47,310 nt of DNA from Candidatus Thalassarchaeum sp. (lineage in GTDB: Archaea; Thermoplasmatota; Poseidoniia; Poseidoniales; Thalassarchaeaceae), in assembly GCA_022449945.1 (NCBI GenBank), contig JAKURM010000007.1, positions 1 through 47,310 on the forward strand, read 5' to 3'. A program made the translations under genes and the position numbers. A model generated the notes under the pieces. It had not been told where the DNA came from. It made no database searches and saw nothing but the letters and a program-made list of their open reading frames with translations. The first letter of the stretch is position 1. The number at the start of each line of letters is the position of its first letter. Shown one piece after another: positions 1 through 47,310 of the stretch.

Positions 1-1394
1 CCATCGCCTGCTTGGAGGCTGGTCCTGGCCATTACGTGTCGACAGTGGGTGCTCACCACCATTCCCCCTGTTCTCCGGGTACCTACCAGATGCTATCTGG
101 GATGACATCCTGCTTCAACGCAGGCCCGGGATACCAGGCCCCATCCGCCGCATCAACCTCTCAGATGCCTTGCGAATCTGGGACTTACTCATCCTCCTCC
201 GGACAGCCGCTCTTTAGCGATTCATCTCCAGTGTACTACGTTTCGGAATCCATGATGACTTCCCAGTCCCCATGCCAGCCAGGGGAATACCAGACAGAAT
301 CGGGGCAGACTTCCTGCCTAACTGTCCAAGCCGGACATTATACTGATTCAGATGCATCTGCTGAGCAAAACCCATGCGAGCCAGGAACGTTCCAGCCCGA
401 GTCTGGGCAGACATCCTGCATAGCTGCTGATCCGGGGAGCTTCTCGTCCCTGGCTGGCTCGACTGGCCAGATGCCGTGCGCAGCAGGCTCATTCTCCTCG
501 GAACCAGGGCAGTCTGAGTGTACTCAGGCCGAACCGGGGAACTTCGTTGATTTGGACGGAGCAACCGGTCAGACGCCCTGTCCAAACGGAGCATATCAGT
601 CTGATACTGGCTCATCTGGATGCGAGCAGGCCCCAGAGGGGCAGGTGGTCAGCGCCGATGGCACATCTACATCACCATGCCCTGCAGGGAAGTACCAGCC
701 AGGAGACCAGCCTTCATGCTTACAAGCATCACCGGGGCACTTCGTAAGCGAGCCGGGGTCTTCAGAGCAGACTCCATGTGAGACTGGAAACTACCAACCA
801 GATGCAGGACAGACGGCATGCTTGGCAGCGAGCCCAGGTAACTTCGTCCCTTCCACTGGCTCCTCCAGCCAGACCGTATGCTCCAAGGGGACATTCCAGT
901 CTTCGGAGGGTCAAACCGGCTGTTCAGATGCCATGCCTGGGCACCATGTCCCGGAGGAGGGCGCCCTTTCCCAGAGTACATGCGGTGCCGGGACGTACCA
1001 ACCCGAGTCAGGTAGTGAGGGGTGCTTAGACGCCACTGCCGGTAACTTCGTCGGGCAGCCAGGATCTCCAGCCCAGACACCTTGCCAACCCGGATCTTTC
1101 CAACCACAATCTGGCATGTCTTGGTGCAAGAACGCAGAACCGGGTTACTTCGTTGACGAGACTGGCTCCACAAAGCAGACAAAGTGCCCATCCGGACAGG
1201 AGCAAGCGATGAGCGGACAGATCGAGTGCAACAAAATCGAGACGCCCCTATGGATGTCTATACTGATGTTTGGCATTCCCGCAGTGGTACTCGGGACCAT
1301 GGCCGTTCTATACATATCAAATTCCAGAAAGGGCAAGGGACGCACCAAAGATAGGTCATACATGTACGCAGAGGACATCAGCAAGAAGTCTTGA
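1..1394 (+). CDS. Cys-rich ephrin-receptor-like repeat surface protein, C-terminal membrane anchor (5' partial)
   Basis: The reading frame is open to the left edge, so the N-terminus lies outside the window; the first in-frame TTG at 12 is an internal Leu of a repeat. About twelve tandem units of roughly 32 residues follow the pattern PGxFVxxxGSxxQTPC-xxGxYQxxxGQxxC, with two Cys per unit, as in the GCC2/GCC3 or Ephrin_rec_like family of extracellular modules. The third unit from the left edge is degenerate: the Cys expected before it (after SGQPLF) is missing. After the repeats comes one hydrophobic segment (starting TPLWMSILMFGIP) and a basic tail of about 24 residues, so the repeats should face outside. 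Known: such repeats are extracellular and disulfide-bonded. Inferred: an adhesion or cell-surface role. Partner and function are not visible. Confidence 0.8.
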   Translation, partial: IACLEAGPGHYVSTVGAHHHSPCSPGTYQMLSGMTSCFNAGPGYQAPSAASTSQMPCESGTYSSSSGQPLFSDSSPVYYVSESMMTSQSPCQPGEYQTESGQTSCLTVQAGHYTDSDASAEQNPCEPGTFQPESGQTSCIAADPGSFSSLAGSTGQMPCAAGSFSSEPGQSECTQAEPGNFVDLDGATGQTPCPNGAYQSDTGSSGCEQAPEGQVVSADGTSTSPCPAGKYQPGDQPSCLQASPGHFVSEPGSSEQTPCETGNYQPDAGQTACLAASPGNFVPSTGSSSQTVCSKGTFQSSEGQTGCSDAMPGHHVPEEGALSQSTCGAGTYQPESGSEGCLDATAGNFVGQPGSPAQTPCQPGSFQPQSGMSWCKNAEPGYFVDETGSTKQTKCPSGQEQAMSGQIECNKIETPLWMSILMFGIPAVVLGTMAVLYISNSRKGKGRTKDRSYMYAEDISKKS

Positions 1395-1429
1395 TTCCAA
1401 CGCACTAGTTATGTGAAGCACGCAGTTGG

Positions 1430-2482
1430 GTGACCATGCGGGAATACCCCGGTGACCGGGTAGATCTTCGAAGTGACACAGTAACCCAGCCAACTCCGGC
1501 GATGAGGGAGGCGATGTCTCAAGCCACAGTCGGGGACGACGTGCTTGGGGACGATCCGACAGTGATCGAGTTGCAGGACCGAATGGCTGCGATGTTGGGC
1601 AAGGAATCTGCACTCTTCGTTCCATCGGGAACCATGTGCAATGCCACTGCGATAAGGGCCCAGACCGAACCGGGAGACGAGATTATTACTGAGGCACACA
1701 GTCACATATACATCTACGAGGGAGGGGGTTTTGCCGCCCTTTCAGGGGTCTCGGTTGCATTGGTGCCCGGAATGATGGGCATAATGGATCCAGCAGATGT
1801 GGCTAGGGCTGTACGAAAGGGAGATGGTAGTCTTGGGCACTTCCCAAATGGCTCCATGATTTGCGTCGAGAACACATCCAACAGGGGCGGGGGAACGTGC
1901 TATCCCTTGGAGACGATGGATGCGATAGCCGCAGTCGCCAGTGACAATTCCTGCACCTCTCACATAGACGGAGCCCGAATTTTCAATGCTTCAGTTGCAA
2001 CCGGGGTAGAAGCCTCCAGAATTGCCAGGGATTACGACTCGGTCTCCATCTGCCTTAGCAAGGGCCTGGGTGCTCCCGTGGGCAGTGTCTTGGTCGGGAC
2101 CAAGGAAATGATATACAGGGCGTATCGATGGAGGAAAATGTTCGGAGGGGGAATGCGCCAGGTAGGAGTCCTAGCCGCTGCAGGGCTTTTTGCACTTGAC
2201 AACAACATAGAGAGGCTGGGGGAGGACCACAGCCTGGCTAGGAAGCTTGCCGAGGCGATCGAAGCGATGCCCTCCTTCACAGTAGATTTGGATCAGGTTC
2301 AGACCAACATGGTGTACGTCGGATGCGAGGAGGGATCTGCAGACGACCTGGTCTCTCGCCTCTCGGAGAAAGGGGTCGACACTCTTACGATTGACGACTC
2401 ATCAATCAGAGCAGTCACACACCTGCACATCACCGATGAGGACATCGACAGGTCGATTGCTGCGTTCGAATCCTCCCAATGA
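1430..2482 (+). CDS. ltaE: Low-specificity L-threonine aldolase (PLP-dependent)
   Basis: The protein matches the threonine aldolase / beta-eliminating lyase family over its full length of 350 residues, the usual size. It cleaves L-threonine or L-allo-threonine to glycine and acetaldehyde. Visible hallmarks are the N-terminal block VDLRSDTVTQPTPAM, the PSGTMCN block near 65-71, HIDGARIFNA with the Asp (about 180) expected to hold the PLP ring nitrogen, and SICLSKGLGAP with the PLP lysine at about 211. The start is GTG at 1430, with an ATG two codons later at 1436 as an alternative. It lies 35 bases after the repeat protein and 39 before the next gene. It probably acts in the cytosol in glycine supply or threonine breakdown; no partner is adjacent. 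Confidence 0.93.
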   Translation: MTMREYPGDRVDLRSDTVTQPTPAMREAMSQATVGDDVLGDDPTVIELQDRMAAMLGKESALFVPSGTMCNATAIRAQTEPGDEIITEAHSHIYIYEGGGFAALSGVSVALVPGMMGIMDPADVARAVRKGDGSLGHFPNGSMICVENTSNRGGGTCYPLETMDAIAAVASDNSCTSHIDGARIFNASVATGVEASRIARDYDSVSICLSKGLGAPVGSVLVGTKEMIYRAYRWRKMFGGGMRQVGVLAAAGLFALDNNIERLGEDHSLARKLAEAIEAMPSFTVDLDQVQTNMVYVGCEEGSADDLVSRLSEKGVDTLTIDDSSIRAVTHLHITDEDIDRSIAAFESSQ

Positions 2483-2521
2483 CCCGTAAGCGTTCAATAA
2501 CAGCCCCACCTCGAATCACAT

Positions 2522-3445
2522 ATGAGGGCCGTTGGGGCACTGGCAATCACGTTGCTCTTGCTCCTTCCTGTGCAGGCCTCGGCTACTAGCGAGACACTGT
2601 GGGACGATGCTAGGATCGGGGTGGACGGAGGCACTATTGGGGGGATTTCCATTCACCTTACAGAGAATATGACTAATACGTCGGTTTCCAGCGGAATCGA
2701 TGCTCTTCCAGGAGTGGTAGAGGTCTATACTGCAACATGGTGCATGAACTGCGTGACCTCTGAGGCAGCACTTGACGAAGCCATAGGTGACGACGAAATT
2801 ACACGGATCCACTATCACCGCCACAAGTTCGAGACAATGGACCCATTCGGAAGCAACTCAACCGAGGAGAGATGGGAGTCTAGCTATGGGACAGCTTCAA
2901 CCAACATCGGGGGGCTTTCTCGCCTAGCGCCAGCGACTGTTTTTGATGGAGAGAGGATATACATGGGTACCAATCCCAAGTCGGACAGTCTGCAAACAGA
3001 CTACTCCACCTCTCTAGCATTTGGATCAAGCCATCCCTTCGAAGATTCGGGGATTCTAACTTTTGGTGTGGAAGAATCAGGAAATGCACTCAATTTCCAT
3101 TGGGATTTTGATCTTGGAGAGCACTCCCTTTCTAGGGAGGCGAACATCGAGGCATGGGTCCTCTTCATCGAGGACAATGCACACTACCCAGAGGGGTCTA
3201 ACGGTGTTGAAAACTATGGGCATGTCTTGCACGAGGCCGTTCTGCTCCCATTCGAGGGGAACTCCATGGAAATCCAAGCCCCATCTCCTTGGGACGGAGA
3301 AGACATGTCCGCTGTCCTTGTTATAGACTGGGAGATCATTGAGCCCGAGTCAGACATGTGGAATGCTCTTCCATCGCCAGGGGTCTCTACATTGCTGTGC
3401 ATGTTGGCTGCTTTGGTGCCTCGCCGCCATGCTCCTTCTTGTTGA
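2522..3445 (+). CDS. Secreted thioredoxin-fold protein with C-terminal sorting-type tail
   Basis: A signal peptide is clear (residues 1-22, hydrophobic core ALAITLLLLLPVQASA). A thioredoxin-like active site TATWCMNC follows at about 71-77 (Cys 74 and Cys 77), in the usual beta-strand context VVEVYTATWC. The middle is acidic and hypothetical. The C-terminus has a short SPG motif, a hydrophobic stretch and a basic end (PSPGVSTLLCMLAALVPRR), resembling tripartite sorting signals of the PGF-CTERM kind. Inferred role: an extracytoplasmic disulfide oxidoreductase or redox protein held at the surface. Start ATG 2522 lies 39 bases after the aldolase stop; a weak AT-rich box (TTCAATAAC) about 25 bases upstream fits a leaderless mRNA. 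Substrate unknown. Confidence 0.7.
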   Translation: MRAVGALAITLLLLLPVQASATSETLWDDARIGVDGGTIGGISIHLTENMTNTSVSSGIDALPGVVEVYTATWCMNCVTSEAALDEAIGDDEITRIHYHRHKFETMDPFGSNSTEERWESSYGTASTNIGGLSRLAPATVFDGERIYMGTNPKSDSLQTDYSTSLAFGSSHPFEDSGILTFGVEESGNALNFHWDFDLGEHSLSREANIEAWVLFIEDNAHYPEGSNGVENYGHVLHEAVLLPFEGNSMEIQAPSPWDGEDMSAVLVIDWEIIEPESDMWNALPSPGVSTLLCMLAALVPRRHAPSC

Positions 3446-3469
3446 AAATCCATAGGATTTTGAGTTGGG

Positions 3470-6400
3470 TTGAATAACCCCCGTCGTGCATGGCGTATGC
3501 TCGGAGATGGCTTGGTGACGTCCATGGGATATTCTGTAACCAATGAGGAAACCAACCCAGGGAGGCTGCCGAGGTGGTTGCATGAGCACATTAGGGCACA
3601 AGCGCTGAACCCCAGTGTGTCTGTGAGTGGCTCTCCGGGGAGAATCATGGTGATATACCCAAACGAGGGATCCCGCAGAGAGGCATTGTCCGATCTGGGC
3701 CTTAGTGGGGCTGTAGATACGACCCTTCACCATACACTCGACTCACTAACAGCCTCCCTATTGGCCGATTTCAGACTACCTAGGGTAATTCCCAGAGATG
3801 GCCCGTATGAGATTATCCTGCATTCGGAGTGTAGCAGAGAATCGGCAAATCTGGGATTCCCGATGATCAATCCTCTTCCTGAGATGAATTGGGGAATGGG
3901 AAAGACCCGTGCCTTAGCAGATCTTCATGCCATACTCTCCAGGGAACTAGCACTCGAGAGTTGGGATGGACCCGGAATGCCCACTTTCAGAAGCATTATC
4001 CTTAGGCTTGAGAGGAAGCTTGGAGGAACTCATCCCGACAGGGTAGTGCTTAGGATAATTAACGAGCTAAAGGAGGGAAAGGAGCCTTTCAGCATATCTG
4101 ATATCGATGGTATTGTCCTATTGGATCACGCTCCCGGAATGTGCAAATCTCATTCTGAGATGCTATTGCAGATTTCCCGACATAGGCCAATTCACCAACT
4201 GTCTTATCCGGGAAATTTCCGTCTCGGTCATCATGGCCACCTGTTGGTCGACGAGCACCCAATTACCAACCTCGACGAACTCCCCGAATGGATTACCCGT
4301 TTGCATAGGGGCGATGAACAACATGGCACCAATGTGAGAAGGATACTTCTCCGGAGAGAGGAGCATTCCTTCGACGCTGCCATCAGGCTAACCCAAGAAA
4401 GACTACTTGAAGATCCCGAAGCTACAGTAATGATTGTCGATCCAGCAATCGACGAAAATAGAATAAAGTGGGAGAGATTGCTTTCCGAGCTTGGAATTCT
4501 TATTCCTCGTTCCAGACGAAACCTGACCTCTGACACTAACGCCCATTGGACGCTCTTTCTAGCAAATCTCCCTTATGGCCCCGACTCTTTCTCACTCGAG
4601 TCCCTGAGGGCACTTTCTCTGCAGCAAGCCATTTCACCTTTCGAACTCATCCCGGAGCACCCATCAGACAGATCTTTGAGTCCCATGGCGGACTCTGAAC
4701 TATTGACCAAACTTGCAAGGGACGAACATGTTCTCGGTGGTCCCGGGGCTCTTTCAAGATGGCTTTCAACAATGTCAAGACCCCCCTCTGAGGAAAAGAA
4801 TGCTTCAGCGAAAGAATGCACTCAGTGGTGGTTGCTTTGCATCGCCAACTCGCTAAAGCCTCTATTGCGTCCAGAAGACAGAAAGGCACTGGAAGAAGAC
4901 TCAGCTTCAATTGGCTGCGCATCTGGAAATAGACTGCCACTTCCAGAGTCACCACCTGATGGAGACAAATGGCTTCTGAACACACTAGCTTCATTCGATA
5001 TTTCCTCTAAGATGGAAAATCTCGATGGAGAATCTGCCTCTCCAGCGTCAGTTATTCAGACAATTTGGAGAGTTCATTCAAGTCTCAGAGAGATGCAGGA
5101 TAGGTCAGGTCAGAAAGCCCCAGTAGGCGGCCAAGATTGGGTTGCAGAATTCACTTCCCTTTGCCTCCAGTCCTCCATAAGGGGAAACGGAACCGGGGCA
5201 AGTGGCAGGGTACGCGTGACGGGGCCTAGCGAGGCACTAGGTTGTAACTCCGATCTAACCATCCTATCGAATCTATCTTCTTCATCATGGAACCTCAGAG
5301 TCCCAAAATTTCCCTTTATTGGAGACGAAGAGCGATACTCAATGGACATCCTGAGGCCAGATGGCCCTATTCGTGATGCACGGCATCATCTCAATCACCT
5401 ACTAAATTCGGCATCGGAGGTCATCGTCCTAGATCCGGCTCTTGACGAAACCCGGCCTCCGGCCGCTCCCATCAGAGAGTGGGCTAGCTTGTTTGATCCG
5501 GATGGAACCTTGTCAGAGAACAACCCTACTGGTGGCAGACCGTCCTCTCCCAGGGACTTTCGCCAGTTTGACGGGAACCGAATTAGGAATAATCAGCCTC
5601 CTTCACGCCCTCCAATCAATCCTAGTGCAGTGTCGATTGGTCTAGACTTCGAGATGCAAGAAGACCGCCAAAGACGGCAGCCTTGCATATCGGACGATGA
5701 TGGGTACCTCCCCTCATCGGCTACACCCCATGTCCTCTCGTTCGAGAGGACCAGCCTCAATGCAAGAACTCCCGAGGGAGTGGCCGAGCCAAGAAATAAT
5801 CCAAGATGGCCAGTAATAGGTGGGGTCAATCATGCAGGCAAGAATTCTCCAACTATAGACCCGAGGCCATTCTCGCCTGCTCCCACTGGGTCATTGGTAA
5901 GTGACTCCAGACACGGTCACTCAGAAGGAGCAGAGCAGAACGTTCGTGTCTGGTCGCCTACCAGACTCCAGAAATGGCTAGAGTGCCCTAGAAGCGGATG
6001 GCTATCCAGAGGCCTGATGGCAGGTAATGAGGAGTTGATTGGAGAGGAAATTGATAGCAGAACACAGGGCAACTTACTACATCTAATTCATCACGACATC
6101 CTATCACGAGTACTAGGGATCCCCATGGGGGGAGAGAGGGATTTATCGAGCGTTGAGAAAATCCCCAGCATCTCTCGTTCCGGAATAAACGAGGGCGAAC
6201 TAATGCAGTTCGCGTTGGAGTCACTGGATTCCAGGGCTCCTTGGCTGGAGCGTACAGATGCCGTGGCAACTCACAGTCTTCGTTCGCTGACAGGGATGGA
6301 TCTCAATCAGTGGGGGGGTTGGCTGGCCGAACCGACTCCGCTACCTGCGTGTGGTCGGATAGGTACGATTGTCTCATCCGAATCGTCATGTGCCGACTCC

Positions 6401-7087
6401 TCGCCGATATCGCTAGAGTGGAGTACCGATAACTTCCATGAAGATGGGGTGGAAATTTCTCTCTCTCCGGAGTTCACCAACGGAGAAAAAATCCAACCAA
6501 TCAATGTCCGGGGTTTCATAGATAGAGTTGACCTTCTTCCGTTCGATGACCTGGCCCAGAATTGGCTAGATGAAGGTGGCGACCTAAGTGTAGCCCCGAT
6601 TAGGATACAAGGCTCAGGCTGGAAACCAAGGCGAATTATTGCTATCAGGGACTTGAAGACCACTGACACTGGATATTCATCGAGGAGGCACCTTAAGGGA
6701 TTGCTCGAGGAGCTCCAACTTGCCATTTATGCCAGGGCCTGGGAGGTATCCCATCCAGGTGATCTAGTGTTAGCAGCGGGGATTTCTCTCTTTGGCCATC
6801 ATTCTGAGCACCGTTTGGAGATATCTTGCAACTACTCTGAGAGACTACCACAGCTCCGTCTTGGAACTAGGACTTCCATCACCTCAAGGCTCCATAGGTT
6901 CTCGGACGAAAACCCATCTTCCACAAGTGACCATTTCAGAGCCTGGATGGCTCATCGAATTTCCGTTGCACTGAGGGTAGCAGCACAAGCATCCTCGGGC
7001 AGAGTCCATCCAACTCCCTCTCCCGGAGTTTGCCGGTACTGTTCGGTTAGCAAGACCTGCCATGTCATGAAACGGGGTGACTTCTGA
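3470..7087 (+). CDS. AddB-like helicase-nuclease subunit with Fe-S type PD-(D/E)XK nuclease domain
   Basis: 1205 residues, in the size range of AddB. The C-terminal 380 residues hold a RecB-family nuclease: SPTRLQKWLECP with Cys 839, a Gly/His block (QGNLLHLIHHDIL), GFIDRVDLLPF, RDLKTTDTG with Asp 1061 and Lys 1063, then LEELQLAIYARAW, and finally Cys 1188, 1191 and 1197. One early plus three late Cys is the pattern that holds a 4Fe-4S cluster in AddB and Dna2-type nucleases. The N-terminal part is divergent with no canonical Walker A, as in AddB-type subunits that have lost helicase activity. A Ser/Pro-rich low-complexity stretch (about 690-820) precedes the nuclease. The stop overlaps the AddA-like start by one base, so the pair is translationally coupled. 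Expected role: processing of double-strand DNA ends. Start TTG 3470; ATG 3497 is the main alternative. Confidence 0.72.
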   Translation: MNNPRRAWRMLGDGLVTSMGYSVTNEETNPGRLPRWLHEHIRAQALNPSVSVSGSPGRIMVIYPNEGSRREALSDLGLSGAVDTTLHHTLDSLTASLLADFRLPRVIPRDGPYEIILHSECSRESANLGFPMINPLPEMNWGMGKTRALADLHAILSRELALESWDGPGMPTFRSIILRLERKLGGTHPDRVVLRIINELKEGKEPFSISDIDGIVLLDHAPGMCKSHSEMLLQISRHRPIHQLSYPGNFRLGHHGHLLVDEHPITNLDELPEWITRLHRGDEQHGTNVRRILLRREEHSFDAAIRLTQERLLEDPEATVMIVDPAIDENRIKWERLLSELGILIPRSRRNLTSDTNAHWTLFLANLPYGPDSFSLESLRALSLQQAISPFELIPEHPSDRSLSPMADSELLTKLARDEHVLGGPGALSRWLSTMSRPPSEEKNASAKECTQWWLLCIANSLKPLLRPEDRKALEEDSASIGCASGNRLPLPESPPDGDKWLLNTLASFDISSKMENLDGESASPASVIQTIWRVHSSLREMQDRSGQKAPVGGQDWVAEFTSLCLQSSIRGNGTGASGRVRVTGPSEALGCNSDLTILSNLSSSSWNLRVPKFPFIGDEERYSMDILRPDGPIRDARHHLNHLLNSASEVIVLDPALDETRPPAAPIREWASLFDPDGTLSENNPTGGRPSSPRDFRQFDGNRIRNNQPPSRPPINPSAVSIGLDFEMQEDRQRRQPCISDDDGYLPSSATPHVLSFERTSLNARTPEGVAEPRNNPRWPVIGGVNHAGKNSPTIDPRPFSPAPTGSLVSDSRHGHSEGAEQNVRVWSPTRLQKWLECPRSGWLSRGLMAGNEELIGEEIDSRTQGNLLHLIHHDILSRVLGIPMGGERDLSSVEKIPSISRSGINEGELMQFALESLDSRAPWLERTDAVATHSLRSLTGMDLNQWGGWLAEPTPLPACGRIGTIVSSESSCADSSPISLEWSTDNFHEDGVEISLSPEFTNGEKIQPINVRGFIDRVDLLPFDDLAQNWLDEGGDLSVAPIRIQGSGWKPRRIIAIRDLKTTDTGYSSRRHLKGLLEELQLAIYARAWEVSHPGDLVLAAGISLFGHHSEHRLEISCNYSERLPQLRLGTRTSITSRLHRFSDENPSSTSDHFRAWMAHRISVALRVAAQASSGRVHPTPSPGVCRYCSVSKTCHVMKRGDF

Positions 7088-10000
7088 TGAGACTGAACAC
7101 TGCTCAGCGATTGGCCTTAAATTTAGACTCCCATATCGTTATCGATGCTGGAGCAGGTACAGGAAAAACCAGCACGATTGTCGATCGGGTGATTGAGCAC
7201 TACCTTTCCGAAGATCAGAGAGCTACCAGGCTTCTTCCAAAACCAACTCGTCCCGCCAGACTGACGTCTGGAATGATATCATCTCCTCCATCAGAACGGA
7301 TCGACCTTCGAGAATGGGGTGGATTGCTTCCGGGAGAGGTTGTACTCCTGACTTTTACCAACAGAGCTGCAGATGAGATGAGGGATCGGCTCCGTAAGGC
7401 AATCTCCCGATTGAAACCCGGGCCATTGGGGGATGATGGTAAAAGTAGGACAGATCCAAGGATAAGGAATCAAGGATTTATTGAACAGCTCCTCACCCTA
7501 TTGGAGGATGCGCCAATAGGAACCATTGACTCATTCTTGAGTCAACTGGTTTCTCCGTTCAGGGGAAAACTTGGCGATGCTCTGAGCAGGGAAAACGTAA
7601 CTGATGCTGGAAGGAACATGCTAGTCGACTCTGCGCTCAGGACACTTTGGAGACTTCCTAGCGCCAAATCTAGAATTGGAGATGCAGTAGACTCTGGAAT
7701 TCCTGCACAGATTGCCACAGATGTCCTTTCCGCAAGAGATAGAGTTTCACGAAGCTACTCTGGAAGTAGAGCCGCTTCTAGGGTACTTCGAGGCCTTGCT
7801 TCGAAGTCGGTGTTCATCGATGAGGCTGCTAGGAAGATAATGAAGGAAGATGGGGCCGTAGATCCAGATCTACTGATGTCGCAGCTATTGGAATCAGCAG
7901 ATGAGCAACAGGTCAAGAAGCAAGCCGAAAGATTGCATAGTATAGTATCCAATATTTGTCAGATTTTCAAGGATCACATACAGTCTCCGTCTTCAGTTGG
8001 ATGGCCAGCCATCTCCAGGATGTCTTGCTTAGACGATTTAGATAGAAGCGGTCCGCCGATGGAATTGTGGGACAAGCTCCGATGGATGGGGCACGTATTG
8101 ATTTGTACGGTCTCAAAATCGACTCTGATGAGCAAGAAAATGACATTTTTCCCCCGAAACCAATTCCCCTCCGACGACTGGGTTCCAGGTGTCGATAGTT
8201 ACTCAAAGATATCCGACAAGAACACCAAGGAGAACTTCCTAATACTGCTCAAAGAGCAAATCTCCTCATTTGGTGAAATTTGGTCTGGAGAGACTGGTCG
8301 AATACTGCTGCACTTCGTTCGTGCCTCAATCACTCTAGAAAACTCGAAACCACCAGGGACATCTGACGACTGGGAGCCACCAAGCATCCCATTACCACTC
8401 TCCCTACCCGAGAGGCTAGACAATCCAAGAGGGAAATATCACTTCACACTAGAAGCAGAGGTCAGGAACCTGGGTGACCTTCACCTACTGCACCTAGGAT
8501 TCCAGGGCATCCTGAAGCGACTCAAGGATCGCGACGAGGTCCACGACTTCGACGATGTGCAGAAATTGGCTGGGGACCTGCTTCTGGCAAATTGCCCAGA
8601 AACATGCAGGCCGTTCTATCACCCTTCAATTCAGGTTGCCCTGGACTCTTTGGGAGAGAGGCCTTGGAGGGACGACCACATTTTCCGGGCTTTCGAGGCC
8701 CTCTCTATTCTAGAAGAAGACCCAGTCTCTTCCGGAGCATCGGCATCATTGCTGGGGGCAATTAGGTCAGATCTCGAAGGAAGGTACAAGCTTCTCCGTG
8801 AAATTAGACGTAGGTACAGGGCATTCATTATCGACGAAGCCCAAGACAACTCGCCCCTCCAGTGGAGAATCCTCTCACGTCTGTGGGGCCCAAGGGAGAT
8901 CGGTGAGGAAGAGCCCCCAGTTCCTGATACTCCTTGGCAGCCGACAGTATGCTATGTGGGGGACGTCAAGCAGAGCATTTACGCCTTCAGGCAGGCTGAG
9001 GTCACCGGTTTCGTTGAATTCGCACAGACACTGAGAAGAATAAACACACATGAACTCAACAGTGTCGGTGAGCTGACAAGGCATCCTGCTCTTAGAAGAG
9101 AATCCCATAGCAGAGACCCAAGGAATGACCACTCGATCACAATCGCCAAGGCATCTGAACACATGGAAAAGGGAGGCCGCGATCTCGTCTCTTGGATTCC
9201 CTTCGACTCGACTGATAGGGAACTTCCCGCGCCAGGAAGTGCTGAGGTACAGGACAGAAAAGAAGGAATGATTTCTCTTCAGGTAAACTACCGGACCGAG
9301 GGAGGGCTACTTGGGATAATGAACGAGTGGTGGGAGGACGTATTCTCCGACAGGCACCATCTCCTGGTAAACGGGGACTTCTACGCCTCGCCACAGACGC
9401 TTTTCCCATCTCCTGATAAACGTGGCAATCCTGGCTCAGTTGAGTGGATTTGCCCAATCGACACCCCTGGAGATGACAATCCCCCAACCGACATGGGAAT
9501 TCACCTGGACCCATTTGGACCAGGAGAGAAAGATCGTCTGGAAAGGCAGGCAATGCTCATTGCGTTGAGGGTCAAGAGCCTACTAGAGGCAACTCCCGTA
9601 CGTGCACTTTCATCAAACGGAGACTGGCATCATTCAGAACAACAGGAGCCAATCAAACCTAGCGATATCTTGATTCTTCTTCCTAACAGGGTGAAAATTA
9701 GAGACATCGTTGTCAGACATCTGCACGATAGGGGGGTGTCGACCCAGGTCGATATAGAGGGGGATATCCTAGAGAGACCTACATCCAGTGCTCTTGAGGG
9801 TCTGTTGCAACTAGTTGCAAGACCTACATCCAGGCACAATGCAGCATGGGTCGCCCGCTCGTGCCTTATTGGTATGGACGACGGGCAACTACAGACCTTC
9901 CTAGAATCATCCAAGAAGGGTGCAAACCTGTTGCTCGAACTTTCGGAAAAAAGCCCTTCAGAACGCCAGAGGTCACTCGCAAAGAGGTGGCACCAATTAT

Positions 10001-12018
10001 CCAAATCTTCTAACCTAATCGAACTACTTGAGGAGACAATTGACAGATCAGACTTGCTTGTAACCTACCCCGACGATGTATCGAGACAAGACTCAGAGCA
10101 ATTCGTCGATATCGTCCGTAGGATTTCATCGGAAGTAGGCGGTGACCCAATCATTCTAGCCGACCGGTTAAGGGATCTCAGGGAGAGGAGCGAGACCCCA
10201 CTCGTGGCAGAGACTACCCCTCCCAGCGAGGCCGTCCGAGTAATGACAATTCACAGTTCGAAAGGATTGGAGGCACGTGTGGTTATCATTGCGGATATTT
10301 TCTCCAACCGTCAGACAAACATGCGGATTGAGCAGAACAGTAGGTTAATTGTCAGCCCGGAACTTTTCGCCGGACATCCGAACCCTTGGCCTTCGGATCG
10401 GACCGACCCACGTTCAACAATTTGGGATCACGTCTCAATTCTTCATCGGGCAAGGAAGAGCGCTGAGGCGAGGAGACTGCTATATGTGGCAGCCACCAGA
10501 GCGAAAGAGAAATTGGTCATCGCCGGCTCGCCTACAGGGACCGAGTGGGTTGAAGGTGAGGGCATTCGGCTGCCATGGACATATGATACCTCGATTCCCC
10601 AGCTCGGTCAGATGTGGGCAGAGTCACTAAGACAGGGTTCCATCAGAAGGGAAGAGCAAGCCTCGCCATGGATTAGTGGATCTAATCTGGGCCCCTCGGA
10701 GGACACACCGACTTCTGGCTCACTACTCATTGATCCTGGCTTGATGCTGGAAGGGGCCTACCTAGGCAATGCAGGAAATCTTGGAGGAATGCTAGTGATG
10801 CACCACCCTGATTGCTTCCGGAAGGAAGAAAATGAGCACCAGGTCATCAGGACACCTCTACAAAGAATCGCGGATATCGACAAATTCTCCCGCTATCAGC
10901 CAGAATTGAGTGAAACAGAGGCCCCAGCAGCGAGACAGGAGAAAATCACCAGAGGTAGGATCAATCCAAGCCAGCTCGCGGGGTTCCAGGACTGTGCTAG
11001 GAGGCAATGGCTTGAGACCCGTGGCGGAATTGAACCAGAACCAGTGCTCCCTTCCACCTCGGGCCGGTCCAACAACTCAAACCCGATGAACCTAGATCCG
11101 GCCACCTTCGGTACCATCTTCCACAGGATAGTGGAGATTGGAATAGGCAACCCAGGTCCCGGTGAAGGAGCAATTACCCACCCACTGCCTCCTTCATGGA
11201 TCAAGGCCAGTCCAGATAGGCTATCGGATGAGATCTTGCACGCGACTGTTTTCGAGGAGATGCTTCCTCCTTCTGCCAACTCTTCAGAGGTCGCGAGAGT
11301 CGTGCGGGAAATGGCCGAAAGGATTGGAGGGGGAAAAATTGGCGAACTGGTTGCAGGCAAGGAAGTTGATGGGCACTCGCTGGATGGACTGAGAACAGAA
11401 ATGCCATTTAATATCCAAGTCCCAGTCAGTTTTGACACAATTGAGAGCAGTAGATGGAGTCCCGATGGGTACGAGGCTCTTGCCACAATGGACTCTACGC
11501 TAATTGAGATGAGTGGAGTCATTGATTTGGTCCTATGCACAAGGACCTCAGCTGGAGAAACTACGATCAGACCAGTAGATTTGAAGACAGAAGGAGCCGA
11601 CAGGATTTCCGAACACGAAAAAACGGGATTGCTCGACGCTTTGCGAGGCAGGGAAGCAGGCCCAATGTGCGAGGCAGAGGAAATGATTCTCAGGAAGCAC
11701 AGACTACAACTTGCCCTATACTATCTCGCGCTAACTCGCACGGAGGAAGAAAAGATGGTCCACGAAATCCCCCATAGGGAGGTACTTTCTCCGGCTATAC
11801 TGGTGGGTGCGGCAGGAAGGTTGGTCGAATACCCCCAGGAAATGCTCCAAGAATCCATCTCTCAACTTCATGCTCTACTAGCCAGGTCTGCCAAAATTTC
11901 CCTTTCCTCTCAAATGCCTATCACCGAATTCCCCCCGCTTTCCGGTAAGGCGGCATTGGTATGCGAATCATGCCCATTTCATAGGGGTATGAAGCCAATA
12001 TGCGGGCCCGCTGAGTGA
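7087..12018 (+). CDS. AddA-like UvrD/RecB-family helicase-nuclease
   Basis: 1643 residues, longer than bacterial AddA (about 1230). Superfamily 1A helicase motifs appear in order: Walker A AGAGTGKT at 21-28; motif Ia LLTFTNRAADEMRDRL; Walker B IIDEAQDNSPLQW near 580; motif III GDVKQSIYAFRQAE; motif V VMTIHSSKGLEA near 1055; motif VI LLYVAATRAKEKL near 1135. A RecB-type nuclease follows: SQLAGFQDC (Cys 1303), FGTIFHRIVE, GVIDLVL, RPVDLKTEG (Asp 1498, Lys 1500), RLQLALYYLAL, then Cys 1626, 1629 and 1639. This subunit therefore also has the four-Cys Fe-S nuclease pattern, unlike well-studied AddA. Starts at ATG 7087, overlapping the previous stop (ATGA). Expected function: ATP-driven unwinding and resection of DNA ends with the AddB-like partner. 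Confidence 0.88.
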   Translation: MRLNTAQRLALNLDSHIVIDAGAGTGKTSTIVDRVIEHYLSEDQRATRLLPKPTRPARLTSGMISSPPSERIDLREWGGLLPGEVVLLTFTNRAADEMRDRLRKAISRLKPGPLGDDGKSRTDPRIRNQGFIEQLLTLLEDAPIGTIDSFLSQLVSPFRGKLGDALSRENVTDAGRNMLVDSALRTLWRLPSAKSRIGDAVDSGIPAQIATDVLSARDRVSRSYSGSRAASRVLRGLASKSVFIDEAARKIMKEDGAVDPDLLMSQLLESADEQQVKKQAERLHSIVSNICQIFKDHIQSPSSVGWPAISRMSCLDDLDRSGPPMELWDKLRWMGHVLICTVSKSTLMSKKMTFFPRNQFPSDDWVPGVDSYSKISDKNTKENFLILLKEQISSFGEIWSGETGRILLHFVRASITLENSKPPGTSDDWEPPSIPLPLSLPERLDNPRGKYHFTLEAEVRNLGDLHLLHLGFQGILKRLKDRDEVHDFDDVQKLAGDLLLANCPETCRPFYHPSIQVALDSLGERPWRDDHIFRAFEALSILEEDPVSSGASASLLGAIRSDLEGRYKLLREIRRRYRAFIIDEAQDNSPLQWRILSRLWGPREIGEEEPPVPDTPWQPTVCYVGDVKQSIYAFRQAEVTGFVEFAQTLRRINTHELNSVGELTRHPALRRESHSRDPRNDHSITIAKASEHMEKGGRDLVSWIPFDSTDRELPAPGSAEVQDRKEGMISLQVNYRTEGGLLGIMNEWWEDVFSDRHHLLVNGDFYASPQTLFPSPDKRGNPGSVEWICPIDTPGDDNPPTDMGIHLDPFGPGEKDRLERQAMLIALRVKSLLEATPVRALSSNGDWHHSEQQEPIKPSDILILLPNRVKIRDIVVRHLHDRGVSTQVDIEGDILERPTSSALEGLLQLVARPTSRHNAAWVARSCLIGMDDGQLQTFLESSKKGANLLLELSEKSPSERQRSLAKRWHQLSKSSNLIELLEETIDRSDLLVTYPDDVSRQDSEQFVDIVRRISSEVGGDPIILADRLRDLRERSETPLVAETTPPSEAVRVMTIHSSKGLEARVVIIADIFSNRQTNMRIEQNSRLIVSPELFAGHPNPWPSDRTDPRSTIWDHVSILHRARKSAEARRLLYVAATRAKEKLVIAGSPTGTEWVEGEGIRLPWTYDTSIPQLGQMWAESLRQGSIRREEQASPWISGSNLGPSEDTPTSGSLLIDPGLMLEGAYLGNAGNLGGMLVMHHPDCFRKEENEHQVIRTPLQRIADIDKFSRYQPELSETEAPAARQEKITRGRINPSQLAGFQDCARRQWLETRGGIEPEPVLPSTSGRSNNSNPMNLDPATFGTIFHRIVEIGIGNPGPGEGAITHPLPPSWIKASPDRLSDEILHATVFEEMLPPSANSSEVARVVREMAERIGGGKIGELVAGKEVDGHSLDGLRTEMPFNIQVPVSFDTIESSRWSPDGYEALATMDSTLIEMSGVIDLVLCTRTSAGETTIRPVDLKTEGADRISEHEKTGLLDALRGREAGPMCEAEEMILRKHRLQLALYYLALTRTEEEKMVHEIPHREVLSPAILVGAAGRLVEYPQEMLQESISQLHALLARSAKISLSSQMPITEFPPLSGKAALVCESCPFHRGMKPICGPAE

Positions 12019-12065
12019 CAACTCGCAGTCGAAGGGTCCATGAGCGCCCACTCCGACAACGTCCC

Positions 12066-13484
12066 ATGCAGCCAGACTTGGAATCAATGATGAGCAGAAG
12101 CGACGAGATTTGGGAGAACTCTATCCTACCCAGCCTTTCCGATTTCATCGGAATCAAGGCCCTCTCTCCACTTTTTGAGCCCAATTGGGCCGAACTGGGG
12201 GAGCTCGATGGGACAATTGAACTGTTTTGTCGTTGGCTCGACGATCAAGGAATATCTGGGATGAGCTATCAGACTCATAGGATCGAAGACAAGTCTCCTG
12301 TCCTACTGGTTACCGTGGAGGGAACCGGACCCGGGGAGGTGATATTCTACTCCCACTTGGACAAACAGCCCTCGAAGCCAGAGCTATGGTCTGAAGGTCT
12401 GGATCCCCTAAAGGCAGTGCGAAGGGACCCATGGCTATACGGAAGGGGCTCTGTAGACGATGGATATGGGGGATATCTATGCGCAACAGCCGTCCGCCTG
12501 CTTCAGGAGGAAGGAATCCCCCATCCCAAATGCACCTTCTTGATTGAGACTTGCGAAGAGTCAGGGTCGTTTGATTTGCCTCCGTATTTGGATGCCCTAT
12601 CGGAGCAGATGGGTAATCCAGACATGGTAGTGGTATTGGACAGCGGGGGGCCGGATTACGAGCACGTTTGGATGACAGAGGCACTCAGGGGACTCGTTTC
12701 TGGAACTCTGTCTGTCAAGGTTTCCCACGAGGGGATACATTCTGGTAACTCGGGGGGTTCGATACCATCTTCATTCAGGATCATTAGAATCCTATTGGAC
12801 CGAGTCGAGGACTCTTCTACTGGCAAGGTGCTAATTCCCGAGATGCACGTTGAGATTGACCAGGAGGTCCAAGAAAAGGCCACAGCTCTAGCTGAAGTTG
12901 TGGGAAATAGTATCTGGGAGCAGTTCCCGACTGTAGATTCCTTGGAGCGAGTTGCAGACTCCACTGAGGAGATGATAGTGGCTATGAACTGGGAGCCAAC
13001 ACTCTCGATAATCGGCGCAGACGGAATCCCCGCTGTTCAGGTTGCAGGCAACGTCCTGAGAACCAATACCGATCTGAAACTCAGTTTCAGAATCCCCCCA
13101 GGTGTCGATTCAGAGTCTGCGATTTCCATTGCAAAGGAGATATTGGAGAAAGATCCACCTTTCGGCTCAGAGGTATCCTTCACTCCAGACTCCTGTGCAG
13201 ACGGATTCCACGCCCCCCCTATGGAGGGCAAGGTCCGCGAATCGATTCACGAAACTTCAATGTCACTAACCGGACTCCCCCCTCTCGCTACGTGGACAGG
13301 GGGGACGATACCGTTCATGGCAATGATGCAGCGAAAGTACCCCAATGCGATGTTCCTTTGTACCGGTACTTCAGGTCCAGGGAACAATGCTCACGGGCCC
13401 GACGAGAAGCTCCACATTCCCTCTTCAAAGAGGCTAACTGTTGTGTTATCTTCAACAATCGCCGCAGTTTCTGGAAACTCCTGA
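12066..13484 (+). CDS. M20-family metallopeptidase (dipeptidase-like)
   Basis: 472 residues from ATG 12066. The M20/ArgE/CNDP-like layout is clear: FYSHLDKQP (metal His and the Asp beside it), RGSVDDGYGG (bridging Asp), IETCEESGS (catalytic and metal Glu), VVLDSGGPD (metal Asp), a dimerisation domain in the middle (from about RGLVSGTLSVKV to FTPDSC), and a late metal His in GPGNNAHGPDE. It should hydrolyse dipeptides or N-acyl amino acids in the cytosol using two metal ions. An in-frame GTG at 12015 overlaps the AddA-like stop (GTGA) and would add 17 basic residues; that overlap suggests coupling, but family proteins begin nearer the ATG. The position after the helicase pair looks like a shared transcript rather than a shared function. 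Confidence 0.88.
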   Translation: MQPDLESMMSRSDEIWENSILPSLSDFIGIKALSPLFEPNWAELGELDGTIELFCRWLDDQGISGMSYQTHRIEDKSPVLLVTVEGTGPGEVIFYSHLDKQPSKPELWSEGLDPLKAVRRDPWLYGRGSVDDGYGGYLCATAVRLLQEEGIPHPKCTFLIETCEESGSFDLPPYLDALSEQMGNPDMVVVLDSGGPDYEHVWMTEALRGLVSGTLSVKVSHEGIHSGNSGGSIPSSFRIIRILLDRVEDSSTGKVLIPEMHVEIDQEVQEKATALAEVVGNSIWEQFPTVDSLERVADSTEEMIVAMNWEPTLSIIGADGIPAVQVAGNVLRTNTDLKLSFRIPPGVDSESAISIAKEILEKDPPFGSEVSFTPDSCADGFHAPPMEGKVRESIHETSMSLTGLPPLATWTGGTIPFMAMMQRKYPNAMFLCTGTSGPGNNAHGPDEKLHIPSSKRLTVVLSSTIAAVSGNS

Positions 13485-13518
13485 TTTGACATTATTGTAT
13501 GACTCAGATGCCGCCGGG

Positions 13519-13526
13519 GTTATATC
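13519..13526 (+). promoter_or_regulatory. TATA box for the coiled-coil gene
   Basis: GTTATATC, preceded by a G-rich stretch, is centred about 29 bases upstream of ATG 13551. No convincing ribosome binding site precedes that ATG, so the mRNA is probably leaderless or nearly so. Inferred from sequence only. Confidence 0.5.
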
Positions 13527-13550
13527 GGGGTCACCTGTGGACTGTCAGAG

Positions 13551-14177
13551 ATGATGGGGCAAGACGACCAGACTGGCGGCAATCCTCAGGACCGCATTAA
13601 CCAGCTTGAGCAGCAGGCTGCTAAGGACAAGGACGCATTGGATAAGCTATTGCTAGCCTACCAAGGACAGGAGACCGAGATTTCCGAGTTGAAGATACGC
13701 ATAGAAGCTTTGAACCGAGAGATTAGAGATGGAATAGTCGACGTCGAGAGCAAAGAAACCCTTCTCTCCAACCTTCGTAGAGAGAAGGACGAGATGGAGG
13801 TTCAACTGGCCAAGGCAAACACCAAGATTCCGTACATGGAGGACGAGCTCGACAAGACAAAGGAACTTCTCTCGAGAGAGACGGCCAGACTAGGCTCAGT
13901 AATTACGGTGGCCGAGGAAATCGATGAGGAGAACAAAGCCGCAGTCGCCGAGCTTTCTGCTCGTGACGATTGGTATGTCCAGCACATGCAGGTGTTCGAG
14001 GATCTCAACGAGGCGATCAAGGAAAGGCATGACATGATCGACAGGGCCATTGCCGCAAGCAAGGAAATCCAAGCCAAGCATGAGACATTCCACGAGCAGA
14101 AGCAAGCCGTGATTGAAGAGATGAAGAACCTGGAAACGGACGACGCTGATTCGGACGAGGAACAGGAAAACGAGTAG
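13551..14177 (+). CDS. Predicted coiled-coil protein, function unknown
   Basis: 208 residues, almost entirely charged heptad-like helix: segments rich in E, K, L and I run from about residue 15 to 195 (for example INQLEQQAAKDKDALDKLL and LRREKDEMEVQLAKANTK). There are no Cys, no membrane segment and no recognisable domain. The C-terminus is very acidic (DDADSDEEQENE). A TATA box and an apparently leaderless start suggest its own promoter. It converges with the minus-strand gene that ends 5 bases after it. It could be a structural, SMC-like or prefoldin-like rod, but nothing in the sequence decides this; coiled-coil composition alone cannot assign a family. Confidence 0.75.
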   Translation: MMGQDDQTGGNPQDRINQLEQQAAKDKDALDKLLLAYQGQETEISELKIRIEALNREIRDGIVDVESKETLLSNLRREKDEMEVQLAKANTKIPYMEDELDKTKELLSRETARLGSVITVAEEIDEENKAAVAELSARDDWYVQHMQVFEDLNEAIKERHDMIDRAIAASKEIQAKHETFHEQKQAVIEEMKNLETDDADSDEEQENE

Positions 14178-14182
14178 CCCCA

Positions 14183-14884
14183 CTAGTCGACCTTCTTGAT
14201 GAAACTAGCAGGAATTCCCCCCCAAGCCTCACCTGCCGGAATTTCAGTCCATTTCGGAACCACTGCCCTTGATGCTACAACCGCACCTTCCCCTATGGTG
14301 CAACCCGGTTGCACGATACTCCCACCTCCGATTACCGCATTGTTACCCACTTTCACAGGAGCTAGAACGATCTCTCCCCTCTCCACTAGATGCCCATTTA
14401 TCGTCGCATTACCGCCTACTACCACTCCATCTCCTAGAGTAACCATATGGGCGTCATTTAGCGAGTCAGTGAGTATCTGGACGCTCTTCCCGATTTTTGC
14501 ACCCATTAGTTTGTAGTAGATATTAACCTGTAGCGATGGAACTATGTTCTTGATGAACATCTGGGCAACCTTGTGGAATAGTAACGACCATGCCCATCCA
14601 ATAGTGACCCAGCTTTTGAGTGGGTACCTGCCTTCTCTAAGTGGGGGTCTAAGTAGCCCACCGAGAATTCCACATATCAGCAGTAGAACGAGGCCCCATA
14701 GCAAATATCCAAGTCCCAAACCAATGCAAATTCCGAAGATCTCTACCCAGAAGCTCTGCCCTACCAACCATTCTTTGATTTCCAAAAACAGCAGATAAGA
14801 GGGAACTGCAGCAACACCCCAAATAATAGCAGCGAAAATCGCTGCGGGAACGGTCAACACGTGTTGGATCAGTGAGAATCTCAT
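14183..14884 (-). CDS. Membrane-anchored hexapeptide-repeat (left-handed beta-helix) transferase
   Basis: 233 residues. Two hydrophobic segments (about 8-35 and 46-78) are followed by a left-handed beta-helix of hexapeptide repeats: IGKSVQI, VTLGDGVVVGGNATING, VKVGNNAVIGGGSIVQPGCTIGEGAVVASRAVV, ending with the typical closing block IPAGEAWGGIPASFI. Similar C-terminal regions occur in O-acyltransferases and in the membrane-embedded terminal domains of some peptide synthetases. A likely role is acyl transfer to a lipid or surface glycan; donor and acceptor cannot be read. It lies 13 bases downstream of the MFS gene, whose TAG stop is embedded in an AGGAG ribosome binding site, so the two are an operon. 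Confidence 0.75.
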   Translation of the reverse strand: MRFSLIQHVLTVPAAIFAAIIWGVAAVPSYLLFLEIKEWLVGQSFWVEIFGICIGLGLGYLLWGLVLLLICGILGGLLRPPLREGRYPLKSWVTIGWAWSLLFHKVAQMFIKNIVPSLQVNIYYKLMGAKIGKSVQILTDSLNDAHMVTLGDGVVVGGNATINGHLVERGEIVLAPVKVGNNAVIGGGSIVQPGCTIGEGAVVASRAVVPKWTEIPAGEAWGGIPASFIKKVD

Positions 14885-14897
14885 TTCACCATTACTC

Positions 14898-16712
14898 CTA
14901 TTCGGAAATCAGCCCAGCATCGATGTCTTCCTGCCTCGCCACTCTGATGCCTTCTTCCACGTCAATGAAGATAAAGAAAGACCATCCGATTAGGATGACG
15001 ACCACTATGCTGGCTACCGCCATCCTGCTTCCCATTGTGGCCGCAGAAATGGCATATACAATAGGGCCGAAAACAGCTGCGGCCTTTCCGATGAAACCGA
15101 AGAAACCGAAGAACTCAGTCGTCCTGGAGGCGGGAGTGAGCATCGTGAATAAGCTCCTGGCCTGGGCTCCTGCTGTCCCCATGACAACCCCAACCATCAT
15201 TCCAAGCATTATCCACTGAAGACTGACTCCGAAGTTCAGTGGTCCCCAGAGGTTGTCCCTCAGGAGGTTTGGCCACCAGTCCGCGAGTTCGCCTTCAATA
15301 ATGGTCGGGTGCTCATCACCAACGGATCTTTCACCGTCTTGAACTCCCCCCACGAAAGAGAAGGAGAACCTGTGGTTGCTCATCACCGACATCTCATCTA
15401 CGATTCCCGCCGCTTGGTCGGCCGTAATGGATTCAAGGACTATGTCATCGTCACTCCACCTAGCCTCGCCACTATCGTCCGGCAAGGTTTCGAACATATA
15501 TTCGAAGAAAGACTCACGAAATGCAATATCTCCTTGGCCGGACTTGCTAACCCAGCCCTTAACCCCCCTATCATAGAGGGTAGTCAATTCGTATTCTCCT
15601 TCTTCCCCGAGCTCATCTTTGAAATCGTATTGGAAGTCGTATCTATCGTGGTCATCTTCAAGCTCTAGGGGCGCGAATCCAACTGCTAGTATGGCAACAA
15701 TGGCATATACGCCCAGTGACCACCCTAGAACTCTCTTCGTCCCGAACCTATTTGCGAGCTTTCCTCCCACAACGGTCATTGGGACAGCGGTAAGGTTCAC
15801 CATCAGCAGAAGGACGAAGTTCATTGTTGGATCCAGCCTCAGTACAGAGTCTCCGAACGCCGAAGCCATCCCCCCGATCGTGTTGATGCCATCGAAGAAG
15901 AGGAGATATGATGCAAGGTAAATGGCTAGGATCTTGAATTTCTTAATCTCGCGAAAGGTCTTGCTAACTTCGCTCATTCCATCTCTAACTGCTTCCATCG
16001 CCGAGCCGTACTCTTTTGGGTTGGGAATTTCAGGCTCCGGTGTATTCCTGAACAACTGCATCCCGAATCCAAACCACCACATCGCACTGGTTGCGAAGAT
16101 GAAGCTCAGTACCCAGGGACTCCAGGGTTCAGTAACACCAAAGAATCCTGTCAGTCCAACTAATAGATGGACTATTAGAATTGTAGAACCACCCGCAAAG
16201 CCGTAAGCATAACCCCAACTGGAAACATGATCCATCGACTCTCTATCTGCGAGATATGGCATGAACGCATAGTAAATCACATTCCCTCCAGCGAACCCTA
16301 TGTTCCCAATTACTAGGCAAAATGCAAGGAACTTGTAGGCCGAGTCTGATTCCAGGTGTGGGGCTATCCCCATCATTGCTGTGAATAAAACCCCAACAAC
16401 CGTGTAAACCCAGAGGATCTTCTTCTTGATAGGCATCCTGTCTGCAATAGCTCCTAGAACCGGACTTACAATAGCCACAAATAGGCTAGCAGAACCAAGT
16501 ACAATTGCATAGAATGTATCTCCAGTTATCTTCAAGTCACCTACTTCGGAACCCCCACCAGTCGACAACTCGAACATGTTGGATAGAAGCTGTGGTACTA
16601 GGACGGTGATTACAGTCAGGGCGAAAGCTTGGTTGGCCCAATCGTACCAGTACCAACTTCTTAGCGCTTTGTTTGACTCTTCATTCATCCCGTCTATCGT
16701 TCCAAAGGCCAT
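14898..16712 (-). CDS. UMF1-type MFS transporter (Atg22-like) with large extracytoplasmic insert
   Basis: 604 residues. The N-terminal block SWYWYDWANQAFALTV is the signature of the UMF1/Atg22-like MFS group, followed by an MFS loop 2-3 motif (GAIADRMPIKKK). About twelve membrane helices are visible. Between two late helices there is a hydrophilic, strongly acidic insert of roughly 140 residues (about 350-490), not typical for the family. Members are linked to amino acid or small-solute efflux; the substrate here is unknown. Start taken at ATG 16712; an ATG at residue 9 is an alternative. It is transcribed away from the RaSEA gene and toward the hexapeptide transferase with which it forms an operon. 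Confidence 0.82.
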   Translation of the reverse strand: MAFGTIDGMNEESNKALRSWYWYDWANQAFALTVITVLVPQLLSNMFELSTGGGSEVGDLKITGDTFYAIVLGSASLFVAIVSPVLGAIADRMPIKKKILWVYTVVGVLFTAMMGIAPHLESDSAYKFLAFCLVIGNIGFAGGNVIYYAFMPYLADRESMDHVSSWGYAYGFAGGSTILIVHLLVGLTGFFGVTEPWSPWVLSFIFATSAMWWFGFGMQLFRNTPEPEIPNPKEYGSAMEAVRDGMSEVSKTFREIKKFKILAIYLASYLLFFDGINTIGGMASAFGDSVLRLDPTMNFVLLLMVNLTAVPMTVVGGKLANRFGTKRVLGWSLGVYAIVAILAVGFAPLELEDDHDRYDFQYDFKDELGEEGEYELTTLYDRGVKGWVSKSGQGDIAFRESFFEYMFETLPDDSGEARWSDDDIVLESITADQAAGIVDEMSVMSNHRFSFSFVGGVQDGERSVGDEHPTIIEGELADWWPNLLRDNLWGPLNFGVSLQWIMLGMMVGVVMGTAGAQARSLFTMLTPASRTTEFFGFFGFIGKAAAVFGPIVYAISAATMGSRMAVASIVVVILIGWSFFIFIDVEEGIRVARQEDIDAGLISE

Positions 16713-16827
16713 GCTATCCCTCTCGGCCGAGAGTGTATTTGGAGTTTAGTGTATTCTACAACATTTAGTGTATCTAACGAGTAGGCTTAACACGGCAATA
16801 TCAAGAGTAAAGCACCAAACGCGTTTC

Positions 16828-17961
16828 ATGGCGAACTCATCCGGCATTCTTGGGGACGGTACAAAGGCGGTGAAGATCCACCACCTAATCAAGGCTCCAG
16901 AGAATACCCCAGAATCAGTTTCCTTCAGGGAGTCGTGGGATGCTAGCAAGCCAGTGACGGTATACAAGACTCCTGAGAACCTTCCAGATGGAACTCCTTG
17001 TACTGCAGTAACAGTGATCCTCAGAACCAAGGGATGTGCGTGGTGGTGGAAGTCTGGATGTACATTCTGCGGCTACTTCAACGATGTAAGGGACGACGTC
17101 TCAATCGAAGACATGTTCTCCCAGTGGGAGGATGCGAAAGAGCAAACCAATGGATTCGAAGGATGTGACATGGTCAAAGTATACACTTCTGGGACATTTT
17201 TCGAAGACAGAGAGAACCCACCAGAATGGCAGGAAGCAGTTCTCAAGGAGACATTCGAAATGGGACTACATCTGGTTATCGAGGCCCAGGCTCAGATGTG
17301 CACTCCTGAGAAAATTGCGTGGGTTGCCAGCCACCATCCAGGTTGTACTGTTGCTATCGGCCTCGAGGCGTATGACGACAAGGTCCTCCGTTTCCACGTC
17401 AATAAGGGCTTCACGACGAGACAATGGCACAAGGCAGTAGAGATGCTGAAGGAAAACAACCTCAGGGTCAAGACATACCTCCTCTTCAAGCCCCCATTCA
17501 TGTCTGAAGGGAGTGCCCTGGAATGCACCACATCCTGGCTAATTGATGTAGCTCCTTATTCTGATGAGGTTTCCATCAATCCGATGAATATCCAGAGGAG
17601 GACTGTGGTCGATCGCCTATTCAGGAACAAGGAATACAGGCCACCCTGGCTTTGGTCTCTAGTGGAAATGATAACCAGGGCTCACTCCGAGATATCTAAG
17701 TTGGACTCTAGAGTCATTGTCCATCCAACAGCCGGAGGAAAGTTACGTGGATCTCACAACTGTGGGGAGTGCGATCGTGATGTCGTCGCCGCTATAGAGA
17801 GATATTCTGTCTCAGGGGACATTGACGAGTTTGCGACAATAGATTGCCAATGCAAAGAGACCTGGAGGGCCGAGATCATCAATGACTCCACACTTCCAAC
17901 ACCCCTTGGCTCAGGCTCCTTTAGGCGGGGTAATCCAATAGAGTTGGCCCGTGCTCCTTGA
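16828..17961 (+). CDS. raSEA: Archaeosine biosynthesis radical SAM protein RaSEA
   Basis: 377 residues from ATG 16828. It resembles the archaeal Elp3-like radical SAM family acting in archaeosine synthesis: a cysteine block KGCAWWWKSGCTFCGYFND (Cys 70, 78 and 81) expected to bind the 4Fe-4S cluster, then a TIM-barrel pattern with VYTSGTFFE, LVIEAQAQM and VAIGLEAYDD, and C-terminal Cys pairs (NCGECD, DCQC). Known: with ArcS it converts preQ0-lysine at G15 of tRNA to archaeosine. The longer frame from 16768 adds 20 residues that fall in the promoter region, so ATG 16828 is preferred. No ArcS or tRNA-guanine transglycosylase gene is in the window. Confidence 0.85.
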   Translation: MANSSGILGDGTKAVKIHHLIKAPENTPESVSFRESWDASKPVTVYKTPENLPDGTPCTAVTVILRTKGCAWWWKSGCTFCGYFNDVRDDVSIEDMFSQWEDAKEQTNGFEGCDMVKVYTSGTFFEDRENPPEWQEAVLKETFEMGLHLVIEAQAQMCTPEKIAWVASHHPGCTVAIGLEAYDDKVLRFHVNKGFTTRQWHKAVEMLKENNLRVKTYLLFKPPFMSEGSALECTTSWLIDVAPYSDEVSINPMNIQRRTVVDRLFRNKEYRPPWLWSLVEMITRAHSEISKLDSRVIVHPTAGGKLRGSHNCGECDRDVVAAIERYSVSGDIDEFATIDCQCKETWRAEIINDSTLPTPLGSGSFRRGNPIELARAP

Positions 17962-18017
17962 ACCTCCCTTAGACCCCCTCTCGCCCAATGCTTAAGGGCG
18001 AATCTCCGGTGTAGGAG

Positions 18018-18025
18018 CATATATC
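18018..18025 (+). promoter_or_regulatory. TATA box for the two-gene membrane operon
   Basis: CATATATC is centred about 25 bases upstream of the GTG at 18047, the usual archaeal distance from TATA to transcription start. The first codon would lie at or near the 5' end of the mRNA, a leaderless arrangement. A GGGGTGA at 18036-18042 could instead act as a ribosome site if transcription starts earlier. Confidence 0.5.
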
Positions 18026-18046
18026 GTTAGAGACAGGGGTGACTAG

Positions 18047-18325
18047 GTGACGGATGGAGACGGTGCATTAATCGGCGAGTTCCTGCAAGGAGAGAGTGAA
18101 CCAGACTCCTCGTGGATTCTCCTGGTACTGGGTTTTGTATCGACACTGATTTTCTTGATATTATTCAGCATCTTGTACCCAAACAACGACCTGCCTGTAA
18201 TTTCATCCGTCCTACCGGTTTTTGAGGGCGTATTCGACTCTGGAATTTGGTTCTTCATCCTAGGGATAATGATCGGGGTTTTCGCTATATTAGGTACAAT
18301 GCTGACAGAGGCGACGAGCGAGTGA
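18047..18325 (+). CDS. Small two-helix membrane protein
   Basis: 92 residues starting at GTG 18047. Two hydrophobic segments are clear: about 23-46 (LLVLGFVSTLIFLILFSIL) and about 66-86 (IWFFILGIMIGVFAILGTML), with a short acidic N-terminus. It is followed after 9 bases, through a GAGGTGATT ribosome site that overlaps its stop codon, by the 554-residue membrane protein, so the two are very probably made together. No family was recognised. By analogy with respiratory or transport complexes it may be a small accessory subunit of the next gene product; that is inference from position. Confidence 0.72.
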   Translation: MTDGDGALIGEFLQGESEPDSSWILLVLGFVSTLIFLILFSILYPNNDLPVISSVLPVFEGVFDSGIWFFILGIMIGVFAILGTMLTEATSE

Positions 18326-18334
18326 GGTGATTAG

Positions 18335-19999
18335 ATGGGACTGTTTTCAGCAATGCTTGTTTTCTGGGCCTCAATGTTAGTAATATTCGTAATGCTCAAC
18401 CGTGGTATCTGGGTTTTCACTGACGTTAGCAAGAGCATGAGCATGTTCATGCTAGAAAAGGCACTAGGTCCCGCAGCAGATTTTGCAGAGGGGAGGAAAG
18501 GATCCGGAGCCAAAGCGTGGATTATACAGGGGGCCCTCTGGCTAATCCCGGCATCGACCCTTACATTCTGTGGCCTTTGGCTCAGTCATGACCCTGTGGC
18601 TCTCCACAGCCTATCTTCATGGGGCCTAAATCCAACTTCTTCCTCTCTAATCATGGCTGGAAACCTCACAACGTTCTATGGTTCTGTGGGGATGCTGATG
18701 ATCGGAGCAGCGCTTCACATAGTACCGAGTCTCGGAGCAACCTCGCTGGCTAGCGAGAAGAACGCCTCATTGATGTCCTTCGTTTGGACTCTTTCAGTCC
18801 TGGTTCTAATCATTGGATCAAACAATCCCGAAGTTTTCGGAATCAAGCTGCTTCTGGTTGCAACTGCCTTACACACTTTGTCGTTAATGGCCGTTATCGT
18901 CAATATGCTGCTAACTGCTGCATCAAGAACGAGGAAGATGGCGCTTCCAGCATGGCTTATCATAATTGGATTGATTTCCGACCCACTCTCTATTGTGGTG
19001 CTGGCAGTGGCAGGAGTTCTGGATTCTGGAACAGGACAGTGGCTAGCCGTCAGATTTGCTGTGGGGGGCTTCTTCTTCATGCAGGCAGCAGGAATTAGCC
19101 TATTCGCAGCATCCAGGGGAACTGGAAACCCACTTTGGTCACGCTCCCTTGCAGCAGTGACGATGCTAGGTGCCATACTGACCATCAACCCAATGGGCTA
19201 CACAGACGGTTCCATAGCCGCTGACTTGTTGGGAATAGATCCAGCCTCCCTTGAACCTACCAGGAACGACATCATTGCAGGCTCATTCCTAATGGCTCTT
19301 GCCGCAATCCCAATTATCGCCCTGTCAGCAAATATTCTTGCTACTATGAGGGGGGATGATGTTTTCATGGAGAATCCAGACTACCCAGGAATGCCTGAGA
19401 TAAACCTTGGAGCCTTCATGTTGCTGCCTCTGGGCATAGGGGCCCTATTCGTTCAGACTGACCACTTGACCGGTACCAACGAATTAGGGGGAATATCATC
19501 CACTCTTGTCATCATGGTTGCGTGGTTAGTGATGGTCCCCTTGGCACTGGGCTCTTCCTTGTCCATTTTCCCCGAGGCTTCAGGAAGGAACGTTCTCTCA
19601 GTAAGCAGGTCCAGATGGGCATACTGGGCCATGGCTGGTGGAGCCTTTTCGGGTTTGATTATCACCATGATGTCAGATTTCGCAGACATGTCCCTTGCTG
19701 AGGCTGCGGTGGAATCTGAAACCACAATCGGCAACCGTCTTCGAGTCCTTGGATCTGTCCTATTCTATGGTACCGTAATAGGTGCAGTGTTACATTGTCT
19801 GAATATGATTAGTGGTTCCTTCAGGGGCTCACTAATTGGGGAGTTGTCCACCCCTTCTTCCACCTCGATATCAAGCCCATTCAAGTTGACGGAAGAGACC
19901 ACAGTTAGGAAAATTCTCGCACAAAGGGAGGGCAAGTTGGACACGGTAGTAGTACCTGAATCCAATTCCGAATCTCCCGGAAAGCCTACCGAACTGTGA
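18335..19999 (+). CDS. Multi-pass membrane protein, distantly like heme-copper oxidase subunit I
   Basis: 554 residues with about twelve hydrophobic helices and a soluble C-tail of about 60 residues. The stretch NLTTFYGSVGMLMIGAALH followed by IVPSLGATSLAS and SLMSFVWTLSVLVL reads like the region around helices II-III of heme-copper oxidase subunit I (pattern THG...VPxxxGA...LNxLSFW). The histidines needed for heme and copper are not in place: only a few His lie in helices (ALHIVP, TALHTL, VLHCLN). It could be a degenerate oxidase-like protein or an unrelated membrane protein. Start ATG 18335 has a strong GAGGTGATT site overlapping the upstream stop. Gene reality is certain; the family call is weak. 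Confidence 0.6.
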   Translation: MGLFSAMLVFWASMLVIFVMLNRGIWVFTDVSKSMSMFMLEKALGPAADFAEGRKGSGAKAWIIQGALWLIPASTLTFCGLWLSHDPVALHSLSSWGLNPTSSSLIMAGNLTTFYGSVGMLMIGAALHIVPSLGATSLASEKNASLMSFVWTLSVLVLIIGSNNPEVFGIKLLLVATALHTLSLMAVIVNMLLTAASRTRKMALPAWLIIIGLISDPLSIVVLAVAGVLDSGTGQWLAVRFAVGGFFFMQAAGISLFAASRGTGNPLWSRSLAAVTMLGAILTINPMGYTDGSIAADLLGIDPASLEPTRNDIIAGSFLMALAAIPIIALSANILATMRGDDVFMENPDYPGMPEINLGAFMLLPLGIGALFVQTDHLTGTNELGGISSTLVIMVAWLVMVPLALGSSLSIFPEASGRNVLSVSRSRWAYWAMAGGAFSGLIITMMSDFADMSLAEAAVESETTIGNRLRVLGSVLFYGTVIGAVLHCLNMISGSFRGSLIGELSTPSSTSISSPFKLTEETTVRKILAQREGKLDTVVVPESNSESPGKPTEL

Positions 20000-20050
20000 A
20001 AGCCGACCTCATTCTCCCTTTGGAAAACCCTTGTTCACTTGAGTGGTAAT

Positions 20051-21334
20051 ATGCGAATTGGCCTAGTTGGAAAACCAAACGTGGGGAAGTCAACCGCCTT
20101 CTCTGCACTTACGGAGACGCCGGTAGAGATCGCCAACTATCCCTTTACAACAATAGAGCCCAATGTTGGAGTTACTTGGCTCCCACTTCCAAGTGCTTGT
20201 GCATGCCAATCCTTGAGAAAGCGAAAACAAGAATCTGGTCGCATTTCTACCAATTCAGATGACGGCAAGAGGGATGGAAGCATTTGCACTCCAAAGTCTG
20301 GCTCATGCCGTGGCCATCGAAGGCTCGTCCCAGTCACTCTTGTCGATGTTGCCGGTTTAGTTCCCGGAGCCCATGAGGGCAGGGGAAGAGGGAACCAGTT
20401 CCTCTCAGACTTATCTAGATGCGATGCTTTGATTCAAGTTGTAGATGTTTCAGGCTCTACTGACATTGAGGGAAATCCAGTGGGTTCAGGGGGGGCCGAT
20501 CCCATTGTAGAGCACAACTTTCTACTAAGCGAACTCGACTCTTGGCTATTGGGAATCATCAGCAATGGTTGGGACCGAGCATCTAGAAAGGCCCAAGCGG
20601 AAGGAGACCGGGCAATATCCGAACACCTTCTAGGTAGGATAACTGGCATAGGAGCCACCGAATGGCACGTTTCCTCGGGACTCTCAGAAGTAAAGAGGAA
20701 ACATCCCTCATCGACAGACTCATTCTCCTGGGGAGATGCAGAACTCTCGACATTGGCTTCGGCAATCAGAAAAGCCCTCTTCCCAATTTCCGTAGCTGCG
20801 AACAAAGCCGACAACCGAATTCTTAGTGGTCCCGAACTAGAATCCGAGGTCGAGTCGCAGGGAGGTAAAATGGCCTATACAAGTGCAGAAGCTGAGTTGG
20901 CCCTGCGAAGGGCCACCGCATCGGGGTTGATATCATATCACCCTGGAGACTCCAGTTTCGAAGTAACCGCTGTAGGAGAAGAACAACTTTCGACCACTCA
21001 GCGAATCGCTCTTGAATCAATCTCAGATACAATCTCATCCTGGGAAGGTGGTGGTTTAGTGGGACTACTAGGGCAGGTTGTATTTGGACAGCTTTCGCGG
21101 ATAGTGGCATATCCTGTACAAGATGAGACACATTGGGTCGATGGGGAGGGAAATGCTCTTCCCGACGCTATCTTGGTTCCTAGAGGATCTACGGCCAAGG
21201 GACTTGCATATTCGGTGCATTCCGATCTAGGAGATGGATTTGTTAGAGCAATCGACGCTAGGACCGGTAGAGTAATTGGAGCAGAGCATGAACTAATTGA
21301 TGGGGATGTAGTCAGTATCCAGTCCAAGAATTAG
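20051..21334 (+). CDS. YchF/OLA1-type GTPase (Obg superfamily)
   Basis: 427 residues from ATG 20051 (a TTG at 20039 is possible). G-domain motifs: G1 GKPNVGKS at 7-14, the switch region [14 protein letters not shown]3 [19 protein letters not shown], and an N-K-x-D-like NKAD near 255. Between G2 and G3 lies a Cys-containing insert (CACQ...CTPKSGSC) also present in archaeal YchF-like proteins such as the Methanocaldococcus one, possibly binding a metal. A C-terminal TGS-like domain ends the protein ([16 protein letters not shown] to [11 protein letters not shown]). Known: YchF-type proteins bind GTP or ATP and associate with ribosomes. It converges with the minus-strand gene 2 bases away. Confidence 0.9.
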
Positions 21335-21336
21335 TG

Positions 21337-22002
21337 TTAGGCAGACTCAACAATCACCGTGAAGGTTACGGCAGTCCATGTGATGTCGAAATCTTCGTCA
21401 CTGTCTATGATTCCCCCAGCGATCGGAGCAGCCTCAATTGAAGCAGTGATCGTGGCTGCCCAAGCACCACGTCCCTTCCCACCATCGCTCCACCTTTCTC
21501 TGATTTCCCCCTCGTTCTCCTCTTCTTCTGTATATTCGACTCCAGTGTAGTTTTCTGTTACGTCCCATCTCATAGTGAAGCCACCCCCTCCTCCCCCAGA
21601 GCATGCCCCATCTGAGGTTTGGTCATCTATTCCTTCCAGGTCGCTCAAATCACTGGTCCCTTCCACGCTATCTGTGAATCCCGGGCCTGGATCATCGTTG
21701 TCAAAGCAGGAAACCTCAAATTCTACGTAACCGATGTTTAATCCCTCTTCCACTAGCAAATCGAAGAACGTGTCATGCGACTCTCCATCTCCCAGGACTA
21801 CAGACTCTTCTTGAGTTATTTCGCTCTCTTCGAATGAAACCAATAGTGAGCCACTTAGGCCCGAAGAACCGCCTCCGACAATCTCGTCATCAACTAGTGC
21901 AGGCATAGCTGCAAAGTATATCGGGAATGCGACTAGGAAGGCTACTGCTCCTGCTAGAGTTTTGACCTTCTGTGGCGTATCTACAAGGTCTTGGAAGTCC
22001 AT
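21337..22002 (-). CDS. Membrane-anchored acidic extracytoplasmic protein, unknown function
   Basis: 221 residues. An N-terminal hydrophobic segment (about 17-36, LAGAVAFLVAFPIYFAAMP) follows a short cytosolic lead of 16 residues, so this looks like a signal anchor. The remaining 185 residues are highly acidic, with two Cys (in VSCFDND and GACSGG), a run of six Gly, and beta-rich segments (GFTMRWDVTENY, AWAATITASIEA, ITWTAVTFTVIVE). This resembles a beta-sandwich domain, but no family was recognised. It lies downstream of the ribosomal stalk block in the same direction and may be a separate unit. Confidence 0.7.
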   Translation of the reverse strand: MDFQDLVDTPQKVKTLAGAVAFLVAFPIYFAAMPALVDDEIVGGGSSGLSGSLLVSFEESEITQEESVVLGDGESHDTFFDLLVEEGLNIGYVEFEVSCFDNDDPGPGFTDSVEGTSDLSDLEGIDDQTSDGACSGGGGGGFTMRWDVTENYTGVEYTEEEENEGEIRERWSDGGKGRGAWAATITASIEAAPIAGGIIDSDEDFDITWTAVTFTVIVESA

Positions 22003-22063
22003 GCTTGATTACTCGGTCTACGGCTTGCCTATCAATTACTCTACCGAGCGCATGCTCGAAGAT

Positions 22064-22570
22064 TCATTCTGACTCGTCTGCCACACCTTTCCATGACTTG
22101 ATGTTAATTCCCTCTCTCGAGAAGGCCTTCCTGGATCTTCTAAACTCTGGAAGTAGAGCCCCAATTATCGAACGCTCCATGAAACTCCATTTCCATGGGC
22201 ATCTAGGAAGAAGCTCTGCCCATTCTACCAGGAATCGCCTCCAGTCCTCTCCATCGAACCACTCCGGAATGCCGAATGATACGAATGATATCCTCCCGGC
22301 AGAACCAGGAACATAACTCCAGGAGCGTAGAGAAAGACCATCTGCAATTCCATCCTCGACAACAAGTCCCAGAACTCTGGCTCTTCTGGCTAAAGGGACG
22401 ATAATCGCCCATCTGTGAACCATTGTGGCCTCTTCTATACGACGCATCTTCCAGCTACGCTTCTCTCCGATCATCCTCATTGCTCTGATGGCTTCGGTGG
22501 GCACTATGCTTACGGGAATCTCTAGCGTCCGCTCCATTGTTCTCGACCCATCCTCTAGGCCCTCGCCCAT
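22064..22570 (-). CDS. Unknown protein at the end of the ribosomal stalk operon
   Basis: 168 residues from ATG 22570, or 157 from the ATG at 22537 (MERTLEIPVSIVP). It is rich in Arg and Trp, with segments such as EATMVHRWAIIVPLARRARVL, SWSYVPGSAGRISFVSFG and LPRCPWKWSFMERSI; no membrane helix, no metal-binding Cys set and no motif I can name. It begins 33 bases after the L12 stop in the same direction, so it is likely cotranscribed with L10-L12. The basic character would fit RNA or ribosome binding, but that is inference only. Confidence 0.6.
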   Translation of the reverse strand: MGEGLEDGSRTMERTLEIPVSIVPTEAIRAMRMIGEKRSWKMRRIEEATMVHRWAIIVPLARRARVLGLVVEDGIADGLSLRSWSYVPGSAGRISFVSFGIPEWFDGEDWRRFLVEWAELLPRCPWKWSFMERSIIGALLPEFRRSRKAFSREGINIKSWKGVADESE

Positions 22571-22603
22571 AGCGGCTTCGCGTCATTTGTTACAATCGCT
22601 GAT

Positions 22604-22918
22604 TCAGCCGAACAGGGAGCCAAGGCCCTCGAAGCCGCCCGCGTCTTCCTCGGGCTCCTCAGCAGCTTCCTCCTCAGCAGGAGCAGCCTCAGATGGCGCT
22701 CCTCCGGAAGAAGCAGACGGAGCAGCCGAGGCCACTGGGGCGGCGACCGCGGTCGCCATGGCCTCATCGATGTCAACCTCATTGAGTGAGGCAACTAGGG
22801 CCGTAACTCTGGCCCCATCTGCCTCCACTCCAGCGGCTTTCAGCACTGAGCTTACGGCCTTGTCATCGATGCCCTTTCCTGCAGAATGCAACAACATTGC
22901 AGCATACACATATTCCAT
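22604..22918 (-). CDS. rpl12: Ribosomal protein L12/P1 (stalk)
   Basis: 104 residues from ATG 22918. It has the archaeal P1 layout: N-terminal helical dimerisation domain starting [19 protein letters not shown], an Ala/Pro/Ser hinge, an acidic stretch ([14 protein letters not shown]) and the conserved C-terminal tail FEGLGSLFG that contacts GTPase factors. An AGGTGA ribosome site at 22924-22929 sits right before this ATG, which rules out the longer frame from 22972. It follows L10 by 16 bases, and its tail matches that of L10 (FDGLGDLFG), as usual for the archaeal stalk. Confidence 0.95.
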
Positions 22919-22934
22919 TTCATTCACCTTTTTT

Positions 22935-23951
22935 TCAACCGAAGAGGTCACCGAGTCCATCGAACCCAGCACTCCCTTCTTCCTCCTCTTCTTCCTCAGC
23001 AGGGGCCTCTTCGGCCTCTTCTGTTGTTGCCACCTCGGAGGGTGTGGCTTCAGTGCTCATTGACGCAGCACCCAAACTGGAGCGCAACTCGTCGTCAAGA
23101 GCATCGGAATCTAATTGTCCCGCTAGGGATAGAGCACGCGATTGTGCCTGTGATAGTATGAAGGCTGCCGTGGCATCGTTAACTATGCCTGCCTCAAGGG
23201 CGACCGACAAAGCCTCACTTGCTGCCTTGGAAATGAGAGTCGGAGTGGTAGTTGTCGAGAACCATCCTACATTGCAAGCCAGGTTATGGGAACCTGAAGT
23301 GGCTCTGATAATGTCATTCCTCAGTCCATCAGTATCGAGATCCAGATCCGACGATGAGAATATGTGCCCACCCTCTATTGCACCTGTGAGGATTAGCCCA
23401 ATCTCGATAGGGTTGATTCCAAGTTTAGCTAGCATGATTCCTAGATCTGCAGAAATCTCGTCACCCTGCTCGAAAGTCGTATCCTTCTGTATTGCAACCT
23501 TGCCCTTGTCAATCTTCGCTGGTATCCCAACTGCATTGAACTCACCAACTATGGGGCCCGGACCGAACTCTGTGGGCCCGGCAGGAATGGTGATCTGCTC
23601 AGGAAAGCTCTCCCCGGCCTTCGCCGGACGCCCCTGACGGGTTTTCTCAAGCTCACTGAAAATTTCGAATGCGTTCATTGAGTCGCTATGGACCACACAT
23701 GGTTGTTCTGCACCTTCCAGAAGTCCTTCGAGCTCCCCGGGCTCTCTACCTGCCTCTGACCAAGCAATCCTCATCAATGACTTCTTCGCCATCGTAATGG
23801 ACATCCTGTCTCGAAGTGTTTTCCTCATATCGATCATGTTGTTCGCAGGAACTCCAGAAACATCCACTACGGCCACTACTCCGTCGCTGGTGAATATGCC
23901 AGCGAGTTCTGATACTCGATCCTTCTTCCATTCAGCGACTTTTGGAATCAC
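22935..23951 (-). CDS. rplP0: Ribosomal protein L10 / P0 (stalk base)
   Basis: 338 residues. It has the archaeal P0 layout: an N-terminal rRNA-binding domain starting [15 protein letters not shown], a block [20 protein letters not shown], an insertion domain (about 110-190), C-terminal helices that seat P1 dimers (about 235-290), an acidic stretch and the tail FDGLGDLFG. It anchors L12 dimers and binds 23S rRNA together with L11. The start is a GTG at 23951 that overlaps the TGA stop of L1 (GTGA), with a GAGGTGG ribosome site a few bases upstream, so translation is coupled to L1. Confidence 0.95.
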
Positions 23952-24592
23952 AATACCACCTCAACCTTGATGGAAGGGCCCATTGACGTCTTGACATAGC
24001 AAGACCGTATATTGCCAGCTCCCCTCTCCAGATTTCCAGTGACCCTTTCCCAAATTGCGTATGCATTTGAGGTGAGGTCGTCTATGCCTTGTTCCCTAGA
24101 CCCCAGGGCGGTGTGAAATGTTATCCTGTCTCGTGAACGAACTATGGCGGTGTCCTTCAGACCCGAAGCCAATGCCGACGGATCCAAAGTAGGTGGAACT
24201 GGACGAGGCATTTTGCCCCTAGGACCCAGTACGCCTCCGAGGAACCTACCCACGGTTCCCATATGGGGGATCTCAGAGAGGAAAAAGTCGTATTGCTTTG
24301 CAACCTTCCTAGCCCTCTGCCTATTCCCACCGAGGTCTTCAATCGTTGATGGATCAATAATGTCGAGCCCGGCTGCCTTGGCTTTAGCAGCCATCTCCCC
24401 TCCAGCAAACATGGCTATTCGTACAGGTTTCCCTCTTCCCGACGGTAGACGAACCTCTTCCTGTATCCTGTTCGTGGGAATCTTCAGATCAACATCTTTG
24501 ATAGTGAAGGAAATCTCAATCGACTCTACAAATCCCCTCTCGGGTGCGCCGTTGATGGCTTCTTGAATGGCTGTCTGCAGATTTTCTCTCAT
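23948..24592 (-). CDS. rpl1: Ribosomal protein L1
   Basis: 214 residues from ATG 24592, close to the archaeal norm. Family hallmarks: N-terminal helix RENLQTAIQEAI, the FTIKDVDLKIPTNRI strand pair, IAMFAGGEMA, the second domain with LGPRGKMPRPVPP and the closing strand [15 protein letters not shown]1 forms the L1 stalk of the large subunit and, in methanogens, represses its own operon by binding its mRNA; whether that happens here cannot be seen. A GAGGTGGG ribosome site (24597-24604) fixes the ATG and rejects a GTG three codons upstream. It overlaps the L10 start and follows L11 by 52 bases. Confidence 0.95.
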   Translation of the reverse strand: MRENLQTAIQEAINGAPERGFVESIEISFTIKDVDLKIPTNRIQEEVRLPSGRGKPVRIAMFAGGEMAAKAKAAGLDIIDPSTIEDLGGNRQRARKVAKQYDFFLSEIPHMGTVGRFLGGVLGPRGKMPRPVPPTLDPSALASGLKDTAIVRSRDRITFHTALGSREQGIDDLTSNAYAIWERVTGNLERGAGNIRSCYVKTSMGPSIKVEVVL

Positions 24593-24596
24593 TTTT

Positions 24597-24604
24597 CCCA
24601 CCTC
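24597..24604 (-). promoter_or_regulatory. Ribosome binding site of L1
   Basis: GAGGTGGG on the minus strand, four bases before ATG 24592. It decides the L1 start: the in-frame GTG at 24601 lies inside this site. Confidence 0.75.
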
Positions 24605-24644
24605 TGCGGTAAGCGAGGATCACCTCTCCCGCAATTCGTGAACT

Positions 24645-24923
24645 CTAACTGAAATGCTCGTTAAATGCCCCCTCGCTCATTGCCTTCAGAGCTTCCTTTG
24701 GCTCCATTCCTTCTACCCTTATACGCATACCAACGCAAGTTCCCATAATCTCCCTACATCTCGCATAAAGCGTCTTTCCAGTCAAGCGGTCCTTCTGAGA
24801 CTCTGCCACGCTCTTCACCTGGTCCATTGTCATGTTCTCAGTCGAGGCATCCCAAGAGCCATTGGACTTCTTTTGTCCCAGAGTCTGCAAGATTTTGTGA
24901 GGGGTCTCGTTGCGTGCTGACAT
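24645..24923 (-). CDS. rpl11: Ribosomal protein L11, C-terminal domain only
   Basis: 92 residues; archaeal L11 is normally about 160. The segment from TMDQVKSVAE through GKTLYARCREIMGTCVGMRI to VEGMEPKEALKAMSEGAF is the C-terminal, rRNA-binding L11 domain, including the conserved GTCVxMxxxVEG block. The first 30 residues (TPHKILQTLGQKKSNGSWD) match only the linker before that domain. The N-terminal domain, which contacts translation factors and thiostrepton, is missing. The start is sound: GAGGTGAT precedes ATG 24923 and an in-frame TGA lies four codons upstream. Only 82 bases separate it from the Spt5 stop, too few for the lost domain. Order Spt5-L11-L1-L10-L12 is the usual archaeal one. A second full-length L11 elsewhere cannot be excluded. 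Confidence 0.88.
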   Translation of the reverse strand: MSARNETPHKILQTLGQKKSNGSWDASTENMTMDQVKSVAESQKDRLTGKTLYARCREIMGTCVGMRIRVEGMEPKEALKAMSEGAFNEHFS

Positions 24924-24926
24924 GTA

Positions 24927-24934
24927 ATCACCTC
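24927..24934 (-). promoter_or_regulatory. Ribosome binding site of the short L11
   Basis: GAGGTGAT on the minus strand, three bases before ATG 24923. Its good match and spacing support this ATG as the true start of the shortened L11. Confidence 0.75.
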
Positions 24935-24985
24935 ATAACCGCGGGACTCGCCGACCTGCTCTCCCTATTTGATGATGATGCACTG

Positions 24986-24997
24986 CCAAAATTTTGG
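24986..24997. repeat. 12-base perfect palindrome between Spt5 and L11 genes
   Basis: CCAAAATTTTGG reads the same on both strands and lies in the 82-base spacer just after the Spt5 stop. It could be a protein-binding site or part of an internal promoter or terminator for the ribosomal genes. No function can be shown from sequence, and an A/T palindrome of this size can arise by chance. Confidence 0.5.
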
Positions 24998-25005
24998 TCA
25001 TTTGA

Positions 25006-25872
25006 CTACTCGACCCGCTGGGTCACCCTTACTTGGTCGGCTCTAACTGTTAGTGCAACAGGAACCGCTGCTTCGAATAGCTCCACGGTGACCTCTTCCT
25101 TCGACTCAGCCACTCGGGTGACTCTGGCCGTTTGTCCACGGAAGGCACCACCCGAGATTTCGACAATGCACCCTTCCTCTATTCCCGAGGTGGCCGCCTT
25201 GGGCTCTAGATAAGGAAGGACATCTTCCAATGGACTTTCACCACCAAGTACCTTGCTGCAATTCTTGAGTGGCGTTACTCCCACGCCGACTCTGCCTATC
25301 AATTTCTGAACGTGATGCATGGCAGTAGCCTCAATGAAGATGTAACCCTTCATGAAATGGGGACTCAGGACTCCGAATATCTTGTCTTGGATATCCTTCA
25401 ATGATCCGGTTCCTGAAAGTCTGGCACGAATTTCGGTTGCTACATTCTGCTCTTGGCCTATGGAAGTCTTCAGAATATAGAGGTATGATGCAACGTCTCC
25501 ATACATGTCCTTTAGTTGAGGGGTTGCGTACTCTTTTTCCTGAATTTTCCCTGGATCGACCCACTCGTAACCCTTGTACAATGTTCCCGGGCTAACATCA
25601 ACCTCCTCCGTCATGAACAAAATTGGTGTAACATCATTCAAGCGGTTTCCATAGGCAAGCCCCCTTGCCATTCCCGTTCTAACAATGTCTAGATTCTCTG
25701 CGGTAATTCCGGTACACTCGGTTATTCTCGAAATTATTGAATCCACGTCTCCGTGATCCCCCACGCCGTAGATCCCGTCCCATGCACCTGGGAAGTCGGC
25801 CACTTCGTCGGCCCTCTGCATTAGCAGGACCTTCTCTCCGCTTCGGAGGTATACCGTGAATGCCTCTGACAA
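25006..25872 (-). CDS. spt5: Transcription elongation factor Spt5 with N-terminal degenerate Nudix-like domain
   Basis: 288 residues from TTG 25872; archaeal Spt5 is usually about 150. The C-terminal half is standard: NGN domain about 129-224 (ASYLYILKTSIGQEQNVA, HFMKGYIFIEA) and KOW domain about 228-280 (EEGCIVEISGGAFRGQTARV). NGN binds the RNA polymerase clamp with Spt4. The first 120 residues read as a Nudix fold: VLLMQRADEVADFPGAWDG, GDHGD, RITECTGI, then VRTG and YEWVDPGKI. In the Nudix box, of the REUxEE glutamates only one survives (R, E, C at the three positions), so hydrolysis is unlikely. The TTG follows the SecE stop by 8 bases with a GGTGAG site overlapping that stop; ATG 25896, 8 codons earlier, would overlap SecE by 16 bases and lacks such a site. 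Confidence 0.88.
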   Translation of the reverse strand: MSEAFTVYLRSGEKVLLMQRADEVADFPGAWDGIYGVGDHGDVDSIISRITECTGITAENLDIVRTGMARGLAYGNRLNDVTPILFMTEEVDVSPGTLYKGYEWVDPGKIQEKEYATPQLKDMYGDVASYLYILKTSIGQEQNVATEIRARLSGTGSLKDIQDKIFGVLSPHFMKGYIFIEATAMHHVQKLIGRVGVGVTPLKNCSKVLGGESPLEDVLPYLEPKAATSGIEEGCIVEISGGAFRGQTARVTRVAESKEEVTVELFEAAVPVALTVRADQVRVTQRVE

Positions 25873-25884
25873 ATTCTCACCTAA
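25870..25884 (-). promoter_or_regulatory. Stop-overlapping ribosome site setting a TTG start (SecE to Spt5)
   Basis: Reads TTAGGTGAGAATTTG on the minus strand: the SecE stop TAG, a GGTGAG ribosome site beginning inside it, 8 bases after the stop a TTG. The RpoF start at 40200 has the same sequence from the stop through the TTG, which supports TTG 25872 as the Spt5 start. Confidence 0.65.
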
Positions 25885-26144
25885 CCAGTCAACCATCCAA
25901 AGAAGGACGGGAATACATTGACCATCAATGCGAGAATCAGGAATCCTATTGCGCCAAGAACGAACATGCCAATTCCGCAGACAATCACAGTCTGTCTGAA
26001 CTCTTGCTTAGACGGCTTTTTTGCCATCTTCAGAATTCTGGCGTAGGAACCGGTCTGAAGGCCCTTGACTCGCCCCTCTATTTCGTCCTGCCAGGTCTGT
26101 GCGAGCTCTTCGATAGCACCAACATTGGAATTTTCAACAGCCAT
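25881..26144 (-). CDS. secE: Protein translocase subunit SecE / Sec61 gamma
   Basis: 87 residues from ATG 26144. A cytosolic amphipathic N-terminal half (about 10-50, with KMAKKPSKQEF at its end) is followed by one membrane helix (about 55-80, VIVCGIGMFVLGAIGFLILAL), the normal SecE architecture. It stabilises SecY in the protein-conducting channel. A GGTGG site precedes this ATG; the longer frame from 26165 has less support. It lies between FtsZ and Spt5, the arrangement found in many euryarchaea, and its stop codon is used in the Spt5 ribosome site. Confidence 0.9.
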   Translation of the reverse strand: MAVENSNVGAIEELAQTWQDEIEGRVKGLQTGSYARILKMAKKPSKQEFRQTVIVCGIGMFVLGAIGFLILALMVNVFPSFFGWLTG

Positions 26145-26230
26145 GCTACCACCAAGAAGCATCACGGCGACCTACAGACCCCATTTAAGGACGACGGGGA
26201 GATAGAATGCGGAATAATGACAGGCTAGGC

Positions 26231-27382
26231 CTAGCTAACAAATTCGACAGTGCGATTCCTGAGGTTCTTCATCTGGGTGTGTAGGGTAGCACCGTGTATC
26301 TGCTCGCTCTTCACTCCTGTGAGGACCAGTAGGACTCTGATGTCGTTGCCCATTGTTTCGTCAGTTGTAACACCCCAAATCATCCTAGCATACGGGTTGA
26401 TGCTTTCCCTGATCGTCTTTGCACATTGCTCTGCCTCTCCCAGAGTTAGCCCTGGACCCCCGACAACATTCACCAGAGCACCTCTGGCATCTGAGATGTC
26501 AATGTCAAGAAGAGGAGACTGAAGGGCCTCCAGGGTAGCCTTCTCTGCGCCCTCTTCTGCTGTAGCCTCCCCCAGTCCGATCATGGCAACTCCTCCTCCG
26601 TTTTCCATTACCGATCTGAGGTCTTGGAAGTCCAGGTTCACGACTCCCTCCTTTGCAATCATTTCCGAGACCCCGGATATGCTCCTCATCAAGAGCTCAT
26701 CTGCTACTCTGAAGGCAGCATCAAGAGGAAGGTCTCTGACACCATCGACTTCCAGCAGTCTCTCATTGGGAAGAACGATTACTGTGTCGCAGACCTCCCT
26801 GAGCCTCTCTAGTCCCCATTCTGCGTTCTGTCTACGAACTGCCCCTTCGGAGACAAAGGGGTAGCTGACAACCGCGATTGTCAGGGCCTCTGAGGCCTTT
26901 GCGAGCCTGGCGACGACATGGGCACTTCCTGTACCTGTTCCGCCGCCAAGACCCGCGGTGATGAATGCTAAATCGCATTCCTCCACTTCTGATTTTAGCA
27001 CACGCTCTGATTCGTATGCCGCCTGTTCTCCTTTTTCTGGGTCGCCCCCCGCCCCCCTGCCTCGGGCGGAGCGACCAATCAGTACTTTGTTCTCTACGTT
27101 GACTCTCAGTAGGTGTTGAGCATCTGTGTTGACTGCCATCCCCTTGACATACTCTCCGTCGAACAAACCCTCATGCTCTAGCCTTGCTACCGTATTGGAT
27201 CCACACCCGCCACAACCGAAAACCCTGATTTTCGGCTGTAGAGATTTCAGTAGGTTCTCGAGGTCCGGGGCGTCTTCGACTTCCGTCACCACGGGAGCCT
27301 GCGGGTCATCGCCCTGAAGTTCGAGAACCCTCTCAATAAGGTGCTTCACATCTTTCAGGCGCGTTGAATAGAGGATAACCAT
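26231..27382 (-). CDS. ftsZ: Cell division GTPase FtsZ
   Basis: 383 residues. Hallmarks: IRVFGCGGCGSNTV (T1) at 52-65, NTDAQHL, the tubulin signature GGGTGTG at 146-152, PNERLLE, and the T7 loop NLDFQDLRSVM that supplies the catalytic Asp. An N-terminal extension of about 50 residues precedes the GTPase core, and the C-terminus is short. It polymerises into the division ring. It heads the FtsZ-SecE-Spt5-ribosomal stalk order. Whether it is FtsZ1 or FtsZ2 cannot be settled by eye, and a second paralog is expected elsewhere in a euryarchaeon. Confidence 0.95.
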   Translation of the reverse strand: MVILYSTRLKDVKHLIERVLELQGDDPQAPVVTEVEDAPDLENLLKSLQPKIRVFGCGGCGSNTVARLEHEGLFDGEYVKGMAVNTDAQHLLRVNVENKVLIGRSARGRGAGGDPEKGEQAAYESERVLKSEVEECDLAFITAGLGGGTGTGSAHVVARLAKASEALTIAVVSYPFVSEGAVRRQNAEWGLERLREVCDTVIVLPNERLLEVDGVRDLPLDAAFRVADELLMRSISGVSEMIAKEGVVNLDFQDLRSVMENGGGVAMIGLGEATAEEGAEKATLEALQSPLLDIDISDARGALVNVVGGPGLTLGEAEQCAKTIRESINPYARMIWGVTTDETMGNDIRVLLVLTGVKSEQIHGATLHTQMKNLRNRTVEFVS

Positions 27383-27436
27383 TGCCCCCGAACAAGACCT
27401 CGCAAGACGGGTTTTTGCAGACGTTACGGAAAGCGG

Positions 27437-28114
27437 TTAGTTTAGCAGCCCTCTTCTTGTTTTTATGAATCTGACAAGGAAGGTGTACATCCCTCCCCAT
27501 GCCGAGATCGCCAGTGCAAACGACATCCCATTCAATTCGTTGTTTCCTAGCATTATCCATCCGGCCAATTCGTTCATGCCAGTCAAATCGATTCCTGGGA
27601 CTCCCATCTGAGCCTGCCAAGAAGCCACCAATAGTGAGACTAGGGTTATCACCATTCTATCAGCACGAGAGAATCCTCCGTAAATCCTGTCAAGGCCAAC
27701 GGATTGTGCTTGAGTCCCCATGTATGAACCGAAAAGAGTCAGTAGTGCAGCCAAATATCCACTGCTTGGGTCCTCAATGAAAGCGGCATTCATTCCGATG
27801 GCAACCAGAAGTCCCACGTCCACTATCCGATCTATGGTGTGGTCAAGGAAGTCCCCATAGTCTCCGTCCACCCCCTGGTGTCTGGCTAGAGCCCCATCCA
27901 AACCGTCAAGAATCGCGGCAATTAGGATGATTAATACTGCACTCACAATGGCTATGGAACCCTTAGCATCCTTTTCTGCCCCCACCAACAAGTAGAACGA
28001 TATCAGGGCGAGGACAAGGCTGCTCCAAGTCAAAACGCTTGGATCCAAACCTCCAAGTCTCAGGACTAGTGGATGTATTGCCTTCGTCCACCTTTCCCTC
28101 ATTTTTTCGAACAT
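27437..28114 (-). CDS. CDP-alcohol phosphatidyltransferase (archaetidyl transferase type)
   Basis: 225 residues with several membrane helices. The full family motif D-x2-DG-x2-AR-x8-G-x3-D-x3-D is present, from Asp 70 to Asp 95 (DGLDGALARHQGVDGD, then FLDHTIDR). These enzymes swap CMP on a CDP-activated lipid for an alcohol such as inositol phosphate, serine or glycerol phosphate, at the inner face of the membrane. In archaea the likely product is an archaetidyl lipid, for example archaetidylinositol phosphate; the exact alcohol cannot be read from the motif. ATG 28114 immediately follows the TGA of the kinase gene, so the pair is coupled. Confidence 0.88.
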   Translation of the reverse strand: MFEKMRERWTKAIHPLVLRLGGLDPSVLTWSSLVLALISFYLLVGAEKDAKGSIAIVSAVLIILIAAILDGLDGALARHQGVDGDYGDFLDHTIDRIVDVGLLVAIGMNAAFIEDPSSGYLAALLTLFGSYMGTQAQSVGLDRIYGGFSRADRMVITLVSLLVASWQAQMGVPGIDLTGMNELAGWIMLGNNELNGMSFALAISAWGGMYTFLVRFIKTRRGLLN

Positions 28115-28684
28115 TCAACCGTGCCCCCTTTCTACCCAGTCTATTGCGCTGCTCGGGCATTCAGGCTTGAAGCCATCTGACATCCAGTCCACAATACATC
28201 CAACAATTACGTCTGGAGGTTTCTTCGAGGTGTCGAACTCAATAATTGGAAAATCCGGTTCAATTTCGTTCCATGCGCCGCCCAATATCTCCCACTCAAC
28301 ATTTGCAATAGTCTTCTCTTCAGAGTAACCTCTCTCAACAAGTCGTTTTCTAAGGTCATCGGGGGGACACCTCAGCAGGATAAACCCGTCCACAGGCAGA
28401 TGGTGGGATAGATGTCCCTCAATCACTACATGGGAAACCGGCTCCGAATCCCATTCCTCACTAAGCTTGGAGTATAGAGACTCGATATCCACCGGCCGAG
28501 CATCATCCATGGGATCCAGCTTTCCCAAGCATCCATGCTTCTCGGCGAGGGAAATCACCGTATCAACAATAACTCCAGATTCCCCTAGCTTCTCTGCCAC
28601 TGTTGTCTTTCCAGTACCAGGCGAACCGGTCAATCCCAATCTGAAGCCCTGCTCCATGAATCCAGCGCGTGCATCGGATGCCAT
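28115..28684 (-). CDS. Adenylate kinase AK6 / Fap7-like NTPase
   Basis: 189 residues from ATG 28684 (ATG 28657, MEQGFRLGL, is the main alternative). P-loop GSPGTGKTT at 20-28. Further AK6-type features are VVIEGHLSHHLP, RCPPDDLRKRLVERGYSEEK and the N-VEWEILG block following it. Known: AK6/Fap7 has adenylate kinase and ATPase activity and helps mature the small ribosomal subunit by binding uS11. Its place ahead of translation genes agrees with that role. The frame extends upstream to 28819, but that part crosses the divergent promoter of the CAX gene and is not considered coding. Confidence 0.85.
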   Translation of the reverse strand: MASDARAGFMEQGFRLGLTGSPGTGKTTVAEKLGESGVIVDTVISLAEKHGCLGKLDPMDDARPVDIESLYSKLSEEWDSEPVSHVVIEGHLSHHLPVDGFILLRCPPDDLRKRLVERGYSEEKTIANVEWEILGGAWNEIEPDFPIIEFDTSKKPPDVIVGCIVDWMSDGFKPECPSSAIDWVERGHG

Positions 28685-28713
28685 GAACACTACGTGATAT
28701 AGCGTAACATTGA

Positions 28714-28722
28714 CTTTTATCC
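28714..28722 (+). promoter_or_regulatory. TATA box of the CAX gene
   Basis: CTTTTATCC, centred about 22 bases before ATG 28740, supports a leaderless start there. The same AT-rich stretch read on the other strand (GGATAAAAG) could serve the divergent AK6-like gene. Confidence 0.45.
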
Positions 28723-28739
28723 GCACTGCCGCCATCACA

Positions 28740-29867
28740 ATGTCAGTTGGAGTGAGTTGGATTAGAGCAATGGACCCTAGGGAGAACATACTGAATGTTC
28801 TTCTGTTAGCAATTCCCATTACAGTCTACTACAATTACTTCGAGCACGACTCCTCGATGGCATTCTTTTTCTCACTAGTCGCAATAATGCCTCTTGCCTT
28901 CTTGATGGGTAGGGCAACGGAAGAGATTGCACTCAGGACTTCAGATTCTCTAGGTGGGCTGTTAAACGCAACATTTGGCAATGCAGCAGAAATGATAATT
29001 GCAATACTTGCCATTTTCACTGCTTACCAAGCAGGCACAGGAACCGAGACAGCGTCCACAATGATTCACCTCGTTCAAGCCAGCTTAATCGGGAGCATAC
29101 TCGGAAACCTACTCTTGGTCATGGGTCTAGCGTTTGTCTGGGGGGGCATGCACCACGCTGAGCAGAGTTACTCTGAGACTCAGGTAAGCTCGAACGGCTC
29201 CTTACTACTTCTTTCTATGATAGTCTTGGTCATACCAACAGTCTTCCATTCTACTGTGGGAGGGGAGGCTGGCGATAGCGGCGTAGAGGATCTAAGCCAC
29301 ATTGCCGCTGTTATCCTACTGCTGATTTATGCAATGTTCCTATTCTTCCAACTCCGAACTCACGTGCACCTTTTTGCCACAGATGGAACACATCATGAGG
29401 AGCCAGAGATGAGCCAGCGAGACGCAATCACCCTTCTAGTGGTTGCAACTGTGATGGTTTCGTGGATGGCCGAGATACTGGTTCATTCGGTGGAAGCTGC
29501 AGCCGATGAAATGGACCTCCCACATCTATTCATCGGGGTAATTCTACTGCCTCTATTCGGCAATGCAGCAGAGCATTTCACCGCCGTGACAGTGGCAGGT
29601 AAGGACAAGATGGACCTGTCATTTGCAATCTCGATGGGATCCTCTACGCAGATTGCCGTCTTTGTGGCGCCATTGATGGTGGTTTTCGCATGGGTACTGG
29701 GCGTCCCACTCACATTCGAGTTCGGAATGCTAGAGACAGTTTCTGCTTTCTTGGCAGTGTTAATTGTCAACTCGATTGCATCGGACGGCAAGTCGAATTG
29801 GCTTGAGGGGGCGATGCTTCTGGCATCTTATGCAGTATTAGGAGCAGCCTTCCTATTCCATCCCTGA
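28740..29867 (+). CDS. Ca2+/H+ antiporter, CAX family
   Basis: 375 residues, about eleven membrane helices. Both alpha repeats of the cation/Ca2+ exchanger superfamily are visible: NATFGNAAEMIIAI in the first half and LPLFGNAAEHFTAV in the second, with the conserved Glu that bind the ion. A His/Glu-rich loop (DGTHHEEPEMS) between the halves resembles the acidic region of CAX proteins. It would export Ca2+ in exchange for protons across the cytoplasmic membrane. ATG 28740 is preferred because a TATA-like box lies about 22 bases upstream; ATG 28770 is a shorter option. Confidence 0.92.
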   Translation: MSVGVSWIRAMDPRENILNVLLLAIPITVYYNYFEHDSSMAFFFSLVAIMPLAFLMGRATEEIALRTSDSLGGLLNATFGNAAEMIIAILAIFTAYQAGTGTETASTMIHLVQASLIGSILGNLLLVMGLAFVWGGMHHAEQSYSETQVSSNGSLLLLSMIVLVIPTVFHSTVGGEAGDSGVEDLSHIAAVILLLIYAMFLFFQLRTHVHLFATDGTHHEEPEMSQRDAITLLVVATVMVSWMAEILVHSVEAAADEMDLPHLFIGVILLPLFGNAAEHFTAVTVAGKDKMDLSFAISMGSSTQIAVFVAPLMVVFAWVLGVPLTFEFGMLETVSAFLAVLIVNSIASDGKSNWLEGAMLLASYAVLGAAFLFHP

Positions 29868-29868
29868 A

Positions 29869-31131
29869 CTATACCTCACGGTAGTATTCCTCCACCGAAC
29901 TCTCCAATTCTTCGGATACTTTAGTTTCGTCAATAGTTAGCGTCTTTCCGTTTCTGCGGACAGCCTCTCCATCTACGAAAACGTCCATCACCTTCGTTCC
30001 GGTATAGATTAAGTTGGGAAGCAAGCGCCTACCTCCTCGTCCCCAAGGCCTCATCCTAATGTCATCAAGGTCCCATGTAACCCAGTCCTTCGACCCCTTT
30101 GTTGCTAGTGACCATGTCTCTTCAGGTCCCAGAATCCTAGCATCCCAGTGATCGTGCCTCTGAACAAGGCTCGCTGCCTTTGACTCGCTCCTCATGTCTA
30201 GAGAGTTGTTGCTAGCAGCTCCGTCTGTGCCGAGTCTGACGTCCACCCCTGCTTCTTTCATTGCTGGATATGACATGGTTCCTCCACAGGCCAGCTTCTG
30301 GTTGCTAGTAGGGCAGTGAACGGCATGGGCTCCATGACCTGCCAGTATCCTCATCTCTTTTTTCGTGACCCAGCCGCAATGGGCACACACCGTGCCTCCC
30401 TCACCTGCATCTTGGAAATAACCAATTGAATCGAGATATTCTATGGGGTACATCCCATGTTCGGAGAAGCAGTCAGCAACCTCTTTGCGAGTCTCGCTAG
30501 TGTGAATGTGCAGGATGCAGTTGTGCCCAGATGCCATCTCAGATGCCTTCAGCAGTGTTTCTTCACTGCAAGTGAATACCGAATGTGTTCCAATGCCGTA
30601 TTCGACACGCTTTGACGGGGAAGATCCCTTGAGCAAACTATCCATTCTTTCTAGGGCCTCAGATCCTCCAGATGGGTAGGAAGGAGTGGGGAAGTCTGTG
30701 ATAGGCCCACATGAAATTCCCCTCAACCCTGATTCTACCAGAACACCCGCGACAACATCCGGATGGTAGTACATGTCACATGCGAAGGTGGTTCCGGTGG
30801 AAATCATCTCTGCCACTGCTGCTCTAGTTCCCACTTCAACGAACTCAGCAGTCAGCCCTTTCTCGACAGGGAAAATGGAAGTTTCCAACCACTCCATTAG
30901 AGGCAGCCCTTCTCCCATTGACTTGTTTAGGACCATGGCCATGTGAGTATGCCAGTTCTGAAAGGACCTAGTAACTAATCGCGAAGAGCCGTCGATAACT
31001 TCCAAAACATCTTCGTCACCCTTGCTCTTACTGAAGGAACCATCCTCGTGAAGTAGAAAGTCTCCTCTTCTGACTGAACCGCCATCTTCGACTAGCCATG
31101 TCGAGGTTATTCTCCTAGTTCCAGAGGCCAT
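29869..31131 (-). CDS. Amidohydrolase, 5'-deoxyadenosine/SAH deaminase-like
   Basis: 420 residues, metal-dependent hydrolase of the cytosine-deaminase-like group. Metal and catalytic residues are in place: HTHM (HxH), ILHIHTSET with a His and the catalytic Glu region, VCAHCGW (His), and RLGTDGAASNNSLDM with the metal Asp. The pattern fits the MtaD/DadD/TRZ-ATZ type that deaminates adenosine derivatives such as S-adenosylhomocysteine, methylthioadenosine or 5'-deoxyadenosine. That would suit removal of radical SAM by-products, but the substrate is inferred from family only. It converges with the CAX gene (one base apart) and lies 17 bases downstream of the FAH-family gene. Confidence 0.85.
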   Translation of the reverse strand: MASGTRRITSTWLVEDGGSVRRGDFLLHEDGSFSKSKGDEDVLEVIDGSSRLVTRSFQNWHTHMAMVLNKSMGEGLPLMEWLETSIFPVEKGLTAEFVEVGTRAAVAEMISTGTTFACDMYYHPDVVAGVLVESGLRGISCGPITDFPTPSYPSGGSEALERMDSLLKGSSPSKRVEYGIGTHSVFTCSEETLLKASEMASGHNCILHIHTSETRKEVADCFSEHGMYPIEYLDSIGYFQDAGEGGTVCAHCGWVTKKEMRILAGHGAHAVHCPTSNQKLACGGTMSYPAMKEAGVDVRLGTDGAASNNSLDMRSESKAASLVQRHDHWDARILGPEETWSLATKGSKDWVTWDLDDIRMRPWGRGGRRLLPNLIYTGTKVMDVFVDGEAVRRNGKTLTIDETKVSEELESSVEEYYREV

Positions 31132-31148
31132 GATTTACTCCTATCTGC

Positions 31149-31748
31149 CTACTTGCAAACCGCACTTAGAACGCTGGTCGTTTCACTGTCCATGTTCTTC
31201 ATCCACGCCTCTATTATATCGCCTGGCTTCATTGGCCCCACTCCCTTTGGCGTCCCGGTCCAAATCAGGTCTCCGGATTCCAGATCGTACCATTGTAGTA
31301 GATGGCTCATCAATGACTCAACCGTGTGAACCATGAGTTCTGTAGATTCCAACTGCTTTGTTTCTCCATTAACAGATAGTCCGATCTCCACTGGCCTCTC
31401 ATCCCAATCTGTCCATGTACCCAGAACACCAGAACCCCTGAATCCCTTTCCCTCTAGCCATGGCCATCCTTTCTTCTTCGCCAAGGTCTGCCGAGTTCTG
31501 TTAGTAGTGTCTATGCCTACACACATCTGAACTGGAGTCAAACCTTCTCCAATCCTGAAAACCATCTCGACCTCGTGATCTATATGGTCGCTGGGATCTA
31601 GAAGAGTTACTATGTTCCTGCCCTCCTCGTCTGCTTCCACCATCGCACTAGGGGGCATCAGGAAGAATCTCGGGTAATCGGTGACGTTTCCCAATATTTC
31701 CTTCGCATGGCCTCTGTAGTTCCTGAACACTGCCCAGCCAACTCCCAT
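31149..31748 (-). CDS. Fumarylacetoacetate hydrolase (FAH) family protein
   Basis: 199 residues from ATG 31748. The FAH fold is recognisable: GWAVFRNYRGHAKEI at the N-terminus (family VGxNYxxHAKE), PRFFLMPPSAMV, HIDHEVEMVFRIG with metal-binding Glu residues, GIDTTNRTRQ, KGWPWLEGKGFRGSGVLG, and LIWTGTPKGVGPMKPGD near the end. Members hydrolyse or decarboxylate acyl pyruvates or oxaloacetate. The frame opens at ATG 31799, which would add a Cys-containing lead (MRICDRCANDW); the family alignment favours 31748, but the longer form cannot be excluded. Probably cotranscribed with the amidohydrolase. Confidence 0.82.
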   Translation of the reverse strand: MGVGWAVFRNYRGHAKEILGNVTDYPRFFLMPPSAMVEADEEGRNIVTLLDPSDHIDHEVEMVFRIGEGLTPVQMCVGIDTTNRTRQTLAKKKGWPWLEGKGFRGSGVLGTWTDWDERPVEIGLSVNGETKQLESTELMVHTVESLMSHLLQWYDLESGDLIWTGTPKGVGPMKPGDIIEAWMKNMDSETTSVLSAVCK

Positions 31749-31837
31749 GTGACAACCAACTAGAAACCAGTCATTAGCACACCGGTCGCAGATTCTCATT
31801 CATCAGGTTGAAGGGACGCCTCATTCAGAACCGACTG

Positions 31838-32803
31838 ATGGCGGAGGACCCATATCGAGCTCTTGGCGTCTCGAGAGATGCTTCAGATGCCGAAATAAAA
31901 CGCTCCTACCGGAAGTTAGCTAGGCAGTATCACCCAGACAGGAATCCTGGAGATGCTGCGGCAGAGGAACGCTTCAAGTCAATTCAGTCTGCGTACGAAT
32001 CTATTGGTTCGGCGGAGGCTCGAAGCGAGCATGATCAGAGAAGGAGGATGGAAGAGATGTTCCAGGGTGGTGGAACAAGGTCACCATTTGGAAGTGGATT
32101 CGGAGGAGTCGATATTGGTGACATCTTTTCACAGTTCATGGGTGGTAGAGGTAGTCAGTATCCTGGTTCCGACATTCGTTTCGAGCAAAGAACCAGAAAT
32201 CGTCCACAGGAGAAACAGAAATCCAGAGGGGCAGACATCGAAGCCGGATTGGACATTTCCCTTGAACAGGCAATTTCTGGAACAGAGGCGAAATTCAGCC
32301 ACAGAAGGATGAGGCGGTGCTCCAGCTGTAGCGGATCCAGTTTTGGTACGTCTCGGACCTGCTCCTCTTGCAAAGGCGCAGGTATTCAGACGAAAGGCAG
32401 CACACTTACTGTGAAAGTTCCGGCCGGTGCAGAACATGGGCATTTGTTACGACTTAAGGGAATGGGCCATGAACACCCTGAGGGTGACTCCGGCGACTTG
32501 CTAATTACAGTGAGGCTAGATGCAGAGGAGGGACGTCGTTGGGAAGAAGGTAGATTGGTGCAAGAGGTCAGGCTCCCATATACAACCTTGATTCTTGGTG
32601 GAAAGATCAGGATTACCACGCCAGCAGGGAAGAGGGTCGAGGTCGAGGTTCCCGAAGGAACCAGGATTGGTGATCGAAGGAGATTGAAGGGCCATGGACA
32701 CTCTGAAGGTCCACTAGACATTGAGTTCACCCTCTCAGAACCCGAAAAACTGACCAAATCCCAGAGAGACTCATTGGAAAAACTGAAGGAAAGCGGACTC
32801 TGA
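31838..32803 (+). CDS. DnaJ-like chaperone with a reduced zinc finger
   Basis: 321 residues from ATG 31838. J domain at 4-68 with the HPD motif at 32-34 (YHPDRNPGD), then a Gly/Phe-rich linker (GSGFGGVDIGDIFSQF), a short zinc region, and two C-terminal beta-sandwich domains (LTVKVPAGAEHG, VRLPYTTLILGG, VEVPEGTRIGDRRRLKGHG). Canonical DnaJ has four CxxCxGxG motifs; here only two remain (Cys 161/164 and 175/178), enough for one zinc. It would stimulate DnaK; dnaK is not in this window. The frame from TTG 31808 adds 10 residues and is not favoured. The FAH gene is divergent. Confidence 0.88.
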   Translation: MAEDPYRALGVSRDASDAEIKRSYRKLARQYHPDRNPGDAAAEERFKSIQSAYESIGSAEARSEHDQRRRMEEMFQGGGTRSPFGSGFGGVDIGDIFSQFMGGRGSQYPGSDIRFEQRTRNRPQEKQKSRGADIEAGLDISLEQAISGTEAKFSHRRMRRCSSCSGSSFGTSRTCSSCKGAGIQTKGSTLTVKVPAGAEHGHLLRLKGMGHEHPEGDSGDLLITVRLDAEEGRRWEEGRLVQEVRLPYTTLILGGKIRITTPAGKRVEVEVPEGTRIGDRRRLKGHGHSEGPLDIEFTLSEPEKLTKSQRDSLEKLKESGL

Positions 32804-32845
32804 TACAGGCAACCAGTCAAATATTCCGGATGTTGCGATAATGTC

Positions 32846-35800
32846 ATGAGGGATTTCTCCAGGGTTGCTAACTATCTCATTCCTAGGAGAAAGAAAGTCC
32901 ACACTCTAGTGGTGATTGTGACGCTGTTGATGATTCCAGGTATTATGGCCACTTTCGAACCGATAGACATAGAGTCATATGATATGGAGTCTCCAGAATT
33001 GGACGCAAACTATGTTCTGAGGGAAGAATTCACGGCAGCAGGAAATATCTGGGGGTTCGGGGTTTTTGTCAGGGAACCGGAATATTTCGGCGAACAAAAC
33101 TCAGACGTCTCAATGATTGCTGAATACCCCGGAGTCAATTCCGGTCTCGAAGACCCGGAAGGTGGAATTCTGAATTTATCCGTATTGAGGGAGATAGACA
33201 CAAACGCCGACACCCTCCGCAATCACGAGATATCGGAATTCTACCTCCCCCTTGCTTCGGAGATATCTGGAGATCCCGTATTGGGTTTACTCGATCTGGC
33301 TAGTGAGTTTAGGTCATTTATGTCAGGTAACTCTTCACTGACACAGCCAAGAATCAATCCCTACAAACTCGCTACGACATTGGACATCGAAGCATCTACT
33401 GATCCGGCCCCAACAAATTGGACGGACTGTGGGGACTTGGAATGCCTGCAATTCGATGATCCGAGAGTAACACAATCCCACATTGATCTAGCTGCTCACA
33501 GGATGGCGAACAACAGCAATGGAGCATTTCTTCGTTTTCTATCCAATGATCGTGCATTCACCCCGGATCCAGAGAGTGACATTATTGGCCCAATTAACCA
33601 CCGGGTTTCGGAGAATGGCTCACTTTCATCAGAAGAGTGGGTAAATGGAAGATGGTCAGCATCTGCGGCATGGCTAATTGTAAATTTCAATCGGGACGAA
33701 ATGCAGTCAAATGGTTGGACATTTTCTTGGAAGAATGCAAGTGGTGATTTCGGATATGTGCTAGACGGATTCACCCTAACTACTGACCCCGTGAGATATT
33801 CTGTCTCTGAATGCCGGGCGAAGGAGTCTTCAGGGGAGAAGTTATGTTCGGTTGAGTGGCTGTATTTAGCACTAGAGGAAGATCTCAGGGATAGTGATCA
33901 AGACATCGTTACCCTGATGTTCGCAGAGAGCATTAATGTAGAGATAAACCGTGAATTGCTTTCCAGTGCTTACCTTATTGTGCTAATGTCAATTGCGGTA
34001 CTCGTCCTACTTTGGGTAAATCTGCGACGTTTATCCGATGTAGCAATTGTAGCCACCAGTTTGGCCGTTTCTATGTTCTGGATGTACGGATTGATTGGAT
34101 GGGCAATTATCCTAGGAAACAGGACCGGATTTGAGGTAATATTCAGGTCTCAGTTTTCCAACCTCCTTCCTATCCTAATTCTAGCCCTAGAGATAGACGA
34201 CAGTCTCCACAGCTTGCATCGGTACAAGGAAGAAAGGCGGAACGGCAGGAACCCCGAGCAAGCCGCGCACACTTCTATCAGCAAGGTCGGCCTTGCAATA
34301 ATGCTCACGTCCGTAACCACAATCGTCGCATTCATGGCCAATATGACATCCAGCATAGCCGCACTGAGATCGTTCGGGATAGAGGCCGGACTTGGGGTAA
34401 TGTGCGCATTCTTCCTTACAGGGCTCTGGGTCCCCTTGCTTAGGCTAGATGGAGACCAATGGCTTGATTCCAAGAACCGTCTTCACGAAGAGAGGGTCGA
34501 TGTCGTCTACATGGTCCCAAAATCATGGCTTTCCAAAGTCACCACTGGCTCGGCCCGCCTTTCCCCTCTTGTGCTAATTACCGCTCTTCTGATCACTGCC
34601 ATTGCAACCCCAATCATGCTATCTCTGGAGGGGGACTTCCAAGTGGAGGATTTCATAGAAGAAGAATCCGATCTTGCAATGGGGGTTGGTCTGATAAATG
34701 AAAGGTTCAGCGATGAGGGAGAGCCGGCATTCATTCTGATTGAAGGAAACATATCCAATCCCCGAGTACTTGACGCGATAGGCGAACTCCGAGAAAACAT
34801 AAACACTCGCGAGCCAAATGAGCCAGACCAGATTTCCCGAACACCTAACGGAGACGCCGAACTCTTAGGAATCGATCAGATGCTTTGGTACGCAAGGGCA
34901 GCCATGGCTTGGAATCAATCCCCATTTGAGCAGGCAGGATGGAACTTCAGTGTAAATGATGGTGCAGTGGGCTGCGAAACAATCCTGATTCCCAATAGGG
35001 AAAGAGAATACATTTTCATTCCTTCAATAGAAGATAGCAAGTGCCTCAATTTTCTATATGGATTCTTAATTACTCGAGGGGTCCCAGCTAGTGGAGGATA
35101 TCCCGCTCTTTCCACCAGCATAGTGGGAGAATTCATCCAGGTCGAGGGAAATTTGGACTTCGAGAGGCCCTGGTTGACCGAGTCAGGCAACGAACCAATA
35201 TTCCCCAGAGCATCACTCCGGTTTGGGATTTCCAGCCCAGAACAATTTGCTCTAGTGGAACCGGCTTTGGAAAGGCTAGAGGAAGACATGGCACCGCTCC
35301 AGAATCTTTCCACGTCCCCCCTTAGGCAAAGAGGAGACATTTCTTCTGGATTCCAGGACGAGAACTATCCCATTACATGGGCAATTCCAACCGGAGAGCC
35401 TGTCATCAGATTCGTTGCCGCTGACTCGATGCAGGACGACCTGCAATCAACCATTCTACTCGGAGTAGTCATGTGCTTCGTCACACTTTGGTGGGGTTTC
35501 AGGGACGATGAACCAATCTCTCAGAGGATCACTGAGTACAAACAAAACTCGCGAGTATTTGCCTCCAGAGTCGCCTTTAACACCGTTCTGCTTTCGTCTA
35601 TTGTGTTTCTCCTTCTCGGAACAAAGACGGCAATAATCGCTGCCCCTCTAACGGTCGTTCTTTCCATAATCTGGGGAATTCCCGCGTTCACACTTGCTGC
35701 TGTTGCTACAATTCCTATTTTCCTGGCAATCATCTGGCTCTATGCAATGGTTGGGCTCGCCGGATTCGGCCTCAATATGGTTACTGTCTCGATAGCTGCA

Positions 35801-36112
35801 ATCTCATTGGGGGTTGGAATTGACTATGTCATTCACCTTGTGGAGAGATTCCGAGAGGAGATGGAGGGAGGGTCCTCGGCAATTGAATCGATAGGAGCTG
35901 TTGGAGGTGCATCAGGACTCGCGTTATTTGGGTCCGCTGTATCCGATTTTGCCGGTTTTTGGGTGATAAAGCAGTCAAAAATGGGCTTCTTCTCAACTTT
36001 CGGGTTATTCTGTGCAGTAATGATCGGCCTCTCTTTGGTTGCTAGCATGATTCTTGCACCTGCAATTCTCGGCCTAATTCATCGTGACCCTAAGAAACTC
36101 TCCCGGTCCTAG
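32846..36112 (+). CDS. RND/MMPL-family membrane transporter (patched-like)
   Basis: 1088 residues with the two-fold RND layout: a helix near 20-35, a large extracytoplasmic loop (about 37-370), a bundle of five to six helices (about 375-540), a second helix and large loop (about 570-850), and a final bundle (about 870-1080). Both bundles carry the Asp-bearing motif used for proton relay: LALEIDDSLHSLHRYKEE in the first and GVGIDYVIHLVERFREEM in the second. The sterol-sensing-like bundle puts it with MMPL/HpnN/patched proteins, which move lipids or hydrophobic molecules. The loops are acidic. It lies 42 bases after the DnaJ-like gene. Substrate unknown. Confidence 0.88.
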   Translation: MRDFSRVANYLIPRRKKVHTLVVIVTLLMIPGIMATFEPIDIESYDMESPELDANYVLREEFTAAGNIWGFGVFVREPEYFGEQNSDVSMIAEYPGVNSGLEDPEGGILNLSVLREIDTNADTLRNHEISEFYLPLASEISGDPVLGLLDLASEFRSFMSGNSSLTQPRINPYKLATTLDIEASTDPAPTNWTDCGDLECLQFDDPRVTQSHIDLAAHRMANNSNGAFLRFLSNDRAFTPDPESDIIGPINHRVSENGSLSSEEWVNGRWSASAAWLIVNFNRDEMQSNGWTFSWKNASGDFGYVLDGFTLTTDPVRYSVSECRAKESSGEKLCSVEWLYLALEEDLRDSDQDIVTLMFAESINVEINRELLSSAYLIVLMSIAVLVLLWVNLRRLSDVAIVATSLAVSMFWMYGLIGWAIILGNRTGFEVIFRSQFSNLLPILILALEIDDSLHSLHRYKEERRNGRNPEQAAHTSISKVGLAIMLTSVTTIVAFMANMTSSIAALRSFGIEAGLGVMCAFFLTGLWVPLLRLDGDQWLDSKNRLHEERVDVVYMVPKSWLSKVTTGSARLSPLVLITALLITAIATPIMLSLEGDFQVEDFIEEESDLAMGVGLINERFSDEGEPAFILIEGNISNPRVLDAIGELRENINTREPNEPDQISRTPNGDAELLGIDQMLWYARAAMAWNQSPFEQAGWNFSVNDGAVGCETILIPNREREYIFIPSIEDSKCLNFLYGFLITRGVPASGGYPALSTSIVGEFIQVEGNLDFERPWLTESGNEPIFPRASLRFGISSPEQFALVEPALERLEEDMAPLQNLSTSPLRQRGDISSGFQDENYPITWAIPTGEPVIRFVAADSMQDDLQSTILLGVVMCFVTLWWGFRDDEPISQRITEYKQNSRVFASRVAFNTVLLSSIVFLLLGTKTAIIAAPLTVVLSIIWGIPAFTLAAVATIPIFLAIIWLYAMVGLAGFGLNMVTVSIAAISLGVGIDYVIHLVERFREEMEGGSSAIESIGAVGGASGLALFGSAVSDFAGFWVIKQSKMGFFSTFGLFCAVMIGLSLVASMILAPAILGLIHRDPKKLSRS

Positions 36113-36170
36113 AAGAACTCCAGAGCCGACTATTGATTTGGTAGGACAATACTAGTTCCAAGTACACAGG

Positions 36171-36180
36171 TGTTTTATTG
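36171..36180 (+). promoter_or_regulatory. TATA-like box of the small DUF2892-like gene
   Basis: TGTTTTATTG lies about 27 bases before ATG 36202 with no ribosome binding site between, which fits a leaderless transcript. It is in the 89-base spacer after the RND gene. Confidence 0.4.
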
Positions 36181-36201
36181 AGAAATGGGTTGTGACAACA
36201 C

Positions 36202-36435
36202 ATGGTATTCGAGTGCAACATAGATGCCAGGGGAAAGGCGTTTCGCCTTAGAATAGGAATTATTGCTGTAGCAATTGGACTCGTAATACAAGGAATCCTA
36301 TTTTCTGGAATGATCGATATTGCCTACGCATGGCTACTTCCAACTGGAATTATTGCTGGAGGTGTGTTCGCGATTTTCGAAGCCAGGATGGGCTGGTGTT
36401 TAGTCAGAGCATTGGGATTTCGCACATCATTGTGA
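36202..36435 (+). CDS. Small two-helix membrane protein (DUF2892/YgaP-TM-like)
   Basis: 77 residues with hydrophobic segments at about 18-36 (GIIAVAIGLVIQGILFSG) and 42-60 (AWLLPTGIIAGGVFAIFEA), ending in GWCLVRALGFRTSL. The start CNIDARGKAFR and the end FEARxGWC-VRAxGFRT resemble small inner-membrane proteins of the DUF2892 type, some of which are fused to rhodanese domains. No rhodanese is adjacent. Function unknown. It converges with the epimerase gene, 4 bases away. Confidence 0.68.
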   Translation: MVFECNIDARGKAFRLRIGIIAVAIGLVIQGILFSGMIDIAYAWLLPTGIIAGGVFAIFEARMGWCLVRALGFRTSL

Positions 36436-36439
36436 TTAT

Positions 36440-37828
36440 CTAATTCCACATACCCAGCGAATCTCTAAGTGCGGATTCTAGATCATTGTGAAGGAACTCA
36501 TAACCCTCTTCTTCGAGCCTAGATGGAATGACCCTTTGACTATCTAGGGTGAGTTTCTCGCCCATCTCTCCAAATAGAATCTTAACTGCGAATCCTGGCA
36601 ATGGAGCAAACGCTGGGCGCCTCAGGACCTTACCTAGGGTCTTTGCGAATGACTTCTGCCTAACTGGCTGGGGGGCTGTGATGTTGTATGCTCCCTTCGA
36701 AGCCCCGTTCATCAGAAGGTGATGGATAGCATAAATCTCGTCGTCCAGGGATACCCATGACATCCACTGGCGACCTCCTCCCATTGGGCCCCCCGCTCCA
36801 AACTTGAAGGGAAGCAACATTTTCCCCAGAGCACCTCCGGTTGCGGCCAGCACAATTCCACTTCTTAGAAATACAGTCCTGACTCCCGAATCTTCTACTT
36901 TCGAAGCCGCAGCTTCCCATTCTTGGCACACTTCAGGGAGGAAACCCTCTCCAATGGAACTATCCTCGCTAAGCTCCTCTTCTCCCCTGTCTCCATACCA
37001 TCCAATAGCACTGGCAAGGATGAAGCACTCAGGTTTATTTTTCATTGAACAAATCGCATCACATAGAATCCTAGTGCTATTCACTCGCGAGTCCTTGATC
37101 AACAACTTCCTCTTTTTGCTCCATCTCTTGTCCCCAATTCCCTCGCCTCCAAGGTGAATAATTGCATCGAAACCCTCCAATATCCCCACATCCAATTCGC
37201 CAGAAGAAGGATCCCAGAAAACCTCGTTTTTCCCTTCACTAACTTCTCTTCGAACCATCCTCCATACCTCGTGACCACCCGTGTCTAGGAAGGCCACTAA
37301 TTGCGTCCCAATCATCCCTGAAGAACCTGCCACGAGAATCCTCTTCCTCTTTTTCCCCGAGAAATCCGAGTGCCTCTTCAAATCCCGTTTAAGACGTAGT
37401 TCCCTGGCCGTAAACATTCTCGAAATTCTACCTCTTACCAGCATCCCTCCGAGGATCCTGTCCACTAGGTTTCCAAGAGGTCCAAACGGAACCTGGTAAG
37501 CGACATCGTCTACCACCTTGGTTACTCCTTCTGACTCAGAAAGGTGATGGTCATGACTCCATGACCAAAAAGGTCCCTTTACCATCTTATCAGAAAAAAA
37601 ACTTGGAGGGTTATAGGCGGTATGCTCTGCAACCCATGTCATATTCAAAGGCCCCATTGGGAATCTAAACACTCTCTGAGAACCCACATCCAGAGAATCG
37701 TCTGCCCTAATTTCTTCTGCAACTTCCCAGGGAGGCATCAGTCTTCTGAAGGAACCCTCGTGCTCGAACCATGCGAATGTAGAATCAATATCCGCTTCTA
37801 CTTCTGTTTCATGCTTGTAGTTGTACAT
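36440..37828 (-). CDS. SRPBCC domain fused to TIGR01777-type SDR epimerase
   Basis: 462 residues, two domains. Residues 1-150 form a SRPBCC (START-like) ligand-binding domain (HETEVEADIDSTFAWFE, MTWVAEHTAYNPPSFFSD). Residues 165-460 are an extended SDR of the TIGR01777 family: ILVAGSSGMIGTQLVAFL (NAD(P)-binding Gly motif), DAIIHLGGEGIGDKRWSKKRK, SAIGWYGDRGEEELSED with the Tyr, and the C-terminal block GAYNITAPQPVRQKSFAKTLG. Bacterial relatives include YfcH; a fusion of these two domains is a known arrangement. The substrate is unknown. Start ATG 37828; an AACATATTTC box about 18 bases upstream may be the TATA element. Confidence 0.88.
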   Translation of the reverse strand: MYNYKHETEVEADIDSTFAWFEHEGSFRRLMPPWEVAEEIRADDSLDVGSQRVFRFPMGPLNMTWVAEHTAYNPPSFFSDKMVKGPFWSWSHDHHLSESEGVTKVVDDVAYQVPFGPLGNLVDRILGGMLVRGRISRMFTARELRLKRDLKRHSDFSGKKRKRILVAGSSGMIGTQLVAFLDTGGHEVWRMVRREVSEGKNEVFWDPSSGELDVGILEGFDAIIHLGGEGIGDKRWSKKRKLLIKDSRVNSTRILCDAICSMKNKPECFILASAIGWYGDRGEEELSEDSSIGEGFLPEVCQEWEAAASKVEDSGVRTVFLRSGIVLAATGGALGKMLLPFKFGAGGPMGGGRQWMSWVSLDDEIYAIHHLLMNGASKGAYNITAPQPVRQKSFAKTLGKVLRRPAFAPLPGFAVKILFGEMGEKLTLDSQRVIPSRLEEEGYEFLHNDLESALRDSLGMWN

Positions 37829-37853
37829 CCAAAACCCCAGGAAATATGTTCAT

Positions 37854-37868
37854 GGGCAAAAATTGCCC
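37854..37868. promoter_or_regulatory. Inverted repeat in the divergent promoter region, possible operator
   Basis: GGGCAA-AAA-TTGCCC is a perfect 6-base inverted repeat with a 3-base centre. It sits just upstream of the likely TATA box (37841-37850) of the minus-strand epimerase gene, in the 127-base spacer shared with the plus-strand DUF971 gene. Position and symmetry suit a dimeric regulator. No regulator gene is nearby. Confidence 0.4.
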
Positions 37869-37955
37869 TATTTCAGTATTCATAATCGGAACTATCAGTT
37901 AACCCTCGATTTTCCTCTTCCACTTTGGTTGGCATGTTCGCAATAATCAAGCGCA

Positions 37956-38309
37956 ATGAACATAGCGAATGCACCAGAGGAGTCCACGATGTCAAGGGAA
38001 ATATTGACAGATTTCGAGAGAGATTACGAGGATGCCGTACTCAGGTTTGCTGACGGATCATCCTTCAAGCTGTCCTATCTGGCAATCCGCACCCACTGCC
38101 AATGTGCAAACTGCAAGCCGCGCCAGGAGAACGATCAACGCAGAATTGAATTCGAGGAGGAGGTTGCTCGTTTGAGGGTGGAAAAGCCCCGAGTTAATCC
38201 AGTAGGAAGATATGGCATACAACTAGAATGGCCCACTGGATGCTCCAGTGGAATACACTCATTCACTCACCTAAGAGAGGTCTGTGAGGGTTCTGGAACT
38301 CTAATTTGA
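37956..38309 (+). CDS. DUF971 / gamma-butyrobetaine hydroxylase N-terminal-like protein
   Basis: 117 residues. It matches the small DUF971 (GBBH-like N) domain: LRFADGSSFKLSYLAIRTHC, then CQCANCK, VNPVGRYGIQLEWPTGC and SSGIHSFTHLREVCE. The Cys residues and late His may bind zinc. Stand-alone members are found near Fe-S and Mrp-type genes in bacteria, but no clear function is established. Start ATG 37956; ATG 37989 (MSREILTDF) is an alternative that leaves the domain intact. Confidence 0.82.
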   Translation: MNIANAPEESTMSREILTDFERDYEDAVLRFADGSSFKLSYLAIRTHCQCANCKPRQENDQRRIEFEEEVARLRVEKPRVNPVGRYGIQLEWPTGCSSGIHSFTHLREVCEGSGTLI

Positions 38310-38394
38310 AGGGTTAATCTACTGCGAAGGAGTCAAATTCTCCACCTTCTTCGCAATCCTGTCGTAGCAACCGGTTTCCCCCGGCGCTACGTCG

Positions 38395-39822
38395 GTGAAA
38401 AACATGGCATTGGACGAACCGGAGGATAGGGTCGTTGAGATTGATGAGGAGGATGAGTGGCAACTTTACGCCTCAGCTGGATATGCTGCTATCGAACCCT
38501 CATTCGAAGAGGAGGAGGCGGAGTCCAAAGAGGAAGAAGTTTGGTTTGACGGCGATGACTTCGACTTAGGTGGGAAATCTGTCAATTGGGATGCCCCGCC
38601 CTGCCCAGCACCCTTGGGAATTGCACATGTGATTAAGTTGGGTGTGTGCGATCACTGTTTGTCACGAATTGGAGGGCCTCGAATCTCGGAATCACCCTCC
38701 GGTTCAGCGATAAGATCTCAGGCATATGAAAGAGATATTGAGCTATCTACGAAGGTTCTTCAGGATATCTGCCCCCTCTGTGAGAATCTATTTGAGGATG
38801 TAGACAACATTGTTGACAGGGTCTTCGAGTCCCTGTCTGGGGTAGAATTCTCAACTATGCAATTCGGAATTCACCTTCCAAAGGATCTTGTTCAGGAGGA
38901 GGATAGAATCAGGACCAAATACGGAGCCCCTGGTTCTAATCCACTGAAAGGATCTATCGTAGAGGCAATTCACAATAATATCAGGAAGCTAGAGAGGAAA
39001 GTCGACTTCGTAAAGGAGAGGCCCGACGTCATGGTTCTTGTTGATGGACTAACCCTCAGGGTGGATGTAGATGTAAGGCCAGTGTTCCTGTATGGCAGAT
39101 ATAGAAAATTATCTCGTGAGATACCTCAGACCCGATGGCCATGCAGGGCGTGCAGAGGGAGGTCAGAGGGCTGTGAGTCATGCAATGGTTCGGGACTGCA
39201 ATATGTTGATTCGGTCCAGGATCTAATCGGCGAACCGGTCAAGCAAGCCCTAGATGCAGATGACACTTCTTTCCATGGTATGGGAAGGGAAGATATCGAT
39301 GTAAGGTGCCTAGGTTCTGGCAGGCCCTTTGTCCTAGAGATAAAGAGGCCAAGGAAAAGGGCATATCCTCTTTCCGATCTAGTGAAGATGGTTAACCAAA
39401 ATGGAACATCAAAAGTCGAGGTAGATACACTAGAGTGGTGTAATAAATCGAAGATTAACAACGTCAAGCAATCAAGGTCAGAGAAGTCTTACACGATCAG
39501 GTTCAGGGTTGGAGAAATAGGAAAAGAAGCAGACATTATCGAAGCTATCCAATCATTATCGGGACAGACTATTGAACAGGAGACCCCAAAGAGAGTTTCC
39601 CATAGACGTGCTGCAAAGATCAGGAAGAGGAAGCTCGTCTCCATCGAAAATATCCAAGTTGAGGACCAAGAGGTTCAGTTGACACTCCGATGCGAGGCTG
39701 GGACATATGTCAAGGAACTAGTACACTCGGACGACGGACGAACTAATCCATCCGTTCAGAGTGCCATTGGTTCCAACTGCGAAGTAATCTGGCTGGACGT
39801 CGAGGAGATACATGCGGAATGA
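38395..39822 (+). CDS. pus10: tRNA pseudouridine synthase Pus10
   Basis: 475 residues. The archaeal Pus10 layout is clear: an N-terminal zinc/THUMP-related domain with Cys 85, 88, 126 and 129 (VCDHCLSRIGG, ICPLCENLF), a Cys-rich linker (WPCRACRGRSEGCESCNGSG), and the catalytic domain with GREDIDVR at 297-304 followed by CLGSGRPFVLEI. The C-terminus has GTYVKELVHSDDGRTNPS. It makes pseudouridine at positions 54 and 55 of archaeal tRNAs. The first 60 residues are unusually acidic and look like a lineage-specific extension. GTG 38395 or ATG 38404 starts it. Confidence 0.95.
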   Translation: MKNMALDEPEDRVVEIDEEDEWQLYASAGYAAIEPSFEEEEAESKEEEVWFDGDDFDLGGKSVNWDAPPCPAPLGIAHVIKLGVCDHCLSRIGGPRISESPSGSAIRSQAYERDIELSTKVLQDICPLCENLFEDVDNIVDRVFESLSGVEFSTMQFGIHLPKDLVQEEDRIRTKYGAPGSNPLKGSIVEAIHNNIRKLERKVDFVKERPDVMVLVDGLTLRVDVDVRPVFLYGRYRKLSREIPQTRWPCRACRGRSEGCESCNGSGLQYVDSVQDLIGEPVKQALDADDTSFHGMGREDIDVRCLGSGRPFVLEIKRPRKRAYPLSDLVKMVNQNGTSKVEVDTLEWCNKSKINNVKQSRSEKSYTIRFRVGEIGKEADIIEAIQSLSGQTIEQETPKRVSHRRAAKIRKRKLVSIENIQVEDQEVQLTLRCEAGTYVKELVHSDDGRTNPSVQSAIGSNCEVIWLDVEEIHAE

Positions 39823-39876
39823 GGCTCCAAATCAAATCCGAGTCCTTAAGAACGCCCCACAGGTCGCCCGCTTTCG

Positions 39877-39884
39877 CTATAATG
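39877..39884 (+). promoter_or_regulatory. Possible TATA box of the eL21-RpoF-KsgA operon
   Basis: The sequence GCTATAATGG sits 14 to 22 bases before ATG 39898, slightly closer than usual. An alternative box, CCTTAAG, lies about 50 bases upstream. This 75-base spacer is the only sizeable gap before the operon. Confidence 0.35.
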
Positions 39885-39897
39885 GAGTATTGGTAGC

Positions 39898-40191
39898 ATG
39901 GTCACTCGTACTAAGGGCTCTAGAAGGGGCACCAGAAGCATCCTGAGGAAGGATAAGAGAGACAGGCGCAGACTCTTCATTGGCCGAGTAATGCACACCT
40001 ATGAAGAGGGCGACAAGGTCGCAATCGTTCTCGACGGAGCCCAGCAGAGAGGGATGCCCCACCGACGCTTCCAGGGAAGGACGGGTGTAATTTCAGGTTC
40101 CCAGGGAAGGGCATACGTTGTCCGGGTTGCAGATGGAAACATGATGAAGACAGTTGTAGCAAGGCCAGAGCATTTGAGGCCGATAAAGTAG
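39898..40191 (+). CDS. rpl21e: Ribosomal protein eL21
   Basis: 97 residues, normal for the family and present only in archaea and eukaryotes. The basic N-terminus (TKGSRRGTRSILRK), GDKVAIVLDGAQQRGMPHRRFQGRTG and GRAYVVRV are the family signature. It binds the large subunit rRNA. Its TAG stop forms part of the ribosome site for RpoF, and it heads the conserved euryarchaeal cluster eL21-RpoF-DUF655-KsgA. Confidence 0.96.
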   Translation: MVTRTKGSRRGTRSILRKDKRDRRRLFIGRVMHTYEEGDKVAIVLDGAQQRGMPHRRFQGRTGVISGSQGRAYVVRVADGNMMKTVVARPEHLRPIK

Positions 40192-40202
40192 GTGAGAATT
40201 TG
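40189..40202 (+). promoter_or_regulatory. Stop-overlapping ribosome site setting a TTG start (eL21 to RpoF)
   Basis: TAGGTGAGAATTTG: the eL21 stop TAG, an AGGTGAG site beginning inside it, and TTG 8 bases after the stop. RpoF has no other plausible start, so this junction validates the arrangement seen at Spt5 and at the 54-residue gene. Confidence 0.75.
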
Positions 40203-40562
40203 GCAGAGAGGGAGTTCGTAGATTACGCAACCGTTAGAGACAAGCTACTGGAAGCGATTGAACGCAGAGGTGAGATTTCCTACGAGCAAACCATGGCCCT
40301 TCAGCATGCTCAATGGAAGGCGAGCGCAGGAGGTCACCCTTCTGGCGAAATCAAGACCGATCCTGCAGTTTACGCTGAGCTAATGTCCGCCCTTATGCAG
40401 AATGAAAAGCTTAGTTTGCATCCTGAGGTGTGCTCAAAGATTGCAGAACTCGCTCCCCTAACGGTAGCCGATGTCAGGGTAGTCATCGCAAGCAAGAGGG
40501 TAGCGATGGATACATCAGAAGTTGAGGAAATTATCACAATAATTCGTCAGCATGTCCTCTAG
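40200..40562 (+). CDS. rpoF: DNA-directed RNA polymerase subunit Rpo4 (RpoF, Rpb4-like)
   Basis: 120 residues from TTG 40200. The HRDC-like helical domain of archaeal Rpo4 is recognisable (LEAIERRGEISYEQTMALQHAQ, then LAPLTVADVRVVIASKRVAMDTSEVEEI). It pairs with Rpo7 to form the stalk of archaeal RNA polymerase, which binds nascent RNA and aids open complex formation. The start follows the eL21 stop by 8 bases with a GGTGAG site overlapping the stop. Rpo7 is not in the window. Confidence 0.92.
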   Translation: MAEREFVDYATVRDKLLEAIERRGEISYEQTMALQHAQWKASAGGHPSGEIKTDPAVYAELMSALMQNEKLSLHPEVCSKIAELAPLTVADVRVVIASKRVAMDTSEVEEIITIIRQHVL

Positions 40563-40599
40563 TGCATTTCTCTGGTGCCAATTCTAAACAACTCACTTC

Positions 40600-41205
40600 A
40601 TGAGGGAGAACCTTTCTGGGAGGGCCGAGGACATGATGCCCGGAGATGGAAACGACTCGGACGGAGACTCGGTGAGTCCGTACGAAGGAGAGGAGCGACT
40701 CAGAGTTCTCGATATACAGGATAGGAGGCCTATTGGCCATGAAATTCAGTGCATTACCGAACCATCACTACATATCGTCAGATCGAGAGTCCAAGACCCG
40801 AACAATATTTCCACGGGTTCCTGTATTGAGCTACCTTCCGAAAAAATAGGACCTATGTCGGAAGTACGACTGAAGGATCTTAGCGGCTCTGCCCAGCAGG
40901 AAATTGTGAGTGCACTGAGCGCTTCAATTTCAACAGATAAGGATAGACACCTGTCATTCTACAATAGTGCAGGCCCAATGTCTCTCAAATTCCACTCTTT
41001 CCAACTTCTTCCAGGAATTGGAAACTCCAAGGCGATGCAAATGGTCAACCTTAGAGGATTGGCCGGCTGGCAAAATTTCGAGGAAATTGACGAGGCCTGT
41101 GGTATTGAGTCGGTCCGACTTCTTGCGGAGAGATATGTCAAGGAGATGGAAGATGTTGCCCAGACTCCCCGCTTACTTGATTTGCTGGTTCGCTCAGAGA
41201 ACTGA
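40600..41205 (+). CDS. DUF655 family protein (putative RNA-binding)
   Basis: 201 residues. The C-terminal two-thirds match DUF655: LHSFQLLPGIG-like helix-hairpin-helix block (FHSFQLLPGIGNSKAMQMVNLRG is split across about 135-157), FEEIDEACGIESV and a helical end. The N-terminal 35 residues are acidic and low in structure. DUF655 proteins sit between RpoF and KsgA in most euryarchaea and are thought to bind nucleic acid, but their role is unknown. The TGA stop is 1 base before the KsgA start. Confidence 0.85.
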   Translation: MRENLSGRAEDMMPGDGNDSDGDSVSPYEGEERLRVLDIQDRRPIGHEIQCITEPSLHIVRSRVQDPNNISTGSCIELPSEKIGPMSEVRLKDLSGSAQQEIVSALSASISTDKDRHLSFYNSAGPMSLKFHSFQLLPGIGNSKAMQMVNLRGLAGWQNFEEIDEACGIESVRLLAERYVKEMEDVAQTPRLLDLLVRSEN

Positions 41206-41206
41206 C

Positions 41207-42115
41207 ATGAGGACGCTCGAGGGTCTCGAAGCCCGCCTCCTTGTCGACCTACTTCGTGACAGATCTCGACCCCAGAAGTCACTCGGCCAGCACTTCTTGG
41301 TAGATGAAGGAGCAATAGAAAGGCCAATTTCTATGGCTACTGAGCAACAATCTCCGCTTGGAGATGCATCACATGTCTTTGAGGTCGGTCCCGGCCCCGG
41401 TTCGCTCACCCTCTCTCTGCTTCGGACGAAGGCACGAGTGACGGCAATGGAGGTCGACGAAGAGGCTGTAGAGCATTTGGAAAGGGTGTTTGGAGGAAGA
41501 GAATGCAACCTAGAAGTAATACTTGATGATGCGGTTTCATCCAAGTGGCCTTCAGGGGTTACTCACGTAATTTCCAACCTTCCCTATCAGATTTCCAGCC
41601 CAATTATTGAGAGAATTAGAGACTACCACTCGAAAAATCCAATTGTAGCAGCAATTCTACTAGTCCAAGAGGAGTTTGCAAATCGGATGGCAATGTCGTC
41701 AATGCCATATGACATCGGTCCCCTTGGCCTGAACTTGTGGCTCGATTTTGACGTATCTCTTGATATCAAGGTACCTCCCAGTTCGTTCAGCCCCTCTCCT
41801 AAAGTAAACTCGAGGCTTGTATCATTACTACCTAGAAAAAGACCCGAAGCAGAAGACCTGGATAAGCCGATGTTCAGAATGGTCACAAAGCACTGCTTCT
41901 CAAATCGAAGGAGAAAATTGAGAAATCTTCTATCCAAGAATCCCTCTCGTATTTCGCGGATACCTGGTTGGCACAAGGACAGGTGGCAGAAGACACTATC
42001 ACGAGTAATAGAATCTGAAATAGATGGATTGGAAGAAGGATGGCCAGATCTAAGACCTGAGATGCTGGAACCACCACAATGGGCTTCGCTAGTGAGGGCA
42101 ATCTCCTCTAAATAG
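41207..42115 (+). CDS. ksgA: 16S rRNA dimethyladenosine transferase KsgA (RsmA/Dim1)
   Basis: 302 residues from ATG 41207. Motifs: SLGQHFLVDEGAI at 25-37, SAM site VFEVGPGPGSLTL near 57-69, acidic MEVDEEAVEHL, DDAV, and the catalytic NLPYQISSPII at 124-134. PPSSFSPSPKVNSRLVSL and the FSNRRRKLRNLL block complete the family pattern. It dimethylates two adjacent adenosines in the 3' helix of 16S rRNA during small-subunit maturation. The frame is open upstream to 40967, but that stretch overlaps DUF655; ATG 41207, one base after the DUF655 stop, is the true start. Confidence 0.95.
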   Translation: MRTLEGLEARLLVDLLRDRSRPQKSLGQHFLVDEGAIERPISMATEQQSPLGDASHVFEVGPGPGSLTLSLLRTKARVTAMEVDEEAVEHLERVFGGRECNLEVILDDAVSSKWPSGVTHVISNLPYQISSPIIERIRDYHSKNPIVAAILLVQEEFANRMAMSSMPYDIGPLGLNLWLDFDVSLDIKVPPSSFSPSPKVNSRLVSLLPRKRPEAEDLDKPMFRMVTKHCFSNRRRKLRNLLSKNPSRISRIPGWHKDRWQKTLSRVIESEIDGLEEGWPDLRPEMLEPPQWASLVRAISSK

Positions 42116-42174
42116 TGTAAAACAGCACAAATTGACATCGACTTGATAGAGGCCCCCCCTCTCCCACAGCACAA

Positions 42175-42200
42175 GGCCTGGCCGACTGAAGACCCAGGCC
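42175..42200 (+). promoter_or_regulatory. Stem-loop in the leader of the zinc-ribbon gene
   Basis: GGCCTGG (42175-42181) and CCAGGCC (42194-42200) are perfect 7-base complements with a 12-base loop, ending 15 bases before ATG 42216 and just upstream of the GAAGGAAGGG ribosome site. In the 100-base spacer after KsgA it could act as a leader hairpin, a weak terminator or an RNA-binding site. The same spacer also holds a run of seven C. Confidence 0.5.
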
Positions 42201-42215
42201 GAAGGAAGGGATGCA

Positions 42216-43304
42216 ATGGCGAAGAAGGACACCTATCTCGCTCTTCTGCGAAGAGGAATTGATCAGACGACTGCGCAGATACTATCTGACGGCGGAATAA
42301 AGATTGGAGATCTTAAGAAACTTGACTCCGATACTCTGGTCAACAACTACGGGATAAAGAAAGAGGTCGCTAACTCAGTTCTCGACGCAGTTAAGTCTGG
42401 GCCCAGATCATCAAGCAGACAGAGATTCCTAGCCGATGTACTATCTGATGATCAGAAGAAGGTAGACAAAATAGAGGAAACCAGGTTCAAGAGAGAACAG
42501 AAGGACATCTACGCAGAACTCCAGGAGAAGAAGGAACAGCTGAGGCTTGCTAGGGTAGAGGCTTTCAGAAACCAGAAACTAGTCATGAACAGACTAGGCA
42601 AGACCATCGAGTTGATTGTGAAGCTTGAGAACAATCTCGATGACGAATCAAAGGACGAGCAGAGGTCCAAACTAAGGGATCAGCTCGAGACAAGGGGACT
42701 AGAAGCTGCAAGGGATCATGAGATGCTAGAACTTGCAGGAACCCCCCAGGACATCGTCGATTTCAGAAGGAAAATCGCCCCGGTACTTTGCCTACATGCC
42801 TGCCCCCACTGCGGAGAGGAAATGGATCCCAGGGGCAGCAACATCATGGAAGGCATGAGGGACTTCTCATTTGTTTGCTGGGACTGCGAAGAGGAGTTCC
42901 ATGCACCTATGGCGGAGGCGGTGGAGGGGAGGCTGAATAATGGCTCCAGAATCAAGATAGATCCCAAGATGAAGCCCCGATTGAAGGTTGTCAGACCTCC
43001 TAGGAAGGACAAATCTAAGTCCATAACCGACCTCATGAAGAGGGATCTTGAGTCTGCAGGCGCAACAGCTGAGGAGCTGGAGGCAGCACTCGAGTCAAGT
43101 AGCCTGTCTGGGGTGCTAATGAGCATAGATGAGTGGATAGATCAGACTATTGCAGCGAAGGGATATATCCAGGCACAGGAGGATAGGGAAGAGTTCATCA
43201 TCGCCACTGGAGCCGGTGCCACGAAGTTCAATAAATGGATGAAGAAGGCAGGATTGCGCTTCAACAAACAGACTGGGCGATGGACTCGTTGGGAGGACCG
43301 GTGA
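42216..43304 (+). CDS. Predicted nucleic-acid-binding protein: helical N-terminus, coiled coil, zinc ribbon
   Basis: 362 residues. Residues 1-62 look like a helix-hairpin-helix or SAM-like helical module (LLRRGIDQTTAQILSDGG, then IGDLKKLDSDTLVNNYGI). A charged coiled coil follows (about 82-170). A zinc ribbon has Cys 196/199 and Cys 221/224 (ACPHCGEE, FVCWDCEE). The end is basic (KMKPRLKVVRPPRKDKSK) and closes with a helical region containing KFNKWMKKAGLRFNKQTGRW. No family was recognised. Position after KsgA suggests a role in RNA or ribosome work, by inference. ATG 42216 has a strong GAAGGAAGGG site. Confidence 0.75.
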   Translation: MAKKDTYLALLRRGIDQTTAQILSDGGIKIGDLKKLDSDTLVNNYGIKKEVANSVLDAVKSGPRSSSRQRFLADVLSDDQKKVDKIEETRFKREQKDIYAELQEKKEQLRLARVEAFRNQKLVMNRLGKTIELIVKLENNLDDESKDEQRSKLRDQLETRGLEAARDHEMLELAGTPQDIVDFRRKIAPVLCLHACPHCGEEMDPRGSNIMEGMRDFSFVCWDCEEEFHAPMAEAVEGRLNNGSRIKIDPKMKPRLKVVRPPRKDKSKSITDLMKRDLESAGATAEELEAALESSSLSGVLMSIDEWIDQTIAAKGYIQAQEDREEFIIATGAGATKFNKWMKKAGLRFNKQTGRWTRWEDR

Positions 43305-43311
43305 ATTCCGG

Positions 43312-43611
43312 ATGCCCACTGGTCTGCCCGTCGTCAGATTCTTCCGCGGCTCAGAAATAATAGGTTCAGCAGAGGCATCCCCTGGTGTTCCGTTGGTCGA
43401 TGTAGCAGAACAGGCAGGCATCGAAATTCCCACCAACTGCACTTCCGGTAATTGCGGCACGTGCCTAGTTAGACTAATCAGTGGAGAGGTGGGACTTCCA
43501 GAAGTGCTTCCCCCTGGACTTGACGAAGATCTAGTTTCGGAGGGTGGAATATTGACATGCTGTATTTCCCCATTGGAAAATTGCGACATTGATGTCAAAC
43601 CCCCCTTGTAG
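43312..43611 (+). CDS. 2Fe-2S ferredoxin (plant type)
   Basis: 99 residues. Cluster Cys are at 43, 48, 51 and 83 in NCTSGNCGTCLVRL and ILTCC, the C-x4-C-x2-C...C spacing of plant-type ferredoxins; GEV follows as usual. It should carry single electrons in the cytosol. ATG 43312 lies 7 bases after the TGA of the zinc-ribbon gene with a GGTGA site overlapping that stop. Its own TAG feeds the ribosome site of the next small gene. Confidence 0.9.
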   Translation: MPTGLPVVRFFRGSEIIGSAEASPGVPLVDVAEQAGIEIPTNCTSGNCGTCLVRLISGEVGLPEVLPPGLDEDLVSEGGILTCCISPLENCDIDVKPPL

Positions 43612-43622
43612 GTGATTAATTG
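43609..43622 (+). promoter_or_regulatory. Stop-overlapping ribosome site setting a TTG start (ferredoxin to 54-residue gene)
   Basis: TAGGTGATTAATTG: ferredoxin stop TAG, AGGTGAT site beginning in it, TTG 8 bases after the stop. Same spacing as at RpoF and Spt5, which argues that the short frame after it is translated. Confidence 0.6.
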
Positions 43623-43784
43623 TCGTATTTATCGGAACCCGACTTCCTAATGTCACTTGCAATTTCGACTTTGGGAATCTCTCTCATGTCGTGGTGGCTA
43701 TACAACAGAATTTCCCTGAAGCTAAGGGAAGTAGAGGAACGTAGCAATTGGGCGATTGACCCAACATCTGGAGAAAACGAGTGA
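43620..43784 (+). CDS. Small single-helix membrane protein, 54 residues
   Basis: The frame from TTG 43620 to TGA 43784 gives 54 residues. One hydrophobic helix (about 10-27, FLMSLAISTLGISLMSWWL) is followed by a basic then acidic tail (KLREVEERSNWAIDPTSGE), so a type with a cytosolic C-terminus is likely. It follows the ferredoxin by 8 bases through an AGGTGA site. Reality rests on that junction and the coherent membrane-protein design. No family recognised. It might anchor or accompany the ferredoxin; that is inference. Confidence 0.6.
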   Translation: MSYLSEPDFLMSLAISTLGISLMSWWLYNRISLKLREVEERSNWAIDPTSGENE

Positions 43785-43790
43785 CTAAAT

Positions 43791-44099
43791 TCATTGTTCG
43801 TTTACTGCCGAAGTCCATCTTTCAGATTGTGGGACCCCTACTACCTCCAAGTGGCATGCAAGAACTCCCTTCTGTTGCAATATCTCGCTTCTGAGATCAA
43901 TCAAATCACCCAAGCAGCAAGGACAGTGAGGATGAGCCGGCCTTATCCATAATTCTACAATTCCGGACTCGTCCACCTCGACTCCCTTCAGAATTGAAGG
44001 GTCCGTAATCGGAGTTCCGTGCGGCTCAACCCTCTTCCTCAGAATCCTTGCCAATCTCCTTTGAGCCTCGGATTTATTTCCTTTCACGATTTTGGACAT
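43791..44099 (-). CDS. DUF59 / MIP18-like protein (Fe-S assembly or metal-related)
   Basis: 102 residues from ATG 44099. The DUF59-type pattern is visible: LARILRKRVEPHGTPITD, then a beta strand pair (LKGVEVDESGIVELWIRP), AHPHCPCCLGDLIDLR and GVLACHLEVVGVP. DUF59 proteins help load Fe-S clusters; the usual single Cys is here part of a His-Cys-Pro-Cys-Cys cluster. The first part is basic. It starts one base after the M24 peptidase stop with CGGAG as ribosome site, so it is coupled to that gene. The family call is by pattern only. Confidence 0.65.
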   Translation of the reverse strand: MSKIVKGNKSEAQRRLARILRKRVEPHGTPITDPSILKGVEVDESGIVELWIRPAHPHCPCCLGDLIDLRSEILQQKGVLACHLEVVGVPQSERWTSAVNEQ

Positions 44100-44100
44100 T

Positions 44101-45387
44101 TCACCACTCCGAAACCAGAGGAAAATCACTCCCTGCAGTGAGGCACTCCATACCATCATCTACTCGGACCCATGTGTCTTCTGTTCCAATGGCCCCCTCT
44201 GGGTGTATGACTTTGGGCTCAATTGCCATCGTCCCACCCTTTGGAAGGGGACGATCAAAACCCCTTGCCACGACAGGGGTCTCGTCTAGTTCCAGACCCA
44301 CGGAGTGCCCTAGGAAACATGCTTGGTTTGGAGAAATCCCCATTAGGTGTTTTGAGTGACCCATTTCCGACGCCATTTCGATTCCATTATCCCATGATTC
44401 TGAGCACTCTTTGCCCTTTCCAAGCCAACCAACCAATCGGCGACCAATCTCACTCATGTCTTCTAGCCTAACCTCCCACTCAGATGCCAGTTTCCCTGCA
44501 GTAAACATCCTGGTGCAGTCAGAAACGTATCCTCTGTGGACATGGACTATGTCGACAAGAACGGGTTGTTTCTCTTTGACCACGTGGAAACCAGCACCTA
44601 GGGACGAAATAGGGCTTCCTCCAGAACCTCCAACGGCCGAGTCAAAGTATGAAGGAACGGCCCCAGATCTACCTGCTGCGATTACAACCCTGTCACAATC
44701 CATTGGCCATTTTCGCATCCTTATTCTTCCACCAAAACCAGCTACCCTACTAACTTCATCTGCTGCACCGGCCATCTCTAACTCGCTCTTGCCTAATCCC
44801 CCATTTTCGAAAACTGCATCAAACATCCTCTTGTTAATTGCCCCACTTTCCCGAATCATTGATATCTCCCAACTGGATTTTACCTCTCTTAGCTCATAGA
44901 GTAGTCCAGTGCAATCCGAAGGCTCTCCGGAAAACCCACTCATTTTAGATGATAGAAATCTCCAGCGATCATGTGGTATCTTTCCAGCCAATAGTGCCGG
45001 TTTGACGTTGCATCCAGCCCTGGTTAACTCTTCTCCGAGGGAAGACATCCGCGGATGGGGACGGATTTCGTGAGGGCAATCGACCCCTCCCCCTTCGAAT
45101 TCGGCCCGCTTCAAAGATCTCCTAACCCAATGTTCCGTTTGAATTCCCGAACCCTCTGCTCCAATAAGAAGTACAGAATCCTGCCTCCCCCCTGTTAGCC
45201 AGTATAGCTCTACAGGGTCGTCAATCAAGGCGGACTCTATCCGAGCATCTGCCAGTCTTGATGCAAGCCTTGCTTGCCTGTCTTCGAGTTCTGAGACTGG
45301 GACCCGCCAGTCTTCCCCTTCTGGGCCCGTTAGTCGGGATGTGGCCCATTCCATGTTTCCCCTTGGCTCGTCATATGGGAAAGGCAT
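44101..45387 (-). CDS. M24-family metallopeptidase (Xaa-Pro aminopeptidase-like)
   Basis: 428 residues from ATG 45387. An N-terminal creatinase-like domain (about 20-180) is followed by the pita-bread fold. Metal ligands are present: VLVDIVHVHRGYVSDCTRMF with two Asp, FLGHSVGLELDETP with the His, MAIEPKVIHP with a Glu, and GTEDTWVRVDDG with the last Glu. It should remove N-terminal residues, often before proline, using two metal ions in the cytosol. The frame reaches back to 45450, but that overlaps the divergent PGK gene, so ATG 45387 is preferred. DUF59 follows in the same transcript. Confidence 0.88.
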   Translation of the reverse strand: MPFPYDEPRGNMEWATSRLTGPEGEDWRVPVSELEDRQARLASRLADARIESALIDDPVELYWLTGGRQDSVLLIGAEGSGIQTEHWVRRSLKRAEFEGGGVDCPHEIRPHPRMSSLGEELTRAGCNVKPALLAGKIPHDRWRFLSSKMSGFSGEPSDCTGLLYELREVKSSWEISMIRESGAINKRMFDAVFENGGLGKSELEMAGAADEVSRVAGFGGRIRMRKWPMDCDRVVIAAGRSGAVPSYFDSAVGGSGGSPISSLGAGFHVVKEKQPVLVDIVHVHRGYVSDCTRMFTAGKLASEWEVRLEDMSEIGRRLVGWLGKGKECSESWDNGIEMASEMGHSKHLMGISPNQACFLGHSVGLELDETPVVARGFDRPLPKGGTMAIEPKVIHPEGAIGTEDTWVRVDDGMECLTAGSDFPLVSEW

Positions 45388-45441
45388 TTTGGCTCTGATG
45401 ATACCCAAATTGCTTCCACAACGGCCAAAGGGGGAATCTCG

Positions 45442-46719
45442 GTGGGTCATAACGTGGAAGGCGTGCTGTCGCTGGACGACGTCGACCTCCGAGGACGTAC
45501 TGTTCTTTATCGAGTAGATGTCAATTCTCCATTGGAACCAGCTTCTGGAAGAATTCTAGATGATGGTAGATTTAGGGCAATTGCTCCGACCTTGCAACGT
45601 CTTTACGGCTCCAGGGTAGTGGTGCTGGCACATCAGGGGCGCCGAGGGAAATCAGACTTCACTGTCAAAAGTGCTCATTGTGGGATACTTGAGGGCATTA
45701 CTGGCCGGCAAATCAAATTCGTGGAAGATATATGTGGGGACAAGGCAATTTCGGCAATAGAGTCCATGGAAGACGGGGAAGTCATTTTCTTAGATAATGT
45801 CAGGCTAAATGAAGAGGAGTATGGGACAAAATACGACTCAAATGAGGAAACAGAGTCCACAGAGTTGGTTTCACGTCTAGCATCGGTATCGGATGCATAC
45901 GTTACTGATGCATTCGCTGCCGCACATAGGAGATCACCAACTCTAACTGGATTCACCAGGTCTTTACCGTGTATCGCTGGAAATCTAATGGAGAGTGAGA
46001 TCGGGAGTCTAAGGACCGCTCTGAGAGAACCACCTAGGCCATATCTGGCCATCCTTGGTGGCGCCAAGTGTGATGACTCAATGAGAGTGGCAAGAAACTT
46101 AATCCAAAGGGGGAATATAGACAGGATTGCATTTGTTGGAGTTGCAGGAAATCTAATGCTATGGGTTTCAGGAAAAGACATCGGGGAGTGTAATAAGGAG
46201 TTCATCAGGAAGACCATGGGGGAAGATTTCGATTCGACGTGGACTATGGCGTTGGAACTTCACTCCGAGAATCCCGACATACTATTCCTGCCACATGATC
46301 TGGCAGTAGAGGTTGGTGGCCAACGCCAACCGATGTCCTTGGAGGATTTGCCAACTCAGAACCCCATCTATGATGTGGGAATAGAGACGCTGAGGAGTCT
46401 GAGGCCGATAGTTCAGGAATCTGGTTGCGTACTATGGAACGGCCCAGCCTCATACTTCGAACTTCCAGAGTTTGCATTTGGCACCATTGAAATCCTAAAC
46501 ATGTGTATTGAGACTGAGGCCATGACCATCATTGGGGGTGGACACACAAGTGCACTGGTCAACAGCAGGGGTGCTTCTGACAAGGTCACGCACAATAGTA
46601 CCGGAGGAGGCTCAACAATGAGCTTCCTTTCTGGTGATCCGATGCCGGTAATCGGCTCACTAAAGGAATCATGTTCAATATTCCGTGAAAAACTTGAAGA
46701 TTTGGGATTGGCAGTTTGA
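45442..46719 (+). CDS. pgk: Phosphoglycerate kinase
   Basis: 425 residues. Family signatures: RVDVNSPLEPASG at the N-terminus, DDGRFRAIAPTLQ, LAHQGRRG, FLDNVRLNEEEY, AFAAAHRRSPTLTGF, ILGGAKCDDSMRV, VLWNGPASYFE and IIGGGHTSALV. It interconverts 1,3-bisphosphoglycerate and 3-phosphoglycerate. Some sites differ from the bacterial consensus (GGAKCDDS for GGAKVxDK, NGPASYFE for NGPxGxFE), in line with archaeal forms. Start GTG 45442 follows AAGGGGGAA; GTG 45454 is possible. It reads away from the M24 gene and runs into the tRNA 4 bases later. Confidence 0.94.
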   Translation: MGHNVEGVLSLDDVDLRGRTVLYRVDVNSPLEPASGRILDDGRFRAIAPTLQRLYGSRVVVLAHQGRRGKSDFTVKSAHCGILEGITGRQIKFVEDICGDKAISAIESMEDGEVIFLDNVRLNEEEYGTKYDSNEETESTELVSRLASVSDAYVTDAFAAAHRRSPTLTGFTRSLPCIAGNLMESEIGSLRTALREPPRPYLAILGGAKCDDSMRVARNLIQRGNIDRIAFVGVAGNLMLWVSGKDIGECNKEFIRKTMGEDFDSTWTMALELHSENPDILFLPHDLAVEVGGQRQPMSLEDLPTQNPIYDVGIETLRSLRPIVQESGCVLWNGPASYFELPEFAFGTIEILNMCIETEAMTIIGGGHTSALVNSRGASDKVTHNSTGGGSTMSFLSGDPMPVIGSLKESCSIFREKLEDLGLAV

Positions 46720-46722
46720 TGG

Positions 46723-46796
46723 AGCCACTGGGGAGATTCGAACTCCCGGCCTTCTGATTACGAATCAGACGCTCTACCAGGCTAAGCTACAGTGGC
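46723..46796 (-). tRNA. tRNA-Thr (anticodon CGU)
   Basis: A 74-base cloverleaf on the minus strand. Acceptor stem GCCACTG pairs with CAGTGGC, discriminator U; the D arm is GCTT-AGCCTGGTA-GAGC; the anticodon stem TCTGA/TCAGA frames loop TTCGTAA with anticodon CGT at 46760-46762; the T arm is GGGAG-TTCGAAT-CTCCC. It reads ACG threonine codons. CCA is not encoded. No intron is seen. Confidence 0.96.
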
Positions 46797-46820
46797 AGCG
46801 TCGCGGCCACTTTGGCGATT

Positions 46821-46830
46821 GCCATAAGAG
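46821..46830 (-). promoter_or_regulatory. TATA box of tRNA-Thr
   Basis: CTCTTATGGC on the minus strand is centred about 30 bases before the mature 5' end of the tRNA, the expected place for an archaeal promoter element. The spacer to the next gene is only 50 bases, so few alternatives exist. Confidence 0.45.
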
Positions 46831-46846
46831 AATCGGTGAGTTGTGA

Positions 46847-47310
46847 CTACTTTAGTTTCTCAAGGTCGACGATTTGGCCAATTCTGGACTCTACGTCTAA
46901 CAGAATGGAATCTAGGGCCTCTTGGTCTCTGCCTTCTGCTCTCATCACTAGTATCGGCTCGGTGTTACTGGGCCGACAAAGGTACCATCCATCTTCGTAC
47001 TTGACCCTGATCCCATCGACCGTCGATAGAGGCATGTCGGAAAACGCCGTAGCAACTCTCCCCATGATTTCTTCCCTGTCACCAACCAAGGGTACCTTTC
47101 CTTCGTCCGTTGTCGGATATTCTGGCATGAATGCGAATCTTTCAGAGAATTTTGGACCCCCTTGTTCCGGAGCAGGGTCCCTTCCTACAATTCCCATCAG
47201 CCTAGCAGCGCAATATATCGCATCGTCAAAACCATCCCAGTGGTCATTCATGAAGAAGTGACCAGACATCTCTCCTGCCATGGGCGAACCAGGATTCTCC
47301 CTAAGCTCCA
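46847..47310 (-). CDS. Phosphomannomutase/phosphoglucomutase, C-terminal part (5' partial)
   Basis: About 154 residues are visible and the frame stays open to the right edge, so the start lies outside the window. The piece LRENPGSPMAGEMSGHFFMND holds the sugar-binding GEMSGH motif of the alpha-D-phosphohexomutase family, split here between the lead and the ATG at 47281, which is an internal Met. The last domain carries the phosphate-binding block WYLCRPSNTEPILVMRAEG (family RxSNTEPxxRxxxE). The enzyme moves phosphate between C1 and C6 of mannose or glucose, feeding glycan synthesis. The phosphoserine loop is beyond the window. Confidence 0.9.
   Translation of the reverse strand, partial: ELRENPGSPMAGEMSGHFFMNDHWDGFDDAIYCAARLMGIVGRDPAPEQGGPKFSERFAFMPEYPTTDEGKVPLVGDREEIMGRVATAFSDMPLSTVDGIRVKYEDGWYLCRPSNTEPILVMRAEGRDQEALDSILLDVESRIGQIVDLEKLK

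Follow-up and report, generated by a model that had tools for sequence, protein, structure and literature searches.

In the marine archaeal order Poseidoniales (marine group II), Spt5, a universal transcription elongation factor, carries at its N terminus an additional domain with a predicted Nudix fold, and in this domain two of the three glutamates of the REUxEE portion of the Nudix box are gone in all 77 distinct sequences compared. The window analysed here, a stretch of 47,310 nucleotides (contig JAKURM010000007.1 of assembly GCA_022449945.1), belongs to this order, a named relative with 97% identity being a Candidatus Thalassarchaeaceae genome; the 288-codon frame at 25006-25872 on the minus strand is real, and is the Spt5 of a ribosomal stalk operon in the order secE-spt5-rpl11-rpl1-rpl10, likewise on the minus strand (rpl1 and rpl10 being assigned by reading their translations). 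We consider it quite likely that the common ancestor of Poseidoniales acquired, by in-frame fusion at the front end of Spt5, a once-active Nudix protein whose family survives in Thermoplasmatota as stand-alone genes; that its metal-binding catalytic residues were lost; and that the domain, carried by RNA polymerase through the NGN domain (with Spt4), would now act as a non-catalytic binding module.

Table 1. Features of the spt5 locus, in coordinates of the window
Feature	Position	Strand	Evidence
secE / Sec61-gamma, upstream in the operon	25881..26165	-	PF00584 1.4e-5
Shine-Dalgarno-like AGGTGA, 4 nt before TTG, overlapping the secE stop	25877..25882	-	sequence
spt5, 288 aa, TTG start, TAG stop: pseudo-Nudix domain, linker, NGN, KOW	25006..25872	-	ORF, translation, TIGR00405 2.1e-31, start conserved in relatives
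N-terminal pseudo-Nudix domain (predicted), residues 1-118	25519..25872	-	AlphaFold, Foldseek, hhalign, TIGR02150, Pfam NUDIX
Degenerate Nudix box, residues 36-56 (GVGDHGDVDSIISRITECTGI)	25705..25767	-	counts over 77 sequences; alignment to active family
NGN domain, residues 130-192 (Pfam match)	25297..25485	-	PF03439 8.3e-11, above cut-off
KOW motif, residues 235-263	25084..25170	-	PF00467 0.0032, 17.7 bits, below cut-off 22.3; inside TIGR00405 match
rpl11, C-terminal RNA-binding domain of uL11 alone, 92 aa, downstream of spt5	24645..24923	-	PF00298 2.1e-6

The Nudix fold and its degenerate box

An earlier note, made by reading the letters of the window, had proposed a Nudix fold for the front of the protein from short motifs that are all present, and both a predicted model, with the alpha/beta/alpha arrangement of the fold, and profile homology assign residues 1-118 to it. 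Specifically, i) AlphaFold, run on residues 1-123 with 24 related sequences, gave a confident model (pLDDT 85.7, pTM 0.81); ii) the best 50 Foldseek matches in the PDB all belong to the Nudix superfamily, and include NTP pyrophosphohydrolases, Ap4A hydrolases, RppH, IPP isomerase, and the archaeal MutT protein 3grn (TM 0.73); iii) hhalign against the stand-alone Nudix family of the same phylum gave a probability of 99.1% (E 1.2e-18, 115 columns), which establishes homology at the level of sequence profiles; and iv) the Pfam NUDIX profile matches 17 of 24 members, the best at 9.5e-5. The single domain of the window protein scores 15.2 bits with that profile, below the cut-off of 21.1 and near noise, and a search of the PDB by sequence with this domain gave nothing significant; relatives in the PDB were reached by the profile of the stand-alone family and by fold search only. 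The best curated sequence match is TIGR02150, type I IPP isomerase (1.4e-5, 25 bits against a cut-off of 105.8). Chance coincidence is disfavoured by the conservation of the fused frame, the fold, and the motif across 111 genomes and by the independent matches to the fold.

The active Nudix box reads GX5EX7REUXEEXGU, and its Glu cluster binds metal. In the window the three Glu positions of REUxEE are R49, E52, and C53, from which the earlier note had judged catalysis unlikely, and the pattern extends across the 77 sequences: the Glu position of REU is always basic, with Arg in 76 and a single Lys; the first Glu of EE (E52) is retained in 72; and the second is replaced by Cys, Ser, Val, or Ala, with Glu in none. 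The box with its Glu residues, as active hydrolases have it, is accordingly absent. In the stand-alone relatives E51 and E55 are invariant, and E54 nearly so. Because the REU Glu has become basic and the third Glu has been lost without exception, hydrolase chemistry as in known Nudix enzymes is very unlikely on the sequence evidence.

Residues that are invariant in the fused domains and unshared with the stand-alone family include R10, D32, G33, T54, G71, P83, Y99, and D106-P107-G108; R49, present in 76/77, is likewise unshared. The ancestral active-site loop and helix carry positions 32, 33, 49, and 54, and the DPG motif leads from the domain into the linker towards NGN. Few parts of the domain are as well conserved as the former active-site segment, which suggests that the cleft still matters, and this conservation fits a ligand site as well as it fits docking.

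Possible roles of the domain

The function we favour, with a confidence somewhat short of even, is to dock a protein partner on the polymerase or the ribosome. Appreciably less likely is that the remodelled active-site cleft, where a basic residue takes the place of the catalytic Glu, binds a small phosphorylated ligand; RNA binding by the domain is rather doubtful; and the remaining probability falls to a purely stabilising role or residual chemistry. We lean towards docking over sensing, and keep sensing as an alternative: the domain would bind a nucleotide, an alarmone resembling one, or the 5′ end of an RNA, leave it uncleaved, and adjust elongation. Nudix folds often retain ligand binding after catalysis is lost, and D32, G33, R49, E52, and T54, invariant or nearly so, lie on the ancestral active-site loop and helix, with a basic residue at position 49 in 77/77; however, both the loss of the metal-binding Glu cluster and the acidity of the domain (pI 4.35) make general RNA or NTP binding less likely, and the low pI counts against unspecific RNA binding in particular. 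We regard a ligand sensor of this kind as possible but unlikely, and give the same weight to the nucleotide or RNA-cap sensing that the earlier note had inferred; of its elements, the Nudix fold, the broken box, and a genuine fusion made from one start have stood.

It is improbable that the domain binds nothing else and serves purely to stabilise Spt5 or its polymerase contact, as DII does in Thermotoga NusG. Precedents for such a role are found among the extra domains of NusG (PMC7819879), and the conserved DPG motif at the C-terminal edge of the domain points to the linker, but conserved polar residues also lie round the old active site, away from that edge. In the full-length AlphaFold model the NGN is too poorly predicted to place the domain on the polymerase. 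Of 60 genomes of the class, 55 encode Spt4 (PF06093), and the genome of the window does so too (6.2e-13); the idea that the domain replaces Spt4 was rejected on its presence.

Much less probable again is that the domain retains enzymatic activity through altered residues or through another chemistry, for example an isomerase-like one. The top curated match is type I IPP isomerase, which is related to Nudix enzymes but differs from them in its chemistry, and E52 persists in most sequences, but the score lies so far below the family cut-off that membership is not indicated, and the other two Glu positions are never Glu.

Distribution, origin, and translation start

The survey of Spt5 that the earlier note had proposed places the domain in all 111 complete Poseidoniales genes of the class (both families; a further eight genes are truncated at contig ends or reported in pieces) and nowhere else in the sample: Spt5 of the sister family of the same class begins at NGN, and no fusion to Spt5 was found outside Poseidoniales in either the sister family or the phylum sample. 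The survey covered a sample of Thermoplasmatota and a scan of close relatives, other phyla being reached through that scan alone. A stand-alone homologue that keeps the Nudix-box glutamates is present in two sister-family genera, and in the phylum sample, homologues of the domain either stand alone as Nudix proteins or follow an AcnX swivel domain at the C-terminal end; by domain profile, the fused copy is the only homologue in Poseidoniales genomes. Among the residues shared with the stand-alone relatives are the Trp, the box Gly, and the conserved Arg that follows the second strand. In the tree the fused domains group as a single clade (100/100) with a long stem branch of 2.74 changes per site, for which no single closest Nudix donor emerges; on this phylogeny the domain arose once. 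Nor could any relative be found in viral contigs at the sensitivity of the search, or any stand-alone Nudix gene beside spt5 in other genomes within stretches of about 6 kb. Median Nei-Gojobori dN/dS over 157 comparable pairs was 0.05 for the extra domain against 0.01 for the remainder of the protein, values that are rough given large synonymous distances and non-independent pairs; even so, the extra domain is plainly under purifying selection at the protein level.

Two further kinds of fusion were seen in the phylum. Several Thermoplasmatota have, fused behind the AcnX swivel domain (in archaea the small subunit of phosphomevalonate dehydratase), a Nudix domain that retains the catalytic box, and this fusion perhaps links to isoprenoid synthesis. 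In at least seven other Thermoplasmatota families Spt5 has an N-terminal domain of about 125 residues, probably Ig-like, to judge by Pfam hits that are all weak; it occupies the same end of Spt5 as the pseudo-Nudix domain but is unrelated in sequence, and remote homology between the two was rejected (hhalign probability 0.1%). The presence of unrelated domains at the same end suggests that this is a useful attachment site. The earlier note had set the 288 residues found here against a usual length of roughly 150; the former figure holds, but in several other Thermoplasmatota families Spt5, with an unrelated domain at its N terminus, is about 270-300 residues long.

Downstream of spt5, rpl11 lacks the sequence for the factor-binding N-terminal domain of uL11 (PF03946), which was not found in the genome of the window. 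This domain is over cut-off in 0/39 Poseidoniales genomes versus 18/21 sister-family genomes and, in the phylum sample, in 0/34 Poseidoniales genomes versus 107/111 of the rest, sister-family genomes included. By sequence comparison, the Spt5 domain gain and the uL11 domain loss are placed on the same branch; a causal link between them is conjecture, and so is a link of the pseudo-Nudix domain to the ribosome. We would think it a long shot that the transcription-translation interface was rebuilt in one step in the Poseidoniales stem, with the new Spt5 domain docking on, or signalling to, a ribosome altered by loss of the factor-binding domain, or reading a nucleotide signal there.

The gene itself matches the whole-family Spt5 profile TIGR00405 at 108.8 bits (cut-off 69.95), and its C-terminal part holds the NGN and KOW domains, as the earlier note had described. 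Its longest frame opens at an ATG at 25896, and conservation among relatives places the start at the ninth codon of this frame, at 25872, where the window has TTG and most relatives have ATG; this is also the start implied by the coordinates of the earlier note. A Shine-Dalgarno-like match lies ahead of it in 74/77 distinct sequences. A Met directly before NGN, present in 69/77, offers the one plausible start that would leave out the extra domain, and a start there had been named in advance as what would undo the fusion; an internal start there is not supported by the sequences, and was rejected because no Shine-Dalgarno-like match precedes that Met in any of the 77. That this Met is nevertheless used, the upstream part being a relic or a separate peptide, is scarcely credible, given also that some species have TTA, CTC, or CTA in its place, that dN/dS of the domain is low, and that the frame is open in 111 genomes.

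Three observations concern Spt5 sequences elsewhere. In Poseidoniaceae the NGN of Spt5 is lengthened after LIGR by an insertion of some nine residues (GGRDPxxRR), which is missing from Thalassarchaeaceae. Two genomes contain second Spt5-like matches without the Nudix domain (spans 29-505 and 177-608; 41% and 30% identity), perhaps reflecting binning contamination or a paralogue. JAOMAZ010000006.1, titled Deltaproteobacteria bacterium AH-558-G13, carries a Poseidoniales spt5 locus, and the record is probably mislabelled or contaminated.

Significance and comparison with known systems

If our account is right, an entire marine archaeal order has fixed an inactivated enzyme domain on Spt5, which would be a clear exaptation from enzyme to adaptor; relatives with the catalytic box persist and allow comparison, and the domain adds a testable attachment point on the elongating polymerase. 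Together with loss of the uL11 N-terminal domain, this makes the order stand out as unusual in core gene expression. The open-access literature searched, outside which most subscription papers lie, yielded no paper on a Nudix domain in an Spt5 or NusG protein, and the fusion, of which the earlier note likewise knew no description, appears to be undescribed in that literature.

In reviews, archaeal Spt5 consists of NGN and one KOW, with Spt4 (PMC6391919). The Poseidoniales protein resembles archaeal Spt5 (TIGR00405) in its NGN and KOW, in its place after secE and before rpl11, and in the presence of an encoded Spt4, but differs in about 120 extra residues with, here, a predicted Nudix fold. The stand-alone Thermoplasmatota Nudix family, unlike the Spt5 fusion, keeps the box Glu residues and an IDWEH motif, and occurs as separate genes or behind the AcnX swivel domain. 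DII of Thermotoga maritima NusG is also a lineage-specific extra domain (PMC7819879); it sits as an insertion inside the NTD in the account of PMC6391919, which does not call it Nudix, whereas the pseudo-Nudix domain is N-terminal. Finally, CFIm25/NUDT21 has a Nudix fold without hydrolase activity and plays an RNA-binding part in gene expression (PMC3287031), but it binds UGUA in eukaryotic 3′-end processing and is not fused to an elongation factor; for an RNA-binding pseudo-Nudix domain on Spt5 it offers a precedent only, which the acidity of the Poseidoniales domain does not encourage us to extend.
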